From Aquitalea aquatilis (GTDB lineage Bacteria > Pseudomonadota > Gammaproteobacteria > Burkholderiales > Chromobacteriaceae): a stretch of DNA of 64,000 nucleotides. Where the stretch lies: the NCBI RefSeq assembly GCF_005155025.1, contig NZ_CP039731.1:2356001-2420000 (forward strand). Reading direction: 5' to 3'. Shown here piece by piece: positions 1 to 64,000 of this stretch. Below the pieces are notes generated by a model that ran no database searches, was not told where the DNA came from, and saw only the letters and a program-made list of their open reading frames with translations. Each line of letters begins with the position of its first letter. The first letter of the stretch is position 1. Position numbers and translations under genes: made by a program.

Positions 1-98
1 GGCATTATCTGGCCATGCAGTGGCAGCAGTTCACCATCTGGGGGGCGACGGCGGCCATGCTGCGCTTGCTGTCGCAGGCGCTGGACACGGCGGACTGA
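1..98 (+). CDS. C-terminal end of an unidentified protein (truncated by window edge)
   Basis: The open frame enters from the left edge (first full codon at 3) and stops at TGA 96-98. The visible 31 residues begin HYLAMQWQQF and end LSQALDTAD. They are moderately hydrophobic and amphipathic, and I recognise no domain. The stop codon is one base away from the convergent stop of the diguanylate cyclase at 100, so the two genes abut tail to tail with no room for a terminator. Function unknown. Confidence 0.5.
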   Translation, partial: HYLAMQWQQFTIWGATAAMLRLLSQALDTAD

Positions 99-99
99 C

Positions 100-1968
100 T
101 CAGTCGGCGTTGCTGTCGCTCAGCATCAGGTCGCGTCCGGCCATCTTGGCCTGATAGAGTAATTTGTCGGCGCGGCTGAGCATGCCGGATGGCGTGTCGC
201 TGGGGCGCCAGTCGGTAATGCCACCGCTGAAGGTGACTTTCTGGTCGGTAAAGGGAAATACCGTGCCGGCCAGCACTTGCTGTATGCGCGCCATGACTTT
301 TTCCGCATCACGCAAGCGGGTGCAGGGGAAAATCACCAGGAATTCTTCGCCACCGATACGGGCACATACATCGGTGCTACGGGTACAGTCCACCGCGGCA
401 TTAGCCACGGCCAGCAGCACATTGTCGCCGGCCTGATGGCCAAAACTGTCATTGAACTGCTTGAAGTGGTCGATATCGAACACGGCTACCGACATCGGCT
501 GACTGTAGCGCTCGCAGCGCTGCAATTCTTCCTTGAGGGCCTGGTCGGCATGACGGCGGTTGCTCAGGCGCGTCAGCGGATCGGTGATGGCCATCTCGTT
601 CAGCAGGCGGTTCTTGTCTTCCAGCTCGTTTTCCAAAGCCTTGCGTTCGGAAATATCGTAGAGCGCGATCAGTGCGGCCGGGATCTGCTGCTGCGGCATC
701 AGCTCCACCGAGACGATGGCCCACAGCTTGCTCTGGTCTGCGCGCTCCAGTTCGGCTTCGCGGTTGGAAATGACTTCGCCGCTACGCAGCCAGTCGCAGA
801 CCGGCGCCAGCTGCAGCGGCAGATCCAGCATGGCCGATTGGCCATCCGCACGCTGGGGAGCGGCTGGCAGCTGCAGCATGTCGCGCGCCGGTGCATTGGC
901 GCGCAGGATGCGCAGGTTGTCGGTGGCCACCAGCAGCAGCGCCACCGGTGCGGTGTCCAGGGTGAGCCTGGCCAGCTCTTCGCTTTCGCGGATGCGTGCG
1001 GCGCTGGCAGACAGCAAGCGGTTCTGGCGGATGCTGGCCAGATGGTTGCGCAGGGTCAGCATGGTCAGGGCAGCGGTAAACAGCCAGGCCAGAATGGCCA
1101 CCGTGGCCTTGTCGTTATAGGCGCGGGTAAAGTCGCGTTCGGCAATGCCCACCACCACATGGAAGGGAAAGCCTTCCATCAGGCGCGAGCTATAAAGCCG
1201 CACTTCCTGATCCAGGATGGAGCGGGCACGAAACTGCAGATAATTGTCGTGACGTTCCAGTACTTCGGTGCTTTGCAGCTCGTTGAGGGCCTGCTCGGTC
1301 CTGCCCTTCTGCGCCGGCCAGCTGGCTTGCAGTACCTGGCGCTGATCCAGCACCAGGATTTCACCGAAACGACCTACCGGCAGCTTGGCCACTTCGGCCT
1401 GGAAGAAATGTTTGTCCAGCAGGCCCACTACCATGCCGATGGCTTCGTCATCCTGGTTCAGCAGCTTCTGTACCAGCACGATGCCATCCTGCTCCTGTTC
1501 CTGGCGGGTGGAGGTAAAACTGCTGTCCTGGCCGCCATTGCGGTGATACCAGCGGCAGTAGTCGGTTTTCAGCTGGGAGGACGGGCTGTGCTTCTGGCTG
1601 GAATACAGCACGTAGCAGGAGCTATCCAGAATGTCGATCTGCTTCAGATAGGGCATCTGGCGCAGCTTGCCGCGCATCTGCACGTCGATGCGCTGTTCCT
1701 GCTCCTGCGACAGCATGTGCTTGTTCAGCAGCAGCTGTACCAGATTGCTGTCGCTGGCACTTTTCAGGATCAGGCTGGTTTCGCGCAAGCCGGACGATAG
1801 CCGCTCTTCCAGTAGCTCGGACAAGCCGGCAGCCTGGTTGCGTGCTTCACTCTCGCCCTGACGGCGGGTTCCGGCCAGGTCGAGAATGACCACCAGCAAG
1901 GTGCTGGCCAGAAAGATCGCCGCCAGCCATTTGGCGCGCTTGCCCTTTGCCTGTTGTTGCTTGCGCAA
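100..1968 (-). CDS. Membrane-anchored sensor diguanylate cyclase (PAS-GGDEF)
   Basis: Makes cyclic di-GMP from two GTP. The 622-residue protein has a basic N-terminus, TM1 at about residues 14-33, a periplasmic sensor region of roughly 250 residues (double-Cache-like by size, not by a motif I can name), TM2 around 290-308, a cytoplasmic PAS domain (starting TLDTAPVALLLVA) and a C-terminal GGDEF domain. The active site reads GGEEF near residue 540, which is an active version of the signature. An RSTD I-site lies exactly five residues upstream, so product inhibition is expected. The reading frame starts at TTG (1966-1968); no ATG or GTG lies closer, with a GGGGA stretch about 11 bases upstream, so the exact start is uncertain. 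The sensed signal is unknown. Confidence 0.9.
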   Translation of the reverse strand: MRKQQQAKGKRAKWLAAIFLASTLLVVILDLAGTRRQGESEARNQAAGLSELLEERLSSGLRETSLILKSASDSNLVQLLLNKHMLSQEQEQRIDVQMRGKLRQMPYLKQIDILDSSCYVLYSSQKHSPSSQLKTDYCRWYHRNGGQDSSFTSTRQEQEQDGIVLVQKLLNQDDEAIGMVVGLLDKHFFQAEVAKLPVGRFGEILVLDQRQVLQASWPAQKGRTEQALNELQSTEVLERHDNYLQFRARSILDQEVRLYSSRLMEGFPFHVVVGIAERDFTRAYNDKATVAILAWLFTAALTMLTLRNHLASIRQNRLLSASAARIRESEELARLTLDTAPVALLLVATDNLRILRANAPARDMLQLPAAPQRADGQSAMLDLPLQLAPVCDWLRSGEVISNREAELERADQSKLWAIVSVELMPQQQIPAALIALYDISERKALENELEDKNRLLNEMAITDPLTRLSNRRHADQALKEELQRCERYSQPMSVAVFDIDHFKQFNDSFGHQAGDNVLLAVANAAVDCTRSTDVCARIGGEEFLVIFPCTRLRDAEKVMARIQQVLAGTVFPFTDQKVTFSGGITDWRPSDTPSGMLSRADKLLYQAKMAGRDLMLSDSNAD

Positions 1969-2101
1969 GATGTGGTTTTCCCCGTTTAAATGATCGCAGC
2001 CTGTACGGCTGTCTTTCCGGTGTGCTCTATCCGGTATACCTCGTAAATCCGCAAATGGACACTTTTACGCTGAGCACGGCGGTGTGCCGGCCGCTATGGC
2101 C

Positions 2102-2944
2102 TTAGTGCTGAAAGCGCATGGACAGGTCGATGGCCTGAATATCCTTGGTGAGCTTGCCGATGGAGATGCGGTCGACCCCGGTTTCGGCGATGGCACGCAC
2201 GCTGTGCATGTCCACGCCGCCGGAGGCCTCCAGTAGCGCACGGCCGGCACTCAGCGCCACGGCGGCGCGCATGTCGTCCAGTGACATATTGTCCAGCAGG
2301 ACGAGTTTGGCACCGCCATCCAGTGCCTGTTGCAGCTCGTCCAGGTTTTCCACCTCGATCTGCAGGCTGACGCCGGGTGGAATGATGCGGAAAGCCTGCT
2401 CCAGCGCCTGGCGGATGCCGCCGGCTGCCATGATGTGGTTTTCCTTGATCAGGATGCCGTCGTACAGACCGATGCGCTGGTTGTCGCCACCGCCGACGGT
2501 TACCGCGTATTTCTGCGCCAGTCGCAGGCCGGGCAGGGTTTTGCGGGTGTCCAGAATGCGCGCGCGGGTGCCGGCCACCACATCCACATAGCGCCGGGTC
2601 TGGGTGGCCACGGCCGACAGGGTTTGCAGGAAGTTGAGCGCAGAGCGCTCGGCCGTGAGCAGGGCGCGGGCCGGGCCGCTGATTTCGCACAGCACGCTGC
2701 CGGCAGCGATCTTGCGGCCTTCGCGGACCTGCCAGATGACGCTGCAGCGTTCGTCAACCTGACGGAAGCACTCTTCAAACCACGCCTTGCCGCACAGCAC
2801 GGCCTCTTCGCGCAGCAGTACGGTGGCGCAGCCTTCCTCAGACTGCTCAATCAGCTGGGCGGTCCAGTCGGCCTGACCAATATCCTCGGCCAGCGCAATG
2901 CTGACCTGCTGGGCGATAAGGTGGTGGGCTGGCTGCTTGCTCAT
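2102..2944 (-). CDS. nadC: Quinolinate phosphoribosyltransferase (nicotinate-nucleotide pyrophosphorylase, carboxylating)
   Basis: Converts quinolinate and PRPP to nicotinate mononucleotide, CO2 and PPi in de novo NAD synthesis; cytoplasmic. The 280 residues match the family (E. coli 297). Visible signatures are the [11 protein letters not shown] core, the [10 protein letters not shown] loop, [20 protein letters not shown] (the substrate Lys and His), [12 protein letters not shown] and the C-terminal [20 protein letters not shown] with IGKLTKDI. Start is ATG at 2942-2944. It stands alone: the upstream neighbour is divergent and the 133 bases to the cyclase gene downstream hold no clear terminator. 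Confidence 0.96.
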
Positions 2945-3051
2945 GTCGGAACCCTGATGGCAAAAGCGCTATTGTACCCAGCGATGCCGGTGCTGTGGGG
3001 CTTATCGTCGCGGTGGTATCATGCGCAACACCTTGTCGGGCTGGAGTATTC

Positions 3052-3723
3052 ATGGATTTGCCTGCTGTCTTGTTTCCCTTGTGGCTGCTGTGGACGGCGG
3101 CGGCTGTGGCCGGGCTGGCGCTGGGTTTTGCCGCCACGCGGGTGCGCTGGCGTCAGCTGGATGCCGCTGCCTGCAACGCCTGGATGGGCGCGGCGGTGTT
3201 GCTGCTGGGCCTGTGGCTGATGAAGGGCGGGCTCAAGCCCGGCCTGTCCTTTCACTTGCTGGGGGCGACGGTGCTTACCCTGTTGATGGGACCCTGGCTG
3301 GCCTTGCTGGCCATGGCGCTGCTGTTGCTGGCGCTGGTGGCCGGCGGCCATGGTGATGTGCTGGCGCTGGGGCTGAACTGGCTGCTGGCAGGTGCACTAC
3401 CGGTAGCGCTGAGCAGCCTGTTGCTGCAGCTGGCACGGCGACACCTGCCGGCACAGCTATTTGTCTATGTCTTCCTCAATGCCTTTGTGGCTGGCGGGCT
3501 CAGCCTGTTCCTGAGCGGTGCCGCCGGCATGCTGGCGCTGGGTTTGAGCGGTAGCTACGCTGTGGACTATCTGCTGGAAGAGGCGCTGCCCTTCTACTTT
3601 TTGCTGTCCTGGTCCGAGGCTTTCATCAGCGGTTTGGTGATGGCCATTCTGATCGTCTACCGGCCGCAGTGGGTCATGACCTTTGATGATGCGGCCTATC
3701 TGGGGCGCGGACCGGAAATCTGA
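3052..3723 (+). CDS. Orphan energy-coupling-factor permease, CbiM-like
   Basis: A 223-residue integral membrane protein with about six hydrophobic segments, resembling the CbiM/energy-coupling-factor ABC permease family used for cobalt or nickel uptake. Recognisable parts are the HLLGATVLTLLMGPWLALL region and the C-terminal FLLSWSEAFISGLVMAI followed by YRPQWV. The metal-binding N-terminal M-H-I motif of true CbiM is not visible, since the protein begins MDLPAVLFPLWLLW. No CbiN, CbiQ or CbiO partner is encoded nearby, so transport activity is uncertain. I chose ATG 3052 (GGAG eight bases upstream) over an upstream in-frame start at 2995, which would add 19 residues without a ribosome site. 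Confidence 0.7.
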   Translation: MDLPAVLFPLWLLWTAAAVAGLALGFAATRVRWRQLDAAACNAWMGAAVLLLGLWLMKGGLKPGLSFHLLGATVLTLLMGPWLALLAMALLLLALVAGGHGDVLALGLNWLLAGALPVALSSLLLQLARRHLPAQLFVYVFLNAFVAGGLSLFLSGAAGMLALGLSGSYAVDYLLEEALPFYFLLSWSEAFISGLVMAILIVYRPQWVMTFDDAAYLGRGPEI

Positions 3724-3768
3724 GCCGGCTGCCGGCCGGCGCTTCACCCCTTTTCAGGAGAAACAGTC

Positions 3769-4149
3769 ATGCCCTTTGCCCTGTGGAGTATCTTGCTGGT
3801 TTCGTTGTTGCCGCTGTTGTGGACCTTGCTGGCCAAGGCGGGTATCCCGTATGACAACCATCAGCCGCGTGTCGGTCTGGCGGCCGCCAGTGGCTGGCGC
3901 CAGCGTGCCAACTGGGCGCAGCAGAATGCCTGGGAGGCTTTCCCCAGCTATGCCGCAGCCATGTTGCTGGCCTGGATGATGAAGGTGCCGGTTGGCCGGC
4001 TGGATCTGCTGGCTGGACTGTACCTGCTGCTGCGACTGGGACATGGCCTGTGTTATATCGCCGATCAGGCCACGCTGCGTTCGCTGTGCTGGCTGGGTGG
4101 CATGGCCATGGTGGTGCTGCTGTTTGTCAGTGCGGCCGGGGTGTTTTAA
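3769..4149 (+). CDS. MAPEG family membrane protein
   Basis: A 126-residue protein with four hydrophobic segments and the MAPEG arrangement: after the first helix come RANWAQQNAWEAFPSYAAA (the family's R-x-x-N-x-x-E-x-x-P pattern) and the Y-L-x-x-R-L-x-H region (LYLLLRLGHGLCYI). Eukaryotic members conjugate glutathione or act in eicosanoid metabolism; the bacterial substrate is not known. Start ATG 3769 has a good AGGAG site. It lies 45 bases downstream of the CbiM-like gene on the same strand, so co-transcription is possible. Confidence 0.85.
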   Translation: MPFALWSILLVSLLPLLWTLLAKAGIPYDNHQPRVGLAAASGWRQRANWAQQNAWEAFPSYAAAMLLAWMMKVPVGRLDLLAGLYLLLRLGHGLCYIADQATLRSLCWLGGMAMVVLLFVSAAGVF

Positions 4150-4260
4150 GGATACTTGGCACCGCTGACAAAACCTGGCAGAGAATCCGGGCCAAGGCGC
4201 GCCGACGCAGACAGTAGCAGTTGCTCAGCAAGAAAGTGCGCGGGGTTCTGTCCGTGGGTT

Positions 4261-4887
4261 TTAATCCAGCAGGCCTTGCGCCTGCACCGCCTGTCGTACC
4301 GCCGGCAGGCCCACGGTGTGAAATGCCTGCCAGCCTGCCTGCTGGGCCGCCTGTACGCATTCGATGTTGTCATCGAAAAACACGATTTGTCCTGCTTCTA
4401 CCTGCAGTGCTTCTTGTACGTGGTGATAGGCGGCGGCATCCGGCTTGCGCAGGCCGATCAGGTGGGAGGCAAAGCAGGCTTCAAAGTGCTGCAGCAAATC
4501 GAATTCGCGCGCGATCTTGCCCCAGTGCAGGGCGTTGTTATTGCTTAGCACGGCCAGCCGGTAGTGCTGGCCCAGCTGCTGCAGCAGTTCATGGGCACCG
4601 GCAAATGGCCCTTGCAGCCAGTCGTCCAGCGCCTGCAGCATGGCCTCGGTACTGATGCCCAGTTGCAGCTTGTCCGCCATCAGTGCGGCGAATTCGCGTG
4701 GTGTGGCTCGGCCGCTATCCAATAGTGCCACTTCTGGTGTGTGTAGCCAGAATTGCCTGGCCTGCTCGCGGCTGAGGCGGCCCTGCGACAGTGCCATCAG
4801 CGGATCGATACCGTTCCAGTCCACCAGCACACCACCCAGATCGAAGACCAGTACCGGTGCGTGTTGCCGTGTATGTGTCTGTTGCAT
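4261..4887 (-). CDS. HAD-superfamily phosphatase, YihX-like
   Basis: A 208-residue subfamily IA haloacid dehalogenase hydrolase. Motif I is VFDLGGVLVDW (nucleophile Asp; the usual second Asp is Gly, as in the YihX/glucose-1-phosphatase branch). Motif II is AVLSNNN, the motif III Lys is in LRKPDAAAY, and motif IV is FFDDNIECVQAA. A helical cap lies between motifs I and II. It probably removes phosphate from a sugar phosphate, but the substrate cannot be read from sequence. It lies 27 bases after murB on the same strand and may share its transcript. Confidence 0.85.
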   Translation of the reverse strand: MQQTHTRQHAPVLVFDLGGVLVDWNGIDPLMALSQGRLSREQARQFWLHTPEVALLDSGRATPREFAALMADKLQLGISTEAMLQALDDWLQGPFAGAHELLQQLGQHYRLAVLSNNNALHWGKIAREFDLLQHFEACFASHLIGLRKPDAAAYHHVQEALQVEAGQIVFFDDNIECVQAAQQAGWQAFHTVGLPAVRQAVQAQGLLD

Positions 4888-4914
4888 GATGGTTCGCTTT
4901 GTCGTGGCCGGGTT

Positions 4915-5940
4915 TTACCAGACCAGTGGTTCGGCTTCCAGTTCCACGCCATAGCGCTGGCGCACCGCATCCTGTACATGGCGGGCCAGTGCCCACATCT
5001 GGCTGCCGCTGGCCTGGCCGTGGTTGACCAGCACCAGGGCCTGGCGTTCATGCACACCGGCATCGCCCTGGCGATAGCCTTTCAGGCCCGCCTGCTCGAT
5101 CAGCCAGCCTGCCGCCAGTTTCACCCGGCCTGGGCCGGCCGGGTAATGCGGCAGGGCAGGGAAGCGCTGCAGCAGTGCATCGGCCTGGACCTGCTCAATC
5201 ACCGGGTTCTTGAAAAAACTGCCGGCATTGCCCAGTACGGCCGGGTCTGGCAGTTTGCTGGCGCGGATGGCCATCACCACATCGCTGACATCCAGCGGCG
5301 TGGGCTGCTGGATGCCGCGTTTTTCCAGCTCCTGCTGGATATCGCCATAGCCGGTTTTCAATTGCGGCTGGCGCGACAGCCGGAAGCGCACTGCCGTCAC
5401 CAGCAGCCGGCCAGCGGCCTCGTGTTTGAAAACGCTGTCGCGATAGCTGAAACGGCAGGCCGCGTTATCCAGTTCCAGCGCTGCGCCATTTGCGGTCAGG
5501 TCAGCGCATACGACCTGGGCAATGCGATCCTTCACTTCCACGCCATAGGCACCGATGTTCTGCACCGGGCAGGCCCCCACGGTGCCGGGAATCAGGCTGA
5601 GGTTTTCCAGCCCGTACCAGCCTTGTTGCAGGCTGTAGCGCACGAAGTCATGCCAGCTTTCGCCGGCTGCGGCTTCCACCAGCACGCTGTCGGCGCTTTC
5701 TTCCAGCAAGCGGATGCCGCGTAGCGCCACCTTGATCACCAGGCCGGGGTAGTCTCGTGTCAGCAGCAGATTGCTGCCACCGCCCAGCCACAACACCGGG
5801 CCGGTCTGGTAGGCAGTGCTGGCCAGTAGTGCCGGCAACTGCGCCGTGTCATCCAGTTGACAGAAGTGGGCAGCCTGCACCGCCATGCCAAAGGTGTTGT
5901 GGGGCTTGAGTGAAATATGCGACTGAATGGCGAGTGTCAT
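4915..5940 (-). CDS. murB: UDP-N-acetylenolpyruvoylglucosamine reductase
   Basis: FAD- and NADPH-dependent reduction giving UDP-N-acetylmuramate, the second committed step of peptidoglycan synthesis; cytoplasmic. The 341 residues match the type I enzyme (E. coli 342). Visible are the N-terminal NTFG, the FAD-binding VLWLGGGSNLLLT, SLIPGTVGACPVQNIGAYG, the YRDSVFK loop carrying a catalytic Arg/Ser region, GNAGSFFKNPV and the C-terminal substrate segment with LEAEPLVW. The frame stays open far upstream (to 6969) within the MATE gene, but the real start is ATG 5938-5940, eleven bases after the MATE stop. The two are probably one transcript. Confidence 0.97.
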   Translation of the reverse strand: MTLAIQSHISLKPHNTFGMAVQAAHFCQLDDTAQLPALLASTAYQTGPVLWLGGGSNLLLTRDYPGLVIKVALRGIRLLEESADSVLVEAAAGESWHDFVRYSLQQGWYGLENLSLIPGTVGACPVQNIGAYGVEVKDRIAQVVCADLTANGAALELDNAACRFSYRDSVFKHEAAGRLLVTAVRFRLSRQPQLKTGYGDIQQELEKRGIQQPTPLDVSDVVMAIRASKLPDPAVLGNAGSFFKNPVIEQVQADALLQRFPALPHYPAGPGRVKLAAGWLIEQAGLKGYRQGDAGVHERQALVLVNHGQASGSQMWALARHVQDAVRQRYGVELEAEPLVW

Positions 5941-5951
5941 CTTCAGCTTTC

Positions 5952-7340
5952 TTATGGGGTTTGACGGTGCAGGCGGCGGCGACTCTCGCGCGCCAGATAG
6001 CTGACCAAGAGCAGGGCTGCGATGCTCAGGCTGAATACCAGTGCCAGCCAGAAGCCGTAGATACCCATGGGGGCGACCAGCCAGTCGGTTAGTCCCAGCG
6101 TGATGCCCAAGCCCAGCCCGATACCCCAGAAGGCGGTGATGTGAATGATCATCGGCACTGTGGTCAGTTTGTAGCCGCGCAGCGCGCCGGAGGCGATGGT
6201 CTGGGCGGCATCGGTCAGCTGGAATACCGCAGCGAACAGCAGCAGGGCCGAGCCCATGGCGATCACCTGCGGGTCGGGCGAGTAAACCGCCATGATGTCC
6301 TGGCGCAGCCACAGCACCAGCAACATGGTGCCCACGGCGGTGGCCAGCCCCACCAGCAGGCCCACGCCGGCCACGAAACGGGCGCCATGATAATCGCCGG
6401 CACCGGCCCGCTGGCCCACGCGCACGGTAAGGGCGGTGGAGATGCTTTGCGGCAGCATGTAAATGATGCTGGAGAAGTTCAGCACCGATTGATGGCTGGC
6501 CACCACCGTCATGCCCAGCTTGGCAATCAGCAGGGCGATAAAGGAAAACAGGCTCACTTCCACAAAGAAGGACAGGCCGATGGGTAGGCCCAGCTTGAGA
6601 AATGCGCCATAGCGCTTCCAGTCCGGCCAGCTCATCTGGCGGGTCAGGCCGTAGGGGCGGAAATGGCGGTGCCAGCAGATATAGGCAAACAGGGTGAGGC
6701 AGTTGAACCAGAACACGATGCCGGTGGCCCAGCCGCAGCCGGCACCCCCCAGGCGCGGCAGGCCGAACAGGCCGTGGATCAGGGCGTAATTGAGCGGAAC
6801 GTTCAGTGCCAGGGCAATAAGGCTCACTACCATGATGACGCGTGGCCGGTTCAGGCTGGAAGCATAGGCGTGCAGGGCGCGGTGCATCATGGCAGCCGGC
6901 ATGCCGACAGCAGCGCCGGTGATGAACAGCATCACCTTGTCTTCCACATCGGTGGGCAATTGCAGCCACAGCCGCAAGGGATGCTCGGCCAACAGCATGG
7001 CAGCCGCACCGAGCAGGCCGACGAACAGGCCGAACCAGATGCCTTGTCTGCCGGTTTCGCCTAGCTGATCGGTCTGGCCTGCACCCAGTTGGTGGGACAG
7101 TACCGGATTGAGCGCGGTCACCACCCCCATCAGCGTGACATACACGGTAATGAAAATGCTGGCACCCAGTGATACGGCAGCCAGATCATCGGTGCTGACC
7201 CGGCCAGCCATCACGGTATCGACAAAGCCGGTGGCGACCTGGGCGATCTGGGCAATCATCATCGGCAGGGCGAGGCGGCTGATCTGGCGGGCTTCGGTGC
7301 TGATGGCACCGGGAGGGGCGCTTTTCAGTTGCTGCAACAT
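5952..7340 (-). CDS. MATE-family multidrug/Na+ antiporter, NorM type
   Basis: A 462-residue inner-membrane exporter with twelve predicted helices arranged as two related halves. The start MLQQLKSAP is followed by the NorM-like EARQISRLALPMMIAQIAQ and GFVDTVMAGR; the second half has LPIGLSFFVEVSLFSFIAL and a GALRGYK motif. NorM pumps export cationic drugs and dyes in exchange for Na+ or H+. Start ATG 7338-7340. A TATAAT hexamer lies inside a short inverted repeat 31-51 bases upstream, which is the likely promoter region. Confidence 0.93.
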   Translation of the reverse strand: MLQQLKSAPPGAISTEARQISRLALPMMIAQIAQVATGFVDTVMAGRVSTDDLAAVSLGASIFITVYVTLMGVVTALNPVLSHQLGAGQTDQLGETGRQGIWFGLFVGLLGAAAMLLAEHPLRLWLQLPTDVEDKVMLFITGAAVGMPAAMMHRALHAYASSLNRPRVIMVVSLIALALNVPLNYALIHGLFGLPRLGGAGCGWATGIVFWFNCLTLFAYICWHRHFRPYGLTRQMSWPDWKRYGAFLKLGLPIGLSFFVEVSLFSFIALLIAKLGMTVVASHQSVLNFSSIIYMLPQSISTALTVRVGQRAGAGDYHGARFVAGVGLLVGLATAVGTMLLVLWLRQDIMAVYSPDPQVIAMGSALLLFAAVFQLTDAAQTIASGALRGYKLTTVPMIIHITAFWGIGLGLGITLGLTDWLVAPMGIYGFWLALVFSLSIAALLLVSYLARESRRRLHRQTP

Positions 7341-7370
7341 GGCGGTGCGTCAATTCGGCGGGGTGGGCAA

Positions 7371-7391
7371 GCGCTCCATTATAAGGAGCGC
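7371..7391 (-). promoter_or_regulatory. Inverted repeat enclosing a TATAAT hexamer upstream of the MATE gene
   Basis: On the minus strand GCGCTCC (7391-7385) and GGAGCGC (7377-7371) form a perfect 7-base inverted repeat. The spacer contains TATAAT at 7383-7378. The hexamer is a consensus -10, but I find no good -35 at 16-18 bases. The repeat could be an operator for a pump repressor or a hairpin in the leader. Confidence 0.4.
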
Positions 7392-7477
7392 CCGGCTACC
7401 CTGTCTTGCCCAATGGCGACGCCGCGCAACAGCACGGGCGCGCAATGCGGTGCTTGGGCGGCGGCAACACGACACGC

Positions 7478-7777
7478 TCAGAAGCGTACCGGCGTCTCGC
7501 GGCGCAGGTCACAGCTGATGATCAGCTCCTTGCCAAAACGGTTATTGATGGTGAGTGCGTCCATCAGGCCCACGTCATGAATGGTCAGCAGCCGGTTGTC
7601 CAGCTGGCTGTCATAGCCAAGCTGGCTGGCGAAGTCGATCAGTGCTTGCAGCGGCAGGGTAGTGTCGGCGCACAGGGGGGTGGCAGTCAGGCTGCCTTGT
7701 AAGGGGCGTTTTCTTCCCACGGCATCGTATACGGCAAAGGAAAAGTCGCTACAGCTATCTTGCAGGCAATCGTACAT
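7478..7777 (-). CDS. Small protein of unknown function behind a tandem SAM-II-like leader
   Basis: Encodes 99 residues, acidic to neutral with no membrane segment or signal peptide. It begins MYDCLQDSCSDFSFAVYDAVG and ends CDLRRETPVRF, with four or five scattered cysteines but no CxxC pair. I recognise no family. Support for a real gene: ATG with GGAG eight to nine bases upstream, codon use like the neighbours, and a long structured leader (7778-8090) that ends just before it. The following gene (MATE) starts 137 bases further on behind its own -10-like site, so this looks monocistronic. If the leader aptamers are real, SAM level would control this protein. Confidence 0.65.
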   Translation of the reverse strand: MYDCLQDSCSDFSFAVYDAVGRKRPLQGSLTATPLCADTTLPLQALIDFASQLGYDSQLDNRLLTIHDVGLMDALTINNRFGKELIISCDLRRETPVRF

Positions 7778-7830
7778 GGTGAAACTCCATCGGGTATGAG
7801 TGAGCGCTGTTGCGTGCCCGACTCTCCGTC

Positions 7831-7890
7831 AGGCGACGCTTTAGCAGGATTTTTGGGCGCCCTGCAAGTTGTCGATTAACTCGGCGCCTG
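7831..7890 (-). promoter_or_regulatory. SAM-II/SAM-V-like riboswitch aptamer, promoter-distal copy (B)
   Basis: Read on the minus strand: P1 strand GGCGCC (7888-7883), loop GAGTTAATCGACAACTTGC, P1 partner GGCGCC (7861-7856), then CAAAAATCCTGCTAAAGCG and GTCG. CGAC in the loop can pair with the final GTCG, giving an H-type pseudoknot. The order of P1, GA-TT-A, CTTGC, P1', AAAAAT and GCTAAA is the conserved core of the SAM-II/SAM-V group. The ATG of the 99-residue gene lies about 53 bases after the aptamer. Confidence 0.6.
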
Positions 7891-7892
7891 TG

Positions 7893-7910
7893 CTCCGGCC
7901 TTGGCCGGAG
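7893..7910. repeat. Perfect 18-base palindrome between the two aptamers
   Basis: CTCCGGCC-TT-GGCCGGAG forms an 8-base-pair hairpin directly upstream (minus-strand sense) of aptamer copy B. No T-run follows, so it is not an intrinsic terminator. It may isolate the two aptamer folds or bind a protein. Confidence 0.6.
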
Positions 7911-7977
7911 ACGGTAAAACCAGAACTGCTTACAACAAACAACATGCCCGATGTCGCATAGCGAGCGCACTATGACG

Positions 7978-8017
7978 GAAAAAGAAAAACCCGCCGGCCA
8001 GAAGAGCGCAGCGGGTT
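7978..8017 (-). terminator. Intrinsic terminator directly after the first aptamer
   Basis: On the minus strand AACCCGC (8017-8011) pairs with GCGGGTT (7994-7988) across a 16-base loop and is followed by TTTCTTTTT. It lies only about 8 bases after aptamer copy A and 95 bases after the stop of the exonuclease-like gene at 8112. It could be that gene's terminator or, more interestingly, the expression platform of aptamer A. Confidence 0.7.
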
Positions 8018-8024
8018 ATCCGAC

Positions 8025-8080
8025 TCACGCTTTAGCTGGCATTTATAGTGCGCCCAGCAAGCTGTATCAAATCGGCGCAT
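8025..8080 (-). promoter_or_regulatory. SAM-II-like riboswitch aptamer, promoter-proximal copy (A)
   Basis: Minus-strand sequence: P1 strand GCGCC (8078-8074), GATTTGATACAGCTTGC, P1 partner GGCGC (8054-8050), then ACTATAAATGCCAGCTAAAG and CGTG. The elements GATTT, TTGC, GCGC, ATAAATG and AGCTAAA occur in the same order and nearly the same spacing as in the crystallised SAM-II RNA from a metX leader (recalled from the literature). GC/GC and CA/TG pairs can form the second pseudoknot stem. It is followed at once by an intrinsic terminator, as expected for transcriptional control. Confidence 0.65.
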
Positions 8081-8111
8081 GAGAAAAGATTATTCCTGAC
8101 CAGATAGCCTG

Positions 8112-8849
8112 TCAAGCCCTGTTGTGTGCGGGCCACTGTTGCAGAAATTCCTGCCAGTGTCCGCCGGTTTGGCTCAGCAGTTGTGCCAGTTTTTGTTCAT
8201 GCTGGCTGCGAGTGAGTGCAGAAATCTGCCCTTGCAGCGCGGCCAGGCGCAGCCACATCAGGTAATGGCAGGCAGCGCGCTGCGCGCTGCTCTCCAGCAG
8301 ACCGGGCAACTGTCCTGCCGCTGCGGCAGCCCAGGATTGCGGCGCATCGTAATCGGCAATGCGCGGCAGGCCGCACAGGCCGGCCATTTCCTGCTGCGGC
8401 ACACAGCCGGGCTGTGCGCCCTGGCACAGCAGGCGGCTCAGCTCCAGCGTCTGGCCGAACAGGCCTGTGGGGCCGCCAGGAAACGCCACATTGTGCAACA
8501 TGGCCCGGTGGCGCAATACCGGCAACAGCAACTGGGAACCCTGCCAGCTGACAATTTGCGGCATATGTTCATTCAGCAGTGCCGCCAGCGCTTGCAGCAT
8601 GGCCGCTTCGTCCTGTCCGGCTGCCGACTGGTGCAGCGCCACTTCCTGCCGGCTATGCAGCACGGCATTGACCGCGACCACGCGATGCAGGTGGTAGGGC
8701 ATGAATTCATCCGCCCGGCTGGCCCGGCTGCGCTGCAGGGCAAAGTAGACGACATCGGCATCGCTGATTTGCGCATCCAGCTGATACAGGGTACGGATGC
8801 CGGCGACATCGGGCAGGGTCTGGATATCCAGGGCGAGTAAGGGAATCAC
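8112..8849 (-). CDS. Degenerate PolB-like 3'-5' exonuclease homologue, probably inactive
   Basis: A 245-residue relative of the predicted PolB-like exonuclease family (PF10108 type). The fold landmarks remain: LALDIQTLPDVAGIRTLY at the N-terminus, EFMPYHLHRVVAVNAVL, IVSWQGSQLLLPVLRHRAM, and a C-terminal HYLMWLRLAALQGQIS. The catalytic acids that the family normally has are mostly gone: Exo I D-I-E is D-I-Q, Exo II F-D-L-P is L-L-L-P, and the Exo III acidic C-E-x-D before the last helix reads S-A-Q-R-A-A. The segment between Exo II and III is also shortened. The reading frame is intact with normal codon use, so it is a maintained protein, perhaps only DNA- or protein-binding. Divergent from pcnB. 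Confidence 0.65.
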   Translation of the reverse strand: MIPLLALDIQTLPDVAGIRTLYQLDAQISDADVVYFALQRSRASRADEFMPYHLHRVVAVNAVLHSRQEVALHQSAAGQDEAAMLQALAALLNEHMPQIVSWQGSQLLLPVLRHRAMLHNVAFPGGPTGLFGQTLELSRLLCQGAQPGCVPQQEMAGLCGLPRIADYDAPQSWAAAAAGQLPGLLESSAQRAACHYLMWLRLAALQGQISALTRSQHEQKLAQLLSQTGGHWQEFLQQWPAHNRA

Positions 8850-8993
8850 GTGGTGTCTTCACACAGAAATGGCGGCAATGGTGTGCGATTCTAGGCCGGC
8901 TGCGCACGGCGGGCAATCGCGGCGGCGTGGGTCTGGCCATGGTCATCGCGATTAAATGGGCCATGGCGGTGTATCTTGTCAGAAGATTCAGGC

Positions 8994-8999
8994 TATAAT
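8994..8999 (+). promoter_or_regulatory. Likely -10 box of the pcnB-panD transcript
   Basis: A consensus TATAAT lies 58 bases before the pcnB ATG. A TTGTCA hexamer at 8976-8981 is too close (12 bases) to be its -35, and no better -35 is visible, so the promoter may need an activator. Confidence 0.4.
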
Positions 9000-9056
9000 C
9001 TGCCGCTTGAATTCCTTTCTTGCGAATCCCTTCATTCCACGTCCTTATTCCTCTAA

Positions 9057-10421
9057 ATGATCCGCAAGCTTATCCGTAAAGTATTGGAGCTGCCGTCAGG
9101 CATGGGCAAACGCCGTAGCAAACCACGCGTGATTCCGCTGTCCCAGCATGGCGTACGCCGCGATCAGCTCAGCAATGCTGCGCTCAAGGTGACTTCCCGC
9201 TTACAGGAAGCCGGTTTCTCTGCCTTTGTGGTAGGGGGAGCCGTGCGCGACCTGTTGCTGGATGTTTCTCCCAAAGATTTTGACGTCGCCACCAATGCCA
9301 CGCCGGAACAGGTGCATCATCTGTTCCGCCGCTCGCGCATCATTGGCCGTCGCTTCCGCATCGTGCACGTGATGGTGGGGCCGGAAACCATCGAGGTCAC
9401 CACCTTCCGTGGCGGTGGCATCGATGATCAGAATGAGTCTGGCCGCATCATGGCCGACAATACTTTCGGTAGCCAGGAAGAGGACGCACATCGCCGTGAC
9501 TTCACCGTCAATGCGCTGTTCTTCGATCCTTCTGACGAATCCATCATCGACTACCACCACGGGGTCAAGGACCTGAAGGCGAAGAGACTGGTGATGATAG
9601 GCCAGCCGGCACGCCGCTATCAGGAAGATCCGGTGCGCATGCTGCGCGCGGTACGCCTGGCGGCCAAGCTGGGTTTCGAGATCGACGACGACACCCGCAA
9701 GCCGATTCGCGCCCACGCCCATCTGCTGCGCAAGGAGCCGCCGGCGCGCCTGTTTGACGAAATGCTCAAGCTGCTGATGTCCGGCCATGCCTACGCCTGC
9801 CTGAAGAAATTGCGCGACGAAGGCTTGTCGCGCGGTGTCTTCCCGCTGCTGGATGCCGTGATGGGTGAGGACGGCGACGACTTGTTCCTGCAACTGGGGC
9901 TGCAAAGCACTGATGCGCGCATTCGTGCCGACAAGCCGGTATCGGTCGGTTTCCTGTTGGCCACCTTGCTGTGGCAACAGGTGAACCAGCACTGGCAGCA
10001 GCATATCGCCGCCGGTGAAAAGCCCTTGCCCGCCTTGCAACTGGCCATTTCTGATGTGGAAAACGAGCAGGACAACGATTTTGCCATTCCGCGCCGTTTC
10101 AGCGTGACCATGCGTGAAATCTGGACACTGCAGGCCCGTTTCGACAGCCGCAGTGGTGCGCGTCCTTACCGCTTCCTCGAACAGCCGCGTTTCCGAGCCG
10201 CCTTCGACTTCATGGCTCTGCGTGCCGAAGCCGGCGAGCTGCCGCTGAGCCTGGTGGAGTGGTGGGAAGCCTTCCAGCGTGGCGATCAGGCCGAGCGTGA
10301 AGCGCTGATCAATGACGCCAAGAACAGCGGTGAGGAAGAACCGGCGAAAAAACGCCGTCGCCGTCGTCCATCCGGCCGTCGCCGTACCGATCAGGCCGGC
10401 GGAGGGGGAGAGGCCGCGTGA
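9057..10421 (+). CDS. pcnB: Poly(A) polymerase I
   Basis: Adds 3' poly(A) tails that mark RNA for decay. The 454-residue class II nucleotidyltransferase shows the head-domain signature FVVGGAVRDLLL followed by KDFDVATNATPEQ (catalytic Asp pair), RRSRIIGRRFRIVHV, the RRDFTVNALF motif and DPVRMLRAVRLAAKLGF in the neck. The strongly basic C-terminus (KKRRRRRPSGRRR) fits RNA binding and distinguishes it from a CCA-adding enzyme. Start ATG 9057 is not preceded by a strong ribosome site. First gene of a tight cluster: its stop overlaps the folK start by four bases. Confidence 0.95.
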   Translation: MIRKLIRKVLELPSGMGKRRSKPRVIPLSQHGVRRDQLSNAALKVTSRLQEAGFSAFVVGGAVRDLLLDVSPKDFDVATNATPEQVHHLFRRSRIIGRRFRIVHVMVGPETIEVTTFRGGGIDDQNESGRIMADNTFGSQEEDAHRRDFTVNALFFDPSDESIIDYHHGVKDLKAKRLVMIGQPARRYQEDPVRMLRAVRLAAKLGFEIDDDTRKPIRAHAHLLRKEPPARLFDEMLKLLMSGHAYACLKKLRDEGLSRGVFPLLDAVMGEDGDDLFLQLGLQSTDARIRADKPVSVGFLLATLLWQQVNQHWQQHIAAGEKPLPALQLAISDVENEQDNDFAIPRRFSVTMREIWTLQARFDSRSGARPYRFLEQPRFRAAFDFMALRAEAGELPLSLVEWWEAFQRGDQAEREALINDAKNSGEEEPAKKRRRRRPSGRRRTDQAGGGGEAA

Positions 10422-10924
10422 GCCTAGCCTACGTCGCTCTGGGAAGTAACCTGGAGCAACCGGCTGACCAGATCAGGGCCGCGCTCGCGGCCCTTGCCGC
10501 TCTTGACGGCAGCCAGCTGCTCAGCCATTCCTCGCTCTACCTCACCACGCCGGTGGGTTATCTCGACCAGCCCGACTTCATCAATGCCGTTGCCCTGCTG
10601 GAAACCGCGCTGACGCCTTATCAGCTACTGGATGCGCTGATGCAGATCGAGGCCGGTTTCGGCCGCGAACGCAGCTTCCGCAACGCACCGCGGTTGCTGG
10701 ATCTGGACGTTTTGTTGTATCAGGACACCGTACTGGACGACCCGCAACTGCTGTTGCCGCATCCGCGCATGCACCAGCGGGCCTTTGTCATGGTACCGTT
10801 GGCGGAAATTGCCCCCGGCCAGCAGGTGGGGGAACACGGTCTGGCCGCCGACATTGCTGCTGCACTGGATTGTGCCGGCGTGGTGCGGCTGGAGTCGTCT
10901 GCTCAGCCAAGGAGACAAGCATGA
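10418..10924 (+). CDS. folK: 6-hydroxymethyl-7,8-dihydropterin pyrophosphokinase
   Basis: Transfers pyrophosphate from ATP to hydroxymethyl-dihydropterin in folate synthesis. 168 residues, typical HPPK size. Signatures: N-terminal YVALGSNLEQPADQ, TPVGYLDQPDFINAV and the NAPRLLDLDVLLY motif with Mg-binding Asp pair, then LPHPRMHQRAFVMVPLAEI. The start is GTG at 10418, overlapping the pcnB stop (GTGA); the end overlaps the next start (ATGA at 10921), so translation is coupled on both sides. Confidence 0.96.
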   Translation: MSLAYVALGSNLEQPADQIRAALAALAALDGSQLLSHSSLYLTTPVGYLDQPDFINAVALLETALTPYQLLDALMQIEAGFGRERSFRNAPRLLDLDVLLYQDTVLDDPQLLLPHPRMHQRAFVMVPLAEIAPGQQVGEHGLAADIAAALDCAGVVRLESSAQPRRQA

Positions 10925-11562
10925 GTCAGAGTCATTTGCGCTATGTGGTGGTGGAAGGGCCGATCGGTTCCGGCAAATCGGCGCTGGCGCGCCGTCTGGC
11001 GGCCTACTGGGGCGTGCAATTGCTGGCGGAAGACCCGGCATCAAATCCTTTCCTGCCGCGTTTTTACCGCAATGTGGCCTCGCATGGTCTGGCCACCCAG
11101 CTGACTTTTCTGATGCAGCGCGCCGACATGGCACGTGGCATGTTGCTGGGCGATAGCCTGGCCAGCCCGGTGGTGTCGGATTTCCTGTTCGAAAAAGACG
11201 CCCTGTTTGCCCGGGTGAATCTGGACGAGCAGGAACTGGCGCTGTATCAGCGCCTGGCGCAGCAATTGTTGCCGCAATACCCGGTACCTGACCTGGTGAT
11301 TTACCTGCAAGCCTCCGAGCAGGTCTTGCTGGATCGTAGTGCCGCCCGTGCCAGCGAACTGGAACAGAACTTCCCGGAAGGCTACCTGAAGCGCGTGCAC
11401 GCCGCTTACAGCGAGTTCTTCCATCAATACGAAGCAGCCCCCTTGCTCATCGTCAATACCGACCACCTCGAGCTGGTTGATGGTAACGAGGATTTCGAGC
11501 TATTGTTGCGCTGCATCAGCGAGATGCGCGGACAGCGCAGCTATTTCAACAAGAGCGTCTGA
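10921..11562 (+). CDS. Deoxynucleoside kinase (deoxyadenosine/deoxyguanosine kinase family)
   Basis: Phosphorylates deoxynucleosides in salvage. 213 residues with a Walker A loop VEGPIGSGKSALARRL near the N-terminus, a lid/substrate region VVSDFLFEKDALFA, the strand LVIYLQASEQVLLDR, and a basic lid Arg cluster around DRSAARASELEQ. The substrate (dAdo/dGuo or broader) cannot be fixed from sequence. It is inserted between folK and panB, an arrangement I recall from other beta- and gammaproteobacteria. Start ATG 10921 overlaps the folK stop. Confidence 0.88.
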   Translation: MSQSHLRYVVVEGPIGSGKSALARRLAAYWGVQLLAEDPASNPFLPRFYRNVASHGLATQLTFLMQRADMARGMLLGDSLASPVVSDFLFEKDALFARVNLDEQELALYQRLAQQLLPQYPVPDLVIYLQASEQVLLDRSAARASELEQNFPEGYLKRVHAAYSEFFHQYEAAPLLIVNTDHLELVDGNEDFELLLRCISEMRGQRSYFNKSV

Positions 11563-11610
11563 ATACAAGTGACGCCTTGCATTTCCCGACCACACCGAGG
11601 AAGTACAGGT

Positions 11611-12402
11611 ATGAAAATTACCGTCAACACCCTGCAGAAGATGGCCGCTGAAGGCCAGAAGATCGTCATGCTCACCAGCTATGACGCAAGCTTTTCCACC
11701 CTCCTTGATCAGGCGGGTGTGGAGATTCTGCTGGTGGGTGATTCACTGGGCATGGTGATCCAGAACCGCGATTCCACGCTGCCGGTAACCATGGAAGAAA
11801 TGGTTTACCACACCCGCTGTGTCGCCGCCGGCGCCGGCGATGCCATGGTGCTGAGCGACCTGCCTTTCGGCAGCTATCAGGAAAGCCCGCAGCAGGCCTT
11901 CGCCAATGCCGCCCGCCTGATGCAGGCCGGTGCGCACATGGTGAAGCTGGAAGGTGGCCGTTTCATGGCGGAAACCACCCGTTTTCTGGTGGAGCGCGGC
12001 ATTCCGGTCTGTTCGCACATCGGCCTCACCCCGCAGTTCGTCAACACCTTTGGCGGCTACCGGGTGCAGGGCAAGAGCGAGAGCGACGCCGAACGCCTGC
12101 TGGATGACGCCCGCCAACTGGCCGACGCCGGTGCCAGCCTGGTGTTGATGGAATGTGTGCCGGCCGATCTGGCCCGCCGCGTCACCGAAACGGTTGCTGT
12201 ACCCACCATCGGCATTGGTGCCGGTGCCGAGGTCAGCGGCCAGGTACTGGTATTGCACGACATCCTCGGCGTCTATCCGGGCAAGAAAGCCCGCTTCGTC
12301 AAGAATTTCATGAATGAGGCAGGCAGCATCCAGGGTGCGGTCGAAGCCTATGTCAAGGCAGTCAAGGCCGGCAGCTTCCCCGCTGCCGAGCACACCTTCT
12401 AA
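11611..12402 (+). CDS. panB: 3-methyl-2-oxobutanoate hydroxymethyltransferase (ketopantoate hydroxymethyltransferase)
   Basis: First step of pantothenate synthesis: adds a hydroxymethyl group from methylene-tetrahydrofolate to ketoisovalerate. 263 residues, matching the family. Visible are [19 protein letters not shown] (Mg-binding Asp), [39 protein letters not shown] and [17 protein letters not shown]. An upstream in-frame GTG at 11569 exists, but ATG 11611 is where the conserved N-terminus ([11 protein letters not shown]) begins. Uses the folate cofactor whose pathway includes the folK product just upstream. Confidence 0.97.
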
Positions 12403-12419
12403 GCCAAAAGGGTAAGGAA

Positions 12420-13253
12420 ATGGAAATCATCCGCAGCGTGGCAGCCATGCGTGCATGGCGTGGCCAGGCCGGCAAGCTGGCTTTTATACCCACCATGGGC
12501 AATCTGCACGAGGGCCATCTGGCTCTGGTTGAGGCGGCGCACCAGCACGCCGACAAGGTGGTGGTCAGCATTTTTGTCAATCGCCTGCAATTTGGTCAGG
12601 GCGAAGATTTCGACGCTTATCCGCGCACCTTTGAATCCGACTGCGCCAAGCTTGAGGCGGCCGGGGTGGATGCGCTGTTCTTTCCCACCGAAGCCGAGCT
12701 TTACCCGCGTGTGAAGCAGGATTTCAATGTCGAGCCGCCGCATATTCAGGACGAGCTGTGCGGCGCTTTCCGCCCCGGTCATTTCCGTGGTGTGGCCACC
12801 GTGGTGAGCAAGCTCTTCAATATTGTGCAGCCTGATGTGGCCTGCTTCGGCAAGAAGGACTTCCAGCAGCTGCATGTGATCAAGGCCATGGTCGACGACC
12901 TGAATATTCCGGTGGCAGTCATTCCGGTGGATACCGGCCGTGCCGAAGACGGCCTGGCCTTGTCCTCGCGTAATGGCTATCTGACCGCAGAAGAACGTGC
13001 CGAAGCCCCGCGCCTGTACCGCAATCTGTCTGCCATGCGTGCCGCCCTGCTGGCCGGCGATAGCGATTACGCCGCGCTGGAAGCCCATGCCAGTGCCGAT
13101 CTGCAGCAGGCTGGCTGGGTGGTGGATTATGTCGAAGTACGCCAGGCCGATACCCTGGAAGTGGCCCATGCCGGCGAAAAGCGCCTGGTGGTACTGGCTG
13201 CCGCCCGCCTGGGCCGTACCCGTTTGATCGATAATGTGGAAGTGTCCCGCTAA
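12420..13253 (+). CDS. panC: Pantothenate synthetase (pantoate-beta-alanine ligase)
   Basis: Joins pantoate and beta-alanine with ATP. 277 residues with the nucleotidyltransferase HxGH motif in [13 protein letters not shown], the FVNRLQFG segment, the pantoate-binding [25 protein letters not shown], and the KMSKS-like ALSSRNGYL. Start ATG 12420 has AAGGAA close upstream and lies 17 bases after panB. With panB and panD it completes the coenzyme A precursor pathway from ketoisovalerate and aspartate. Confidence 0.97.
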
Positions 13254-13276
13254 GCCGGGCCAGGAAAGACCGTACC

Positions 13277-13657
13277 ATGCAGCGCATCATGCTCAAGTCC
13301 AAGCTTCATCGTGTTACCACCACCCATGCCGAACTGCATTACATCGGCTCCTGCGCCATCGACGAAAACCTGCTGGAAGCAGCGGATATTCGCGAATACG
13401 AAGAAGTACAGATCTGGAACGTCAATAATGGCGAACGTTTTGCCACTTATGCCATCAAGGCCGAGCGTGGCTCCGGTGTGATTTCGGTGAATGGCTCGGC
13501 TGCGCGCCGCGCCGCCCCGGGCGACCTGCTGATCATCGCCTCTTTTGCCCAGTACGAAGATGCCGAGCTGGCCAATCACCAGCCCAAGCTGGTGTTCGTG
13601 GACGAGCGCAACCAGATGACGGCGCTGGACAGCAAGACCCCGACCCAGCCGGCCTGA
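13277..13657 (+). CDS. panD: Aspartate 1-decarboxylase proenzyme
   Basis: Supplies beta-alanine for PanC. The 126-residue proenzyme self-cleaves between Gly24 and Ser25 (HYIGSCAID) to create the pyruvoyl cofactor; substrate residues Lys9 (MLKSKLHR), Tyr58 and Arg54 region ([10 protein letters not shown]) and the [11 protein letters not shown] loop are present. Start ATG 13277 lies 23 bases after panC. A strong intrinsic terminator follows at 13686, closing the pcnB-panD cluster. Confidence 0.97.
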
Positions 13658-13685
13658 GTACCAGACAAGCAGGCAAACCTGGCGA

Positions 13686-13711
13686 AAGCGATGCTGCGGC
13701 ATCGCTTTTTT
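13686..13711 (+). terminator. Intrinsic terminator after panD
   Basis: AAGCGATGC and GCATCGCTT form a 9-base stem around a TGCG loop, followed by six T. It ends the pcnB-folK-kinase-panBCD transcript. Confidence 0.9.
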
Positions 13712-13844
13712 CATGGCCATCGACTGACTCAGCCACCCGCCACCGGCCATGCTTTGCATGGTTGTTTATAACTGTCTATAGTTTCTGAATGAGTTGCCGC
13801 ACCAGCCCGGCCGGCTGGTTCGTTTGCCACGACAGGAGCATGAC

Positions 13845-14252
13845 ATGAGCAGCATTCTGCATGGAGGCTGTCTGTGTGGTGCCGTGCATTACCGGGTGCA
13901 TGGTCAGCCTTTTCATGTGACCCACTGCCACTGCGTCAGTTGTCGCAAGGCCAGCGGTGCGGCTTTTGTCACCTGGTTCACCATCCGGCTGATCGAGCTG
14001 GAGTGGCTGGGAGAGAAGCCGCTGTTCTACCATTCTTCCGCTGCCGCCATGCGCGGGTTTTGCCCACATTGCGGAGCCACGCTCAGCTATCAGCACGAAT
14101 CTGATCCGGACGATATCGACCTCACGGCCGCTTCGCTGGACATGCCGGAACTGCTGGTGCCGGAATTCCATATCTGGTGGCAGGACCATATCAGCTGGGG
14201 CGAGCCGCAACAGCAAGCAGCCTTGCCGGTACATGCGCGCAGCCGCGACTGA
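13845..14252 (+). CDS. GFA/CENP-V domain protein (formaldehyde-activating enzyme family)
   Basis: 135 residues with the family's zinc ligands: GGCLCGAVHY, CHCVSCRKASGAAF and GFCPHCGATLSY. Characterised relatives bind glutathione or aid formaldehyde oxidation, but for most bacterial members, including this one, the substrate is unknown. I chose ATG 13845 (AGGAG seven to eight bases upstream) rather than an in-frame start at 13794, because the family begins just before the first Cys motif. It converges with rraA, 20 bases apart. Confidence 0.88.
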   Translation: MSSILHGGCLCGAVHYRVHGQPFHVTHCHCVSCRKASGAAFVTWFTIRLIELEWLGEKPLFYHSSAAAMRGFCPHCGATLSYQHESDPDDIDLTAASLDMPELLVPEFHIWWQDHISWGEPQQQAALPVHARSRD

Positions 14253-14272
14253 GCACGGCTGCGTCGCTGTGT

Positions 14273-14752
14273 TTACAGCAGCGGCGTGGCCGACACGATC
14301 ACGCCATCTTCATCGGCATACAGCCATTCGCCCGGCACGAAGGTGACGCCACCAAAGGTCACCGCCAGGTCGCGCTGGCCTTCGCCACGTTTTACCGATT
14401 TGAGCGGGTGGGTATTCAGCGCGCGAATGCCCAGCGGCAGCTGGTTGAGCGCGACCGAATCGCGGATGCAGCCGTAGATCACCACGCCATCCCAGTGATT
14501 GGCCACTGCCAGGTCGCCGATCTGGTCCCCCAGCAAGGCGCAGCGCAGCGAGCCGCCACCATCCACCACCAGTACCTTGCCATGGCCATCCTGCGCCAGG
14601 GTTTCCCGGACCAGGGTGTTGTCTTCAAACAGTTTGAGGGTGACGATCTGGCCATAAAAACGCTGATGATTGCCATAGCGCTGGAATAGCGGTTCCACCA
14701 CGCGGACATGGCCTTCGTTGGCATCGCACAGATCGGTTGTCAGAAAACTCAT
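14273..14752 (-). CDS. rraA: RraA family protein (RNase E regulator / HMG aldolase fold)
   Basis: 159 residues (E. coli RraA 161). Signatures: N-terminal [55 protein letters not shown] and the C-terminal [10 protein letters not shown]. In E. coli RraA binds RNase E and slows RNA decay; related proteins are class II hydroxymethylglutarate/oxaloacetate aldolases, and the R-x(n)-D active-site pair is present here too, so both roles are possible. Start ATG 14750-14752 with AAGGAG; a longer frame to 14923 has no ribosome site and runs through the degP terminator. Confidence 0.9.
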
Positions 14753-14798
14753 GCTCTTTCTCCTTGGCAGATGATGGTTGCGCTGGATGGCGGACGCA

Positions 14799-14821
14799 AA
14801 AAAGCCGCCTTGCGGCGGCTT
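14799..14821 (-). terminator. Intrinsic terminator after the DegP gene
   Basis: On the minus strand AGCCGCC-GCAA-GGCGGCT followed by a run of T lies 11 bases after the protease stop. It separates that gene from rraA, which starts 47 bases later. Confidence 0.9.
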
Positions 14822-14831
14822 GTCGCGTACA

Positions 14832-16310
14832 TCAATCCAGGCGTAGTGGTACAAACAATGTACTGTCCTGGCGGCGTACCAGCAGGGCGATATTGCCACG
14901 GGCACTGGCCAGCGCCTTTTCAAAGCTCTTCACCGTGGTGATTTCATTCTGGTTCAGGCCCATGATGATATCGCCATGCAGCAAGCCGGAGCGGGCTGCC
15001 GCGCCCTGTGCCTTCTGCACCAGCAGGCCGCCGTTCAGCCCCAGCTCGCTGCGCTGCTTGGCGGTCAGTTCGGTGACGGTCAGGCCCAGCTTGCCAAACT
15101 GGAAGTTCTGCGGCGCAGCTTCATCTTGCTGTTTGGCCTGCGGTGTGACTTCCGCTGCCAGTTCGCCCAGCGTGGCCTGAATGGTTTTCTCCTCACCCTT
15201 GCGCCATACCGACAGCTTGACCTTGGCACCGGGCTGCAGCGAACCCACCATCATTGGCAGATCCTTGGAGCTTTCGATGGCACGGTCATCCAGCTTGAGG
15301 ATGATATCCCCGGTCTGCAGGCCAGCCTTGCCCGCCGGGCCTTGCGGATCGACGCGCACCACCAGCGCACCACTGGGGCGTGGCAGGCCGAAGGATTGCG
15401 CCAGCTCCTGCGACACTTCCTGGATATTGATGCCCAACTGGCCACGGCTGACTTTGCCCTTGGCCTTGATCTGCTCGGCCACATTCATGGCCAGGTCGAT
15501 TGGAATGGCGAAGGAAATCCCCATGAAACCACCGGAGCGGCTGTAGATCTGCGAATTGATGCCGACCACTTCACCCTTCAGGTTGAACAGTGGGCCACCG
15601 GAGTTGCCCGGATTGATGGCGACATCGGTCTGGATGAAGGGCACGTAGTTTTCATCCGGCAGGCTACGGCCCTTGGCCGAGACAATGCCAGCGGTGACGG
15701 TGTTTTCAAAGCCGAAGGGCGCGCCGATGGCCGCCACCCATTCCCCGACCTTGAGCTGGGACGGGCTACCCACCTTGACCACCGGCAGGCTGGAAGCATC
15801 CACTTTCAGCAGTGCCACGTCGGTACGCTTGTCCAGGCCGACCAGGCGGGCTTTCAGCTCGCGCTTGTCGGTCAGCATGACCTTGATCTGGCTGCCGCCA
15901 TTCACCACGTGGGCGTTGGTCATGATGAAGCCGTCATCGCTGATGATGAAGCCGGAACCGAAAGAGATGCTTTCTTCCGGCGTCTGATCTTGCTGATTGG
16001 GCTGGTTGGGGATGAAGCGTTTGAAGAAGTCGAATAGCGGATCGTCTTCCGGCACCGGGAAGGGCATTTCACTTTGCTGTGGCGCCGCATCGGTGCGATT
16101 GGCCTGAATGTTCACCACGGCCGGCCCGTCGCGTTCGACCAGTTGGGTGAAGTCAGGCAGCAACATGGCGACGCGACCGTCCGACTGGGCAGGAACCGCG
16201 ACCGGAGCCGGCTGGTTCTGCTTGTGGAACAGGCTTTCGATCTTGTCGCAACCCGAGAGCAACGACGCAGCCAGAAGGGCGCCGACAATGGTGCGAAGAT
16301 ACGGAGTCAC
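14832..16310 (-). CDS. Do/DegP-family serine protease, predicted lipoprotein
   Basis: Periplasmic quality-control protease/chaperone, MucD-like. The 492 residues begin with a lipoprotein signal peptide ending LLSG-Cys21, so it should be membrane-anchored. The trypsin-like domain has His134 (TNAHVV), Asp164 (KRTDVALL) and Ser237 (NPGNSGGPL). Two PDZ domains follow, the first after [11 protein letters not shown] and the second with [14 protein letters not shown] near the C-terminus. Start is GTG 16308-16310 with AAGGA eight bases upstream. The long linker [19 protein letters not shown] resembles the Q-linker of Pseudomonas MucD. Terminated at 14799. Confidence 0.93.
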
Positions 16311-16412
16311 AGAGTTATCCTTTCGGGGAGGCTTTCAGACGGATATAGGGGCGATCCGCTGTATTTCCAGGTCATCCAGCCTGAATTGTCATCAGGCACA
16401 GATTGTGTTCAA

Positions 16413-17045
16413 TCATACCGGTTTTGCCGGATATTCGCAGAGATCGACAATCACGCAGTGCTGGCAGTCCGGTTTGCGGGCCTTGCAGACATAGCGGCCA
16501 TGCAGGATCAGCCAGTGGTGGGCATCGACCCTGAATTCGGCCGGCACGTACTTCAGCAGCTTGTCTTCCACCTCGCGCACATCCTTGCCGGGGGCCAGCC
16601 GGGTGCGGTTGGCTACCCGGAAAATATGGGTATCCACGGCGATGGTGGGGTGGCCAAAGGCGGTGTTCAGCACCACATTGGCGGTTTTGCGGCCCACGCC
16701 GGGCAGCGCTTCCAGTGCCGCCCTGTCATCCGGTACCTCGCCGCCGTGTTTTTCCAGCAGCAGGCGACAGGTGGCAATGACGTTTCTGGCCTTGGTGCGG
16801 AACAGACCGATGGTCTTGATGTAATCGGAGACTGTCTCTTCACCCAGCGCCAGCATGGCGGCCGGGGTATTGGCCACGGCATACAGCGGGCGGGTGGCCT
16901 TGTTGACGCTGACATCGGTCGCCTGGGCTGACAGTAACACCGCAATCAGCAACTCGAAGGGCGTGCGATATTCCAGCTCGGTGGTCGGCTTGGGAGTGTG
17001 CTCGCGCAGGCGGCGGAAAATCTCGTAGCGCTTGGTGGCGTTCAT
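16413..17045 (-). CDS. nth: Endonuclease III (DNA glycosylase/AP lyase)
   Basis: Base-excision repair enzyme removing oxidised pyrimidines. 210 residues (E. coli 211). Features: FELLIAVLLSAQATDVSVNK, helix-hairpin-helix EALPGVGRKTANVVL with the catalytic Lys, VDTHIFRVANR with the catalytic Asp, and the C-terminal Fe-S cluster C-x6-C-x2-C-x5-C (CKARKPDCQHCVIVDLC). ATG 17043-17045. It sits 122 bases after rnfD; rnf genes followed by nth is the order also found in E. coli (rsxABCDGE-nth). Confidence 0.97.
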   Translation of the reverse strand: MNATKRYEIFRRLREHTPKPTTELEYRTPFELLIAVLLSAQATDVSVNKATRPLYAVANTPAAMLALGEETVSDYIKTIGLFRTKARNVIATCRLLLEKHGGEVPDDRAALEALPGVGRKTANVVLNTAFGHPTIAVDTHIFRVANRTRLAPGKDVREVEDKLLKYVPAEFRVDAHHWLILHGRYVCKARKPDCQHCVIVDLCEYPAKPV

Positions 17046-17167
17046 GGCATGTCGGCTTGGGGCTGGTTCGGTACGGGGGTGACGGCTGCGGACAGGCTGT
17101 ATTGCCGGTGCTTGCAGCCTGCGCCATTGTAACGCAGGCCGCTGCCGGCTCGCATGTGCTGCGGTTT

Positions 17168-17950
17168 CTACGTGCGGCGGCCCGGCGACAGGGTCATGCT
17201 GTCCAGCAAGGGGGCGCTGGCACTGAGCAGCAGCAGGCTGGCCGCCAGCGTCACCGCAGCATCCGGGTGGCTGGTCAGGGTGACAACGCTGATGCACAGC
17301 ATGCCGGCAGCCTGGCCATAGATCAGCCGGCCACGCGAGGTGATGGGGGTGCAGCTGCCATCGCTCATCACCCAGCCGGCTAGTAGCCACAGCGCACTCT
17401 GACCCAGCAGCCAGCCGCTGCCCACCGGCAGGGCAATCAACACCACCAGCAACAGTCCCAGCGGCGCTTGCCACCGCAGCAGGCCGCGCCAGAGCAGCCA
17501 CAGGCCACCGGCCAGCAAGGCCAGCGACAGCGGGAGGTTGGCATGGGGCAGGCTGGCGGGCAGCCAGGGCGCGGCCAGCAGCAAGCCGCCGGCCACCGGA
17601 TGGAACAGGCTGCCGCCAGTGCCACCAAACAGCTGGCGTAGCAGCAGGATGGCAGCGCAAGTAGATATGCACAGCAGCGGCAGTGTGGTGACGGGCAGCA
17701 GCAGGGTGAGCAGCACTGCCGACAGCAGTGCTTCACCCTGGCGCAAGGCCGGCCATACGGCCTGTCGGCGCAAGGCCAGGCCTACGCTGTCGGCTAGCAG
17801 GGCGCTGGCCGTGGCCAGCACGAGTGCCAGCAAGGCCTGCGGCCCCAGTTGCCAGAACTGGATGGCCAGTGCCGGCAGCAGCGCCAGCAGTTGCTGGTGG
17901 TTGCGGCCTGCCAGGGTGGGGGCGAGTCGTATTAATGGGGGGCTCATCAT
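17168..17950 (-). CDS. rnfD: RnfD with an internal deletion that removes the FMN site
   Basis: Membrane subunit of the Rnf ion-pumping electron-transfer complex, only 260 residues against about 350 in E. coli RsxD. The N-terminal part aligns through QLFGGTGGSLFHPVAGG (E. coli QLYGGLGQNPFNPAM), and the C-terminal part resumes at NLPLSLALLAGGLWLLWR and continues through SDGSCTPITSRGRLIYG. Roughly 90-100 residues between them are missing, including the motif with the threonine that carries covalent FMN. Start ATG 17948-17950 overlaps the rnfC stop by four bases. The gene is open and codon-normal, so this is a stable reduced form, not decay. Confidence 0.85.
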   Translation of the reverse strand: MMSPPLIRLAPTLAGRNHQQLLALLPALAIQFWQLGPQALLALVLATASALLADSVGLALRRQAVWPALRQGEALLSAVLLTLLLPVTTLPLLCISTCAAILLLRQLFGGTGGSLFHPVAGGLLLAAPWLPASLPHANLPLSLALLAGGLWLLWRGLLRWQAPLGLLLVVLIALPVGSGWLLGQSALWLLAGWVMSDGSCTPITSRGRLIYGQAAGMLCISVVTLTSHPDAAVTLAASLLLLSASAPLLDSMTLSPGRRT

Positions 17951-19785
17951 TTTTCCTGCTCTCCGGCATCGCGTGCGGCTTTCTGGGCGGCGGCGCGAGC
18001 CATGGCGGCGGCAATCAGCGCCTTCTTGTCTTCGTCCATGGCTGCCGGGCTATTGGTAGCTGCTGCAGACTTCTGCGCATTGGCCCGTTGCATGGCGGCC
18101 TGAATCAGCGCGTGCTGTTGCTGGTTCAGCCCAGGTTGCTCACTGTTGTCGGCGGATGTTTCCGCCGCTGCGGCCTTGGCTGCATCCTGTGCCGCCTTGC
18201 GGGCGGCGGCGCGCGCCATGGCTGCGTCGATGGTTGCCTGACGGTTGGCCGCAATGGCGGCATCACGCTCACTGTTGCTGACGGACGGTGCGGTATCCGG
18301 ACGCTGCCGCTGCGCCGCGCGGGCCATGGCGGCGGCGATGGCCGCCTGCTTGTCAGCATTGCTTGCTGTTGGCGTGGTGTTCTGGCTTGGGGCGGTCGCT
18401 GCTTGTTGCGCCAATTTGGCGGCTTGTTGTGCCGCGCGTTCGGCCAGCCGCTGCGCTTTTTCCTGCTTGTCGCGCTCCAGGCGGAACTGGCGGAAGCGAT
18501 GGCGCTGGCGGGCTGCGTCGGCGGCGGTCTGTTGCTGCTCTGCTGCCAGCAGTTGCTGGCTGGCCTGGCGGAAGGTGTCGAGCAAGGGCAGCTGGCTGGG
18601 GCAAACTGCGCTGCACAGGCCGCACTGGCTGCAGTCAGCCAGCCGCCAGTGTTGTGCTTGTTCCAGCTGTTGCTGGCTGCAATGCCAATACAGCTCCTGC
18701 GCTTGCAACTGGCTGGGGCAGATGCTGGCGCAATCGCCACAGCGGATGCAGGGCTGGGCAATCAGCTCAGACTGAGCGGGTAGGGCCAGCAGGCAATTGC
18801 TGTGCTGGTGTATGCCAATCGACGTATCCGCCAAGCCAAAGCCACGCAGTCCACCGCCATGGACGATGGCATGGCGCTGTGTCGGCAGGCCGGCGCAGGC
18901 CAGTAGATCGGCGACCGGGCTGCCGAGCAGGGCGAGGATGTTTTGGGGCTGCTTGACGGTGCCGCTGACGGTGCCGCTGACGGTGACGATGCGGCTGATA
19001 CATGGCTCGCCATGCAGGATGGCCCGTCCGGCCGCATATACGCCGGCTACTGGCAGGCACAGGCTGTTGCCGCTTTCTTCCGGCCGCGCCAGCGAGCGCA
19101 GCAGTGGTGCGTCATCACCAGCCGGGTAGGGGGCTTGTATTACCTCCAGCTGCCAGGTTTGGTTGTGGGCCAGGCTGCGCAGGGCATTGATGGCGGCTCC
19201 CTGTTCGTGCTGGACGGCCAGCACCAGCCGTGCCGGCTGCAGTATGCGCCCCAGCATGGTCATGGCGTCGGCTACGGCGGCGGCCTGTTCGCGCAACAGC
19301 ATGCTGTCGGCCTGCAGAAAAGGCTCGTTTTCCGCCGCATTGATGATGAGCAGTGCCAGCGGCGGCGCGGCTGCTGCCCAGCCCAGCGGCAGCAGCGGGC
19401 CGTGCTGGCCCATGACACCCATGTCTTGCAACCGGATGGCCAGCGCCAGTGGTGACAGGGCTGGCCAGCTGGTATCGGCTTGCAGTGGCAGCGCTTCGTC
19501 CAGCCCGTCTGGCTGCAGTTGCAGGCCATCCAGCCGTGGCGCACCGGGTAGTGCCTGCGGCTGCGGGCCGATGGCACGGATATGGCCGGAGGTGGGGGCA
19601 TGGACGGCCACGCCGAACTCATTGTCGGCCTGGGCCAGCAACTGGTGCTTCAGTACGCGCTGGCCCACTTCGACACAGCAGCGACTGCCTTGCAGCCACA
19701 GGTTTAGCTGGGCCGGCAGCGGCAGGGTGGCCAATGGCTGGCTGCTGGCGGCGGTGTACACCGGCAGGATGGTCTGGCGGCTCAT
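17947..19785 (-). CDS. rnfC: RnfC, NADH/ferredoxin-side subunit of the Rnf complex
   Basis: 612 residues (E. coli RsxC 740). The NADH/FMN domain (51-kDa-like) has [20 protein letters not shown]. Two ferredoxin-type Fe-S motifs are intact: [15 protein letters not shown] and [15 protein letters not shown]. The last 180 residues are a charged, alanine-rich coiled-coil-like tail with at least four copies of an A-I-x-A-A-M-x-R-A repeat (for example [44 protein letters not shown]), as in enterobacterial RsxC. ATG overlaps the rnfB stop by four bases and its own stop overlaps rnfD, so the genes are translationally coupled. Confidence 0.92.
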
Positions 19786-20363
19786 GTGCTGCTACCTGGC
19801 TTGATGGCCTTGATGGCGATGACCGGGTAAGCCCAGCGCCAGTCGGCTGGCAGGCTGGTGGCCGGGCGCATGCTGATGCAGTCCACCGGACAGGGGGCAA
19901 GGCACAATTCACAGCCGGTGCACTCATCAGCCAGCACGGTATGCATCTGCTTGGCAGAGCCGAGGATGGCATCCACCGGACAGGCCTGAATGCACAGGGT
20001 ACAGCCGATACAGGTGGCTTCATCGATCAGTGCTACCGCCTTGGGCTTTTGTGCTGGGGCATCGGCGGCAAAGGACAGGTAGTCGACTTGCAGCAGCGTG
20101 GCCAGCTTGCGTATGCCATCCTCTCCGCCGGGCGGGCAGCGATTGATGCTGTCTTCACCGCGCGCCAGCGCCTGAGCGTAAGGCTGACAGCCGGCGTGAC
20201 CGCACTGGCCGCACTGGGTTTGCGGCAGCAGGGCATCGATGCGCTCAGCCAGCGGTGGCAGGCTGGCGGCAGCAGGGCGCAATTTTTGTGCGCTGCTGCG
20301 CAGGATTTTTCCCAGCAGCCAGATGGCCAGCAAGAGCAGCAGCAAACGGAGAACAAGGGTCAT
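19782..20363 (-). CDS. rnfB: RnfB, ferredoxin-like subunit of the Rnf complex
   Basis: 193 residues (E. coli 192). One N-terminal membrane anchor ([19 protein letters not shown]) is followed by the four-Cys Fe-S domain [19 protein letters not shown]...NRCPPGG, then two 4Fe-4S ferredoxin motifs, [16 protein letters not shown] and [16 protein letters not shown]. All expected ligands are present, so electron transfer in this subunit should work. The frame extends upstream to 20573, but ATG 20361-20363 begins the membrane anchor and overlaps the rnfA stop by four bases. Confidence 0.93.
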
Positions 20364-20914
20364 GACAGGCGGGCTCCAAGGCCATGCAAGGCCAGCGCGA
20401 TGATGAGGGCACACAGCAGCAGGGCAGGCCGGCCGCGCAGCCATACGGGCAGGGCGCAGCGTTGCAGGCGTGGTGGCAGCGTGGCGAACTGGGCCAGCAG
20501 CAAGGTGAACAGGGCTGCGCTCAGCAAACCGGTGAGCAGGGATGCCAGCGGGCTGCTGGTGGATGGCAAGCAAGACAAGGGCAGGCCGGCCACCAGACTG
20601 TTCAGCAGCAGCATGGGCCAGCGCAGCCCAAGCTGGACGGCTTCGCCAGCGGCAAGGCGCGGTAGTGCGCCCGTCAGCAGCAGGGCGCTGGCGGCTTGCG
20701 ACAGGATGGCGGACAAGGGCAAGGGTAGATCGAGGCGTGCGCTGTCTGCCAGCGCCAGCAGGCCGCCGCCGAGCAGCAGCATGATGGCTGTGGCCAGCCC
20801 CATGGCGATGGCGGCTGGCAGCGCCAGCGCAGCCGCCTGGCTGTCATCGGGGCGGCGGCATTGATTGCAGAATGCCAGCCCGGCAAGCAGCGGCAGATAG
20901 AGCCCAAAATTCAT
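20360..20914 (-). CDS. rnfA: Divergent RnfA-like (Rnf-Nqr domain) membrane protein
   Basis: 184 residues and six hydrophobic segments, matching RnfA/RnfE size (about 193). It aligns to RnfA at [26 protein letters not shown] and the C-terminal pattern ending in [23 protein letters not shown]. Two conserved cysteines that bridge an intramembrane 2Fe-2S cluster in RnfA/RnfE look altered: the family's GLCP reads GLAFC, and TNC reads LNS. No second paralogue (RnfE) is encoded. ATG 20912-20914 is chosen because the upstream extension is hydrophilic and unrelated. First gene of the cluster. Confidence 0.7.
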
Positions 20915-21013
20915 GGCCGGATAATCCAGAAAGCAAAACCGCAAAATTATCCGGGTTTCCCGCCCGGACCACAACCTTGCTGCCATGAGGGCGGGGCGGC
21001 GCTGCCTGATGGC

Positions 21014-22858
21014 TTAAGGAATATATTGGGCCAGCCAGGCTTGCAGCTTGCGTGCCTGACGCAGGGTTTCTTTCAGGATGCGTGCATCCAGTGCACCCAG
21101 TTCGGCCGGACGGATCATATTGTCCAGCCGCGCTGCCGCCTCTTGGCAGGCCAGTTGGTGGCGCAGCCGCAGCTCCTGCAGGAATTGCGCACTGTCGGCA
21201 AAAGACTGGCAGGCGCTGGTGGACAGACCGGGCAAACTGGCGGCGGCAGCAAAGCGTTCGCTGGTACGGCTGGCGGCCGAGCCGGCGTGCAAGGCCAGAA
21301 TGCGGGCGGCGTCGACGAAGAAGTCGACGGCGGCTTTCAGGTCCAGTTGTTCATCCTGGTCGGTTTGCAGGCGTCCGCTCCAGCCCAGTGGCGGCTGATA
21401 GCGGCGGGCGCTGCGGCTGAGTGCACTCAGTACCGCTGGCTGAGTGGCTGCCTGGCGTAATTGTCCGGCCAACTCCAGCCCCAGCTTGTGCTGACCCCAG
21501 GCCGGGCGCAGGTCCAGATACAGGCCGATATGCCCGGCATCCTGCGGTGCACTTTGCAACTGCTGAATCACCGTGTCGCTCCAGTCGGCGTAGGACAGAC
21601 AATGACTGGGATTGCCCGCCATCAATCCGTTGCGGCACAGCGGAATGCCGCAGGCGCTGAGGGCCGAGCCGATGCGCTGGGCGATGGCCGGCAGGTGTTG
21701 GGCCAGTTGTTGCTGGCGCAAGGCATCGTTGCAGCGGAAAACCAGTGCGCTGTCCTGATCCGAGGTCAGGGTGTTTTCCTGGCGACCGCTGCTGCCCAGT
21801 TGCAGCCAGCAGATTTCCACTTCCTCCAGCCCGGCTCCGCTCAGGTGCAGCTGGCATAGCCGGGTCAGCAACTGGTCATTGAACAGGCTGAGCAGACGGG
21901 TGGTGGCATTGGCATCCATGCCCTGCTGAAACAATGCCAGTACCTGACGACGGAAGGTGGCTGCCACGCCGGACAGGGCCGCCGTGCTGTCGCAGCGGCT
22001 CAGGCGTTGCAGCATTTCCTTCATGTCCAGCCGCGACAGGCGGTATAGATCGTGCTCGGACACGATGCCTACCAGCGTCATGCCTTCACATACCATGACA
22101 TGGCGTTCGCCGCTCTGGGCCAGAGCCAGCATGGCTTCGCTGGCCAGGGCGCTGGGCGGCAGCAGGCAGGCGGGCTGGCGCATCAGCTGCTGTACCGGGG
22201 TGTCGTCACCGTGGCCGGCCAGATGGGCGTCCAGCAGGTCGCGCAGGGTGAACAGGCCCAGCAGGCGCTGCTCGGGGCTGGTGATGACGACCGAGCCCAC
22301 CCCTTCTTGCTGCATCAGTTGCAGCAAGGGGCGCAGCGTGGTTTCCGGGCGGCAGCAGACTGCCGGACGCTGGATCACCGCGGCAAGCGGAGTGTGCAGG
22401 CTAAGCCCCTGTCCGCCCAGCGCGGCCGGGTGTAATTGGCGGGCGCGCGACAGCAGGTTGGCCAGCCGCTGGGTGCAGAACAGCTGGAAGGCGGCCGACT
22501 GCTGGCACAGTGTCACAAAGGCCGCCTGTGGCAGCTGCAGCACCATGCAGTCGCTGTCGGCGCGGTAGTGATTGGTGACCGGCCGCTGCGCCAGCAGGGC
22601 ACCCAGTGGAAACATTTCACCCTGCCCCAGCAGGGCAAAGGCCTGGCCGCTGTAGATGTCTTCGGCCAGCACCTGGCCTTCCAGCACGATGAACAGCTGG
22701 CTGGCGGGGCCGGCTTGCGGGCTGGTGAGGCTGGCTCCACGCGGATAGTGCTGGCGGCGCGCCTGCCCGGCCAGCTGTGCGAGCTGGTCCTCGGTCATGG
22801 CGGTAAAGGGTTCGTGCTGGAGCAGGGCCTGCCAGTCGGCCGGAAAGGGGGTTGGCAT
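21014..22858 (-). CDS. Cyclic-nucleotide-binding / CBS / DUF294 nucleotidyltransferase-like protein
   Basis: 614 residues. Order: an N-terminal cNMP-binding (CAP-like) domain (residues about 10-130, with LFIVLEGQVLAEDIY and GEMFPLGALLAQRP), a CBS pair (about 150-280, with GSVVITSPEQRLLGLFTLRDLL and GERHVMVCEGMTLVGIVSEHDL), a DUF294 putative nucleotidyltransferase with LGSSGRQENTLTSDQDSALVF, and a helical C-terminal domain. The architecture is that of signal-transduction proteins often paired with DnaQ-like exonucleases; none is next to it here. Ligand and substrate unknown. Start ATG 22856-22858; a longer frame to 23206 overlaps the next gene. Confidence 0.88.
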   Translation of the reverse strand: MPTPFPADWQALLQHEPFTAMTEDQLAQLAGQARRQHYPRGASLTSPQAGPASQLFIVLEGQVLAEDIYSGQAFALLGQGEMFPLGALLAQRPVTNHYRADSDCMVLQLPQAAFVTLCQQSAAFQLFCTQRLANLLSRARQLHPAALGGQGLSLHTPLAAVIQRPAVCCRPETTLRPLLQLMQQEGVGSVVITSPEQRLLGLFTLRDLLDAHLAGHGDDTPVQQLMRQPACLLPPSALASEAMLALAQSGERHVMVCEGMTLVGIVSEHDLYRLSRLDMKEMLQRLSRCDSTAALSGVAATFRRQVLALFQQGMDANATTRLLSLFNDQLLTRLCQLHLSGAGLEEVEICWLQLGSSGRQENTLTSDQDSALVFRCNDALRQQQLAQHLPAIAQRIGSALSACGIPLCRNGLMAGNPSHCLSYADWSDTVIQQLQSAPQDAGHIGLYLDLRPAWGQHKLGLELAGQLRQAATQPAVLSALSRSARRYQPPLGWSGRLQTDQDEQLDLKAAVDFFVDAARILALHAGSAASRTSERFAAAASLPGLSTSACQSFADSAQFLQELRLRHQLACQEAAARLDNMIRPAELGALDARILKETLRQARKLQAWLAQYIP

Positions 22859-22983
22859 GGTAAGGCTCCGGTGAGGGCTGGGCCGAGATGGCAGCCTTAA
22901 TATAGTGAGTGCAGTGGCTGGCCGGTATTGGGGAAATCCGCCCGTCGCGCAGCTTGCAGCAGGGGCAGTGCGCCATGAGCAGC

Positions 22984-23736
22984 CTAACTGTTCTGGTTGA
23001 GGATCTTCTGATAGCGACCATCGTGCTTGATGGCGTCCAGCGCCTTGCGGAAGGCATCTACCGTGGCGCGTGGTGTGCCGAGGCTGAAGGCCATGGACAT
23101 GCCCTGTGGCAGCTCGCGGAACACAAAAGCGGTTTGCAGCAGGCGGCCAGGATCGTCCTGTAATTGGCGCACCGTGGAAAAGGCGGTCAGCTGATTGGCG
23201 GCCCACAGATCAATCCGCCCGGCGCGCAGCATCTGGTAACCCTGGGTATAGGAGGCAAACGGCTCCAGGGCGGTAAAGCCATGTGCCAGCAGATATTTTT
23301 CCTGATAGGAACCGTGCAGCACGCCGATGGTGTAGCGACGGTAGTCGTCCAGCCGGCCGTCATTGGGCAGGTGCTGGCGATTGTCGGCCAGCATCAGTAA
23401 TACCGGTGGCGAGTGGATCACCTCGCCCACCCACTGAAACAGGTTTTCCCGTTCCGGCGTGCGCGCCATGGCGCAGACCAGGGTGTTGGGCTGGTTTTGG
23501 CCCATGGCATAGACCCGGCTCCAGGGAAACAGGTGGATGGCATCGCTCAGGCCGAGATCCTTGGTGATCTGGCGGATGATCTCTACCACGATGCCGTGCT
23601 CCTGCCCGCTGGGGCCGCTGGAAAACGGCGGCAGATTGTCTTCGCAGGCGATGGTGATGGCGACCGCTTGCGCCGCGCCGATATGCAACAGCAGGCCCAG
23701 AGTCAGGGCCAGCAGGGTAGGGGACATGGATTCCAT
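22984..23736 (-). CDS. Periplasmic solute-binding protein, family 3 (amino-acid/polar-solute type)
   Basis: About 250 residues. A signal peptide (LLALTLGLLLHIGAAQA) precedes the mature start around VAITIACEDNLPPF, typical of SBP_bac_3 proteins. Domain landmarks include GIVVEIIRQITKDLGL, the YTIGVLHGSYQEKYLL region and a C-terminal AFRKALDAIKHDGRYQKIL. No permease or ATPase lies nearby, so it may be a stand-alone sensor or use a distant transporter. Start is uncertain: ATG 23736 is used (GTGGA upstream), with in-frame ATGs also at 23754 and 23727. Confidence 0.8.
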   Translation of the reverse strand: MESMSPTLLALTLGLLLHIGAAQAVAITIACEDNLPPFSSGPSGQEHGIVVEIIRQITKDLGLSDAIHLFPWSRVYAMGQNQPNTLVCAMARTPERENLFQWVGEVIHSPPVLLMLADNRQHLPNDGRLDDYRRYTIGVLHGSYQEKYLLAHGFTALEPFASYTQGYQMLRAGRIDLWAANQLTAFSTVRQLQDDPGRLLQTAFVFRELPQGMSMAFSLGTPRATVDAFRKALDAIKHDGRYQKILNQNS

Positions 23737-23854
23737 CAGTCCACTGTAGATCATGGCCGGCGTGGTGCAAGCTGGAATGCTGTTATTTTGCACTGCAACA
23801 AAAACGGTGATGTTTTATCATGCCCAGATCTCTGGTCCTGATTGATATTTGCCC

Positions 23855-24772
23855 ATGATTGTCCGCTCTCCAGTGTCCTGGTTTCGTTTGCTGTTCGTGT
23901 GGAATGGCTCGGTGTTGCCGCGCATTCTGTCACGCTTGCTGCTTGTCTTTCTGATTTCGCTGCTAGCGACTGCTGCGCGGCATTGGTGGCTGAGCAGCCA
24001 TGGTGATTCGGCATTAAGCATTCCCACCTTTACCCTGCTGGGGGTATCGCTGGCGATTTTCCTGGGTTTTCGCAACTCGGTCAGCTACGAGCGCTTCTGG
24101 GAGGCACGTAAGCTGTGGGGGGGCCTGCTGGTGGTGAATCGTTCGATTACCCGCCAGCTGCTGGCTGCCGCGCCTGAGCATCCGCAGGTGGCACAGGTGC
24201 TGGACCTGATTTGTGCTTTTGCCTATGCCTTGAAGGCACAGCTGCGCGAAGAGGAGGGGTGTGATCACATGCCACGTCTGCTGCCGGCTGATCTGCTGGA
24301 TGAGGTGAATGGCGCGCGCTTCCGGCCGGGCATCATTCTGCGTCGGCTGGGCCAGCTGATCCTGCAACTGCAAGCCGAGGGTGTCATCAGCGAATGGCAA
24401 TGGCAGGCGCTCGATCAAAAGCTGAATACCATGTCGGAAGTGCTGGGTGGTTGCGAACGTATCGGCAGCACGCCCATTCCCTACACCTACCGGGTTTTGC
24501 TGAACCGCACGGTCACCATCTATAGCTTGTTGTTGCCGTTGGGCCTGGTCAGCAGCATAGGCTGGCTGACACCGCCGATAGCGGTGTTCATCGCTTATAC
24601 CTATCTGGCACTGGAAGTGATTGGCGAGGAGCTGGAAGAACCATTTGGCCGCGAGGGCAATGATCTGCCGCTGGCCGCGCTGTGCCACACCATCGAACTG
24701 GCCGTGCGCGAGATGCAGGGGCAGCCGATGCCGGTCACGGCGCCGCAGCCGCAGGGTATTTATCTGTATTGA
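23855..24772 (+). CDS. Bestrophin-family membrane protein (YneE type)
   Basis: 305 residues, with the bestrophin/UPF0187 pattern: LLGVSLAIFLGFRNSVSYERFWEARKLWGGL early, a long cytoplasmic helical middle, then IPYTYRVLLNRTVTIYSLLLPLGL and IGEELEEPFGREGNDLPL (the acidic conserved segment). Bacterial homologues form pentameric ion channels, mostly cation-selective. ATG 23855 is chosen; a TTG two codons earlier is in frame. The ribosome site is weak for either. Divergent from the binding-protein gene. Confidence 0.87.
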   Translation: MIVRSPVSWFRLLFVWNGSVLPRILSRLLLVFLISLLATAARHWWLSSHGDSALSIPTFTLLGVSLAIFLGFRNSVSYERFWEARKLWGGLLVVNRSITRQLLAAAPEHPQVAQVLDLICAFAYALKAQLREEEGCDHMPRLLPADLLDEVNGARFRPGIILRRLGQLILQLQAEGVISEWQWQALDQKLNTMSEVLGGCERIGSTPIPYTYRVLLNRTVTIYSLLLPLGLVSSIGWLTPPIAVFIAYTYLALEVIGEELEEPFGREGNDLPLAALCHTIELAVREMQGQPMPVTAPQPQGIYLY

Positions 24773-24834
24773 GCGGTATTGCGCCCGGTATTGCACCGGG
24801 GGCGTAGGACAAGCTGACTGCTGTCGTGCAGACA

Positions 24835-24861
24835 AAAAAAAGCCCGGTGAAATCACCGGGC
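24835..24861 (-). terminator. Intrinsic terminator after acs
   Basis: On the minus strand GCCCGGTGA-TT-TCACCGGGC is followed by eight T, 27 bases past the acs stop. It ends the DUF485-actP-acs transcript. The opposite side faces the bestrophin gene end but lacks a T-run in that direction. Confidence 0.9.
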
Positions 24862-24888
24862 GCAAGGTCAGTGTGCTCCTGAATTGAT

Positions 24889-26853
<1,965 letters not shown>

Positions 26854-26921
26854 TACCTTCTCCTTGTAAGTCTTGTTGTGCTGTAGCCGCATCCCGCAGG
26901 ATGCGGCCCCAGGTGAAACGA

Positions 26922-28601
26922 TTAGTGCTTGGAAGCGCCGGTTGCGCCGATACCGGTCATGGAGCGGACAAACTGCGCATCGAACTTGGCTTTTTCTTCT
27001 GCAGCCGATTTGGATTTGTCAGTTACCGAGAACAGCCAGGTGCTGACGAAAGCCAGGGTGATGGAGAAGATGGCCGGGTTCTTGTACGGGAACAGGGCAG
27101 CCTTGTGCTTCATCACATCAACCCATACTGCCGGTCCGAGGACGATCAGTACCACGGCAGTAGCCAGGCCAATGAAGCCGCCAATCACCGCGCCACGGGT
27201 CGTCAGGCCCTTCCAGAACATCGACAGGAACAAGACCGGGAAGTTGGCGGAAGCCGCGATGGAGAAGGCCAGACCCACCATGAAGGCGATGTTTTGCTTC
27301 TCGAACACCAGGCCCAGCACGATGGCGATGACACCCAGTGCCACGGTGGTGATCTTGGATACGCGGATTTCGTCAGCCTCGTTGGCCTTGCCCTTCATGA
27401 TGACGGAGGCGTACAGGTCGTGCGAGACAGCAGAGGCACCGGAGAGGGCCAGACCTGCCACAACGGCCAGGATGGTGGCGAAGGCCACGGCAGAGATGAA
27501 GCCGAGGAACATGTCACCGCCAACGGCATTGGCCAGGTGAATGGCAGCCATATTGCTACCGCCAACCAGCTGGGTGATCTGCTTGCCATCCTTGGTGATG
27601 GTTTCCATCATGCCCGGCTGGTTCAGTACCAGCATGATTGCGCCAAAGCCGATGATGAAGGTCAGGATGTAGAAGTAGCCAATGAAGCCGGTTGCGTAGA
27701 ACACCGACTTGCGGGCTTCCTTGGCATCAGACACGGTGAAGAAGCGCATCAGGATGTGCGGCAGGCCTGCAGTACCAAACATCAGCGCCATACCCAAGGA
27801 AATAGCATCAATCGGGTCGGTTTTGCCCGGTGCCATGATGGCGGCGTGCTTGGCGTGTGCGGCGACTGCTTTCTCGAACATCAGCTCAGGGCTGAAGCCT
27901 ACGGTGGACAGCACCATGAAGGCCATGAACGACGCACCACACAGCAGCAGTACGGCCTTGATGATCTGTACCCAGGTGGTAGCCAGCATGCCGCCAAACA
28001 GCACGTAGCACACCATCAGGATGCCTACCATGACCACGGCAGAGGAGTAGTTCAGGCCGAACAACAGCTGGATCAGCTTGCCGGCACCCACCATTTGCGC
28101 GATCAGGTACATGGCGACCACGACCAGGGTGGAGGTGGCGGCAAACATGCGTACCGGTGTTTGTTGCAGGCGGTAGGAGGCCACGTCGGCAAAGGTGTAT
28201 TTGCCCAGGTTGCGCAGGCGTTCTGCTACCAGGAACAGAATGACCGGCCAGCCCACCAGAAAGCCCATGGAGTAGATCAGGCCATCGTAGCCCTTGTCGA
28301 ACACCATGGCGGAAATACCCAGAAAGGACGCTGCCGACATGTAGTCACCGGCAATGGCCAGTCCATTCTGGAAACCGCTGATGCCGCCACCGGCCGTGTA
28401 GAAGTCCGAGGCGGAGCGGGTGCGACGGGCTGCCCAATAGGTGATGCCCATGGTGAAGGCTACGAATACCACGAACATGATGATGGCGTGCCAGTTGGTT
28501 GCCTGTTGCTTCACATCACCTTCGATGGCGCCGGAAGCAAAGGCGAGTACCGGGAAAAGCGACAATGCTGCCAGAGCGAGAGAGCCAGTGCATTTTTTCA
28601 T
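26922..28601 (-). CDS. actP: Cation/acetate symporter
   Basis: Sodium:solute symporter family, takes up acetate and related short acids. 559 residues: a signal-like first segment ([16 protein letters not shown]), then about 13 membrane helices. Recognisable parts are [52 protein letters not shown], and [17 protein letters not shown]. Start ATG overlaps the DUF485 stop (ATGA), and acs follows after 68 bases. Confidence 0.95.
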
Positions 28602-28909
28602 TTTTGTGCCTCCTCGACGATCTCGCGGTTGAGCTGGTCAAACTCGCCATTGGCTTTGCGCACGTACAGGCCGGTCAGCACGAAGGCGGAGAGAATGATC
28701 AGAATCCCGACCGGGATGCCTACAGTCATGGTCATGCCGGGAGCCAGCGGTGCGCCCAGCGTAGACGGTGAAAATGCCAGAATCATAATGAAGCCATAGT
28801 AAATGACCAGCATTGCGATGCTGAGCTGCCAACCCAGGCTTGTCTTCTTTTGAACAAGCTCTTTGAACTTCGGGTTGGACTGTACTTTCTTGAGTACGTC
28901 CTCGTTCAT
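28598..28909 (-). CDS. DUF485 membrane protein (YjcH family), partner of ActP
   Basis: 103 residues with two membrane segments ([18 protein letters not shown] and [21 protein letters not shown]) and a conserved F-x-x-L-V-x-x-K N-terminal part ([17 protein letters not shown]). YjcH-type proteins are almost always encoded directly before ActP and are thought to help it, but the role is not proven. AGGAGG ribosome site. First gene of the acetate operon. Confidence 0.92.
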
Positions 28910-29224
28910 TGCATCCTCCTTTGTCGTAACGATCGTCTGACCGCTGTTCGAAACATAAGGGACGACAGGCTGCTCCTGCTAATCGCTTTTTTTGATTAAT
29001 AAAATTTGTCAGACGGATGTTGCATTGCAAAAAATTATATTAATCATACGGTTGCGGTGGTATTTTTACTCCATTCACCATGTGGATGGTGCGGTTTTTT
29101 TTGCAAAAATACCGTGAAATTCTTGTGGTAAATACCGTAATGACGCCAAAATGTTGGCAAAGACAAGATCCGGAAAACAGGAAAATGTAGTCACCTTGCT
29201 ACAGGCAGAGAGAACAGGTCGTAC
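28910..29224. promoter_or_regulatory. Divergent control region between the acetate operon and its LysR gene
   Basis: This 315-base, AT-richer stretch has no gene. It holds a TTGCA-T-TGCAA palindrome (29020-29030), GGTATTTTTAC (29059-29069), AAAAATACC (29105-29113) and the palindrome GGTA-AA-TACC (29127-29136). The repeated GGTATTT/AAATACC half-sites are candidates for the LysR-type regulator. A CACCAT-GTGG-ATGGTG hairpin with an eight-T tract (29076-29102) could act as an attenuator of the LysR transcript. I find no confident -35/-10 pair. Confidence 0.5.
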
Positions 29225-30121
29225 ATGGAAATCTATCAGTTAAGGACCTTTGTCACCGTGGCCCAGCAGGGCCATCTGACACAGGCAGCAGAATTGCTGC
29301 ATTTATCCCAGCCGGCAGTCACGGCACAGATCAAGGCGCTGGAAGAAGAAGTGGGCATGCCCTTGTTCGAACGCACTGCTGGTGGCGTCACCATGACGCG
29401 TGCCGGGCAGGAATTGCTGCCACAGGCACAGTCCATCCTGGCGTCGGCACGTGAAATCATCAATCACGCCAAAGGCTTGAAAGGGCAGACCGGAGGCAAG
29501 GCGCTGATTGGGCTGACCTTGACGCCGGCCACCCTGAAAGCCGGCGAGTGGGTGGCTGCGCTGGTGGAAAAATATCCGCTGCTGGACCTGCGGCTGCAAC
29601 ACGGAGTAACCGGCGAAGTGCTCAACCTGGTGCGCAAGAAGGAGCTGGACGCCGGCTTTTATCTGGGGAAAAACCCCTATGTCAACGTCAATACCGTGCT
29701 GCTCACCAATCTGCCTTTCCGCATCGTGCTGCCCAATGGCTGGAAAAATCGCATTGATCTGAACAACACCAAGGAGCTGGGGCGCCTGCCCTGGGTTGGG
29801 TTGTCGCAATTTTCCAGTTTGTCGAAAATTACCGCCGAACTCTGGCGCGAACTGAATATTTCGCCGAAGAAGGTGACAGAAAGCGACAATCTGGCCGCTG
29901 TGCTGGAACTGGTGGCCTGCGGCGTGGGCGTGGCACTGGCACGTGAGGAGGAGGCGCTGGAGTGGGAAGCCGCCGGACGATTGACGGTTGTGCCGGCTGT
30001 GCGCAAACTGGCCGAGCTGCAGTTTGTCTATCCGTCCGACCGGGTGGGCGATCCGATTCTGGAGGCTTTGCTGCAGGAATTGATCCGTGTCTGGGCGCTC
30101 AGCCCGGATGTAGCACACTAA
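29225..30121 (+). CDS. LysR-family transcriptional regulator
   Basis: 298 residues: winged helix-turn-helix at residues 1-62 (YQLRTFVTVAQQGHLTQAAELLHLSQPAVTAQIKALE), then a two-lobed effector domain beginning near residue 90 (KALIGLTLTPATLKAGEWV). Divergent from DUF485-actP-acs, so by the usual LysR layout it probably controls that operon and itself; the effector might be acetate-related, but this is inference. No pathway-specific motif is visible. Confidence 0.9.
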   Translation: MEIYQLRTFVTVAQQGHLTQAAELLHLSQPAVTAQIKALEEEVGMPLFERTAGGVTMTRAGQELLPQAQSILASAREIINHAKGLKGQTGGKALIGLTLTPATLKAGEWVAALVEKYPLLDLRLQHGVTGEVLNLVRKKELDAGFYLGKNPYVNVNTVLLTNLPFRIVLPNGWKNRIDLNNTKELGRLPWVGLSQFSSLSKITAELWRELNISPKKVTESDNLAAVLELVACGVGVALAREEEALEWEAAGRLTVVPAVRKLAELQFVYPSDRVGDPILEALLQELIRVWALSPDVAH

Positions 30122-30147
30122 CCCGCAGCGACCGACGAGGAATATCC

Positions 30148-30615
30148 ATGGCTTACGAGTGGTTTGCCAGCGTTTTTCAGCGCTACCTGAGTGCCATGGA
30201 GCTGAGTCAGCGCCGCCTGCTGGACGCCCAGCAGGATGCCTGTCTGAGCTGGACCGCCGCCTGGCTGCCAGCCTATCCCCTGGCCGAGGGCGAGGTGCAA
30301 AACCGCATCGATGGCAGCCTGCTCAGTGGGGTATCGCTGTTGCAGGCTCAGGCGGACAACCAGCGCGACCTGATGCTGGCCACGGAAAAATCACTCAATG
30401 AGATGCACAAGCACCTGCTGCGGCAGCTGGAGCAATCCGGCCAGCACCCTTCCTACGCCGTGATGAAGCAGGCCCTGCAACTGGGGCAGAGTTCCGGCAG
30501 TGCTGTCAGCAAGATGAGCCGACAGGTCGGACATTTTGCCGCTACCAGTTTTTCATCGGCCTCGCTCAACGCCGCCCGCGATATGCGCCGGGTGTGGAAG
30601 CAACAAAAACCCTGA
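30148..30615 (+). CDS. Phasin-like small helical protein
   Basis: 155 residues, almost wholly helical and amphipathic, with no signal or membrane segment. It begins MAYEWFASVFQRYLSAMEL, and ends with basic VWKQQKP. Length and the N-terminal aromatic/amphipathic pattern resemble phasins that coat polyhydroxyalkanoate granules, but similarity is loose and other helical families are possible. ATG 30148 has GAGGA seven bases upstream; 26 bases after lysR, so probably co-transcribed. Confidence 0.6.
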   Translation: MAYEWFASVFQRYLSAMELSQRRLLDAQQDACLSWTAAWLPAYPLAEGEVQNRIDGSLLSGVSLLQAQADNQRDLMLATEKSLNEMHKHLLRQLEQSGQHPSYAVMKQALQLGQSSGSAVSKMSRQVGHFAATSFSSASLNAARDMRRVWKQQKP

Positions 30616-30661
30616 TCATCCGCTGGTGTTTATCTGCCGGACACCCGACTAGAATCGGGCA

Positions 30662-32122
30662 ATGAGCCCATTTTCTTCTCTGACCTTTGGTCAACGCTTG
30701 CTGGAGCTGCCGCCTGTCTTCTACCAGCACATCCAGTCCCAGCGGCTGAGTGAACCCTATCTTGTGGCCGGCAATGCCCGCTTGTGCGAGACATTGGGTG
30801 TGACAAGCAGTGAGCTGTCCCAGCCCGCCGGGCTTGCCTTGCTGTCCGGCAACCAGTTTGTCCCGGGTGTGCCCGCACTTGCAGCACTGTACGCCGGTCA
30901 CCAGTTCGGTGTGTATGTTCCCCAGCTTGGTGATGGTCGTGCCTTGTCGTTGGGCGATACCGTTGATACCGCAGGACAGCGTTGGGAGTGGCAACTCAAG
31001 GGGGCCGGTCTGACCCCGTTCTCGCGCATGGGCGACGGCCGTGCCGTGCTGCGCTCCACCATTCGCGAATATCTGTGTAGTGAAGCCATGCACGGACTGG
31101 GCATTCCCACCACGCGCGCCCTGGCCATGACTGGCTCGCCCGACCCGGTTTATCGCGAACGCCCGGAAACCGCAGCAGTGTTGACGCGTCTGGCAGAAAG
31201 CTTCATCCGCTTTGGCAGTTTTGAAGTGTTTTACCACCGTGGACAACATGATGAAATCCGGCTGTTGGCCGACTTTGTCCTACGCCATCATTTTCCGCAC
31301 TGCGCCCACGCAGACCAGCCCTATGCGGCACTTTTTGCCGATATTGTCGCCAGGACGGCGCAGTTGATTGCTCACTGGCAGGCTGTCGGCTTCTGTCATG
31401 GCGTCATGAATACCGACAATATGTCCATCCTGGGCCTGACGCTGGACTATGGCCCTTTTGGTTTCATGGACGGTTTCAATGCCGCACATGTGTGCAACCA
31501 CAGTGATCATGCCGGGCGTTATGCTTACAACCAGCAACCGCAAGTAGGTCTGTGGAACCTGCATTGTCTGGCATCGGCCTTCTTGCCGCTGGTAAGCGAA
31601 GAGCAATTGTTGGAGGCACTTTCCGGCTATCGGGAGCAGTACTCGCAATACTGGTTGATGTTGATGCGCAACAAGTTGGGTCTGGAGCTAGAGCTGGAGG
31701 ACGATGAGGCCTTGATCGAAGCACTGCTGCTGGCCATGCATGCGCACCATACGGATTACACCCTGTTTTTCCGCAGGCTGGCGGACTTTGAGATTGCGGG
31801 CGACAACCACGCTTTGCGGGATTTGTTTGTGGATCGCAGTCTGTTTGATGACTGGGCTGCACGTTACGCTACGCGTATGCAGCTGGAAACAAGGTCCACG
31901 GCAGAGCGCAAGCTGGCCATGCTTGCCGTTAATCCCAAATACATCCTGCGTAACTACCTGGCAGAGCAGGCGATACAAGCCGCGCAACAGGGGGATTTCT
32001 CCCTGATTGCCAGCCTGCATGATTGCCTGAGCCATCCCTTTGACGAGCAGCCGCAATACCAGGCTTTCGCCGGAGAGCCCCCGGCCTGGGCGCAGGAAAT
32101 CAGTGTCAGCTGTTCAAGTTGA
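30662..32122 (+). CDS. selO: Protein adenylyltransferase SelO (YdiU)
   Basis: Pseudokinase-fold enzyme that transfers AMP to proteins, linked to redox stress. 486 residues (E. coli YdiU 478). Landmarks: YAGHQFGVYVPQLGDGRA (glycine-rich region), WQLKGAGLTPFSRMGDGRAVLRST with the ATP Lys, HGVMNTDNMSILGLTLDYGPFGFMD holding the catalytic Asn/Asp, and the C-terminal Ser-Cys-Ser-Ser, where vertebrate SelO has selenocysteine. ATG 30662. The bidirectional terminator at 32152 is shared with the lactate permease. Confidence 0.96.
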   Translation: MSPFSSLTFGQRLLELPPVFYQHIQSQRLSEPYLVAGNARLCETLGVTSSELSQPAGLALLSGNQFVPGVPALAALYAGHQFGVYVPQLGDGRALSLGDTVDTAGQRWEWQLKGAGLTPFSRMGDGRAVLRSTIREYLCSEAMHGLGIPTTRALAMTGSPDPVYRERPETAAVLTRLAESFIRFGSFEVFYHRGQHDEIRLLADFVLRHHFPHCAHADQPYAALFADIVARTAQLIAHWQAVGFCHGVMNTDNMSILGLTLDYGPFGFMDGFNAAHVCNHSDHAGRYAYNQQPQVGLWNLHCLASAFLPLVSEEQLLEALSGYREQYSQYWLMLMRNKLGLELELEDDEALIEALLLAMHAHHTDYTLFFRRLADFEIAGDNHALRDLFVDRSLFDDWAARYATRMQLETRSTAERKLAMLAVNPKYILRNYLAEQAIQAAQQGDFSLIASLHDCLSHPFDEQPQYQAFAGEPPAWAQEISVSCSS

Positions 32123-32151
32123 CCGATAGAGCATTGTCTCTGGCAGAAAAG

Positions 32152-32179
32152 AAAAAAGCTCCCGAACGGGAGCTTTTTT
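32152..32179. terminator. Bidirectional intrinsic terminator between selO and lldP
   Basis: AAAAAAGCTCCCG-AA-CGGGAGCTTTTTT is a perfect inverted repeat with T-runs on both strands. It lies 30 bases after selO and 19 bases after the convergent permease gene. Confidence 0.95.
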
Positions 32180-32197
32180 CAATGCTTACACATGCGT

Positions 32198-33862
32198 TTA
32201 GTGCAGTACCAACAAGGTGAACGGCGGCAGGTAGGCCATGGCCGTTACCACCAGACCGACCAGGCAAGCCAGTGCCAGCGAATGGAAGAATACATAGCGC
32301 AGGATCACGCCTTCCTTGCCGTAGTACTGGGTTGCGGTGGAGGCTACCACGATGGATTGGGCGTCGATCATCTTGCCCATCACACCACCAGCCGAGTTGG
32401 CGGAGGTCATCAGCACCGGCGACAGGCCCAGCTGGTTGGCAGAAGCTTTTTGCAGGCCGCCAAACAGTACGTTGGCCGCAGTGTCCGAGCCAGTCAGTGC
32501 AACGCCCAGCCAGCCCAGCAAGGTGCCGAAGAAGGGGTAGAGCACGCCGGTGTGCGAGAACGCTAGGCCCAGGGTGATGTCCACGCCGGAGTAGCGGGTG
32601 AGGTAGCCCAGTGCCAGCATGGCCACGATGGTGATCAGCGAGTAGCGCAGCGACCAGAAAGTCTGGCCATATACCTTCACCAGTTCGCTCGGGCGGTAGC
32701 CCATGATCAGGCCGGACAGGATGCCGGCTACCAGAATGCCGGTGCCAGTGGTGGACAGCAGGTTCAGCTTGTAGATGGCGGCTTCAAGATGCGGTGTCGC
32801 AACTACCGGCGGCATTTTCTGCACCAGGTTGTGCAGGCCGGGCCACTGGATTTCCAGGGTGAAAATGGAGTCCAGCAGCTTTTTCACGCTAGGCGAGCCC
32901 CAGGCGAACACCAGTACCGACAGGATGAGCCAGGGCAGCCAGGCGCGGATCACATCGCTGGTGCTGTAGCCATGTTTGGGTTGCAGACCGGTGTTGCCGG
33001 CGGCTTCTGCCGCAGCACCAGCCATGGTGCCAGCGGTGGAGGTGTAAACCTCTTTCGGGTGCCATACCTTGAGGAAGAACACCAGTGCTGCGATGGAGCA
33101 GACCGAGGCAATCACGGCTACCAGTTCCGGGCCCATGAGGTTGGACACAAGCAGTTGCGGAATGGCGAAAGACAGACCGGCCACCAGTACGGCAGGCCAG
33201 ATGCGCATGGTGTTTTTCCAGCCGCAGAAGGCAATCAGCAGCCAGAACGGCACGATGATGGCGAAGATGGTCATCTGGCGACCGACCATGGACGAAATCA
33301 GCATCACGTCGATGCCCGTTACCTTGGCCAGGGTGGTGATCGGCGTACCCAGCGCGCCATAGGCGACCGGAGCGGTATTGGCGATCAGCGACAGACCGGA
33401 TGCGGCCAGCGGCGAGAAGCCCAAGCCGATTAGCATGGCACCGGTGACTGCAACCGGGGTACCGAAGCCGCCGGCACCTTCGAAGAAGGCACCAAAGCAG
33501 AAGGCAATCAGCAGCAGTTGCAGGCGACGGTCTTGCGTGACGCCGGTAATGCTCTCGCGCAGGATGGCGAACTGGCCTTTGCGCTCGGTCAGCTGGTACA
33601 GGAAGATCACGTTGAGAATGATCCAGCCAATCGGCAGCAGGCCATTGGCAGCGCCCATCAGGGTGGCGCTAAGCGCCATGCTGCCCGGCATGCCGAAGAT
33701 GCCGATGGCGACGACGAGCGAGGTGATCAAGCCCATTACGGCAGCAATGTGTGCCTTGATATGGAAAATGCCGAGCGCGCCCAGCAGCACGATGATCGGC
33801 AACGCTGCGCACAGCGTAGACAGCCACGGGTTGCCCAGTGGGTCGTAGACGTGGGACCACAT
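32198..33862 (-). CDS. lldP: L-lactate permease
   Basis: Proton-coupled uptake of lactate (and glycolate). 554 residues with about 13 membrane helices; conserved parts are WSHVYDPLGNPWLSTLCAALP at the N-terminus, FFEGAGGFGTPVAVTGAML, ANTAPVAYGALGTPITTLAKVTG and NSAGGVMGKMIDAQSIVVA near the end. ATG 33860-33862 with GGAGA; the upstream frame extension is not conserved. No lactate dehydrogenase or lld regulator is next to it. The 243 bases upstream show no gene. Confidence 0.95.
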   Translation of the reverse strand: MWSHVYDPLGNPWLSTLCAALPIIVLLGALGIFHIKAHIAAVMGLITSLVVAIGIFGMPGSMALSATLMGAANGLLPIGWIILNVIFLYQLTERKGQFAILRESITGVTQDRRLQLLLIAFCFGAFFEGAGGFGTPVAVTGAMLIGLGFSPLAASGLSLIANTAPVAYGALGTPITTLAKVTGIDVMLISSMVGRQMTIFAIIVPFWLLIAFCGWKNTMRIWPAVLVAGLSFAIPQLLVSNLMGPELVAVIASVCSIAALVFFLKVWHPKEVYTSTAGTMAGAAAEAAGNTGLQPKHGYSTSDVIRAWLPWLILSVLVFAWGSPSVKKLLDSIFTLEIQWPGLHNLVQKMPPVVATPHLEAAIYKLNLLSTTGTGILVAGILSGLIMGYRPSELVKVYGQTFWSLRYSLITIVAMLALGYLTRYSGVDITLGLAFSHTGVLYPFFGTLLGWLGVALTGSDTAANVLFGGLQKASANQLGLSPVLMTSANSAGGVMGKMIDAQSIVVASTATQYYGKEGVILRYVFFHSLALACLVGLVVTAMAYLPPFTLLVLH

Positions 33863-34105
33863 AATGATTCTCTCCAATGATTGTTGGCGTTGATCGGGCT
33901 GCGCGTCGTGTGACGGACCCGTTATCGAGCGTTCCGCCTGTTTTTGTGCTGGTGGCGGATGGCGCAACTGTAGTGATTGCGCCGCCAATCGTCATTTAGG
34001 GCTTGCCCTTGCGGGTTTACCCTTGGAGATGATGTGAACTTGAGGGAAATGCTGGGTGGGTGAGGCTTGTTGCAGCAATGCTTGCAGCGTGTTGCTGGTG
34101 GGGCC

Positions 34106-34828
34106 TTAGCCCAGCGGCAGTGCCGTGAGACCGGACGCATCCAGGCGCAGATAGCCACCCTGGGCACCGTGCCAGTCGCGGATGACCCAGCGTTCGGCCT
34201 GGTGGCTGCCTTGCTGGTGCGTGTGGGTGGCCGGGCGGTGGGTATGGCCGTGAATCAGCGTGGGCCAGTCATGCTGTGTCAGCAGTTCCAGCACGGCGCT
34301 GTCGGTTACGTCGGTAATAGCGCTCAGGCCTTGTTGCTGCTTGGCTGCTTCACTCTGCATGCGGGCCTGTGCGGCGATGGCGTGGCGCTCGGCCAGCGGC
34401 CTGGCCAGCATGGCGGCTTGCCAGGCCGGATTGCGGCTCATGGCGCGGAATTGCTGATAGGCGGTATCGGCCGTGCACAGGGCATCGCCATGGCTGAGCA
34501 GGTAGCGCTGGCCGAAGGCTTCCAGCAAGTAAGGATCTTCAAGCAGTACGGCACCGGATCGCTGGCTAAAACCATCACCCAGCAGGAAGTCGCGATTGCC
34601 GCGCATCACATACAGCGAAGTGCGCTGCGAGAACTGCTTCATCGCCGCCAGTAATGGCTGCAAGAACGCGCTGTCATCATCATCGCCCACCCAGTATTCG
34701 AACAGGTCACCCAGAATGAACAGGCTGTCGATCTGTCCTTGCCATTGCTGCAAGGACTCTACAAACAGCTGACACAGTACAGGGCAGTCTTCGCTCAGGT
34801 GCAGGTCGGAGATGAAGTGATGGCTCAT
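34106..34828 (-). CDS. lpxH: UDP-2,3-diacylglucosamine diphosphatase
   Basis: Makes lipid X in lipid A synthesis; peripheral inner-membrane metallophosphoesterase. Exactly 240 residues like E. coli LpxH. Metal ligands: ISDLHL (Asp, His), LGDLFEYWVGDD (Asp), MRGNRDFLLG (Asn, with the conserved Arg), LSHGDALCT (His) and IHGHTHRPA (His, His). It lies 107 bases after ppiB on the same strand, and the ppiB-lpxH neighbourhood is common in proteobacteria. Confidence 0.96.
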   Translation of the reverse strand: MSHHFISDLHLSEDCPVLCQLFVESLQQWQGQIDSLFILGDLFEYWVGDDDDSAFLQPLLAAMKQFSQRTSLYVMRGNRDFLLGDGFSQRSGAVLLEDPYLLEAFGQRYLLSHGDALCTADTAYQQFRAMSRNPAWQAAMLARPLAERHAIAAQARMQSEAAKQQQGLSAITDVTDSAVLELLTQHDWPTLIHGHTHRPATHTHQQGSHQAERWVIRDWHGAQGGYLRLDASGLTALPLG

Positions 34829-34935
34829 AGTAGGTCGGCAGCGGCAAATGAAGGGCAGGTGGGTAAAGCAAAGCCAGCTGCCTGACGGCTGCTGGCTGGT
34901 GTGGCAAAGCCCGGCCCTGGAGCCGGACCGGCGGA

Positions 34936-35427
34936 TCAGATGATCTCGGCTTTTTCCAGCACGACGGCTTCTGCCGGTACGTCCTGATGGCCACCGCTGC
35001 GACCGGTGCGTACGGTCTTGATACGGTCAACCACGTCCTTGCCTTCCACTACCTGACCAAAGACTGCATAGCCCCAACCCTGGGTGGTTTCGGACTTGAA
35101 GTCGAGGAAGTCGTTGTCGGACACGTTGATGAAGAACTGTGCCGAAGCGGAGTGCGGGTCCATGGTACGGGCCATGGCAACGGTGTAGGTCTTGTTGGAG
35201 ATACCGTTGTTGGCTTCGTTCTTGATCGGATCGCGGGTGTCTTTCTGCTTCATGTCGGCATCAAAACCGCCGCCCTGAATCATGAAACCGTTGATGACGC
35301 GATGAAAGATGGTGCCATCGTAGTGACCGCTCTTTACGTATTCTTCAAAGTTGGCTGCGGTAACCGGAGCCTTGTCGCTGAACAGTTCCAGCACGATTTC
35401 GCCAAAATTGGTGGTCAGTTTGATCAT
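34936..35427 (-). CDS. ppiB: Cytoplasmic peptidyl-prolyl cis-trans isomerase (cyclophilin)
   Basis: 163 residues, no signal peptide. Cyclophilin core: [14 protein letters not shown] with the catalytic Arg, [18 protein letters not shown], and [21 protein letters not shown] 35425-35427 is taken because AAGGA lies nine bases upstream; an in-frame ATG at 35436 has the ribosome site directly against it. Paralogue of the next gene; the pair arose by duplication, one copy staying in the cytoplasm. Confidence 0.95.
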
Positions 35428-35509
35428 GAGGGTCATCCTTGTGTCTGAAGCGAATGCTTGCTGATGTGGTGGTGTGCGGTCCGGACCTGCCGGACCGACT
35501 GGTGGCGGG

Positions 35510-36067
35510 TCAGGGTTTGACTACCACCTTCTGAATCACGATGGGCTCGAACGGCACGTCGTCCATGCCTTTCATGTTGCCGGTGTGGGTCTTGGCAATG
35601 CGATTGACCACGTCCATTCCCTTGCTTACCTTGCCGAACACGGCATAGCCGATGCCTTGCGGTGTCGGGTTCTTGTAATCAAGGAATTCGTTGTTGGCCA
35701 CATTGATGAAAAACTGTGCGGTCGCCGAGTTCGGATCGGCGGTGCGGGCCATGGCAATGCTGCCGATGGTGTTTTTCAGGCCGTTGGCAGCTTCATTCGG
35801 AATGGGTGCGTTGGTTTTCTTCTGTTCCAGTTTGCCGTCAAAGCCGCCGCCCTGGATCATGAAACCGTCGATGATGCGGTGAAATACCGTGCCGTTATAG
35901 AAACCGGCTTTGGCATAACTCACGAAGTTGGCCACTGTCTTGGGTGCTTTGGCCGAATCCAGGGTGATTTCGATCACGCCTTTGTTGGTGGTCATTTCCA
36001 CGACCGGTGCGGCTTGCGCCAGCAGCGGCAGCGCACATAGAGCGAGGCTGGAGAGCAGTTTTTTCAT
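35510..36067 (-). CDS. ppiA: Periplasmic peptidyl-prolyl cis-trans isomerase (cyclophilin)
   Basis: 185 residues. Signal peptide [19 protein letters not shown] is followed by the mature start APVVEM, so it acts in the periplasm on envelope proteins. Catalytic core as in Ppi[51 protein letters not shown] 36065-36067. Likely first gene of a ppiA-ppiB-lpxH transcript (gaps of 82 and 107 bases). Confidence 0.94.
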
Positions 36068-36184
36068 GGGCGTATCGGGTGCTATCGGCAGGAACAATGC
36101 CGAATTCTAGCACAGCAGCCGGCCGTGGATGCGACCGGCTCCACCAGTCGGCCAGCATGCTGGCCGCTGCTTCTGCCCGGGGAC

Positions 36185-37240
36185 TCAGACGCCGAAGCGC
36201 ATCAGCTTGTCTTCGTCTTCGTTCTGCATGTGCTTGGGTGCGCCGACAATCAGCGGGTCGGCATTGTGTGCCACGCGTGGGTCTTTGTCGGGATAGTCCA
36301 GGCTGGCCAGGAAGTGGCGGATGCAATTGAGGCGGGCGCGCTTCTTGTCGTCAGACTTCACCACCACCCACGGTGCATCGCCGGTATTGGTATGGAAGAA
36401 CATCGCCTGTTTGGCGGCGGTGTAGTCGTCCCACTTGTCCAGCGACTGAATGTCGATGGGGGAGAGCTTCCAGTGCTTGAGCGGGTCGTCGCGGCGCGAG
36501 ATGAAGCGGCGCAGCTGTTCTTCGCGGCTGACCGAGAACCAGAACTTGAACAGATGGATGCCGCTGTTGACCAGCATGCGCTCCAGCTGCGGGGTCTGGC
36601 GCATGAATTCCAGATATTCATCCGGATTGCAAAAGCCCATGACGCGTTCGACGCCAGCGCGGTTATACCAGGAGCGGTCGAAGAACACGATTTCGCCGGA
36701 AGCCGGCAGATGTTCGATATAACGCTGGAAATACCACTGGGTGCGTTCGCGCTCGGACGGCTTCTCCAGGGCTACCACGCGGGCACCGCGCGGGTTGAGG
36801 TGTTCCATATAGCGCTTGATGGTGCCACCCTTGCCGGCTGCATCGCGGCCTTCAAACAGGATGACGATTTTCTGCCCGGTTTCTTTTACCCAGTTCTGCA
36901 CTTTCAGCAGCTCGATCTGGAGCTCAAGCTTGATTTTTTCGTATTCGGTGCGCCGCAGGCGGGTGCGGTAGGGGTAGCTGGCAGGCAGTTCGGCCGTGGT
37001 GCTGTCTTCGCTGGTGCCGTGCGGTGCTTCGGCTACTTGCAGGGCGACCGGCTCCTGGCTGATGGTTTCGATGGCCTTGATCGATTCCTGATGTACGCGT
37101 TTGACATTGCTTTGACGGCTGCTGCCGCTACGAGCGGGTTTGCGGGCCGGGGTGTTGCTGGCAGCGGCTGCGGGGGCGGCAGCGGGAGCTTCCGGGTTGA
37201 CAGCGGGGGTGGTGGGGTCGGTATTTTTGTCTTGTGTCAT
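36185..37240 (-). CDS. ppk2: Polyphosphate kinase 2
   Basis: Uses polyphosphate to phosphorylate nucleotides (class not decided from sequence). 351 residues: a disordered Ala/Pro/Ser-rich tail of about 85 residues, then the P-loop kinase core with Walker A FEGRDAAGKGGTIKR (about 130-143) and Walker B FFDRSWYNRAGVERVMGF (Asp188, Arg189), a lid with SRREEQL-like Arg residues (SVSREEQLRRFISRRDDP) and the family's C-terminal APWVVVKSDDKKRARLN. ATG 37238-37240. The neighbours give no further hint. Confidence 0.93.
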   Translation of the reverse strand: MTQDKNTDPTTPAVNPEAPAAAPAAAASNTPARKPARSGSSRQSNVKRVHQESIKAIETISQEPVALQVAEAPHGTSEDSTTAELPASYPYRTRLRRTEYEKIKLELQIELLKVQNWVKETGQKIVILFEGRDAAGKGGTIKRYMEHLNPRGARVVALEKPSERERTQWYFQRYIEHLPASGEIVFFDRSWYNRAGVERVMGFCNPDEYLEFMRQTPQLERMLVNSGIHLFKFWFSVSREEQLRRFISRRDDPLKHWKLSPIDIQSLDKWDDYTAAKQAMFFHTNTGDAPWVVVKSDDKKRARLNCIRHFLASLDYPDKDPRVAHNADPLIVGAPKHMQNEDEDKLMRFGV

Positions 37241-37456
37241 GGTTTTCCCTCATGCTGAAGTGGTCATGAAATCATCCTACGCCTGTTGAATTAGGGTGTC
37301 GATATGCCTCCGCCATGGCCCGCGCCGCAGCCGGAATGCGACATGAAGTCGTGCATCCCTTGCGTGGCAAGGCGCTGGCGTCGATGATGACAAGATAACC
37401 CTGCTGCCGGTGTGCCAGAGCCTGCCGGCCATTCACAACAATAGAAAGCTGTCGCC

Positions 37457-39124
37457 ATGTTCAGTCTGGGTTTCCGTCCCCGCGTCCTCGATACCCTGCA
37501 ACACTACAATCGCAATCTGCTGCGCGATGACGTCATGGCGGGTCTCACCGTGGGCATTGTCGCATTGCCACTGGCGATGGCCTTTGCCATGGCCAGCGGA
37601 GTGACGCCGCAGGCCGGCATCTTTACCGCCGTGATTGCCGGTTTCCTGGCGGCGGCGCTGGGCGGCAGCCGTCTGTCGGTGACCGGGCCGACCGGGGCCT
37701 TCATCGTGATCATCTATGGCATCGTGGCCAAGTATGGAGTGGCCAATCTGCTGATCTGCACCTTCATGTCGGGGGTGATGCTGGTGTTGATGGGGCTATT
37801 CCGGCTGGGGCAGGTGATCCGCTTTTTCCCGCTACCGCTGATTACCGGCTTTACCAATGGCATCGCCGTGCTGATTTTCCTGACCCAATTGAAGGATTTC
37901 TTTGGCCTGCCGGTGGATAAAATGCCGGCCGGTTTCTTTGCGGTGATGCAGGTGTTGCGTGAGCAACTGGGCAATTTCCACTGGCCCACCTTGCTGCTGT
38001 CAGCGGCCAGTCTGCTGCTTATCCTGTTCTGGCCGAAGCGGCTTAACCGCGTATTGCCGGCACCTTTTGTGGCACTGGTGCTGGCGACTCTGATCACCGC
38101 GCTATTCGGGCTGCCGGTGGCGACGCTGGGCAGCAAGTTTGGCGGCATCCCGCAGGGGCTACCCAGTTTTGGCGGGCTGGATCTGGACCCGACCCATCTG
38201 TCCGACCTGTTGGCTCCGGCTTTTACCATTGCCCTGCTGGGTGCCATCGAATCGCTGCTGTGCGCGGTGGTGGCCGATAGCATGACGGCGGACAAGCACG
38301 ATTCCAATCAGGAGCTGATTGGCCAGGGCATCGCCAATATGGTGGCGCCTTTCTTTGGTGGCATTCCGGCCACCGGGGCGGTGGCGCGCACCGCCACCAA
38401 TATCAGCAATGGCGGTAAAACGCCGGTGGCCGCCATGGTGCATGCGCTGTTGCTGTTGCTGATTCTGCTGGTGGCCGCGCCCTTGGCCGCCAGCATCCCG
38501 CTGGCGGTGCTGGCGGCCATCCTGATTTCAGTGGCGCTGAAAATGGGCGACTGGGATATCCGCAAGGCTTTCCAGTTCCCCAAGCGCGACACGGCTGTGC
38601 TGGTGGTTACCTTTGTACTGACCGTGGTGTTCGACCTGACGGTGGCGGTGCAGATCGGCCTGCTGATGGCGGCGGTGTTCTTCATTCGCAGCATGGCCAG
38701 CCATACTTCGGTTAACCGGCTGTTGCCGGAATACGCCCAGCTGTTCGAGCGCCACACCATTGCCGGCAAGCATGTGCCGGATGGCTGTGCGGCCTTTCGT
38801 GTTGAAGGGGCCCTGTTCTTTGGCGCGGCGGACAGCGTGGAAATCATCCACCAGCAGGCCGAGCAGGCGCGGGTCATCATTCTGCAATTGCACCGGCTGG
38901 TGCTGCTGGACACCACCGGTCTACTGGCACTGGACAGTCTGAACGACAAGCTCAGGGCGCAGGGCAAGACGCTGATTCTATGTGGCGCGGCGGATGAAGT
39001 GCTGGCCATGCTCAAGGGTTCGCGGCTGGCTGATGACCTGGGTAGCGACAATCTGCAGCCGGATCTGGCCGCAGCACTGCTGCGTGCCGAGCAGCTGCTG
39101 ACCAGTGGCGTGGTGTGGGGTTAG
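37457..39124 (+). CDS. SulP/SLC26-family anion transporter with STAS domain
   Basis: 555 residues: about 11-12 membrane helices (GLTVGIVALPLAMAFAMASGV early; VTGPTGAFIVI; NGIAVLIFLTQLKDFFG) and a cytoplasmic STAS domain from about residue 440 (FRVEGALFFGAADSVE, LHRLVLLDTTGLLALDSL). Substrate may be sulfate, bicarbonate or a dicarboxylate; no carbonic anhydrase is fused. Its stop TAG (39122-39124) is the first three bases of the inverted-repeat element that follows, so the natural C-terminus was probably different. Confidence 0.9.
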   Translation: MFSLGFRPRVLDTLQHYNRNLLRDDVMAGLTVGIVALPLAMAFAMASGVTPQAGIFTAVIAGFLAAALGGSRLSVTGPTGAFIVIIYGIVAKYGVANLLICTFMSGVMLVLMGLFRLGQVIRFFPLPLITGFTNGIAVLIFLTQLKDFFGLPVDKMPAGFFAVMQVLREQLGNFHWPTLLLSAASLLLILFWPKRLNRVLPAPFVALVLATLITALFGLPVATLGSKFGGIPQGLPSFGGLDLDPTHLSDLLAPAFTIALLGAIESLLCAVVADSMTADKHDSNQELIGQGIANMVAPFFGGIPATGAVARTATNISNGGKTPVAAMVHALLLLLILLVAAPLAASIPLAVLAAILISVALKMGDWDIRKAFQFPKRDTAVLVVTFVLTVVFDLTVAVQIGLLMAAVFFIRSMASHTSVNRLLPEYAQLFERHTIAGKHVPDGCAAFRVEGALFFGAADSVEIIHQQAEQARVIILQLHRLVLLDTTGLLALDSLNDKLRAQGKTLILCGAADEVLAMLKGSRLADDLGSDNLQPDLAAALLRAEQLLTSGVVWG

Positions 39125-39390
39125 GGCCTGTTAACACGATGTTTTCTGCGGCGCAGGCCCTGAAAGGTTGTCAATGCAAGGTGGAGGGTGCAGCGCTTGG
39201 TGGCCCCAAGCGCAAATCCGACAACGCAGCAGTGGCAAGCTGGTCGGGCCTGCCCTGCGGGGCGGATGTTGAGCGGCGCACTGCCTTGTCAAACCGCGCT
39301 GGCAGGGAATGCCCTGCGGCGCGCAGTTTTTCGCGCATTGCATCCCCTCAACATCCGCCGCCGTGAAAAAAATAGCGTTAACAGGCCCTA
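39122..39390. mobile_element. MITE-like element with 14-base perfect terminal inverted repeats
   Basis: TAGGGCCTGTTAAC (39122-39135) and its exact complement GTTAACAGGCCCTA (39377-39390) bound a 269-base unit without a transposase. The similarity between the ends continues imperfectly through a T-rich run and CGGCG. Inside is a second perfect inverted repeat, GGCGGATGTTGAG (39261-39273) and CTCAACATCCGCC (39347-39359). TA at each outer end may be the target duplication. It sits exactly between two convergent genes, and its ends provide the TAG stop of each. Relationship to a particular IS family (IS5-like or Tc1/mariner-like) is a guess. Confidence 0.75.
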
Positions 39391-40731
39391 GTCCAGCTGT
39401 CCTTCTGCACGCAAGACCTGGCTTAGCGCCTCGAAGCAGTGCGGGTCGATGGCGCTGTGCAGGTTCTGCCGCATGATGTCCAGCGTTTTGTCCACCGGCG
39501 TGGCCGGATGGTAGGGGCGCTCGGCATTGATGGCATCGAAAATGTCGGCGGTGGTGATGATGCGGGTTTCCAGGGTAATGGCATTGGCAGCCAGGCCGCG
39601 CGGATAGCCCTTGCCGTCCAGCCGTTCGTGATGGGCTGAAGCCACCTCGGCCAGTTCGGCAAAGATGTCCATCCGTCCCAGAATGGCGTGGGTATAAGCG
39701 GCATGCTGTTGTACTGCGGCCCATTCCTCGGCGTCCAGTTTGCCTGGCTTGTCCAGAATGCTGTTGCTGACGCCCAGCTTGCCCACGTCGTGCAGCAAGG
39801 CACCGCGTTTCAGCCAGCGGCGGCGGGCATCGTCCATGCCCAGCGTGGCGGCAATACGGTCGGCGTAATGGCCTACGCGCTGGCTGTGACCGGCCGTGAA
39901 GGGACTTTTCGAGTCGACCACCTGACCAAAGCCTTCGGCGATCTCATCCAGATAGTCTTCATCCACCTCGACGTGATGCTGGGCTGGTTCCAGTGCCAGT
40001 ACCGCCTGATCCACTGCATCGGATTCCAGCACCTGCCAGAAGGCGTCGTCGCGGGCTACGCTGGCAAAGCAGGCGACCAGCTGCGGGTCGAACCAGCCGC
40101 CGGCTCGGCTGCTGATTTCCGCCAGTGCACCATCGCGGCCGCTGGTGATGTGGAACACATCAATCACCTGCGCCAATAGCGCAATGCGCGCATTGAGCGG
40201 AATGGCCTCGCCCTGCAGGCCCAGCGGCCGGCCTGAGCCATCCCAGTGTTCGTCCAGCGACTGGATGCCGCGCGCCACCTTTTCGTTGAAACGCAGCTGG
40301 CGGGCGATGTCGGCACCACGGTGGCAGCGGGTGTGGATCAGTTCGTCGGCAATTTCCTTGCCGTTGCGCATGATATTGACGATGGAGGCTAGCCGGTCGG
40401 CCCAGCCGGCGTGGCGGCCGGTATGGCTGAACACAAAGCCCAGCTTCTGCGGCAGGCTCTGGCCTATCCGTTTGAAGTCCTGTTTGAACTGCCGGTCGTC
40501 AGTGAGATAGAGCTCGCTGATGCGGGCGGCATTGCTGCTGCAGCCCAGGTCTTTCAGCAGAATGGCGTAGTACAGCTCCCATTGCGACTGGCTGTCCAGG
40601 CCGATGGCGCGGCCGATATGCATGCCGATCCAGCAACTGCGGACGCAATGGCCCTCGGGTTGGCCTTCGGTGATATCCAGCGCATAACTGAGCGAGCCCA
40701 GCAGTTCGGCCAGCTTGAGTGAGGCGCCCAT
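39388..40731 (-). CDS. HD-GYP-type phosphohydrolase with tandem HD-like domains
   Basis: 447 residues. The C-terminal HD-GYP domain has LLHDVGKLGVSNSILDKPG, HAILGR and HHERLDGKGYPRGL, the full set for a cyclic-di-GMP phosphodiesterase. The N-terminal half is a second, related domain in which HD is replaced by KD (LLKDLGCSSNAAR) but a WDGSGRPLGLQG segment remains; it may be regulatory. Start ATG 40729-40731. The stop codon TAG (39390-39388) lies inside the terminal repeat of the MITE-like element. Confidence 0.87.
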   Translation of the reverse strand: MGASLKLAELLGSLSYALDITEGQPEGHCVRSCWIGMHIGRAIGLDSQSQWELYYAILLKDLGCSSNAARISELYLTDDRQFKQDFKRIGQSLPQKLGFVFSHTGRHAGWADRLASIVNIMRNGKEIADELIHTRCHRGADIARQLRFNEKVARGIQSLDEHWDGSGRPLGLQGEAIPLNARIALLAQVIDVFHITSGRDGALAEISSRAGGWFDPQLVACFASVARDDAFWQVLESDAVDQAVLALEPAQHHVEVDEDYLDEIAEGFGQVVDSKSPFTAGHSQRVGHYADRIAATLGMDDARRRWLKRGALLHDVGKLGVSNSILDKPGKLDAEEWAAVQQHAAYTHAILGRMDIFAELAEVASAHHERLDGKGYPRGLAANAITLETRIITTADIFDAINAERPYHPATPVDKTLDIMRQNLHSAIDPHCFEALSQVLRAEGQLD

Positions 40732-40793
40732 TGTGCGTGTCCTGTTTATAAAGCCTGACTGTACTTTAACTGGCGCTGGCGGATTTGCCCAAG

Positions 40794-40822
40794 AAAAACG
40801 GCATCGTCATGGACAATGCCGT
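40794..40822 (-). terminator. Intrinsic terminator after ygiQ
   Basis: On the minus strand ACGGCAT and ATGCCGT pair around an 11-base loop and are followed by TTTTTC, 22 bases after the YgiQ stop. Confidence 0.8.
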
Positions 40823-40843
40823 TGCTTGGTCGGTCCGCCTGGC

Positions 40844-43138
40844 TTAGCGTTTGGTCTTGTGGCGGCTATTGCCGCTGCCCGCCGTGCCGGTGCCGGCCGG
40901 TTTGCTGCCGGGCTTGGCTCCGGGGCGACCAGTGGCTTGCGGGCGGCCGCCGAAGGGCTTGGCCTGCGGTGTGCTGGCTTTGCCACTGCCCGTGCGCGGC
41001 TGGCCCGGTTTGCCACTGCTTTGGCGTGCGGCCGGCGCACCCAGGCGGTGGCGGATGGCGGCTGATTTGTCACCCGGCGGGGTGGGCGGGATCAGGCAGT
41101 GCTTGCTGTGGCCGATCAGGTCGCTGCGGCCCATATTGATCAGCGCGTCGTGAATGATCTGCCAGTTGTCCGGGTGGTGGTAGCGCAGGAAGGCCTTGTG
41201 CAGCTTGCGGCGGTAGCCATCGCGCACCACGTCCACCTTTTCCGAGCTGCGCGACAGGCGCTTGAGCGGATTGCGCCGGGTATGCCACATGGTGGTGGCC
41301 ATGGCCATCGGTGTCGGGGTGAAGGTTTGTACCTGATCCAAGCGGAAGTTGTTCTTCTTCAGCCACAGCGCCAGATTCATCATGTCCTCATCGCTGGTGC
41401 CAGGGTGGGCGGCAATGAAGTAGGGGATCAGATACTGCTCTTTGCCAGCCTGGCGGCTGAAGCGTTCGAACAATTCTTTGAACTTGTCGTAAGCGCCCAT
41501 GCCCGGCTTCATCATCTTGGACAGCGGGCCGTCTTCGGTGTGTTCCGGGGCAATTTTCAGGTAGCCGCCCACATGGTGCTGCACCAGTTCCTTGATGTAC
41601 TCGGGCGAGCGCACCGCCAGGTCGTAACGCAGGCCGGACTGGATGTTGATCTTTTTCACGCCGGGCAGGGCACGTGCCTTGCGGTACAGCTGAATCAGAT
41701 GGCTGTGGTCGGTATTCAGGTTTTCGCAGATGTCCGGGAACACACAGGACAGCTTGCGACAGGAGCGCTCGATATTCGGGTCCTTGCACGACAGGCGGTA
41801 CATATTGGCGGTCGGGCCACCCAGATCGGAGATGTGGCCGGTAAAGCCCGGGGTCTTGTCGCGGATTTCCTCGATCTCGTGCAGGATGGATTCTTCCGAG
41901 CGGCTCTGGATAATGCGGCCCTCGTGCTCGGTAATCGAGCAGAAGGTACAGCCACCAAAACAGCCGCGCATGATGTTGACCGAATACTTGATCATCTCCC
42001 ACGCCGGAATTTTGGCATCGCCGTAGGACGGGTGCGGATTGCGGGCGTAGGGCAGGCCGTAGACGTGATCCATTTCCTCGGTGGAAAGTGGAATCGGCGG
42101 GGGATTGAGCCACACATCGCGGCTGCCGTGCAGCTGTACCAGCGCGCGGGCGTTGCCGGGGTTGGATTCCAGATGCAGGGTGCGGCTGGCGTGGGCATAC
42201 AGCACCGGATCATGTGCCACGGCTTCATAAGCCGGGATGCGGATGACGGTCTTGGCACGTTGGGCGCGGCGTTTGGCCAGGCGCTCTTCGCGCGATTCGA
42301 TGCGGATGACCTGCGGCGCAGACGGGTCGATACCTGCAGTCGCTTTCGCAGCCTGCTCCGGAATCTCCTCGTAGGGATTCAGGTGCGGATCGACATGGCC
42401 GGGCAGGTCCACCACGCTGGAGTCCATTTCCTGCCACTCATCATCAGGCCGCCAGCCTTGCTGCACCACAAATGCCGTGCCGCGCACGTCGCGCATTTCA
42501 CTGAGTTTTTCGCCCTTGGCCGCGCGATGGGCAATTTCCACCAGCGCCCGCTCGGCATTGCCGTACAGCAGGATGTCGGCCTTGGAGGTAATCAGCACCG
42601 ACTGGCGCACCTTGTCGCTCCAGTAGTCGAAGTGGGCGATGCGGCGCAGGCTGGCCTCGATGGAGCCGATCATCACCCCCACGCCAGGGTAGGCTTCGCG
42701 GCAGCGCTGGGCGTAGACGGTAACGGCACGGTCCGGGCGCTTGTTCGGTTCGGCATGCGGGGTGTAGGCGTCGTCGGAGCGCGGACGACGGTCAGCCGTA
42801 TAACGGTTGATCATCGAGTCCATATTGCCGGCGGTGACGCCAAAAAACAGATTGGGCTTGCCCAGCGCACGGAAGGGTTCGGCCGATTGCCAGTCCGGCT
42901 GGGCAATGATGCCGACGCGGAAGCCCTGCGCTTCCAGCAGACGGCCCACCAGGGCCATGCCGAAGCTGGGGTGATCGATATAGCAGTCGCCGGAAATCAG
43001 GATGATGTCGCAGGAATCCCAGCCCAGCTCGTCCATTTCGGCGCGGCTCATCGGCAGGAAGGGCGCGTTGCCAAAGCGGCTGGCCCAGTACTTGCGGTAA
43101 GAGGTGATCGGTTTTGCGGCGGCTGCTAGTGTCGTCAT
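40844..43138 (-). CDS. YgiQ/UPF0313-family radical SAM protein
   Basis: 764 residues. The N-terminal part is B12-binding-like ([21 protein letters not shown]); the radical SAM cluster motif is [17 protein letters not shown] near residue 395; HIQSGLRYD-like [28 protein letters not shown] and [16 protein letters not shown] follow. The last 70 residues are a low-complexity Gly/Lys/Pro/Ala tail ending SRHKTKR, probably unstructured and nucleic-acid-binding. The reaction catalysed by this family is unknown. ATG 43136-43138; divergent from kdoO across 295 bases in which I see no gene. Confidence 0.92.
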
Positions 43139-43433
43139 GCTGATGGAATGCGGTAGTGGCGCTGGTGTGCGAGCAACCCGGCATTATGCCGCACTTTTTG
43201 GGTTTTATCACTATAAACAGTTGTTTTTTATGGTGAATTGTCGTGCTGCAAGTAGGGCTTAGTCTGACGGAGGCTTTTGCTTGGGAATCAGCAGCTTGTC
43301 CGCCGCATGCCGGCGGGATGTGACCTGGGGCGCTGATTGGCGTAACCTGCTGCTTTGTCGCCCATGGCAACCGGCATGTTTTCTGTCTGATAGACGCCGT
43401 TGCCAGCAGAACCCAACAGAAAGCCGTTGAGAC

Positions 43434-44288
43434 ATGAGTAGCCAGATACTACAGCTAGCGGGCATGCCGCAGCACTCACAAGTCGCCGCACTGGAAAGCG
43501 GCAAGGTACTGTTTTTGCCGCAGCTGGATTTTGCCATCCAGCCGACCGAGCTGGCCTTGCTCAATCCGCAGATAGCCGACCCCAAGCGCAAGAACATCAG
43601 CCTGGATCCGCAAGCGGATGGCAAGCTGCACGGCGTGGCCGATCCGGCCAATGAAGCAGCGGTACGGGCGCTGATCAGCCGCTATCGCAGCTGTGCCTTT
43701 GCCCTGGTCGAGCAGTTGCTGCCGGAATACCGTGGCAAGCTGCGCGCCGCGCCCACCAGCCTGCGGCTGCTGCGGGTGGAAGACCGCCAAACCTCCTGGC
43801 GCAAGGATGACAGCCGCCTGCATGTCGATGCCTTCCCGTCGCGGCCCACCTATGGCGAGCGCATTCTGCGCGTGTTCTACAATGCCAACCCGAATGGCGA
43901 ACCGCGCGTGTGGCGCGTGGGTGAGCCGTTTGCCGACATGGCACGGCGCATGTTGCCGCGCATTCCCCGCCAGTGGCCAGGCTCGGCCGCGCTGATGGCG
44001 GCGCTGAAGATTACCAAGCGCAAGCGCAGTGCCTACGACCACCTGATGCTGCACCTGCATGATGCGATGAAGGCCGACATGGACTACCAGCGCACCTGCC
44101 CGCAGGAAACCATGCCGTTTCCGCCCGGCTGCGGCTGGGTGTGTTTCTCTGACCATGCCTCGCATGCCGTGATGTCCGGCCAGTTCATGCTGGAGCAGAC
44201 CTTCTGGCTGCCGGCACCGGACATGGCTGACCCGGCACGTTCGCCCCTGGCCGAACTGCAGGCCATCACCGGCCGTACCCTGCTGTAA
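43434..44288 (+). CDS. kdoO: Kdo hydroxylase (KdoO family, Fe(II)/2-oxoglutarate-dependent dioxygenase)
   Basis: Converts Kdo of the lipopolysaccharide inner core to Ko by C3 hydroxylation. 284 residues; conserved parts are SLDPQADGKLHGV, RAAPTSLRLLRVEDR, DDSRLHVDAFPSRPTYGERILRVF (HVD supplying two iron ligands) and FSDHASHAVMSGQFMLEQTFW, with the third histidine. I recall the family from Burkholderia, Yersinia and relatives. ATG 43434. The spacing to glnS (142 bases) contains a GC-rich imperfect hairpin. Confidence 0.85.
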   Translation: MSSQILQLAGMPQHSQVAALESGKVLFLPQLDFAIQPTELALLNPQIADPKRKNISLDPQADGKLHGVADPANEAAVRALISRYRSCAFALVEQLLPEYRGKLRAAPTSLRLLRVEDRQTSWRKDDSRLHVDAFPSRPTYGERILRVFYNANPNGEPRVWRVGEPFADMARRMLPRIPRQWPGSAALMAALKITKRKRSAYDHLMLHLHDAMKADMDYQRTCPQETMPFPPGCGWVCFSDHASHAVMSGQFMLEQTFWLPAPDMADPARSPLAELQAITGRTLL

Positions 44289-44430
44289 ACCAAGCGGGCG
44301 GATGGTCAGTCAAAGCGCCAGCCCGCCTGCTTTTGCCAGGCAGCTCCCGCCATGCCGGGACTGGCCCTCCCCATCAAGGGCAAATCGGTTACAATCACCG
44401 ATTGCTTTCATTTAGTCTGCAGCCAGAATC

Positions 44431-46116
44431 ATGAGCACGGAAAACAACGCGCCAGTAGTCAGCAACTTCATTCGCAACATCATTGACGAGGACCTGGCTT
44501 CCGGCAAGCACAGCGCCATCGTCACCCGCTTCCCGCCGGAGCCCAATGGCTACCTGCATGTTGGTCACGCCAAATCCATCTGCCTCAACTTCGGCCTGGC
44601 CGAAGATTACCAGGGCAAGTGCAATCTGCGCATGGATGACACCAACCCGGAAAAAGAGTCGGACGAATTCGTGCAGTCCATCAAGGACAGCGTCGAATGG
44701 CTGGGCTTCCAGTGGGATGGCAATGTCCGTTTCGCCTCCGATTACTTCGATGCGCTGTATGACTACGCTGTCGAGCTGATCAAGTCCGGCAAGGCCTTTG
44801 TCTGCGACCTGAACGCCGAAGAAATGCGCGCCTATCGCGGCAGCCTGACCGAACCGGGCAGGAATAGCCCCTTCCGCGACCGTAGCGTGGAAGAAAACTT
44901 CGATCTGTTCACCCGTATGCGTGCCGGCGAATTCCCCGATGGCAGCAAGACCCTGCGTCTGAAGATCGACATGGCCTCCGGCAACGTCAATCTGCGCGAC
45001 CCGGTGATCTACCGCATCCGCCGTGCCCATCACCACCGTACCGGTGACAAGTGGTGCATCTACCCGATGTACGACTACACCCATTGCATCTCCGATGCAC
45101 TGGAAGGCATCACCCACAGCCTGTGCACGCTGGAGTTCGAAGACCATCGCCCGCTGTACGACTGGGTGCTGGACAACATCACCATCCCTTGCCACCCGCG
45201 CCAGTACGAGTTTTCCCGTCTGGAACTGCTGTATGCGCTCACCTCCAAGCGCAAGCTGCAGGCGTTGGTGGCCGATGGCCTGGTGGATGGCTGGAACGAC
45301 CCGCGCATGCCCACGGTGGAAGGCATGCGTCGCCGTGGCTTCAGCCCGGCCGGCATCCGTCTGTTTGCCCAGCGCATTGGCGTATCCAAGGGTGAAAACA
45401 TCATCGACATGAGCGTGCTGGAAGGCGCCGTGCGTGAGATGCTGGAAAACGAATCGCCGCGCGTGATGGCTGTACTGGACCCGATCAAGGTTACCCTGGC
45501 CAATTTCGATGCCGCCGTCACCGCCAGCCGCAGCGCGCCTTTCCATCCGCATCACCCGGAGTTTGGCGAGCGCGAAGTGCCCATCGCCCGTGAAATCTGG
45601 ATCGAGCGCGACGACTTTGCCGAAGTGCCGCCGCCCAAGTGGCAGCGCCTGACCGCCGGCGGCGAAGTGCGCCTGCGTTACAGCTATGTCATCAAGTGCG
45701 AAGAAGTGATCAAGGACGCCGACGGCCAGGTGGTGGAACTGAAATGCTCCATCGACCACGACACCCTGGGCAAGAACCCGGAAGGCCGCAAGGTCAAGGG
45801 CGTGATCCACTGGGTATCGGCCGAACATGCCATCGAAGCTGATGTGCGTCTGTACGACCGCCTGTTCACCGAGGCGCGTCCGGATGCCGTGCGTGGCGAA
45901 GATGGCGAATATGTCGATTTCCGTCAGTTCCTCAACCCGGAATCGCTGAAAACCGTCACTGCCTATGTGGAAGATGCCGTGCTCAAGGCGGCGCCGGAAT
46001 CACGCTTCCAGTTCGAACGCCTGGGTTACTTCGTGACCGACCGTTATGAGCATCAGCCGGGTACGCGTGCCGTGTTCAACCGCACGGTGGGCCTGCGCGA
46101 CACCTGGAGCAAATAA
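44431..46116 (+). CDS. glnS: Glutaminyl-tRNA synthetase
   Basis: Charges tRNA-Gln directly. 561 residues (E. coli 554). Class I HIGH motif in [21 protein letters not shown], the GlnRS/GluRS-type [36 protein letters not shown], and the KMSKS equivalent LTSKRKL. The C-terminal anticodon-binding barrels run to [24 protein letters not shown] 44431. A good terminator at 46173 follows. Confidence 0.97.
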
Positions 46117-46172
46117 TTTTGTGCCCAATAAAGTTAAGTCAGCACTGACTTACTTGGTGCGGCATATCTCTC

Positions 46173-46197
46173 AAGCGGGCCATTGGCCCGCTTTTTT
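46173..46197 (+). terminator. Intrinsic terminator after glnS
   Basis: AAGCGGGCC-ATT-GGCCCGCTT followed by further T, 56 bases after the glnS stop. Minus-strand use is unlikely. Confidence 0.92.
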
Positions 46198-46465
46198 CAC
46201 GCCCTTGCTGCGGATTACACCGTTCAGTTGGCACTGACAAGCTTCGCCAGCGCAGCATTTGATGCGTATCGACTTTCCCTTGATGTAATTTGCTTGCTAC
46301 AAAGCCGCCGCCTAGCATCGAAGCCATTCAGCGCCACTAACCACAACCCTGTTGCAGCGTTGCGCCTTCTTGCCCTACCGCTGGTACGGGCTGCGTCGGC
46401 GCGCCTTGCCCCAGGGAGGCTACGCTCTTGTTAGCCGCTCTCAGTCTTGCTCGCGGAGAAATGCC
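46198..46465. other. Non-coding stretch upstream of the phosphofructokinase gene
   Basis: Together with the glnS trailer this is 349 bases without a supported gene. An 83-codon frame (46183-46434) begins inside the glnS terminator and has no ribosome site or recognisable product. A GC-rich segment (46350-46440) containing CTACCGCTGGTACGGGCTGC could be a dispersed intergenic repeat, but no second copy is in this window. No confident promoter found. Confidence 0.4.
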
Positions 46466-47683
46466 ATGAACCAGCCTCGTATCCTGTATCTGCAATCCGG
46501 CGGCCCCACCGCCGTGCTCAATGCCTCGGCCCAGGGCGTGATTGAAACCGCCCGCAAGCTGGGGGTGTCGGTGTATGCCGCCCGCGACGGGCTGGCCGGT
46601 TTGCTGGAAGACCGGCTGGTGAATACCGATGGCGTGTCCGATCACGATATCGCCCGGCTGGGCTTTTTGCCGGGCGGGCATTTTGGTGTCAGCCGCCGCA
46701 TGATAGGCAGTTTTGCGGAGGCCCCGGCCGACTGGCTGCGCATGAAGGAAGTGCTGGCGCGCCATGGCATTCATTACCTGCTGATCAATGGCGGTAACGG
46801 CTCGCTGGGCTGTGCGGCCCGGCTGGCAGACTTTCAGCGCCACACCGGCCATGCCCTGCATGTGGTCGGCGTGCCCAAGACCATAGACAACGATCTGGTC
46901 GGCACCGACAACAGCCCCGGTTATGGTTCGGCGGCCAAGTTTCTGGCCAGCACCATGCTGGAAGTGGGCATGGACATGATCAGCATGGGCCGTGGCCGGG
47001 TGTTCATCATGGAGGCCATGGGCCGGCATACCGGCTGGCTGGCGGCAGCACCGGCAGCGGCGCGGCTGCATGGCGGTCTGGCCCCGCATATCGTGTTGCT
47101 GCCGGAGGTGCCGTTTGATCAGGACAAATTTCTGGCGGCAGTGGATGCCAGCCTGGCGGCGCATGGCCAGTGTGCCATTTCGGTGGCCGAAGGGCTGACC
47201 GATGCCAGCGGGCGCTTTGTCACCGAAGCCAATGCCTCGGCCATTTATGGCCACGAGCAACTGGGCGGGGTGGGCAGCTGGCTGGCTGGCCTGCTCAAGC
47301 GCGAGCGCGGTCTGTCGGCCCACGTGGCGCAGGTGGACTATCTGCAGCGCGCTGCCGGCCATCTGGCCTCGGCCACCGATGTGGAGCAAGCCTACCGGAT
47401 GGGGCAGCAGGGTGTGGAGTGGCTGCTGGCTGGCCGTTCTGGTGTGATGGCTGGCATTCGCCGCCTGTCCGATCATCCTTATCGCTGGGAAGTGGCTGCA
47501 GTACCGCTGGAGGAAGTGGGCGACCAGGAAAAAGCCTTCCCGGCGCATTTCATCTCCGCCGATGGCTATGGCGTGACCCAGGCCTTTCTGGATTACCTGC
47601 TGCCACTGATGGAAGGCGAGCGCATGCCGCCTTTCCGTCAGGGCTTGCCGGATTACCGCCGTATTGAATGGCCGCCGGTCTGA
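46466..47683 (+). CDS. Phosphofructokinase, probably pyrophosphate-dependent
   Basis: Phosphorylates fructose 6-phosphate. 405 residues, PfkA fold: QSGGPTAVLNASAQG (phosphate loop), LINGGNGSLGCAARL, VVGVPKTIDNDLVGTDNSPGYG and MGRHTGWLAAA. The Lys in PKTIDND, replacing Gly of ATP-dependent enzymes (PGTIDND), is a marker of PPi use. The usual Asp of GGDG/GGDD is Asn here, as I recall for some PPi-type relatives. If PPi-dependent, the reaction is reversible and could serve gluconeogenesis. ATG 46466 with GGAGA; an upstream in-frame ATG at 46352 lacks a site. A terminator follows at 47716. Confidence 0.85.
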   Translation: MNQPRILYLQSGGPTAVLNASAQGVIETARKLGVSVYAARDGLAGLLEDRLVNTDGVSDHDIARLGFLPGGHFGVSRRMIGSFAEAPADWLRMKEVLARHGIHYLLINGGNGSLGCAARLADFQRHTGHALHVVGVPKTIDNDLVGTDNSPGYGSAAKFLASTMLEVGMDMISMGRGRVFIMEAMGRHTGWLAAAPAAARLHGGLAPHIVLLPEVPFDQDKFLAAVDASLAAHGQCAISVAEGLTDASGRFVTEANASAIYGHEQLGGVGSWLAGLLKRERGLSAHVAQVDYLQRAAGHLASATDVEQAYRMGQQGVEWLLAGRSGVMAGIRRLSDHPYRWEVAAVPLEEVGDQEKAFPAHFISADGYGVTQAFLDYLLPLMEGERMPPFRQGLPDYRRIEWPPV

Positions 47684-47715
47684 CCCCATATACACCCCTT
47701 GCATCTGCAGACCAG

Positions 47716-47736
47716 CCGGGCCCTGTGCCCGGTTTT
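47716..47736 (+). terminator. Intrinsic terminator after the phosphofructokinase gene
   Basis: CCGGGC-CCTGT-GCCCGG followed by TTTT, 32 bases after the stop. The T-run is short, so efficiency is uncertain. Confidence 0.65.
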
Positions 47737-47837
47737 GCATGATGGAGCGGGTACAGGCCCGGATCAGGCTGCCCTTCGCGGGGGCTTGACGACTCTGCTA
47801 CAATTTCCCCTTTTACCCAAGCACAGGTTGCCGAATC

Positions 47838-49211
47838 ATGCTGAACGTGTACAACACACTGACTCGCCAGAAAGAAGAGTTCCACCCCATCGAACCGGGC
47901 AAGGTGCGTATGTATGTGTGTGGCATGACGGTGTACGACCTCTGTCATATCGGCCATGCCCGAATGCTGGCCGCCTTTGACGTGATCTACCGCTGGCTCA
48001 AGGCCTCCGGCTACGATGTCAATTACGTGCGCAATATCACCGACATCGAAGACAAGATCATCAAGCGTGCGCTGGAACGCGGCATCACGCCGGACCAGCT
48101 GGTGGCGCAAACCATTGCCGACATGCATGAAGATGCTGCGGCGCTGAACCTGCTGCCGCCCACCCACGAGCCGCGTGCCACCCATCACGTGGGCGGCATG
48201 ATCGCGCTGATCGAACAGCTGATTGCCAATGGCAAGGCCTATCCCGCCCCCAATGGCGACGTGTACTACGCGGTGCGTGAGTTCGAGAGCTACGGCAAGC
48301 TGTCCGGCCGTACCCTGGACAAGCTGCGCGCCGGCGAGCGAGTGGAAATCGACCCCAACAAGCGCGACCCGCTGGACTTCGTGCTGTGGAAAGCGGCCAA
48401 GCCGGGTGAGCCGTCGTGGGAAAGCCCGTGGGGCGCTGGCCGTCCGGGCTGGCACATTGAATGCTCGGTGATGAGCTGCCACCACCTGGGCGAGCATTTC
48501 GACATTCACGGTGGCGGCGAAGACCTGCAGTTCCCGCACCATGAAAACGAAATCGCCCAGTCCGAGGGTGCGCATGGCCACAAGTATGTCAATTACTGGC
48601 TGCACAATGGCTTTATCAATGTCGATGGCGAAAAGATGTCCAAATCGCTGGGCAACTTCTTCACCATCCGCGATGTGCTGCAGCACTTCGACGGCGAGGT
48701 GGTGCGCTTCTTCATCGTGCGCAGCCACTACCGCAGCCCGGTCAACTACACCGACAGCATCCTCAACGATGCCAAACAGGGCCTGACCCGGCTGTACACC
48801 GCCTTGCGCGGTCTGGATTTGCCAGAGAGCACAGGCATCGACTGGAGCAACCCTTACGCGGCGCGCTTCAAGGCCGCCATGGATGATGATTTCAGCTCCT
48901 CTGAAGCCGTTGCCGTGCTGTTTGACCTGGCCGGTGAAGTCAACAAGAGCCGCGATGTACAACTGGCGCGCCTGATGAAAGACCTGGGTGGCGTATTGGG
49001 CCTGCTGCAGCGCGAGCCGGAAGACTTCCTCAAGGCCGGTGCCGGCGAGGGTGAACTGAGTGCGGAAGAAATCGAAGCCCTGATCCAGGCGCGTCGCGAT
49101 GCCCGTGCCAACAAGAACTGGGCCGAATCCGACCGCATCCGCGACGAGCTGATCGCCAAGGGTGTGGTGCTGGAAGACAATGCCCAGGGCACCAGCTGGC
49201 GTCGTGCCTGA
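47838..49211 (+). CDS. cysS: Cysteinyl-tRNA synthetase
   Basis: 457 residues (E. coli 461). [23 protein letters not shown] carries a zinc-ligand Cys and the HIGH motif; [10 protein letters not shown] and the [11 protein letters not shown] segment hold the remaining zinc ligands; the KMSKS loop is [16 protein letters not shown]. The C-terminal DALR-type helix bundle runs to [12 protein letters not shown] 47838. A TACAAT hexamer at 47799-47804 may be the -10, without a clear -35. Confidence 0.97.
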
Positions 49212-49322
49212 ATCAGGCGAGTCGACAAGGCCAGGCCAGCGTGATGGTTTGACCTTGTCGGCTGATTGGCCACAGCAGCGGCCTCATGCCGGAGTATTGC
49301 CACTGTTTTAATCTTGAGCGAC

Positions 49323-49351
49323 TTGTCAAGCGCAAATAAAGCGCGGATAAT
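49323..49351 (+). promoter_or_regulatory. Sigma-70 promoter of rpmE
   Basis: TTGTCA (49323-49328) and GATAAT (49346-49351) are separated by exactly 17 bases. The start codon of rpmE lies 62 bases beyond the -10. Best promoter match seen in the window. Confidence 0.8.
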
Positions 49352-49412
49352 GCGTCCTCTTGACCCTGTAGTACAGGCAAAACCCCTGTACCCGTAAACT
49401 AAGGAAGCTCTC

Positions 49413-49628
49413 ATGCGCGCTGATATCCACCCGAATTACACCGACGTTGCGGTTACCTGCTCTTGCGGTAACACCTTCACTACCAAGTCGACCATGGCCA
49501 AGGACGCCTTCCACATTGAAGTGTGCTCCAGCTGCCATCCGTTCTACACCGGTAAGCAGAAGATTGTTGATACCGCAGGTCGTATCGACAAGTTCAACCA
49601 GAAGTTCGGCGGCTTCTTCAAGCGCTAA
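49413..49628 (+). CDS. rpmE: 50S ribosomal protein L31 (zinc-binding type)
   Basis: 71 residues. [20 protein letters not shown] supplies Cys16 and Cys18; [13 protein letters not shown] supplies Cys38 and Cys41, so this is the zinc-containing C+ form, which can be replaced under zinc starvation by a Cys-less paralogue in many bacteria. AAGGAAG upstream of ATG 49413, a strong promoter, and an intrinsic terminator at 49644 make it a single-gene unit. Confidence 0.97.
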
Positions 49629-49643
49629 GCTTGTAAGCTTTGG

Positions 49644-49671
49644 AAAAAAGGCAGCCTCGGCTGCCTTTTTT
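49644..49671 (+). terminator. Intrinsic terminator after rpmE
   Basis: AAAAAAGGCAGCC-TC-GGCTGCCTTTTTT, 15 bases after the stop; perfect inverted repeat with T-runs on both strands. Confidence 0.95.
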
Positions 49672-49738
49672 CATTTCCGCAGCCCGCGCTTGCACATTAA
49701 AATAGCGCATTACTCCTACCTGACTGGCGCGCGCCTCG

Positions 49739-51394
49739 ATGCTGACGTACTCCCCGCAAAACGCCACCGTTCCCGTTCCCACCGAAAAGCCCTGGGTATT
49801 GCTGCTGCTGTGTTTTATCTGGCTGTGGCCCGGCATTATCGGCCACGACCCATGGAAGCCGGACGAACCCTATGTGATGGCGGTGGTGGAGGGCATGCTG
49901 CGCAACGGCAACTGGCTGCTGCCCACCCTGCAAGGGGTGCCCTATCTGGAGTCACCCCCCTTGTACTACTGGGTGGCGGCAGGTTTTGCCAAGCTGTTTT
50001 CGCCCTGGCTGCTGCCGGCGCATGACGCCGCACGGCTGGCCACGCCGCTGTTCATGGCGCTGGGCCTGACGCTGGCGGGCATGACCGGGCGCGACCTGAT
50101 CGGCCGTCGTTACGGCCGCAGTGTGGTGATGATACTGATAGGTTGCCTGGGCCTGATTGTCACCGGTCACCAGATGACGCCCATGGTGGCCAGCTTTACC
50201 GGTTTTGCCGCTGCCTTTTATGCGCTGTCGCTGACCTTGCGTTCGCCTGGTCTGGCCGGGGCGATACTCGGTGCGGCCAGTGTCACGCTGTTTCTCAGCG
50301 CCAGCCTGCTGGAAGTGATGCTGGTGTGGGCGGTGGTGATTTTCCTGCCAGCCTTTTCCGCCTGGCGCAACAAGCGCTACGCCATCACCGTCTTCATGGC
50401 GCTGCTGGTTGCCTTGCCGGTGGCACTGATCTGGCCGCTGGAGCTGGCACGCAGCTACCCGGCCCTGTTCCGTCTATGGTGGGAGCGCCATGCGCTGGGC
50501 CCGCTGGATGGCTTTGGCAAGGTCAGCCTGTTTCATGGTTTTGGCTACTACACCTTCAATACCATCTGGTTTGCCTGGCCGGCCTGGCCGCTGGCGGCCT
50601 GGACGCTGTTCCGCAACCGCAAGTACGAACTACCGATGTTGCAGCTGCCACTGATGTTCTTTGGCGTGGTGCTGATCATGCTGACGCTGTCCGAACGCAA
50701 GAGCATGGATTACGCCATGCCCTTGCTGCTGCCGCTGGCGTTGCTGGCGGCGGTGGAACTGGACAATCTGCGCCGCGGCGCGGCGGCTTTTCTCAACTGG
50801 TTTGGCCTGATGACTTTCGGCGTGTTCGGGCTGTTGATCTGGGCCGGCTGGGCGGCAATGAACTATGGCTGGCCGGAGCGGCTGGCCGGGCGCGCCCAGT
50901 ATTTCAGCCCCTACTATGTGCCGCATGTGTCGGTGCTGGCCGCGGTATTCGCCGTGCTGGCCACCATCACCTGGATCTGGGCGGTAACGCGCAGCCATTT
51001 GCGCGGCCGGCAAGCCATTACCAACTGGGCGGCCGGGCTGACCCTGTGCTGGGGATTGGCGCTCAGCCTGTGGCTGCCGTGGCTGGATGCGGCCAAGAGC
51101 TACCGGCCGGTGGTGGAGAGCATGGTACGGTCCATGCCGGCAGCCGGCTTGGACAAGGCGCAGTGCATCGCGACGGAAAGCCAGAACATGGTGGCGCGCA
51201 TCAGCTGGCATTACTACGCGGGTATCGATCTGCTGGCTTATCCGGCGGGGGAAAGCAGTCCTTGCGATTACCAGCTGCTGGTGCGTTCGCGCAACGATGG
51301 GCTGGCCGAGCCAGGCTGGACCTTGTTGTGGCAAGGATCGCGTCCGCGCGAGAAATTTGAGCTGTTTGGCCTGTTCCGGCGCTCAACCCACTAG
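49739..51394 (+). CDS. ArnT-like family 39 membrane glycosyltransferase
   Basis: 551 residues with a dozen hydrophobic segments. GHDPWKPDEPYVMAVVEGML carries the acidic Asp-Glu motif of the first periplasmic loop (catalytic in GT39/GT83 enzymes), followed by WLLPTLQGVPYLESPPLYYW. These enzymes take a sugar from a polyprenyl-phosphate donor to lipid A, other glycans or proteins; ArnT adds aminoarabinose, but no arn genes are nearby, so the donor is unknown. ATG 49739. It ends before a terminator shared in position with the convergent hemerythrin gene. Confidence 0.85.
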   Translation: MLTYSPQNATVPVPTEKPWVLLLLCFIWLWPGIIGHDPWKPDEPYVMAVVEGMLRNGNWLLPTLQGVPYLESPPLYYWVAAGFAKLFSPWLLPAHDAARLATPLFMALGLTLAGMTGRDLIGRRYGRSVVMILIGCLGLIVTGHQMTPMVASFTGFAAAFYALSLTLRSPGLAGAILGAASVTLFLSASLLEVMLVWAVVIFLPAFSAWRNKRYAITVFMALLVALPVALIWPLELARSYPALFRLWWERHALGPLDGFGKVSLFHGFGYYTFNTIWFAWPAWPLAAWTLFRNRKYELPMLQLPLMFFGVVLIMLTLSERKSMDYAMPLLLPLALLAAVELDNLRRGAAAFLNWFGLMTFGVFGLLIWAGWAAMNYGWPERLAGRAQYFSPYYVPHVSVLAAVFAVLATITWIWAVTRSHLRGRQAITNWAAGLTLCWGLALSLWLPWLDAAKSYRPVVESMVRSMPAAGLDKAQCIATESQNMVARISWHYYAGIDLLAYPAGESSPCDYQLLVRSRNDGLAEPGWTLLWQGSRPREKFELFGLFRRSTH

Positions 51395-51420
51395 CGTCTG
51401 ACTTCATCATCCATGCAAGA

Positions 51421-51445
51421 AGGGCCGGATAATCCGGCCCTTTTT
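51421..51445 (+). terminator. Intrinsic terminator after the glycosyltransferase gene
   Basis: GGGCCGGA-TAA-TCCGGCCC followed by TTTTT on the plus strand; the reverse direction has only a poor T-run (TTCTTG), though it may also slow transcription of the hemerythrin gene. Confidence 0.85.
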
Positions 51446-51858
51446 CATGTGGTATGCGCTTGCAGTGCGGCCATGACCGCCGGCAGGCTTTCGGCCACGG
51501 CAAACAGCTCGCGCTCTTCAAAGCGCACATGCGCAGTCATGGCATCGGCAAACGCCTGCAATATGGCCGGACTGGCCAGTTCGGCATGCTGCAGCAACTG
51601 GCGCAAGTGTACATGCTCATCCAGTGTGCGCTGAGCCAGCAGAGCCTGGCCGGCTTGAGTGAGTGCAGGGAGCAAGGTGCGCTCTTCCTCGGCAAAGTGG
51701 GCTTGCAAGGTTTGTTCTGCCTGCTGGCTTATCTTGGCGGCGGCCTGTTGCCATTGGGCGGGGTCGCTGGTGCGGGCGGCCTTGCCAGCCTGGATGGCGA
51801 GGGACAGGGCGTGGTGGTGCTCGCGTGAGAGCGGGGTAAGGGCTGCGCTGCGTTTCAT
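51445..51858 (-). CDS. Hemerythrin-like HHE domain protein
   Basis: 137 residues, four-helix bundle with the diiron ligands spaced as in HHE proteins: REHHHAL (helix 1), LQAHFAEEERTLLPAL (helix 2), LDEHVHLRQLL (helix 3) and HVRFEERELF (helix 4). Likely binds O2 or NO, or protects against nitrosative or iron stress. No partner gene adjacent. ATG 51856-51858. Confidence 0.9.
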   Translation of the reverse strand: MKRSAALTPLSREHHHALSLAIQAGKAARTSDPAQWQQAAAKISQQAEQTLQAHFAEEERTLLPALTQAGQALLAQRTLDEHVHLRQLLQHAELASPAILQAFADAMTAHVRFEERELFAVAESLPAVMAALQAHTT

Positions 51859-51903
51859 GCTGTGCTCTATTGCTGGGGGTGATTAGCCTGCATCAAGCGC
51901 GGA

Positions 51904-51944
51904 GGGGCAGCCTTGAGCGCGCTCAAGCATTCGCGGCTTGCCCC
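51904..51944. repeat. Nested palindromes between the hemerythrin gene and aacS
   Basis: CTTGAGCGCGCTCAAG (51912-51927) is a perfect 16-base palindrome, enclosed by GGGGCAGCC (51904-51912) and GGCTTGCCCC (51935-51944). No T-run follows on either side, so this is not a typical terminator; it may form a cruciform or bind a dimeric regulator. It lies 46-86 bases after the aacS stop. Confidence 0.55.
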
Positions 51945-51989
51945 GTGTAGCAGTGGGGGGCGGCTGCCCGCTCCGTACCGCCTGTCGCT

Positions 51990-53951
<1,962 letters not shown>

Positions 53952-54002
53952 ATTGCTCCTCTTTATTTTTGTCTCGGGCGTGGCGGGCCGTGCGTGCCAG
54001 TG

Positions 54003-54896
54003 TCAGTGATGGCGGCCCATGGCCAGTGCCACGCGGGACGCCGGTGCGCGGCCCAGCAGGCCGGAAACAAACCAAGCAGTTTCCACCAGTTGTGGCAGCT
54101 TGATGCCGCAGTCCACACCCAGCCCGTTCATCAGGTAGACCACATCTTCCGTGGCGACATTGCCGGAAGCTCCACGAGCATACGGGCAGCCGCCCAGCCC
54201 GGCAACGGAGGAATCGAATGTCCTGATGCCCGCCTGATAAGACGCATGAATATTGCTGATGGCCATGCCGTAAGTATCGTGAAAGTGGCCGGCCAGCTTG
54301 TCCATTGGCACAAGCTGGCTGACGGCTGCCAGCATGTCCAGCACCCGGTTCGGCGTGCCAGTGCCTATGGTGTCGCCCAGTGAGATTTCGTAGCAACCCA
54401 TGTCCAGCAGGCGGGCGGCAACTTCTGCCACTTTGGCCGGGGCAATGGCACCCTCGTACGGGCAATCCACCACGCAGGACACATAGCCGCGCACGCGGAT
54501 ATTCTCACGGCGGGCGCTGGCCAGCACGCTGTCGAAGCGCGCCAGGCTTTCGGCAATGCTGGCATTGATGTTTTTCTGGCTGAAGCTTTCACTGGCGGCA
54601 CCAAACACGGCGATTTCGCGCACGCCGGCGGCCAGCGCCTGTTCCATGCCCTTGTCGTTGGGTACCAGCACCGGGTAATTCACCGGGCCGGACAGGTCGA
54701 GTGCCTGCAGCACTTGCAGGCTGTCGGCCATTTGCGGCACCCATTTGGGCGAGACAAAGGCACCGGCTTCGATGGTGGTGAGGCCGCTGGCGGCCAGCCG
54801 GCGGATCAGTTCCAGCTTGCTGGCCGTATCCAGTTGCTGCTTTTCGTTTTGCAGCCCGTCACGCGGGCCGACTTCGACAATCTTCACGCGAGTCAT
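54003..54896 (-). CDS. Hydroxymethylglutaryl-CoA lyase
   Basis: Splits HMG-CoA to acetyl-CoA and acetoacetate; last step of leucine breakdown (LiuE function). 297 residues, TIM barrel: VEVGPRDGLQNE (substrate Arg/Asp), EAGAFVSPKWVPQMAD, VSCVVDCPYEG, LGDTIGTGTP, HFHDTYGMAI (metal His pair) and GLGGCPYARGASGNVATED with the catalytic Cys. ATG 54894-54896 has AAGGGG; the frame open to 54974 overlaps mccA. Confidence 0.96.
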   Translation of the reverse strand: MTRVKIVEVGPRDGLQNEKQQLDTASKLELIRRLAASGLTTIEAGAFVSPKWVPQMADSLQVLQALDLSGPVNYPVLVPNDKGMEQALAAGVREIAVFGAASESFSQKNINASIAESLARFDSVLASARRENIRVRGYVSCVVDCPYEGAIAPAKVAEVAARLLDMGCYEISLGDTIGTGTPNRVLDMLAAVSQLVPMDKLAGHFHDTYGMAISNIHASYQAGIRTFDSSVAGLGGCPYARGASGNVATEDVVYLMNGLGVDCGIKLPQLVETAWFVSGLLGRAPASRVALAMGRHH

Positions 54897-54915
54897 CTTG
54901 TCCCCTTGCCGCCAC

Positions 54916-56883
54916 TCAGGCAGCGTCGAAATCCACCAGCTCGTCGCCGTCGCATACCTGCTCACCAGCGGCAAAGTAAAAGCCGCGCAGTACGCCGTCG
55001 GCAGGGGCGTGAATGGTGTGTTCCATCTTCATCGCTTCCAGAATCAGCAGGGGCTCGCCCTGACGGACTGTCTGGCCTGCCTTGGCCAGCAGGGTGACTA
55101 CCCGGCCCGGCATCGGGGCTTTCAGATGGGTCACACCATGGACTGTGTCTTCTGTCGCCGCATAGGGATCGACCCATTCCAGCTGCAGGCGTTCACCCTG
55201 CAGGAACAGCTGGCGCTGCTGTGCCTGTCGTACCACGCTGGCGCTGAGAACCAGACCATTCAGTGTGGCCTGCAATTGGCGGCCGTGCAGGCTGGCCTGA
55301 ACCTGGAATTGCTGCTCCGCCACGGTGACGACAAAACCATGTTCAAGATAGCGCAGCCCCACCGTGTGTACATGTTCGCCCTGACGAAACTGCAAGCTGT
55401 GTTCCAGCACGCCGTTCAGCCGCCAGCCGGCACGAGCCGGGTAGGGCGCGGCAGCATGCAGGGTTTCGGCCACGGCCAGCAAGGCCAGTTGCTGTCCGCT
55501 TGGGGTGGCCGGTGGGGGCAATAGTGCATCCTGATGGCGGGCAATCAGCCCGGTATCAACCAGGCCGCTGGCGAAGCTGTCGTGCTGCACAATGCGGCGC
55601 AGAAAGGCGATATTGGTGCTGACGCCGGCAATCTGGTACTGCGCCAGGGCGGCATCCAGCTGTTGCAGCGCGGCTTCCCTGTTTTCTCCCCACACGATCA
55701 GCTTGGCAATCATCGGGTCGTAGAAGGGGGTGATGCTGTCACCTTCGGTCACGCCGGTATCAATACGCACCTGGGCGTTTTCCGGCGGCGTTTGCAGGTG
55801 GATCAGCTGGCCGGTAGCTGGCAGAAAGCCCTTGTCCGGGTCTTCGGCATAAATGCGTGCTTCGATGGCATGGCCATGAATCTTCAGCTCGTCCTGGCGC
55901 AGCGGCAGTGGCTGACCCGCGGCGACTTGCAGCTGCCAGGCCACCAGATCCTGGCGGGTGATCATTTCGGTAACCGGGTGTTCTACCTGCAGGCGGGTAT
56001 TCATTTCCATGAAGTAGAAGGCACCCGGCTGGCCGTTGGCCTGCACGTCGACGATAAATTCCACCGTGCCGGCACCGATATAGCCCACGGCACGGGCAGC
56101 GGCGCAGGCAGCTTCACCCATGGCCTGGCGCATGACGGCGGGCAGGTGCGGAGCGGGGGCTTCTTCCAGCACTTTCTGGTGGCGGCGTTGCACCGAGCAG
56201 TCGCGCTCGAACAGATAGACGCACTGGCCATGGCTGTCGGCAAACACCTGGATTTCCACATGACGCGGCCGGGTCAGGTATTTTTCTACCAGCACCTTGT
56301 CATCGCCAAAACTGGCACTGGCTTCGCGCTGGCAGGAGGCCAGTGCTGCGGCAAAGTCTTCACTGCGCTCGACAATGCGCATGCCCTTGCCGCCGCCGCC
56401 GCTACTGGCCTTGATCAACACCGGATAGCCGATATGGTCGGCCTGCTGCTGCAGGAATTCTGCTTGCTGTTCCGCGCCGTGGTAGCCGGGTACCAGTGGC
56501 ACACTGGCTTTTTCCATCAGGGTTTTGGCGGCCGACTTGCTGCCCATGGCGGCGATGGCACCGGCGGGCGGGCCGATGAAGGCGATGCCGGCGGCTGCGC
56601 AGGCAGCGGCGAATTCGGCATTTTCCGACAGGAAACCATAGCCGGGGTGAATGGCCTCGGCACCGCTGGCACGGGCGATGTCCAGGATTGCGTCGGCCTT
56701 GAGATAGGATTCAGCCGCGGGGGCCGGGCCCAGTCGCCAGGCTTCATCGGCCAGTTTGACAAAGCGGGCCTCGGCATCGGCATCGGAATACACCGCCACG
56801 GTGGCAATGCCCAGCTGGCGGGCGGTTTTGATTACCCGGCAGGCGATTTCGCCTCTATTTGCAATAAGGATTTTCTTAAACAT
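54916..56883 (-). CDS. Methylcrotonyl-CoA carboxylase biotin-containing subunit
   Basis: Alpha subunit (LiuD function): carboxylates biotin with ATP and bicarbonate, then hands CO2 to the beta subunit. 655 residues: biotin carboxylase N-terminus FKKILIANRGEIACRVI, ATP-grasp KASSGGGGKGMRIV, catalytic FMEMNTRLQVEHPVTE, a BT linker domain, and the C-terminal biotinyl domain with EAMKMEH. Start ATG 56881-56883 has GGGAG. The first codons use AAT, AGA and GCA, unlike the GC-rich rest, and a synonymous copy of the same 11-residue start lies 121 bases upstream (next entry). Confidence 0.94.
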   Translation of the reverse strand: MFKKILIANRGEIACRVIKTARQLGIATVAVYSDADAEARFVKLADEAWRLGPAPAAESYLKADAILDIARASGAEAIHPGYGFLSENAEFAAACAAAGIAFIGPPAGAIAAMGSKSAAKTLMEKASVPLVPGYHGAEQQAEFLQQQADHIGYPVLIKASSGGGGKGMRIVERSEDFAAALASCQREASASFGDDKVLVEKYLTRPRHVEIQVFADSHGQCVYLFERDCSVQRRHQKVLEEAPAPHLPAVMRQAMGEAACAAARAVGYIGAGTVEFIVDVQANGQPGAFYFMEMNTRLQVEHPVTEMITRQDLVAWQLQVAAGQPLPLRQDELKIHGHAIEARIYAEDPDKGFLPATGQLIHLQTPPENAQVRIDTGVTEGDSITPFYDPMIAKLIVWGENREAALQQLDAALAQYQIAGVSTNIAFLRRIVQHDSFASGLVDTGLIARHQDALLPPPATPSGQQLALLAVAETLHAAAPYPARAGWRLNGVLEHSLQFRQGEHVHTVGLRYLEHGFVVTVAEQQFQVQASLHGRQLQATLNGLVLSASVVRQAQQRQLFLQGERLQLEWVDPYAATEDTVHGVTHLKAPMPGRVVTLLAKAGQTVRQGEPLLILEAMKMEHTIHAPADGVLRGFYFAAGEQVCDGDELVDFDAA

Positions 56884-57004
56884 GGCAGTCTCCCGCGGCG
56901 AAATCGCCACGGCGCAGGCGCGCCATCAGGCGATGTTGCTGCGCAGCTGCGCAGCCTTGCGGCTGCTGGTCACCACGGTTGGCAATGAGGATTTTCTTGA
57001 ACAT
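56876..57004 (-). CDS. 42-codon leader frame duplicating the start of mccA
   Basis: Begins ATG TTC AAG AAA ATC CTC ATT GCC (peptide MFKKILIANRG), identical for 11 residues to the MccA N-terminus but with different synonymous codons, and has its own AAGGA ribosome site. It then runs out of homology and ends at a TAA (56878-56876) that overlaps the mccA start region. It may be the relic of an earlier start of the gene, replaced by recombination with a paralogue, or a short translated leader coupling liuC to mccA. Expression as a peptide is unproven. Confidence 0.5.
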   Translation of the reverse strand: MFKKILIANRGDQQPQGCAAAQQHRLMARLRRGDFAAGDCHV

Positions 57005-57014
57005 GGCGGCGTCC

Positions 57015-57809
57015 TTATTGTTCTTGTTGCCAGGCGGGCGGGCGTTTGTCGAAGAAGGCAGCCAGACCTTCGCGGGCTTCCTGGCCCACGCGGATGCTGG
57101 CAATGCGTCCGGCGGTGTCATTCAGCAGATCATCATCCCAGGGTGAGGCTTCGTGCAGTACCGACAGCAGGTCCTTGGCGGCGGACAGGGCTTGTGGCGC
57201 GCCCAGTGCCAGTTCGGCGGCAATGCTGGCGATGCGTTCATCCAGCGCTTCGGCAGCCACGACTTCATGCACCAGCCCGATGCGGGCGGCGGTGGCGGCG
57301 TCGATACGCTCGGCTGACAGGAAATAGCGCCGCGCCTGGCGCCAACCGATGGCATCGGCCACATAGGGGCCGATGGTGGCAGGAATCAGCCCCAGTCGTA
57401 CTTCGGTCAGGGCGAAGCGGGCGTGTTCGGTGGCAATGGCAATGTCGCACACCGCCGTCAGCCCGGTGCCACCGGCCATGGCTGCGCCATGGATGCGGGC
57501 AATCACCGGCTTTTTGCTGCGGTAGATGGTCTTGAGCATGGCGGCCAGATGGTGGGCATCGGCCAGGTTTTCCGCTTCGCTGTAGCCGGCGGCACGGCGC
57601 ATCCAGTCCAGATCGGCCCCGGCGGAGAAGCTCTTGCCGCGCCCGGCCAGCACGATGACCCTGACGCTGTCGTCCAGTTGCAGCGCTTTGAAGGCGGCGG
57701 TCAGCTCGGCGATCAGGGTTTCGTTCATGGCATTGTGCAGCTCGGGACGGTTCATCCATACCGTGGCGACCTTGCCCTGTTGCTCGATTTGCAGCGTGTC
57801 GTAGTACAT
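57015..57809 (-). CDS. Methylglutaconyl-CoA hydratase (crotonase family)
   Basis: LiuC function: hydrates 3-methylglutaconyl-CoA to HMG-CoA. 264 residues with the crotonase oxyanion segments GKSFSAGADLDWMRRAA (the DLDWM form is typical of LiuC) and RIHGAAMAGGTGLTAVCD, and the later EVRLGLIPATIGPYV. Start ATG 57807-57809, 12 bases after mccB; AAGGAG-type site. The leader frame of mccA starts 10 bases after its stop. Confidence 0.93.
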   Translation of the reverse strand: MYYDTLQIEQQGKVATVWMNRPELHNAMNETLIAELTAAFKALQLDDSVRVIVLAGRGKSFSAGADLDWMRRAAGYSEAENLADAHHLAAMLKTIYRSKKPVIARIHGAAMAGGTGLTAVCDIAIATEHARFALTEVRLGLIPATIGPYVADAIGWRQARRYFLSAERIDAATAARIGLVHEVVAAEALDERIASIAAELALGAPQALSAAKDLLSVLHEASPWDDDLLNDTAGRIASIRVGQEAREGLAAFFDKRPPAWQQEQ

Positions 57810-57821
57810 GGTGGCGGCTCC

Positions 57822-59420
57822 TTACATGCGGAACACGCCAAAGCGTGTTTTTTCGATGGGCGCGGACAAGGCCGCTTCCAGCGCCAGAGCCAGTACATCG
57901 CGGGTCTGGGCCGGGTCGATCACGCCGTCGTCCCACAGCCGCGCGCTGGCGTAGTAGGGGTGGCCCTGGCGTTCGTACTGTTCGCGTACCGGCGCTTTCA
58001 GCGCTTCTTCCTGCTCGGCGGTGAAGGCCTCGCCCAGCTGTTCCTTCTTCACCTGGGCCAGCACCCCGGCAGCCTGTTCGCCTCCCATCACCGAAATGCG
58101 GCTGTTCGGCCACATCCACAGCATGCGTGGGCTGTAGGCACGGCCGCACATACCGTAGTTGCCGGCCCCGAAGCTGCCGCCAATCAGCACGGTGAACTTG
58201 GGCACGCTGGCGCAGGCCACGGCGGTGACCAGCTTGGCACCATCCTTGGCGATGCCGCCGTTCTCATACTTCTTGCCCACCATGAAGCCGGTGATGTTCT
58301 GCAGGAAGATCAGCGGAATCCCGCGCTGGCAGCACAGTTCGACAAAATGTGCACCCTTGAGGGCAGATTCGGAAAACAGGATGCCGTTATTGGCGATGAT
58401 GCCGACGCGCCAGCCATTGAGGCGGGCAAAACCGGTCACCAGCGTAGTGCCGTAGTTCTGCTTGAATTCGTCAAAGTCGGAATCGTCCACTAGCCGTGCG
58501 ATGATTTCGCGCACGTCGAACGGTTTTTTCGGATCGGCCGGAATCACGCCGTAGATTTCCTCGGCAGCATGGCGCGGCGGTTTGGCTTCGGCGCGGTCCA
58601 GCACACCCTGTTTGTGCCAGTTCAGATCGGCCATGATGCGGCGGGCAATACCCAGCGCGTGGGCGTCGTTCTGGGCCAGGTGGTCGGCCACGCCAGAGAT
58701 ACGGGTGTGCACATCGCCGCCGCCCAGTTCTTCTGCCGTCACCACTTCGCCGGTGGCGGCCTTTACCAGCGGCGGGCCGCCCAGAAAGATGGTGCCTTGT
58801 TCCTTGACGATGACGGTTTCATCCGACATGGCCGGCACATAGGCCCCGCCTGCGGTGCAGCTGCCCATCACCACGGCGATTTGCGGAATGCCGGCGGCAG
58901 ACAGTTGGGCCTGGTTGTAAAAGATGCGGCCAAAGTGCTCCTTGTCGGGAAACACTTCGTCTTGCAGCGGCAGGAAGGCACCACCGGAATCCACCAGATA
59001 GACACAGGGCAGGCGGTTTTCCTTGGCGATTTCCTGGGCGCGCAGGTGCTTTTTCACCGTCATCGGGTAATAGGTGCCGCCCTTGACCGTGGCATCGTTG
59101 GCGATGATCAGGCAATCCACCCCGGCAATGCGGCCAATGCCGCTGATCAGGCTGGCACCGGGGGCGTCATCGTTATACATGCCGTGAGCGGCCAGCTGGG
59201 ACAGCTCCAGAAAGGGCGCGCCGGGGTCCAGCAGCAGGTTGATACGCTCGCGCGGTAGCAACTTGCCGCGGGCAATATGCTTGGCACGCGGTCCCTCACC
59301 CCCACCCAGTGCGGCCTGGGCAACCTTTTGCTGGAGATCAGCCACCAGGGCACGCATCTTGTCGGCATTGGCCTGGAAGTCCGCACTACGCGGGGAGAGT
59401 TTGGATTCGATGACTGGCAT
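57822..59420 (-). CDS. Methylcrotonyl-CoA carboxylase carboxyltransferase subunit
   Basis: Beta subunit (LiuB function). 532 residues of the carboxyltransferase family: [77 protein letters not shown], and the second half with [44 protein letters not shown] and [27 protein letters not shown]. The phrase [15 protein letters not shown] is typical of the methylcrotonyl rather than propionyl enzyme. ATG 59418-59420. Confidence 0.95.
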
Positions 59421-59427
59421 GATTTTA

Positions 59428-59563
59428 GGGAGTGGGGAGTAGGGAGTAGCAGGTGACGGGTGGGGAACTCCCCACTCCCGATTCTCTACTCCCGGTGTTA
59501 GTGGTCAGTAGGGTGTGGGCGAGTGAACGGTTTTACTCCCGACTCCCCACTCTCTACTCCCGA
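59428..59563. repeat. G/A-C/T tract with direct and inverted repeats between ivd and mccB
   Basis: The 146-base gap holds GGGAGTGGGGAGTAGGGAGT (59428-59447) and its near-complement ACTCCCCACTCCC (59467-59479), and two direct copies of a block, ACTCCCCACTC..CTACTCCCGGTGTT (59467-59499) and ACTCCCCACTC..CTACTCCCGATGTT (59541-59566 region). It could fold as a strong hairpin in the ivd-mccB transcript, and its G-runs could form a G-quadruplex on the plus strand. Confidence 0.7.
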
Positions 59564-59566
59564 TGT

Positions 59567-60736
59567 TCAGCGTGTCTCGGCCATCAGTTCGCGGCCTATC
59601 AGCCAGCGGCGGATTTCACTGGTGCCTGCACCAATTTCGTACAGCTTGGCATCGCGCAGCAGACGGCCGGTGGCGTATTCATTGATATAGCCATTGCCGC
59701 CCAGGCACTGGATGGCGTCCAGCGCCATCTGGGTGGCGTTTTCGGCGGCATACAAAATCGCGCCAGCGGCGTCCTTGCGCGTCTGGCGGCCACTCTCACC
59801 CCGGTCCAGTGCCTGGCCGACGGCATAGACATAAGCGCGGCTGGCGGACAGCTTGACGTACATGTCGGCCAGCTTGCCCTGCATCAGCTGGAAGTCGCCA
59901 ATGGCCTGGCCAAACTGTTTACGGTCGTTCAGATAGGGGACGACGATGTCCATGCAGGCCTGCATGATGCCCAGCGGGCCTGCCGCCAGTACGGCGCGTT
60001 CGTAATCCAGCCCGCTCATCAGCACCTTCACGCCATTGCCTTCGCCACCCAGCACGTTTTCGGCGGGGATTTCACAGTTGTCGAAGAACAGGGGATAGGT
60101 GTTGGAGCCGCGCATGCCCAGTTTGTCGAGCTTGCTGCCGTGGCTGAAACCGGCAAAGCCCTTTTCCACGATAAAGGCGGTCATGCCCTTGGGGCTGGCA
60201 TTGATGTCGGTCTTGGCATATACCACCAGGGTGTCGGCATCGCCGCCATTGGTAATCCACATCTTGCTGCCATTCAGCACGTAGTGGTCGCCCTTTTTAT
60301 CGGCCCGCAGCTTCATGCTGACCACGTCGGAACCGGCATTTGGTTCGGACATGGCCAGTGCGCCGACGTGCTCGCCGGAAATCAGCTTGGGCAGGTAGCG
60401 GGCTTTTTGTTCGGCATTGCCGTTTTTCTGGATCTGATTCACACACAGGTTGGAGTGTGCGCCGTAGGACAGGGCCACCGAGGCGGAGGCGCGGCTGAGT
60501 TCTTCCATCACCATCATGTGGGCCAGATAGCCCATATTGGCACCGCCGTATTCTTCTGCGGCGGTAATGCCCAAGAGGCCCATCTCGCCAAACTTGCGCC
60601 ACAGATCGGCCGGGAACAGGTTGTCCTGATCGATTTGCGCGGCACGCGGGGCGATTTCGGCATCGGCAAAATCCTTCACGCTCTGGCGCAACATGTCGTA
60701 GGTGTCACCGTGGTCAAACCGCAGGCTGCTGTACAT
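59567..60736 (-). CDS. Isovaleryl-CoA dehydrogenase
   Basis: LiuA function: FAD-linked oxidation of isovaleryl-CoA to 3-methylcrotonyl-CoA. 389 residues, acyl-CoA dehydrogenase fold: [56 protein letters not shown], and the catalytic Glu in [17 protein letters not shown], which is the isovaleryl-type position, then [32 protein letters not shown] split across the C-terminus. First gene of the liu operon, directly after a LiuR-type operator. Confidence 0.95.
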
Positions 60737-60818
60737 GGTGTTTCTCCTCGGGTGCCGGTCTTGGCGGCAAGGCCTGACAGGCTATTGTGAAGGTGGCGTT
60801 GATGATTTGAATATTGAA

Positions 60819-60839
60819 TTACGCTTACGTAAACGTCAA
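60819..60839. promoter_or_regulatory. LiuR-type operator upstream of ivd
   Basis: TTACGCTTACGTAA followed by ACGTCAA matches the second site at 61350 in 19 of 21 positions. The core TTACGTAA palindrome agrees with the LiuR/MerR-family motif known from proteobacterial leucine-degradation genes. It lies 83-103 bases before the ivd start. Confidence 0.8.
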
Positions 60840-60850
60840 TACGATGCGGT

Positions 60851-60874
60851 AAAAAAACCTGCCACAGGGCAGGT
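60851..60874 (-). terminator. Intrinsic terminator after liuR
   Basis: On the minus strand ACCTGCC-CTGT-GGCAGGT followed by a T-run lies three bases after the liuR stop. It separates liuR from the ivd operon, which has its own operator just downstream. Confidence 0.9.
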
Positions 60875-60876
60875 GT

Positions 60877-61281
60877 TCAGGCCGGGCTATCGGACTTGGT
60901 GGTCATCTGGTCAATCACGCCACGGCAGTGCTGCTCCAGGGCGTCGATTTCCGCCAGTACCACATCGATATCGCGGCGTTGTTCTTCCAGCTGTTCGCGC
61001 CGTGCCACCAGCAGGTGCAAGAGCTTGAGCGACTGGCTGGCTTCGTCGCGCGCCAGATCGTACAGATCAATGATTTCGCGGATTTCAGACAGCGACAGGC
61101 CAATGCGCTTGCCACGCAGGATCAGGCGCAGGCGGGCGCGGTCGCGGCGGGTGAACACGCGCTGGCGGCCATCACGCTTGGGTTCGATCAGGCCTTGTTC
61201 CTCGTAGAAGCGGATGGTACGCAGGGTGACGTCAAAATCACGCGCGAGATCCGAAATGGTGAAGTGTTCTGCTTCTGTCAT
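60877..61281 (-). CDS. liuR: MerR-family regulator of leucine/isovalerate catabolism (LiuR)
   Basis: 134 residues. N-terminal MerR helix-turn-helix: HFTISDLARDFDVTLRTIRFYEEQGLIEPKRDG, then a coiled-coil dimer helix (KRIGLSLSEIREIIDLYDLARDEAS). No metal Cys cluster, so it senses an organic ligand, likely a branched-chain acyl-CoA. It sits between two copies of its predicted operator. ATG 61279-61281 is preferred to an upstream in-frame ATG at 61326, because the domain starts just after it; the ribosome site is weak. Confidence 0.9.
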   Translation of the reverse strand: MTEAEHFTISDLARDFDVTLRTIRFYEEQGLIEPKRDGRQRVFTRRDRARLRLILRGKRIGLSLSEIREIIDLYDLARDEASQSLKLLHLLVARREQLEEQRRDIDVVLAEIDALEQHCRGVIDQMTTKSDSPA

Positions 61282-61349
61282 GGTGTCCGCTTTCAGTATT
61301 TGTACGGATTGTAGCGTTTTTCCCACGGCTTCTCATCATGAATGGCACA

Positions 61350-61370
61350 TTACGTTTACGTAATCGTCAA
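61350..61370. promoter_or_regulatory. LiuR-type operator in the liuR/acyl-CoA ligase divergent region
   Basis: TTACGTTTACGTAA followed by TCGTCAA. Placed 69 bases from liuR and 105 bases from the ligase start, so it can control both. Confidence 0.8.
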
Positions 61371-61474
61371 CTTGTGGGATTAATGCAAAAAAGACCTCTG
61401 CGCAGCGAGGCCACACTGCCGAACAGGGAAGCGGCTCCAACGGACAAAGAGACCACAACAAGGAGACAGTAGCA

Positions 61475-63163
61475 ATGAAGCACGCCAGCTATGTGCACGG
61501 TGCCAGCCCGCAAGCGCTGATCGGGCAAACGATTGGCCAGTTGTTTGATGCTGCCAGCCAGCAATATGCCAGCCAGGACGCACTGGTCGTGCGGCACCAG
61601 GGCATACGCTGGAGCTATGCCGAATTGCGCCAGCAGGTAGACCGGCTGGCTTGCGGCCTGCTACGGCTGGGCTTGCAGCCGGGAGAACGCATCGGCATCT
61701 GGTCGCAGAATAATGCCGAATGGGTGCTGACCCAGTTTGCCACGGCCAAGGCCGGGCTGGTGCTGGTCAATATCAATCCGGCCTACCGCCGTTCCGAGCT
61801 GGAGTACGCCCTCAACAAGGTGGGCTGTCGCGCGGTGATTGCTTCGCCCAGCTTCAAGAGCAGCAACTACATTGAAATGCTGCAGGATCTGCTGCCAGAA
61901 CTGGCCGACAGCCAGCCGGGCCAGCTCAAGGCTGCGCGCATGCCACAGCTGGAGTGGGTCATCCGCATGGGGCAGCAGGCCACGCCCGGCATGCTGGGTT
62001 TTGCCGATTTGCTGACCGAACCGACGCCGCACGAGCTGGCAGCCTTGCAGCAACTGGGCCAGAGCCTGCAATTCGATGATGCCATCAATATCCAGTTTAC
62101 TTCCGGCACCACCGGCAGCCCCAAGGGGGCCACGCTGTCGCATCACAATATCCTGAACAATGCCTTTTTTGCCGGCCAGGCCATGCGTTTCAGCAGCACG
62201 GACCGGCTGTGCATCCCGGTGCCGCTCTACCACTGTTTCGGCATGGTGCTGGGCACGCTCACCTGCCTGACGCATGGCGCCTGCATGGTGTTTCCGGCAG
62301 AAAGTTTCGATGTGCTCAGCGTGCTGCATACCGTGCAGGAAGAGCGCTGCACCGCCCTGCATGGTGTGCCGACCATGTTCATCAGCCTGCTGGATCATCC
62401 GCAGTTTGCCGAATTCGATCTGTCCAGCCTGCGCAGCGGGGTGATGGCCGGCAGTCCCTGCCCGATTGAGGTGATGAAACGGGTCACCACGCTGATGCAC
62501 ATGGAGCAGGTGACCATAGGCTACGGCATGACCGAAACCAGCCCGCTCAGCTTCCAGAGCCGCGCCGATACGCCACTGGACCAGCGCGTAGCTACCGTGG
62601 GGCTGGTGCATCCGCATGTGGAGGTGAAGATTGTCGATAACGATGGCCGCATCGTGGCGCATGGAGAAACCGGCGAACTGTTGACCCGTGGCTATTCGGT
62701 GATGCTGGGTTACTGGGATGATCCGGCGAAAACCGCTGATTCCATCGACAAGGCAGGCTGGATGCACAGCGGCGATCTGGCGGTGATGGACGGGCAGGGC
62801 TATGTCAACATCGTCGGCCGGGTGAAAGACATGGTGATACGCGGTGGCGAAAACATCTATCCGCGTGAAGTGGAGGAGTTTTTCTATCGCCACCCGAAGA
62901 TTCAGGAAGTGCAGGTGATTGGCGTACCGGATGACCGCTTTGGCGAAGAGCTGTGCGCCTGGATCAAGCTACGAGATGGTGAAACGGCCAGCGAAGACGA
63001 TATGCGCGCCTTCTGTCAGGGCCAGATTGCCCATTACAAGATTCCGCGTTATATCGAGTTTGTTGACAGCTTTCCCATGACCATTACCGGCAAGATCCAG
63101 AAGTTTGTCATGCGCCAGCAAATGAAGGAAAAGCTGGGGCTGAGCGATACCCGCACGGCCTGA
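61475..63163 (+). CDS. Acyl-CoA ligase (AMP-binding, FadD-like) of the LiuR regulon
   Basis: 562 residues. AMP-binding core [58 protein letters not shown] broken by the hinge, [11 protein letters not shown], and the catalytic Lys in [13 protein letters not shown]. Similarity is to medium/long-chain and branched acyl-CoA synthetases; in this context it may activate isovalerate or other branched acids, but chain length is not readable. AAGGAG before ATG 61475. Divergent from liuR, with a shared operator. Confidence 0.88.
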
Positions 63164-63193
63164 TGGGAGATGGATCAAGCCTTGTGCGAAATG

Positions 63194-63217
63194 GCCCCGA
63201 CGTGTCGGGGCTTTTTT
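63194..63217 (+). terminator. Intrinsic terminator after the acyl-CoA ligase gene
   Basis: GCCCCGAC-GT-GTCGGGGC followed by six T, 30 bases after the stop. A TACAAT hexamer directly beyond (63221-63226) may be the -10 of the next gene. Confidence 0.92.
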
Positions 63218-63260
63218 CGATACAATGCGGCCAATTCATTCTGACCGCTAGGAGCGCACC

Positions 63261-63938
63261 ATGACTGATATCGTATTCAATGACGCCGATCTGGCCCGGC
63301 TGGAACAGTTGCTGACGCCCTTGTCGATCAGTGGCAGTACCATGCGGCCCGACGAAGCCCAAGGCTTTTTCGCGGCATTGGCCAGCGGCCCGGATGCCCC
63401 GGAGCGCGCCATGTGGCTGGCCGAGGTGCTGGGTGATGCTCCTGCCTTTGACAAGCCGGAAGAAAAGGTCGAACTGGAAAACCTGCTGCAAAAGCTGTTC
63501 GACGTCACCGCGCATGTCCTGGCCGATGGCCGTGAGCTGGACCTTATCCTTTACGCCGACGATGACAGCGAGAGCGACGACGACGAAGCCGACTACTGGC
63601 CGTGGTGCAATGCCTATCTGTACGCGCTGGACGTGGTCGACACCGACTGGTTCGAAGCGGCCGACGATGAAGGTTTCGAAGACCTGCTGATGCCGATTCT
63701 GGTGCTGGGCGGCATGTTCGAGGAAGAAGAAGGCGAGGACCTGGTCACCTTTACCGACGAGGAAAAGGACGACTGCAAGGAACAGCTGCCGCAAGCACTG
63801 ATCGCAGTCTTCAACTACTGGCGCGCCAAGGCTCAGGCACCGGAAACCGTGCGCCGTGAAGGTGACAAGGTTGGCCGCAACGACCCCTGCCCTTGTGGTA
63901 GCGGCAAGAAATACAAGGCTTGCTGCGGTAGCAACTAA
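63261..63938 (+). CDS. UPF0149/YecA-family protein with C-terminal SEC-C zinc motif
   Basis: 225 residues, very acidic. The UPF0149 (YgfB/YecA) helical domain covers residues about 10-190 ([33 protein letters not shown] acidic loop; FNYWRAK). The C-terminus [17 protein letters not shown] is a zinc-binding SEC-C motif as in SecA. YecA binds ribosomes or nascent chains in E. coli; the same role is likely here but unproven. AGGAG before ATG 63261. Confidence 0.92.
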
Positions 63939-63959
63939 GCCTGTCTGCCTCAAATGCAA

Positions 63960-63990
63960 AACCCGCATCAGCGACTGATGCGGGTTTTTT
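63960..63990 (+). terminator. Intrinsic terminator after the UPF0149 gene
   Basis: AACCCGCATCAG-CGA-CTGATGCGGGTT followed by T, 21 bases after the stop. Confidence 0.93.
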
Positions 63991-64000
63991 GTATTGATGA

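Follow-up and report, generated by a model that had tools for sequence, protein, structure and literature searches.

Why should two imperfect copies of one RNA element stand in tandem before the gene of a small protein that belongs to no known family? The question is raised by a leader on the minus strand of the window, that is, the whole 64,000-nucleotide stretch of the Aquitalea aquatilis genome that was analyzed. The original prediction had read the two copies as tandem SAM-II/SAM-V-like aptamers, and inspection of the sequence finds both of them where it had placed them. The answer that we favor, with a probability of about 0.8, is that tandem riboswitches of the SAM-II family shut off an operon of the small protein and a MATE transporter when S-adenosylmethionine (SAM) is plentiful; both SAM as the ligand and the OFF logic are what we infer.

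Read 5' to 3' on the minus strand (7478-8115), the locus consists of a promoter-like sequence, copy A, a terminator, a spacer of ~90 nt, copy B, a hairpin, a Shine-Dalgarno (SD) sequence and the open reading frame of the 99-aa protein, with the MATE gene next (Table 1). A predicted 3'-5' exonuclease gene (PF10108) lies upstream of the leader on the same strand. The end of copy B is about 55 nt from the ATG at 7777, in agreement with the predicted ~53 bases. The original prediction had included neither the promoter-like sequence before copy A nor the hairpin that follows copy B, and it had not named MATE as a conserved partner gene.

Table 1. Features of the leader and of the genes that follow it, with their positions in the window and the basis of each assignment.
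Feature	Position	Strand	Basis
Promoter-like TTGACA (8115-8110) / AATAAT (8094-8089), spacing 15	8087..8115	-	at least 9/12 consensus matches
Copy A, SAM-II-type aptamer, A subtype, CAGCUUGC	8022..8081	-	R2 59.2 bits; RF00521 19.6 bits (below cut-off); conservation
Intrinsic terminator 3' of copy A	7978..8017	-	fold; motif in 48/48 family copies
Copy B, SAM-II-type aptamer, B subtype, ACAACUUGC, extra pairing CGAC/GUCG = P2a	7831..7890	-	R3 56.4 bits, R2 44.2 bits
Hairpin GCCUGAC/GUCGGGC directly 3' of copy B	7816..7834	-	fold
GGAG, likely Shine-Dalgarno of the 99-aa gene	7785..7788	-	sequence
99-aa protein gene, no known family	7478..7777	-	in 60/61 family genomes
Promoter-like AAGACA-18-TATAAT before the MATE gene	7378..7407	-	10/12 consensus matches, weak
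NorM-like MATE family transporter, conserved second gene of the module	5952..7340	-	PF01554, TIGR00797

The letters of copy A include GCGCC (8078-8074), which forms P1 with GGCGC, and then GAUUU, CUUGC, AUAAAU and CCAGCUAAAGCG. Those of copy B are GGCGCC (7888-7883), which forms P1 with GGCGCC, followed by GAGUU, CUUGC, AAAAAU and CCUGCUAAAGCG. When copy A is compared with the SAM-II fold, P1, the pseudoknot P2, the U-rich third strand, UUGC and GCUAAA are all present; copy B also has the SAM-II fold and core letters, as judged by its score with model R2 and by the wide set of B elements described below. The letters that contact the ligand in SAM-II and SAM-V structures (U-rich third strand, UUGC and GCUAAA; passages of PMC6061858, with further material on structure and mechanism in passages of PMC11508383) are kept in the alignments of relatives.

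Three models built from relatives were used in the searches. R1 pools copies A and B of the relatives, R2 consists of 19 leaders of methionine genes (A-type only, none from the window's family) and R3 consists of nine metK leaders. The R2 and R3 leaders had themselves been collected by means of R1 or a B pattern, so that their independence is limited to the gene contexts. In the 64-kb window, R2 finds copy A (59.2 bits, E 4.9e-16) and copy B (44.2 bits, E 1.5e-11), and its next best match has 8.8 bits (E 0.67), which bears out the prediction of two SAM-II-type aptamers in tandem. In the 4.36-Mb genome, R2 picks out three places, the two copies and, between them in score, a metN leader (46.2 bits), before the scores fall to 15.2 bits, and in the window's family all 61 genomes match it at E 1e-4. 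R3 prefers the other copy, giving copy B 56.4 bits vs 38.9 for copy A. The same order is found among relatives: with R3, all 20 B copies from 20 family stretches ranked above all 17 A copies, and with R2 the A copy ranked above the B copy in 17/17 family stretches holding both. Therefore, A and B are two subtypes that have been kept apart, and homology and architecture together support the view that both copies are genuine SAM-II-type aptamers of different subtypes.

The Rfam models are less sensitive here. RF00521 (SAM_alpha) gives copy A 19.6 bits (E 0.057 in a search of 701 bases against 4227 families; cut-off 36). In that search no RF00521 match is listed for copy B of the window. Across the window as a whole, nothing reaches an Rfam cut-off. 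A match of equal score, 19.6 bits, at G000 4262348 lies inside plsX and is read as chance. RF00521 is listed in 12 of the 17 family stretches that bear copy A, once above 36 (L072, 37.3 bits), in all eight stretches of other families, once above 36 (L245, 38.4 bits), and for four family B copies with 15.4-22.0 bits. The metZ, metN and metE leaders tested with RF00521 all fell below the cut-off (7/7). This shows that the Rfam SAM_alpha model under-calls a large clade.

The 99-aa protein is encoded by 60 of the 61 family genomes. Leaders from 50 of these 60 genomes were cut out and aligned, a few more being available as short stretches, and the alignments omit identical or near-identical leaders. 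Copy B is present in 50/50 leaders and copy A in 48/50. In the family alignment, 91.1% of the cells are paired vs 88.2% in shuffles and 34-44% when the sequences are slid. Three pairs have a two-sided change within the family, a number reached in 235 of 500 shuffles and thus not above them; pair changes inside the family are few because the core is almost invariant. Compensatory changes had been named as a check on the two aptamers, and they appear once relatives beyond the family are included and not within the family alone. The joint lack of a model match and of such changes was to speak against the aptamers; both were found, though not by the Rfam cut-off, since RF00521 mostly stays below 36.

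Pairing in copy B can be followed in a wide set of 86 distinct B elements, in which P1 pairs 1-5 were required by the script and are therefore paired by construction. P1 pair 5 is GC in 45, UA in 33 and CG in eight of the 86, and pair 6 is paired in 71/86 by several pair types. In P2 the counts are 53 AU, 23 GC, two UA and one CG of 86. The first extension pair of P2 is paired in 81/86 (AU, GC, UA, CG and GU), and the P2a pairs are formed in 84, 75, 81 and 55 of the 86. The form GAGUU, in which G replaces the first U of the third strand, occurs in 35/86. In L045 (genome G035) and in the Chitinimonas leaders L244-L246, copy B tolerates an additional stem between P1 and the pseudoknot that reaches ~60 nt in L045 and recalls the P3 of SAM-V.

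Transcription control at copy A is well supported. P1 of copy A starts 10 nt after the promoter-like AATAAT. At least 9 of 12 consensus matches are found at this place in 48/48 family copies A vs 7.5% of 1000 random positions, and TTGACA itself occurs in 45/48. A simple consensus scan did not report this promoter because the best spacing is 15 and the rule of the scan is 16-18; its output also lacks the terminator after copy A. The terminator was part of the original prediction, and the evidence agrees: it folds to -21 kcal/mol (z -3.5; 2/200 shuffles as low), and CCCGC...GCGGG-TTTT follows copy A in 48/48 family copies, the terminators being otherwise unlike each other. Its 5' arm, CCCGC (8015-8011), could base-pair with GC(U)GGG (8058-8053) within the aptamer, and CUUGC(N)GGG, which is able to pair with CCCGC, is found in the aptamer of all 48 copies. 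These leaders are GC-rich, however, and CCCGC by itself turns up in 542 of 2000 random 60-nt stretches of them, so that an antiterminator is something that we infer as plausible only.

The way in which copy B may act is more difficult to explain. The hairpin that follows it (z -2.9; 0/200 shuffles as low) is kept through the family, and its arm sequences vary among relatives, although this was not counted formally. It can be extended by GCGU/ACGC into the 3' strand of the aptamer, where it would compete with P2a, and this competition is our best guess for the expression platform of copy B. Other platforms were considered and rejected. Direct masking of the SD, which is ~45 nt downstream of the aptamer, is one: in 25 family leaders SD accessibility was 0.42 free and 0.42 locked (three lower, four higher). 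The corresponding values are 0.28 free vs 0.18 locked in 10 metK leaders (four lower, two higher) and 0.11 free vs 0.12 locked in four AAA ATPase leaders, a fifth such leader, which lacked an SD, being left out. In 28 leaders, copy B paired less well with its own initiation region (-16.8 kcal/mol) than with the regions of other species (-18.2 kcal/mol). In the window, CUUGCAGG of copy B is an 8-letter complement of codons 4-7; this is read as chance because relatives beginning MYDCQ do not have it.

The gene contexts outside the family display some clear patterns. R1 matches occur in 177 of 369 genomes drawn from the class and in 147 of 200 drawn from the order. By inspection, 25 of the best 29 class loci outside the family adjoin a methionine gene (23 metZ, one metN and one metE). 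The following genes were tallied by tblastn for 179 distinct leaders of all of the fetched loci, a non-random sample in which the window's family is over-represented; leaders with <250 nt downstream were excluded, and those that did not differ in the first 120 nt downstream were counted once. Among the query genes, metZ, metK and metX are over their NCBIfam cut-offs, metE and metH are fragments running off the locus, and metN has metN as its best NCBIfam family, below the cut-off. The 74 leaders with A alone precede metZ (44), metN (13), metX (3), metE (2), metH (1), the small protein and/or MATE (5) or none of these (6), so 63 of the 74 precede a gene for MetZ, MetN, MetX, MetE or MetH. The 36 leaders with B alone precede an AAA ATPase gene (14), metK (10), the small protein and/or MATE (3), metH (1) or none (8). 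When A is followed by B (66 leaders), the small protein and/or MATE comes next in 55, metK in two, the AAA ATPase in two and none in seven. Two AA leaders and one BB leader precede no tallied gene.

A restricted B pattern was narrowed to GATTTAA, leaving out most of the window's family, which has GAGTTAA. With it, metK follows B in 10 of 44 contigs, nine of them with B alone, and a search of viral contigs gave no match. Before metK, B has no terminator, and a -10-like CTATAGT is closely upstream in 8/10 metK leaders by inspection. Judged by its sequence and contexts, copy B is a distinct SAM-II subtype that elsewhere precedes metK.

Several other occurrences deserve mention. The third SAM-II-type element of G000 (C1:2486041-2486090; L114 1501-1550) is outside the window, directly before metN-metI, which encode a methionine ABC importer, and a GC-rich inverted repeat precedes the start codon there. 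B-type elements, with or without copy A, are found before a MoxR-like AAA ATPase gene in MAGs of beta- and other proteobacteria (L168, L171, L172, L178, L179, L185, L188, L192, L194, L196, L198 and L202; PF07728 in L172), and the SD looks buried in a hairpin in several of them. Genome G307 (L158, L159, L249 and L250) has ten R1 matches in five close pairs; the genes that follow them are not methionine genes, and it looks as though copies of the tandem had spread through the genome.

The target, as had been predicted, is outside methionine biosynthesis: the 99-aa protein with a NorM-like MATE transporter downstream. The window's 99-aa protein has no Pfam match at E 1, no NCBIfam match (one weak hit, E 0.12, among 21 family members) and no sequence match in the PDB. 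Its predicted fold is beta-alpha-beta-beta-alpha-beta (AlphaFold2, mean pLDDT 80), and the best Foldseek hits (E 2.3e-3) are designed binders and generic ferredoxin-like folds, which assign no function. The MATE protein is over the cut-offs of PF01554 and TIGR00797; its best hit is the NorM equivalog NF000263, below the cut-off of that model (474 of 950 bits).

The module of tandem RNA, small M[YF]DC protein and MATE is found in at least four GTDB families, the window's own (f1), f187, f203 (Chitinimonas) and f213, the MATE being recognized by Pfam or NCBIfam in the window and in f187, f203 and f213. In G556 (f231), B alone precedes the small protein and MATE. The small proteins of f187, f203 and f213 have 16-27% identity to that of the window, and the family profile of the 99-aa protein does not find them at E 0.01; the relationship between the two groups shows in a profile-profile comparison (probability 98%, E 1.9e-13, 55 columns). 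In one f187 genome, the reading frames of the small protein and MATE overlap, which argues for one operon. In the window, the two genes are 137 nt apart with a promoter-like site between them, of a kind that shuffles of the region contain 0.5 times on average; this site could uncouple MATE from the riboswitches. The tandem-pump arrangement is kept in many related bacteria, and this suggests that the pump is tied to methionine metabolism.

The most likely mechanism is a two-stage, SAM-dependent OFF control that acts on transcription at copy A and then in a second step at copy B. Transcription would start just before copy A. With SAM bound, copy A would lock the GC(U)GGG strand in P1/P2, leaving the CCCGC arm free, and the terminator would form. 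With no SAM, GC(U)GGG would pair with CCCGC as an antiterminator and RNA polymerase would presumably go on. Read-through transcripts would then meet copy B, on which SAM may hold P2a against the following hairpin. The small protein would then be translated less, or its message would be less stable, and the same would apply to MATE if the two genes are transcribed together.

Three other explanations can be weighed against this one. Copy B might be a SAM-V aptamer that hides the SD in its pseudoknot, so that the pair would be SAM-II plus SAM-V as in Pelagibacter. The order is indeed the same, with a terminator after the first aptamer and none after the second; the H-type pseudoknot is the same; and copy B of some relatives has a stem between P1 and P2 like P3 of SAM-V. 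However, RF01826 (SAM-V) matches neither the locus nor the relatives' copies in the Rfam searches of family and other-family stretches, and its sole match in the genome lies elsewhere, with 21 bits (cut-off 41). In addition, the SD is outside P2a, copy B has ACUUGC in place of the SAM-V-like A18/AUUGC, the window's copy has no P3 stem, and copy B matches both the SAM-II-type model and the metK-leader model. The SAM-V part of the original prediction is therefore given up for copy B, and we consider this explanation very unlikely.

It is somewhat less improbable, although still unlikely, that copy B is a SAM-II relative with a changed ligand or logic (e.g., SAH, another adenosine compound or an ON switch), which would make the pair a two-input gate. 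B is clearly a subtype separate from A and is placed second, and copy B of the family has G for the first U of the third strand. In SAM-V, this U pairs weakly with the U that contacts SAM (passages of PMC6061858). Against a new ligand, the letters around the sulfonium (U9, U20 and A48 in SAM-V numbering) are conserved, and metK, which B-type elements precede, is an expected target of SAM feedback. The least probable explanation, and one that we would hardly expect to hold, is that the element serves mainly to make a small RNA, which would be copy A up to the terminator, and that the gene downstream matters less. With a strong promoter-like sequence and a terminator, an RNA of about 100 nt would be abundant, and passages of PMC9373788 report the SAM-II sRNAs RZ and RA in Sinorhizobium as a precedent. 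However, in the two family leaders without copy A, which are from the same genus (g3), copy B and the gene are kept, and two other g3 genomes have only copy B in the stretches fetched. Furthermore, the one family genome without the 99-aa gene, G023, has no tandem either and shows a single match.

Within the favored reading of a two-stage SAM control, we can tentatively go one step further, at slightly less than even odds. Copy B would be a separate SAM-II subtype with a platform of its own (no terminator, SD outside the pseudoknot); together with copy A it would gate, in two SAM-dependent stages, the expression of a conserved orphan small protein and a NorM-like MATE pump. If this is true, the methionine/SAM cycle may have in this pump a transporter that had been missing, with the small protein as its partner, and some beta-proteobacteria may use the B subtype as the metK regulator that had been missing there. 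Low SAM would be the physiological address of the orphan protein and of the MATE transporter. Passages of PMC4239095 give metK and metNIQ of beta-proteobacteria as having no known regulator; in the genome of the window, metN has an A-type element in front of it, and 10 of the fetched contigs have a B-type element in front of metK.

The kind of system is already known. The original prediction rested its novelty on a SAM-II pair in a beta-proteobacterium and on a target outside methionine metabolism. The former ground is weakened, since SAM-II with terminators in beta-proteobacteria (passages of PMC2258182) and doublet SAM-II riboswitches, 44 examples, in part of which the first aptamer carries a terminator and the second an RBS platform (passages of PMC9481103), are in print. 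As to the target, no paper naming a small-protein/MATE operon as a SAM-II target was found in literature that was mostly without subscription papers and supplements.

Compared with SAM_alpha (RF00521), the RNA described here has the same P1, H-type pseudoknot, order GAUUU...CUUGC...AUAAAU...GCUAAA and terminator after copy A, but most of its clade is below the cut-off, and the long C-G P2a of many alpha-proteobacterial SAM-II RNAs (passages of PMC6061858) is absent. Passages of PMC4239095 confine SAM_alpha to Rhizobiales and Rhodobacterales and describe as new the metXZ element, which in beta-proteobacteria stands in front of metX and metZ. That element has the same position before metX/metZ, the same pseudoknot topology, a downstream terminator and the same bacteria; it differs in being described as new and without a ligand, and its identity with the SAM-II-type RNA would follow from position and description. 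The Burkholderia sRNA Bp2_287 (RF02424), as Bp2_Cand287, precedes methionine genes (passages of PMC3521395). Among the matches listed, at least 21 of 29 overlap an R1 SAM-II-type match, at least 21 of 29 on the opposite strand and 0 on the same strand, and all 29 are below the 70-bit cut-off. Because of these overlaps, all on the opposite strand, the results indicate that the metXZ element and Bp2_287 are the same SAM-II-type RNA as here, and RF02424 probably describes the wrong strand of it. SAM-V (RF01826) shares the pseudoknot core and the second position in a tandem, whereas copy B lacks a match to its sequence model and an SD in P2a. In the Pelagibacter tandem, as here, the first aptamer has a terminator and the second has none, and the same ligand class is expected for both; here, however, the second aptamer is a SAM-II subtype and not SAM-V, and the target is an orphan protein with a MATE transporter and not a methionine gene.
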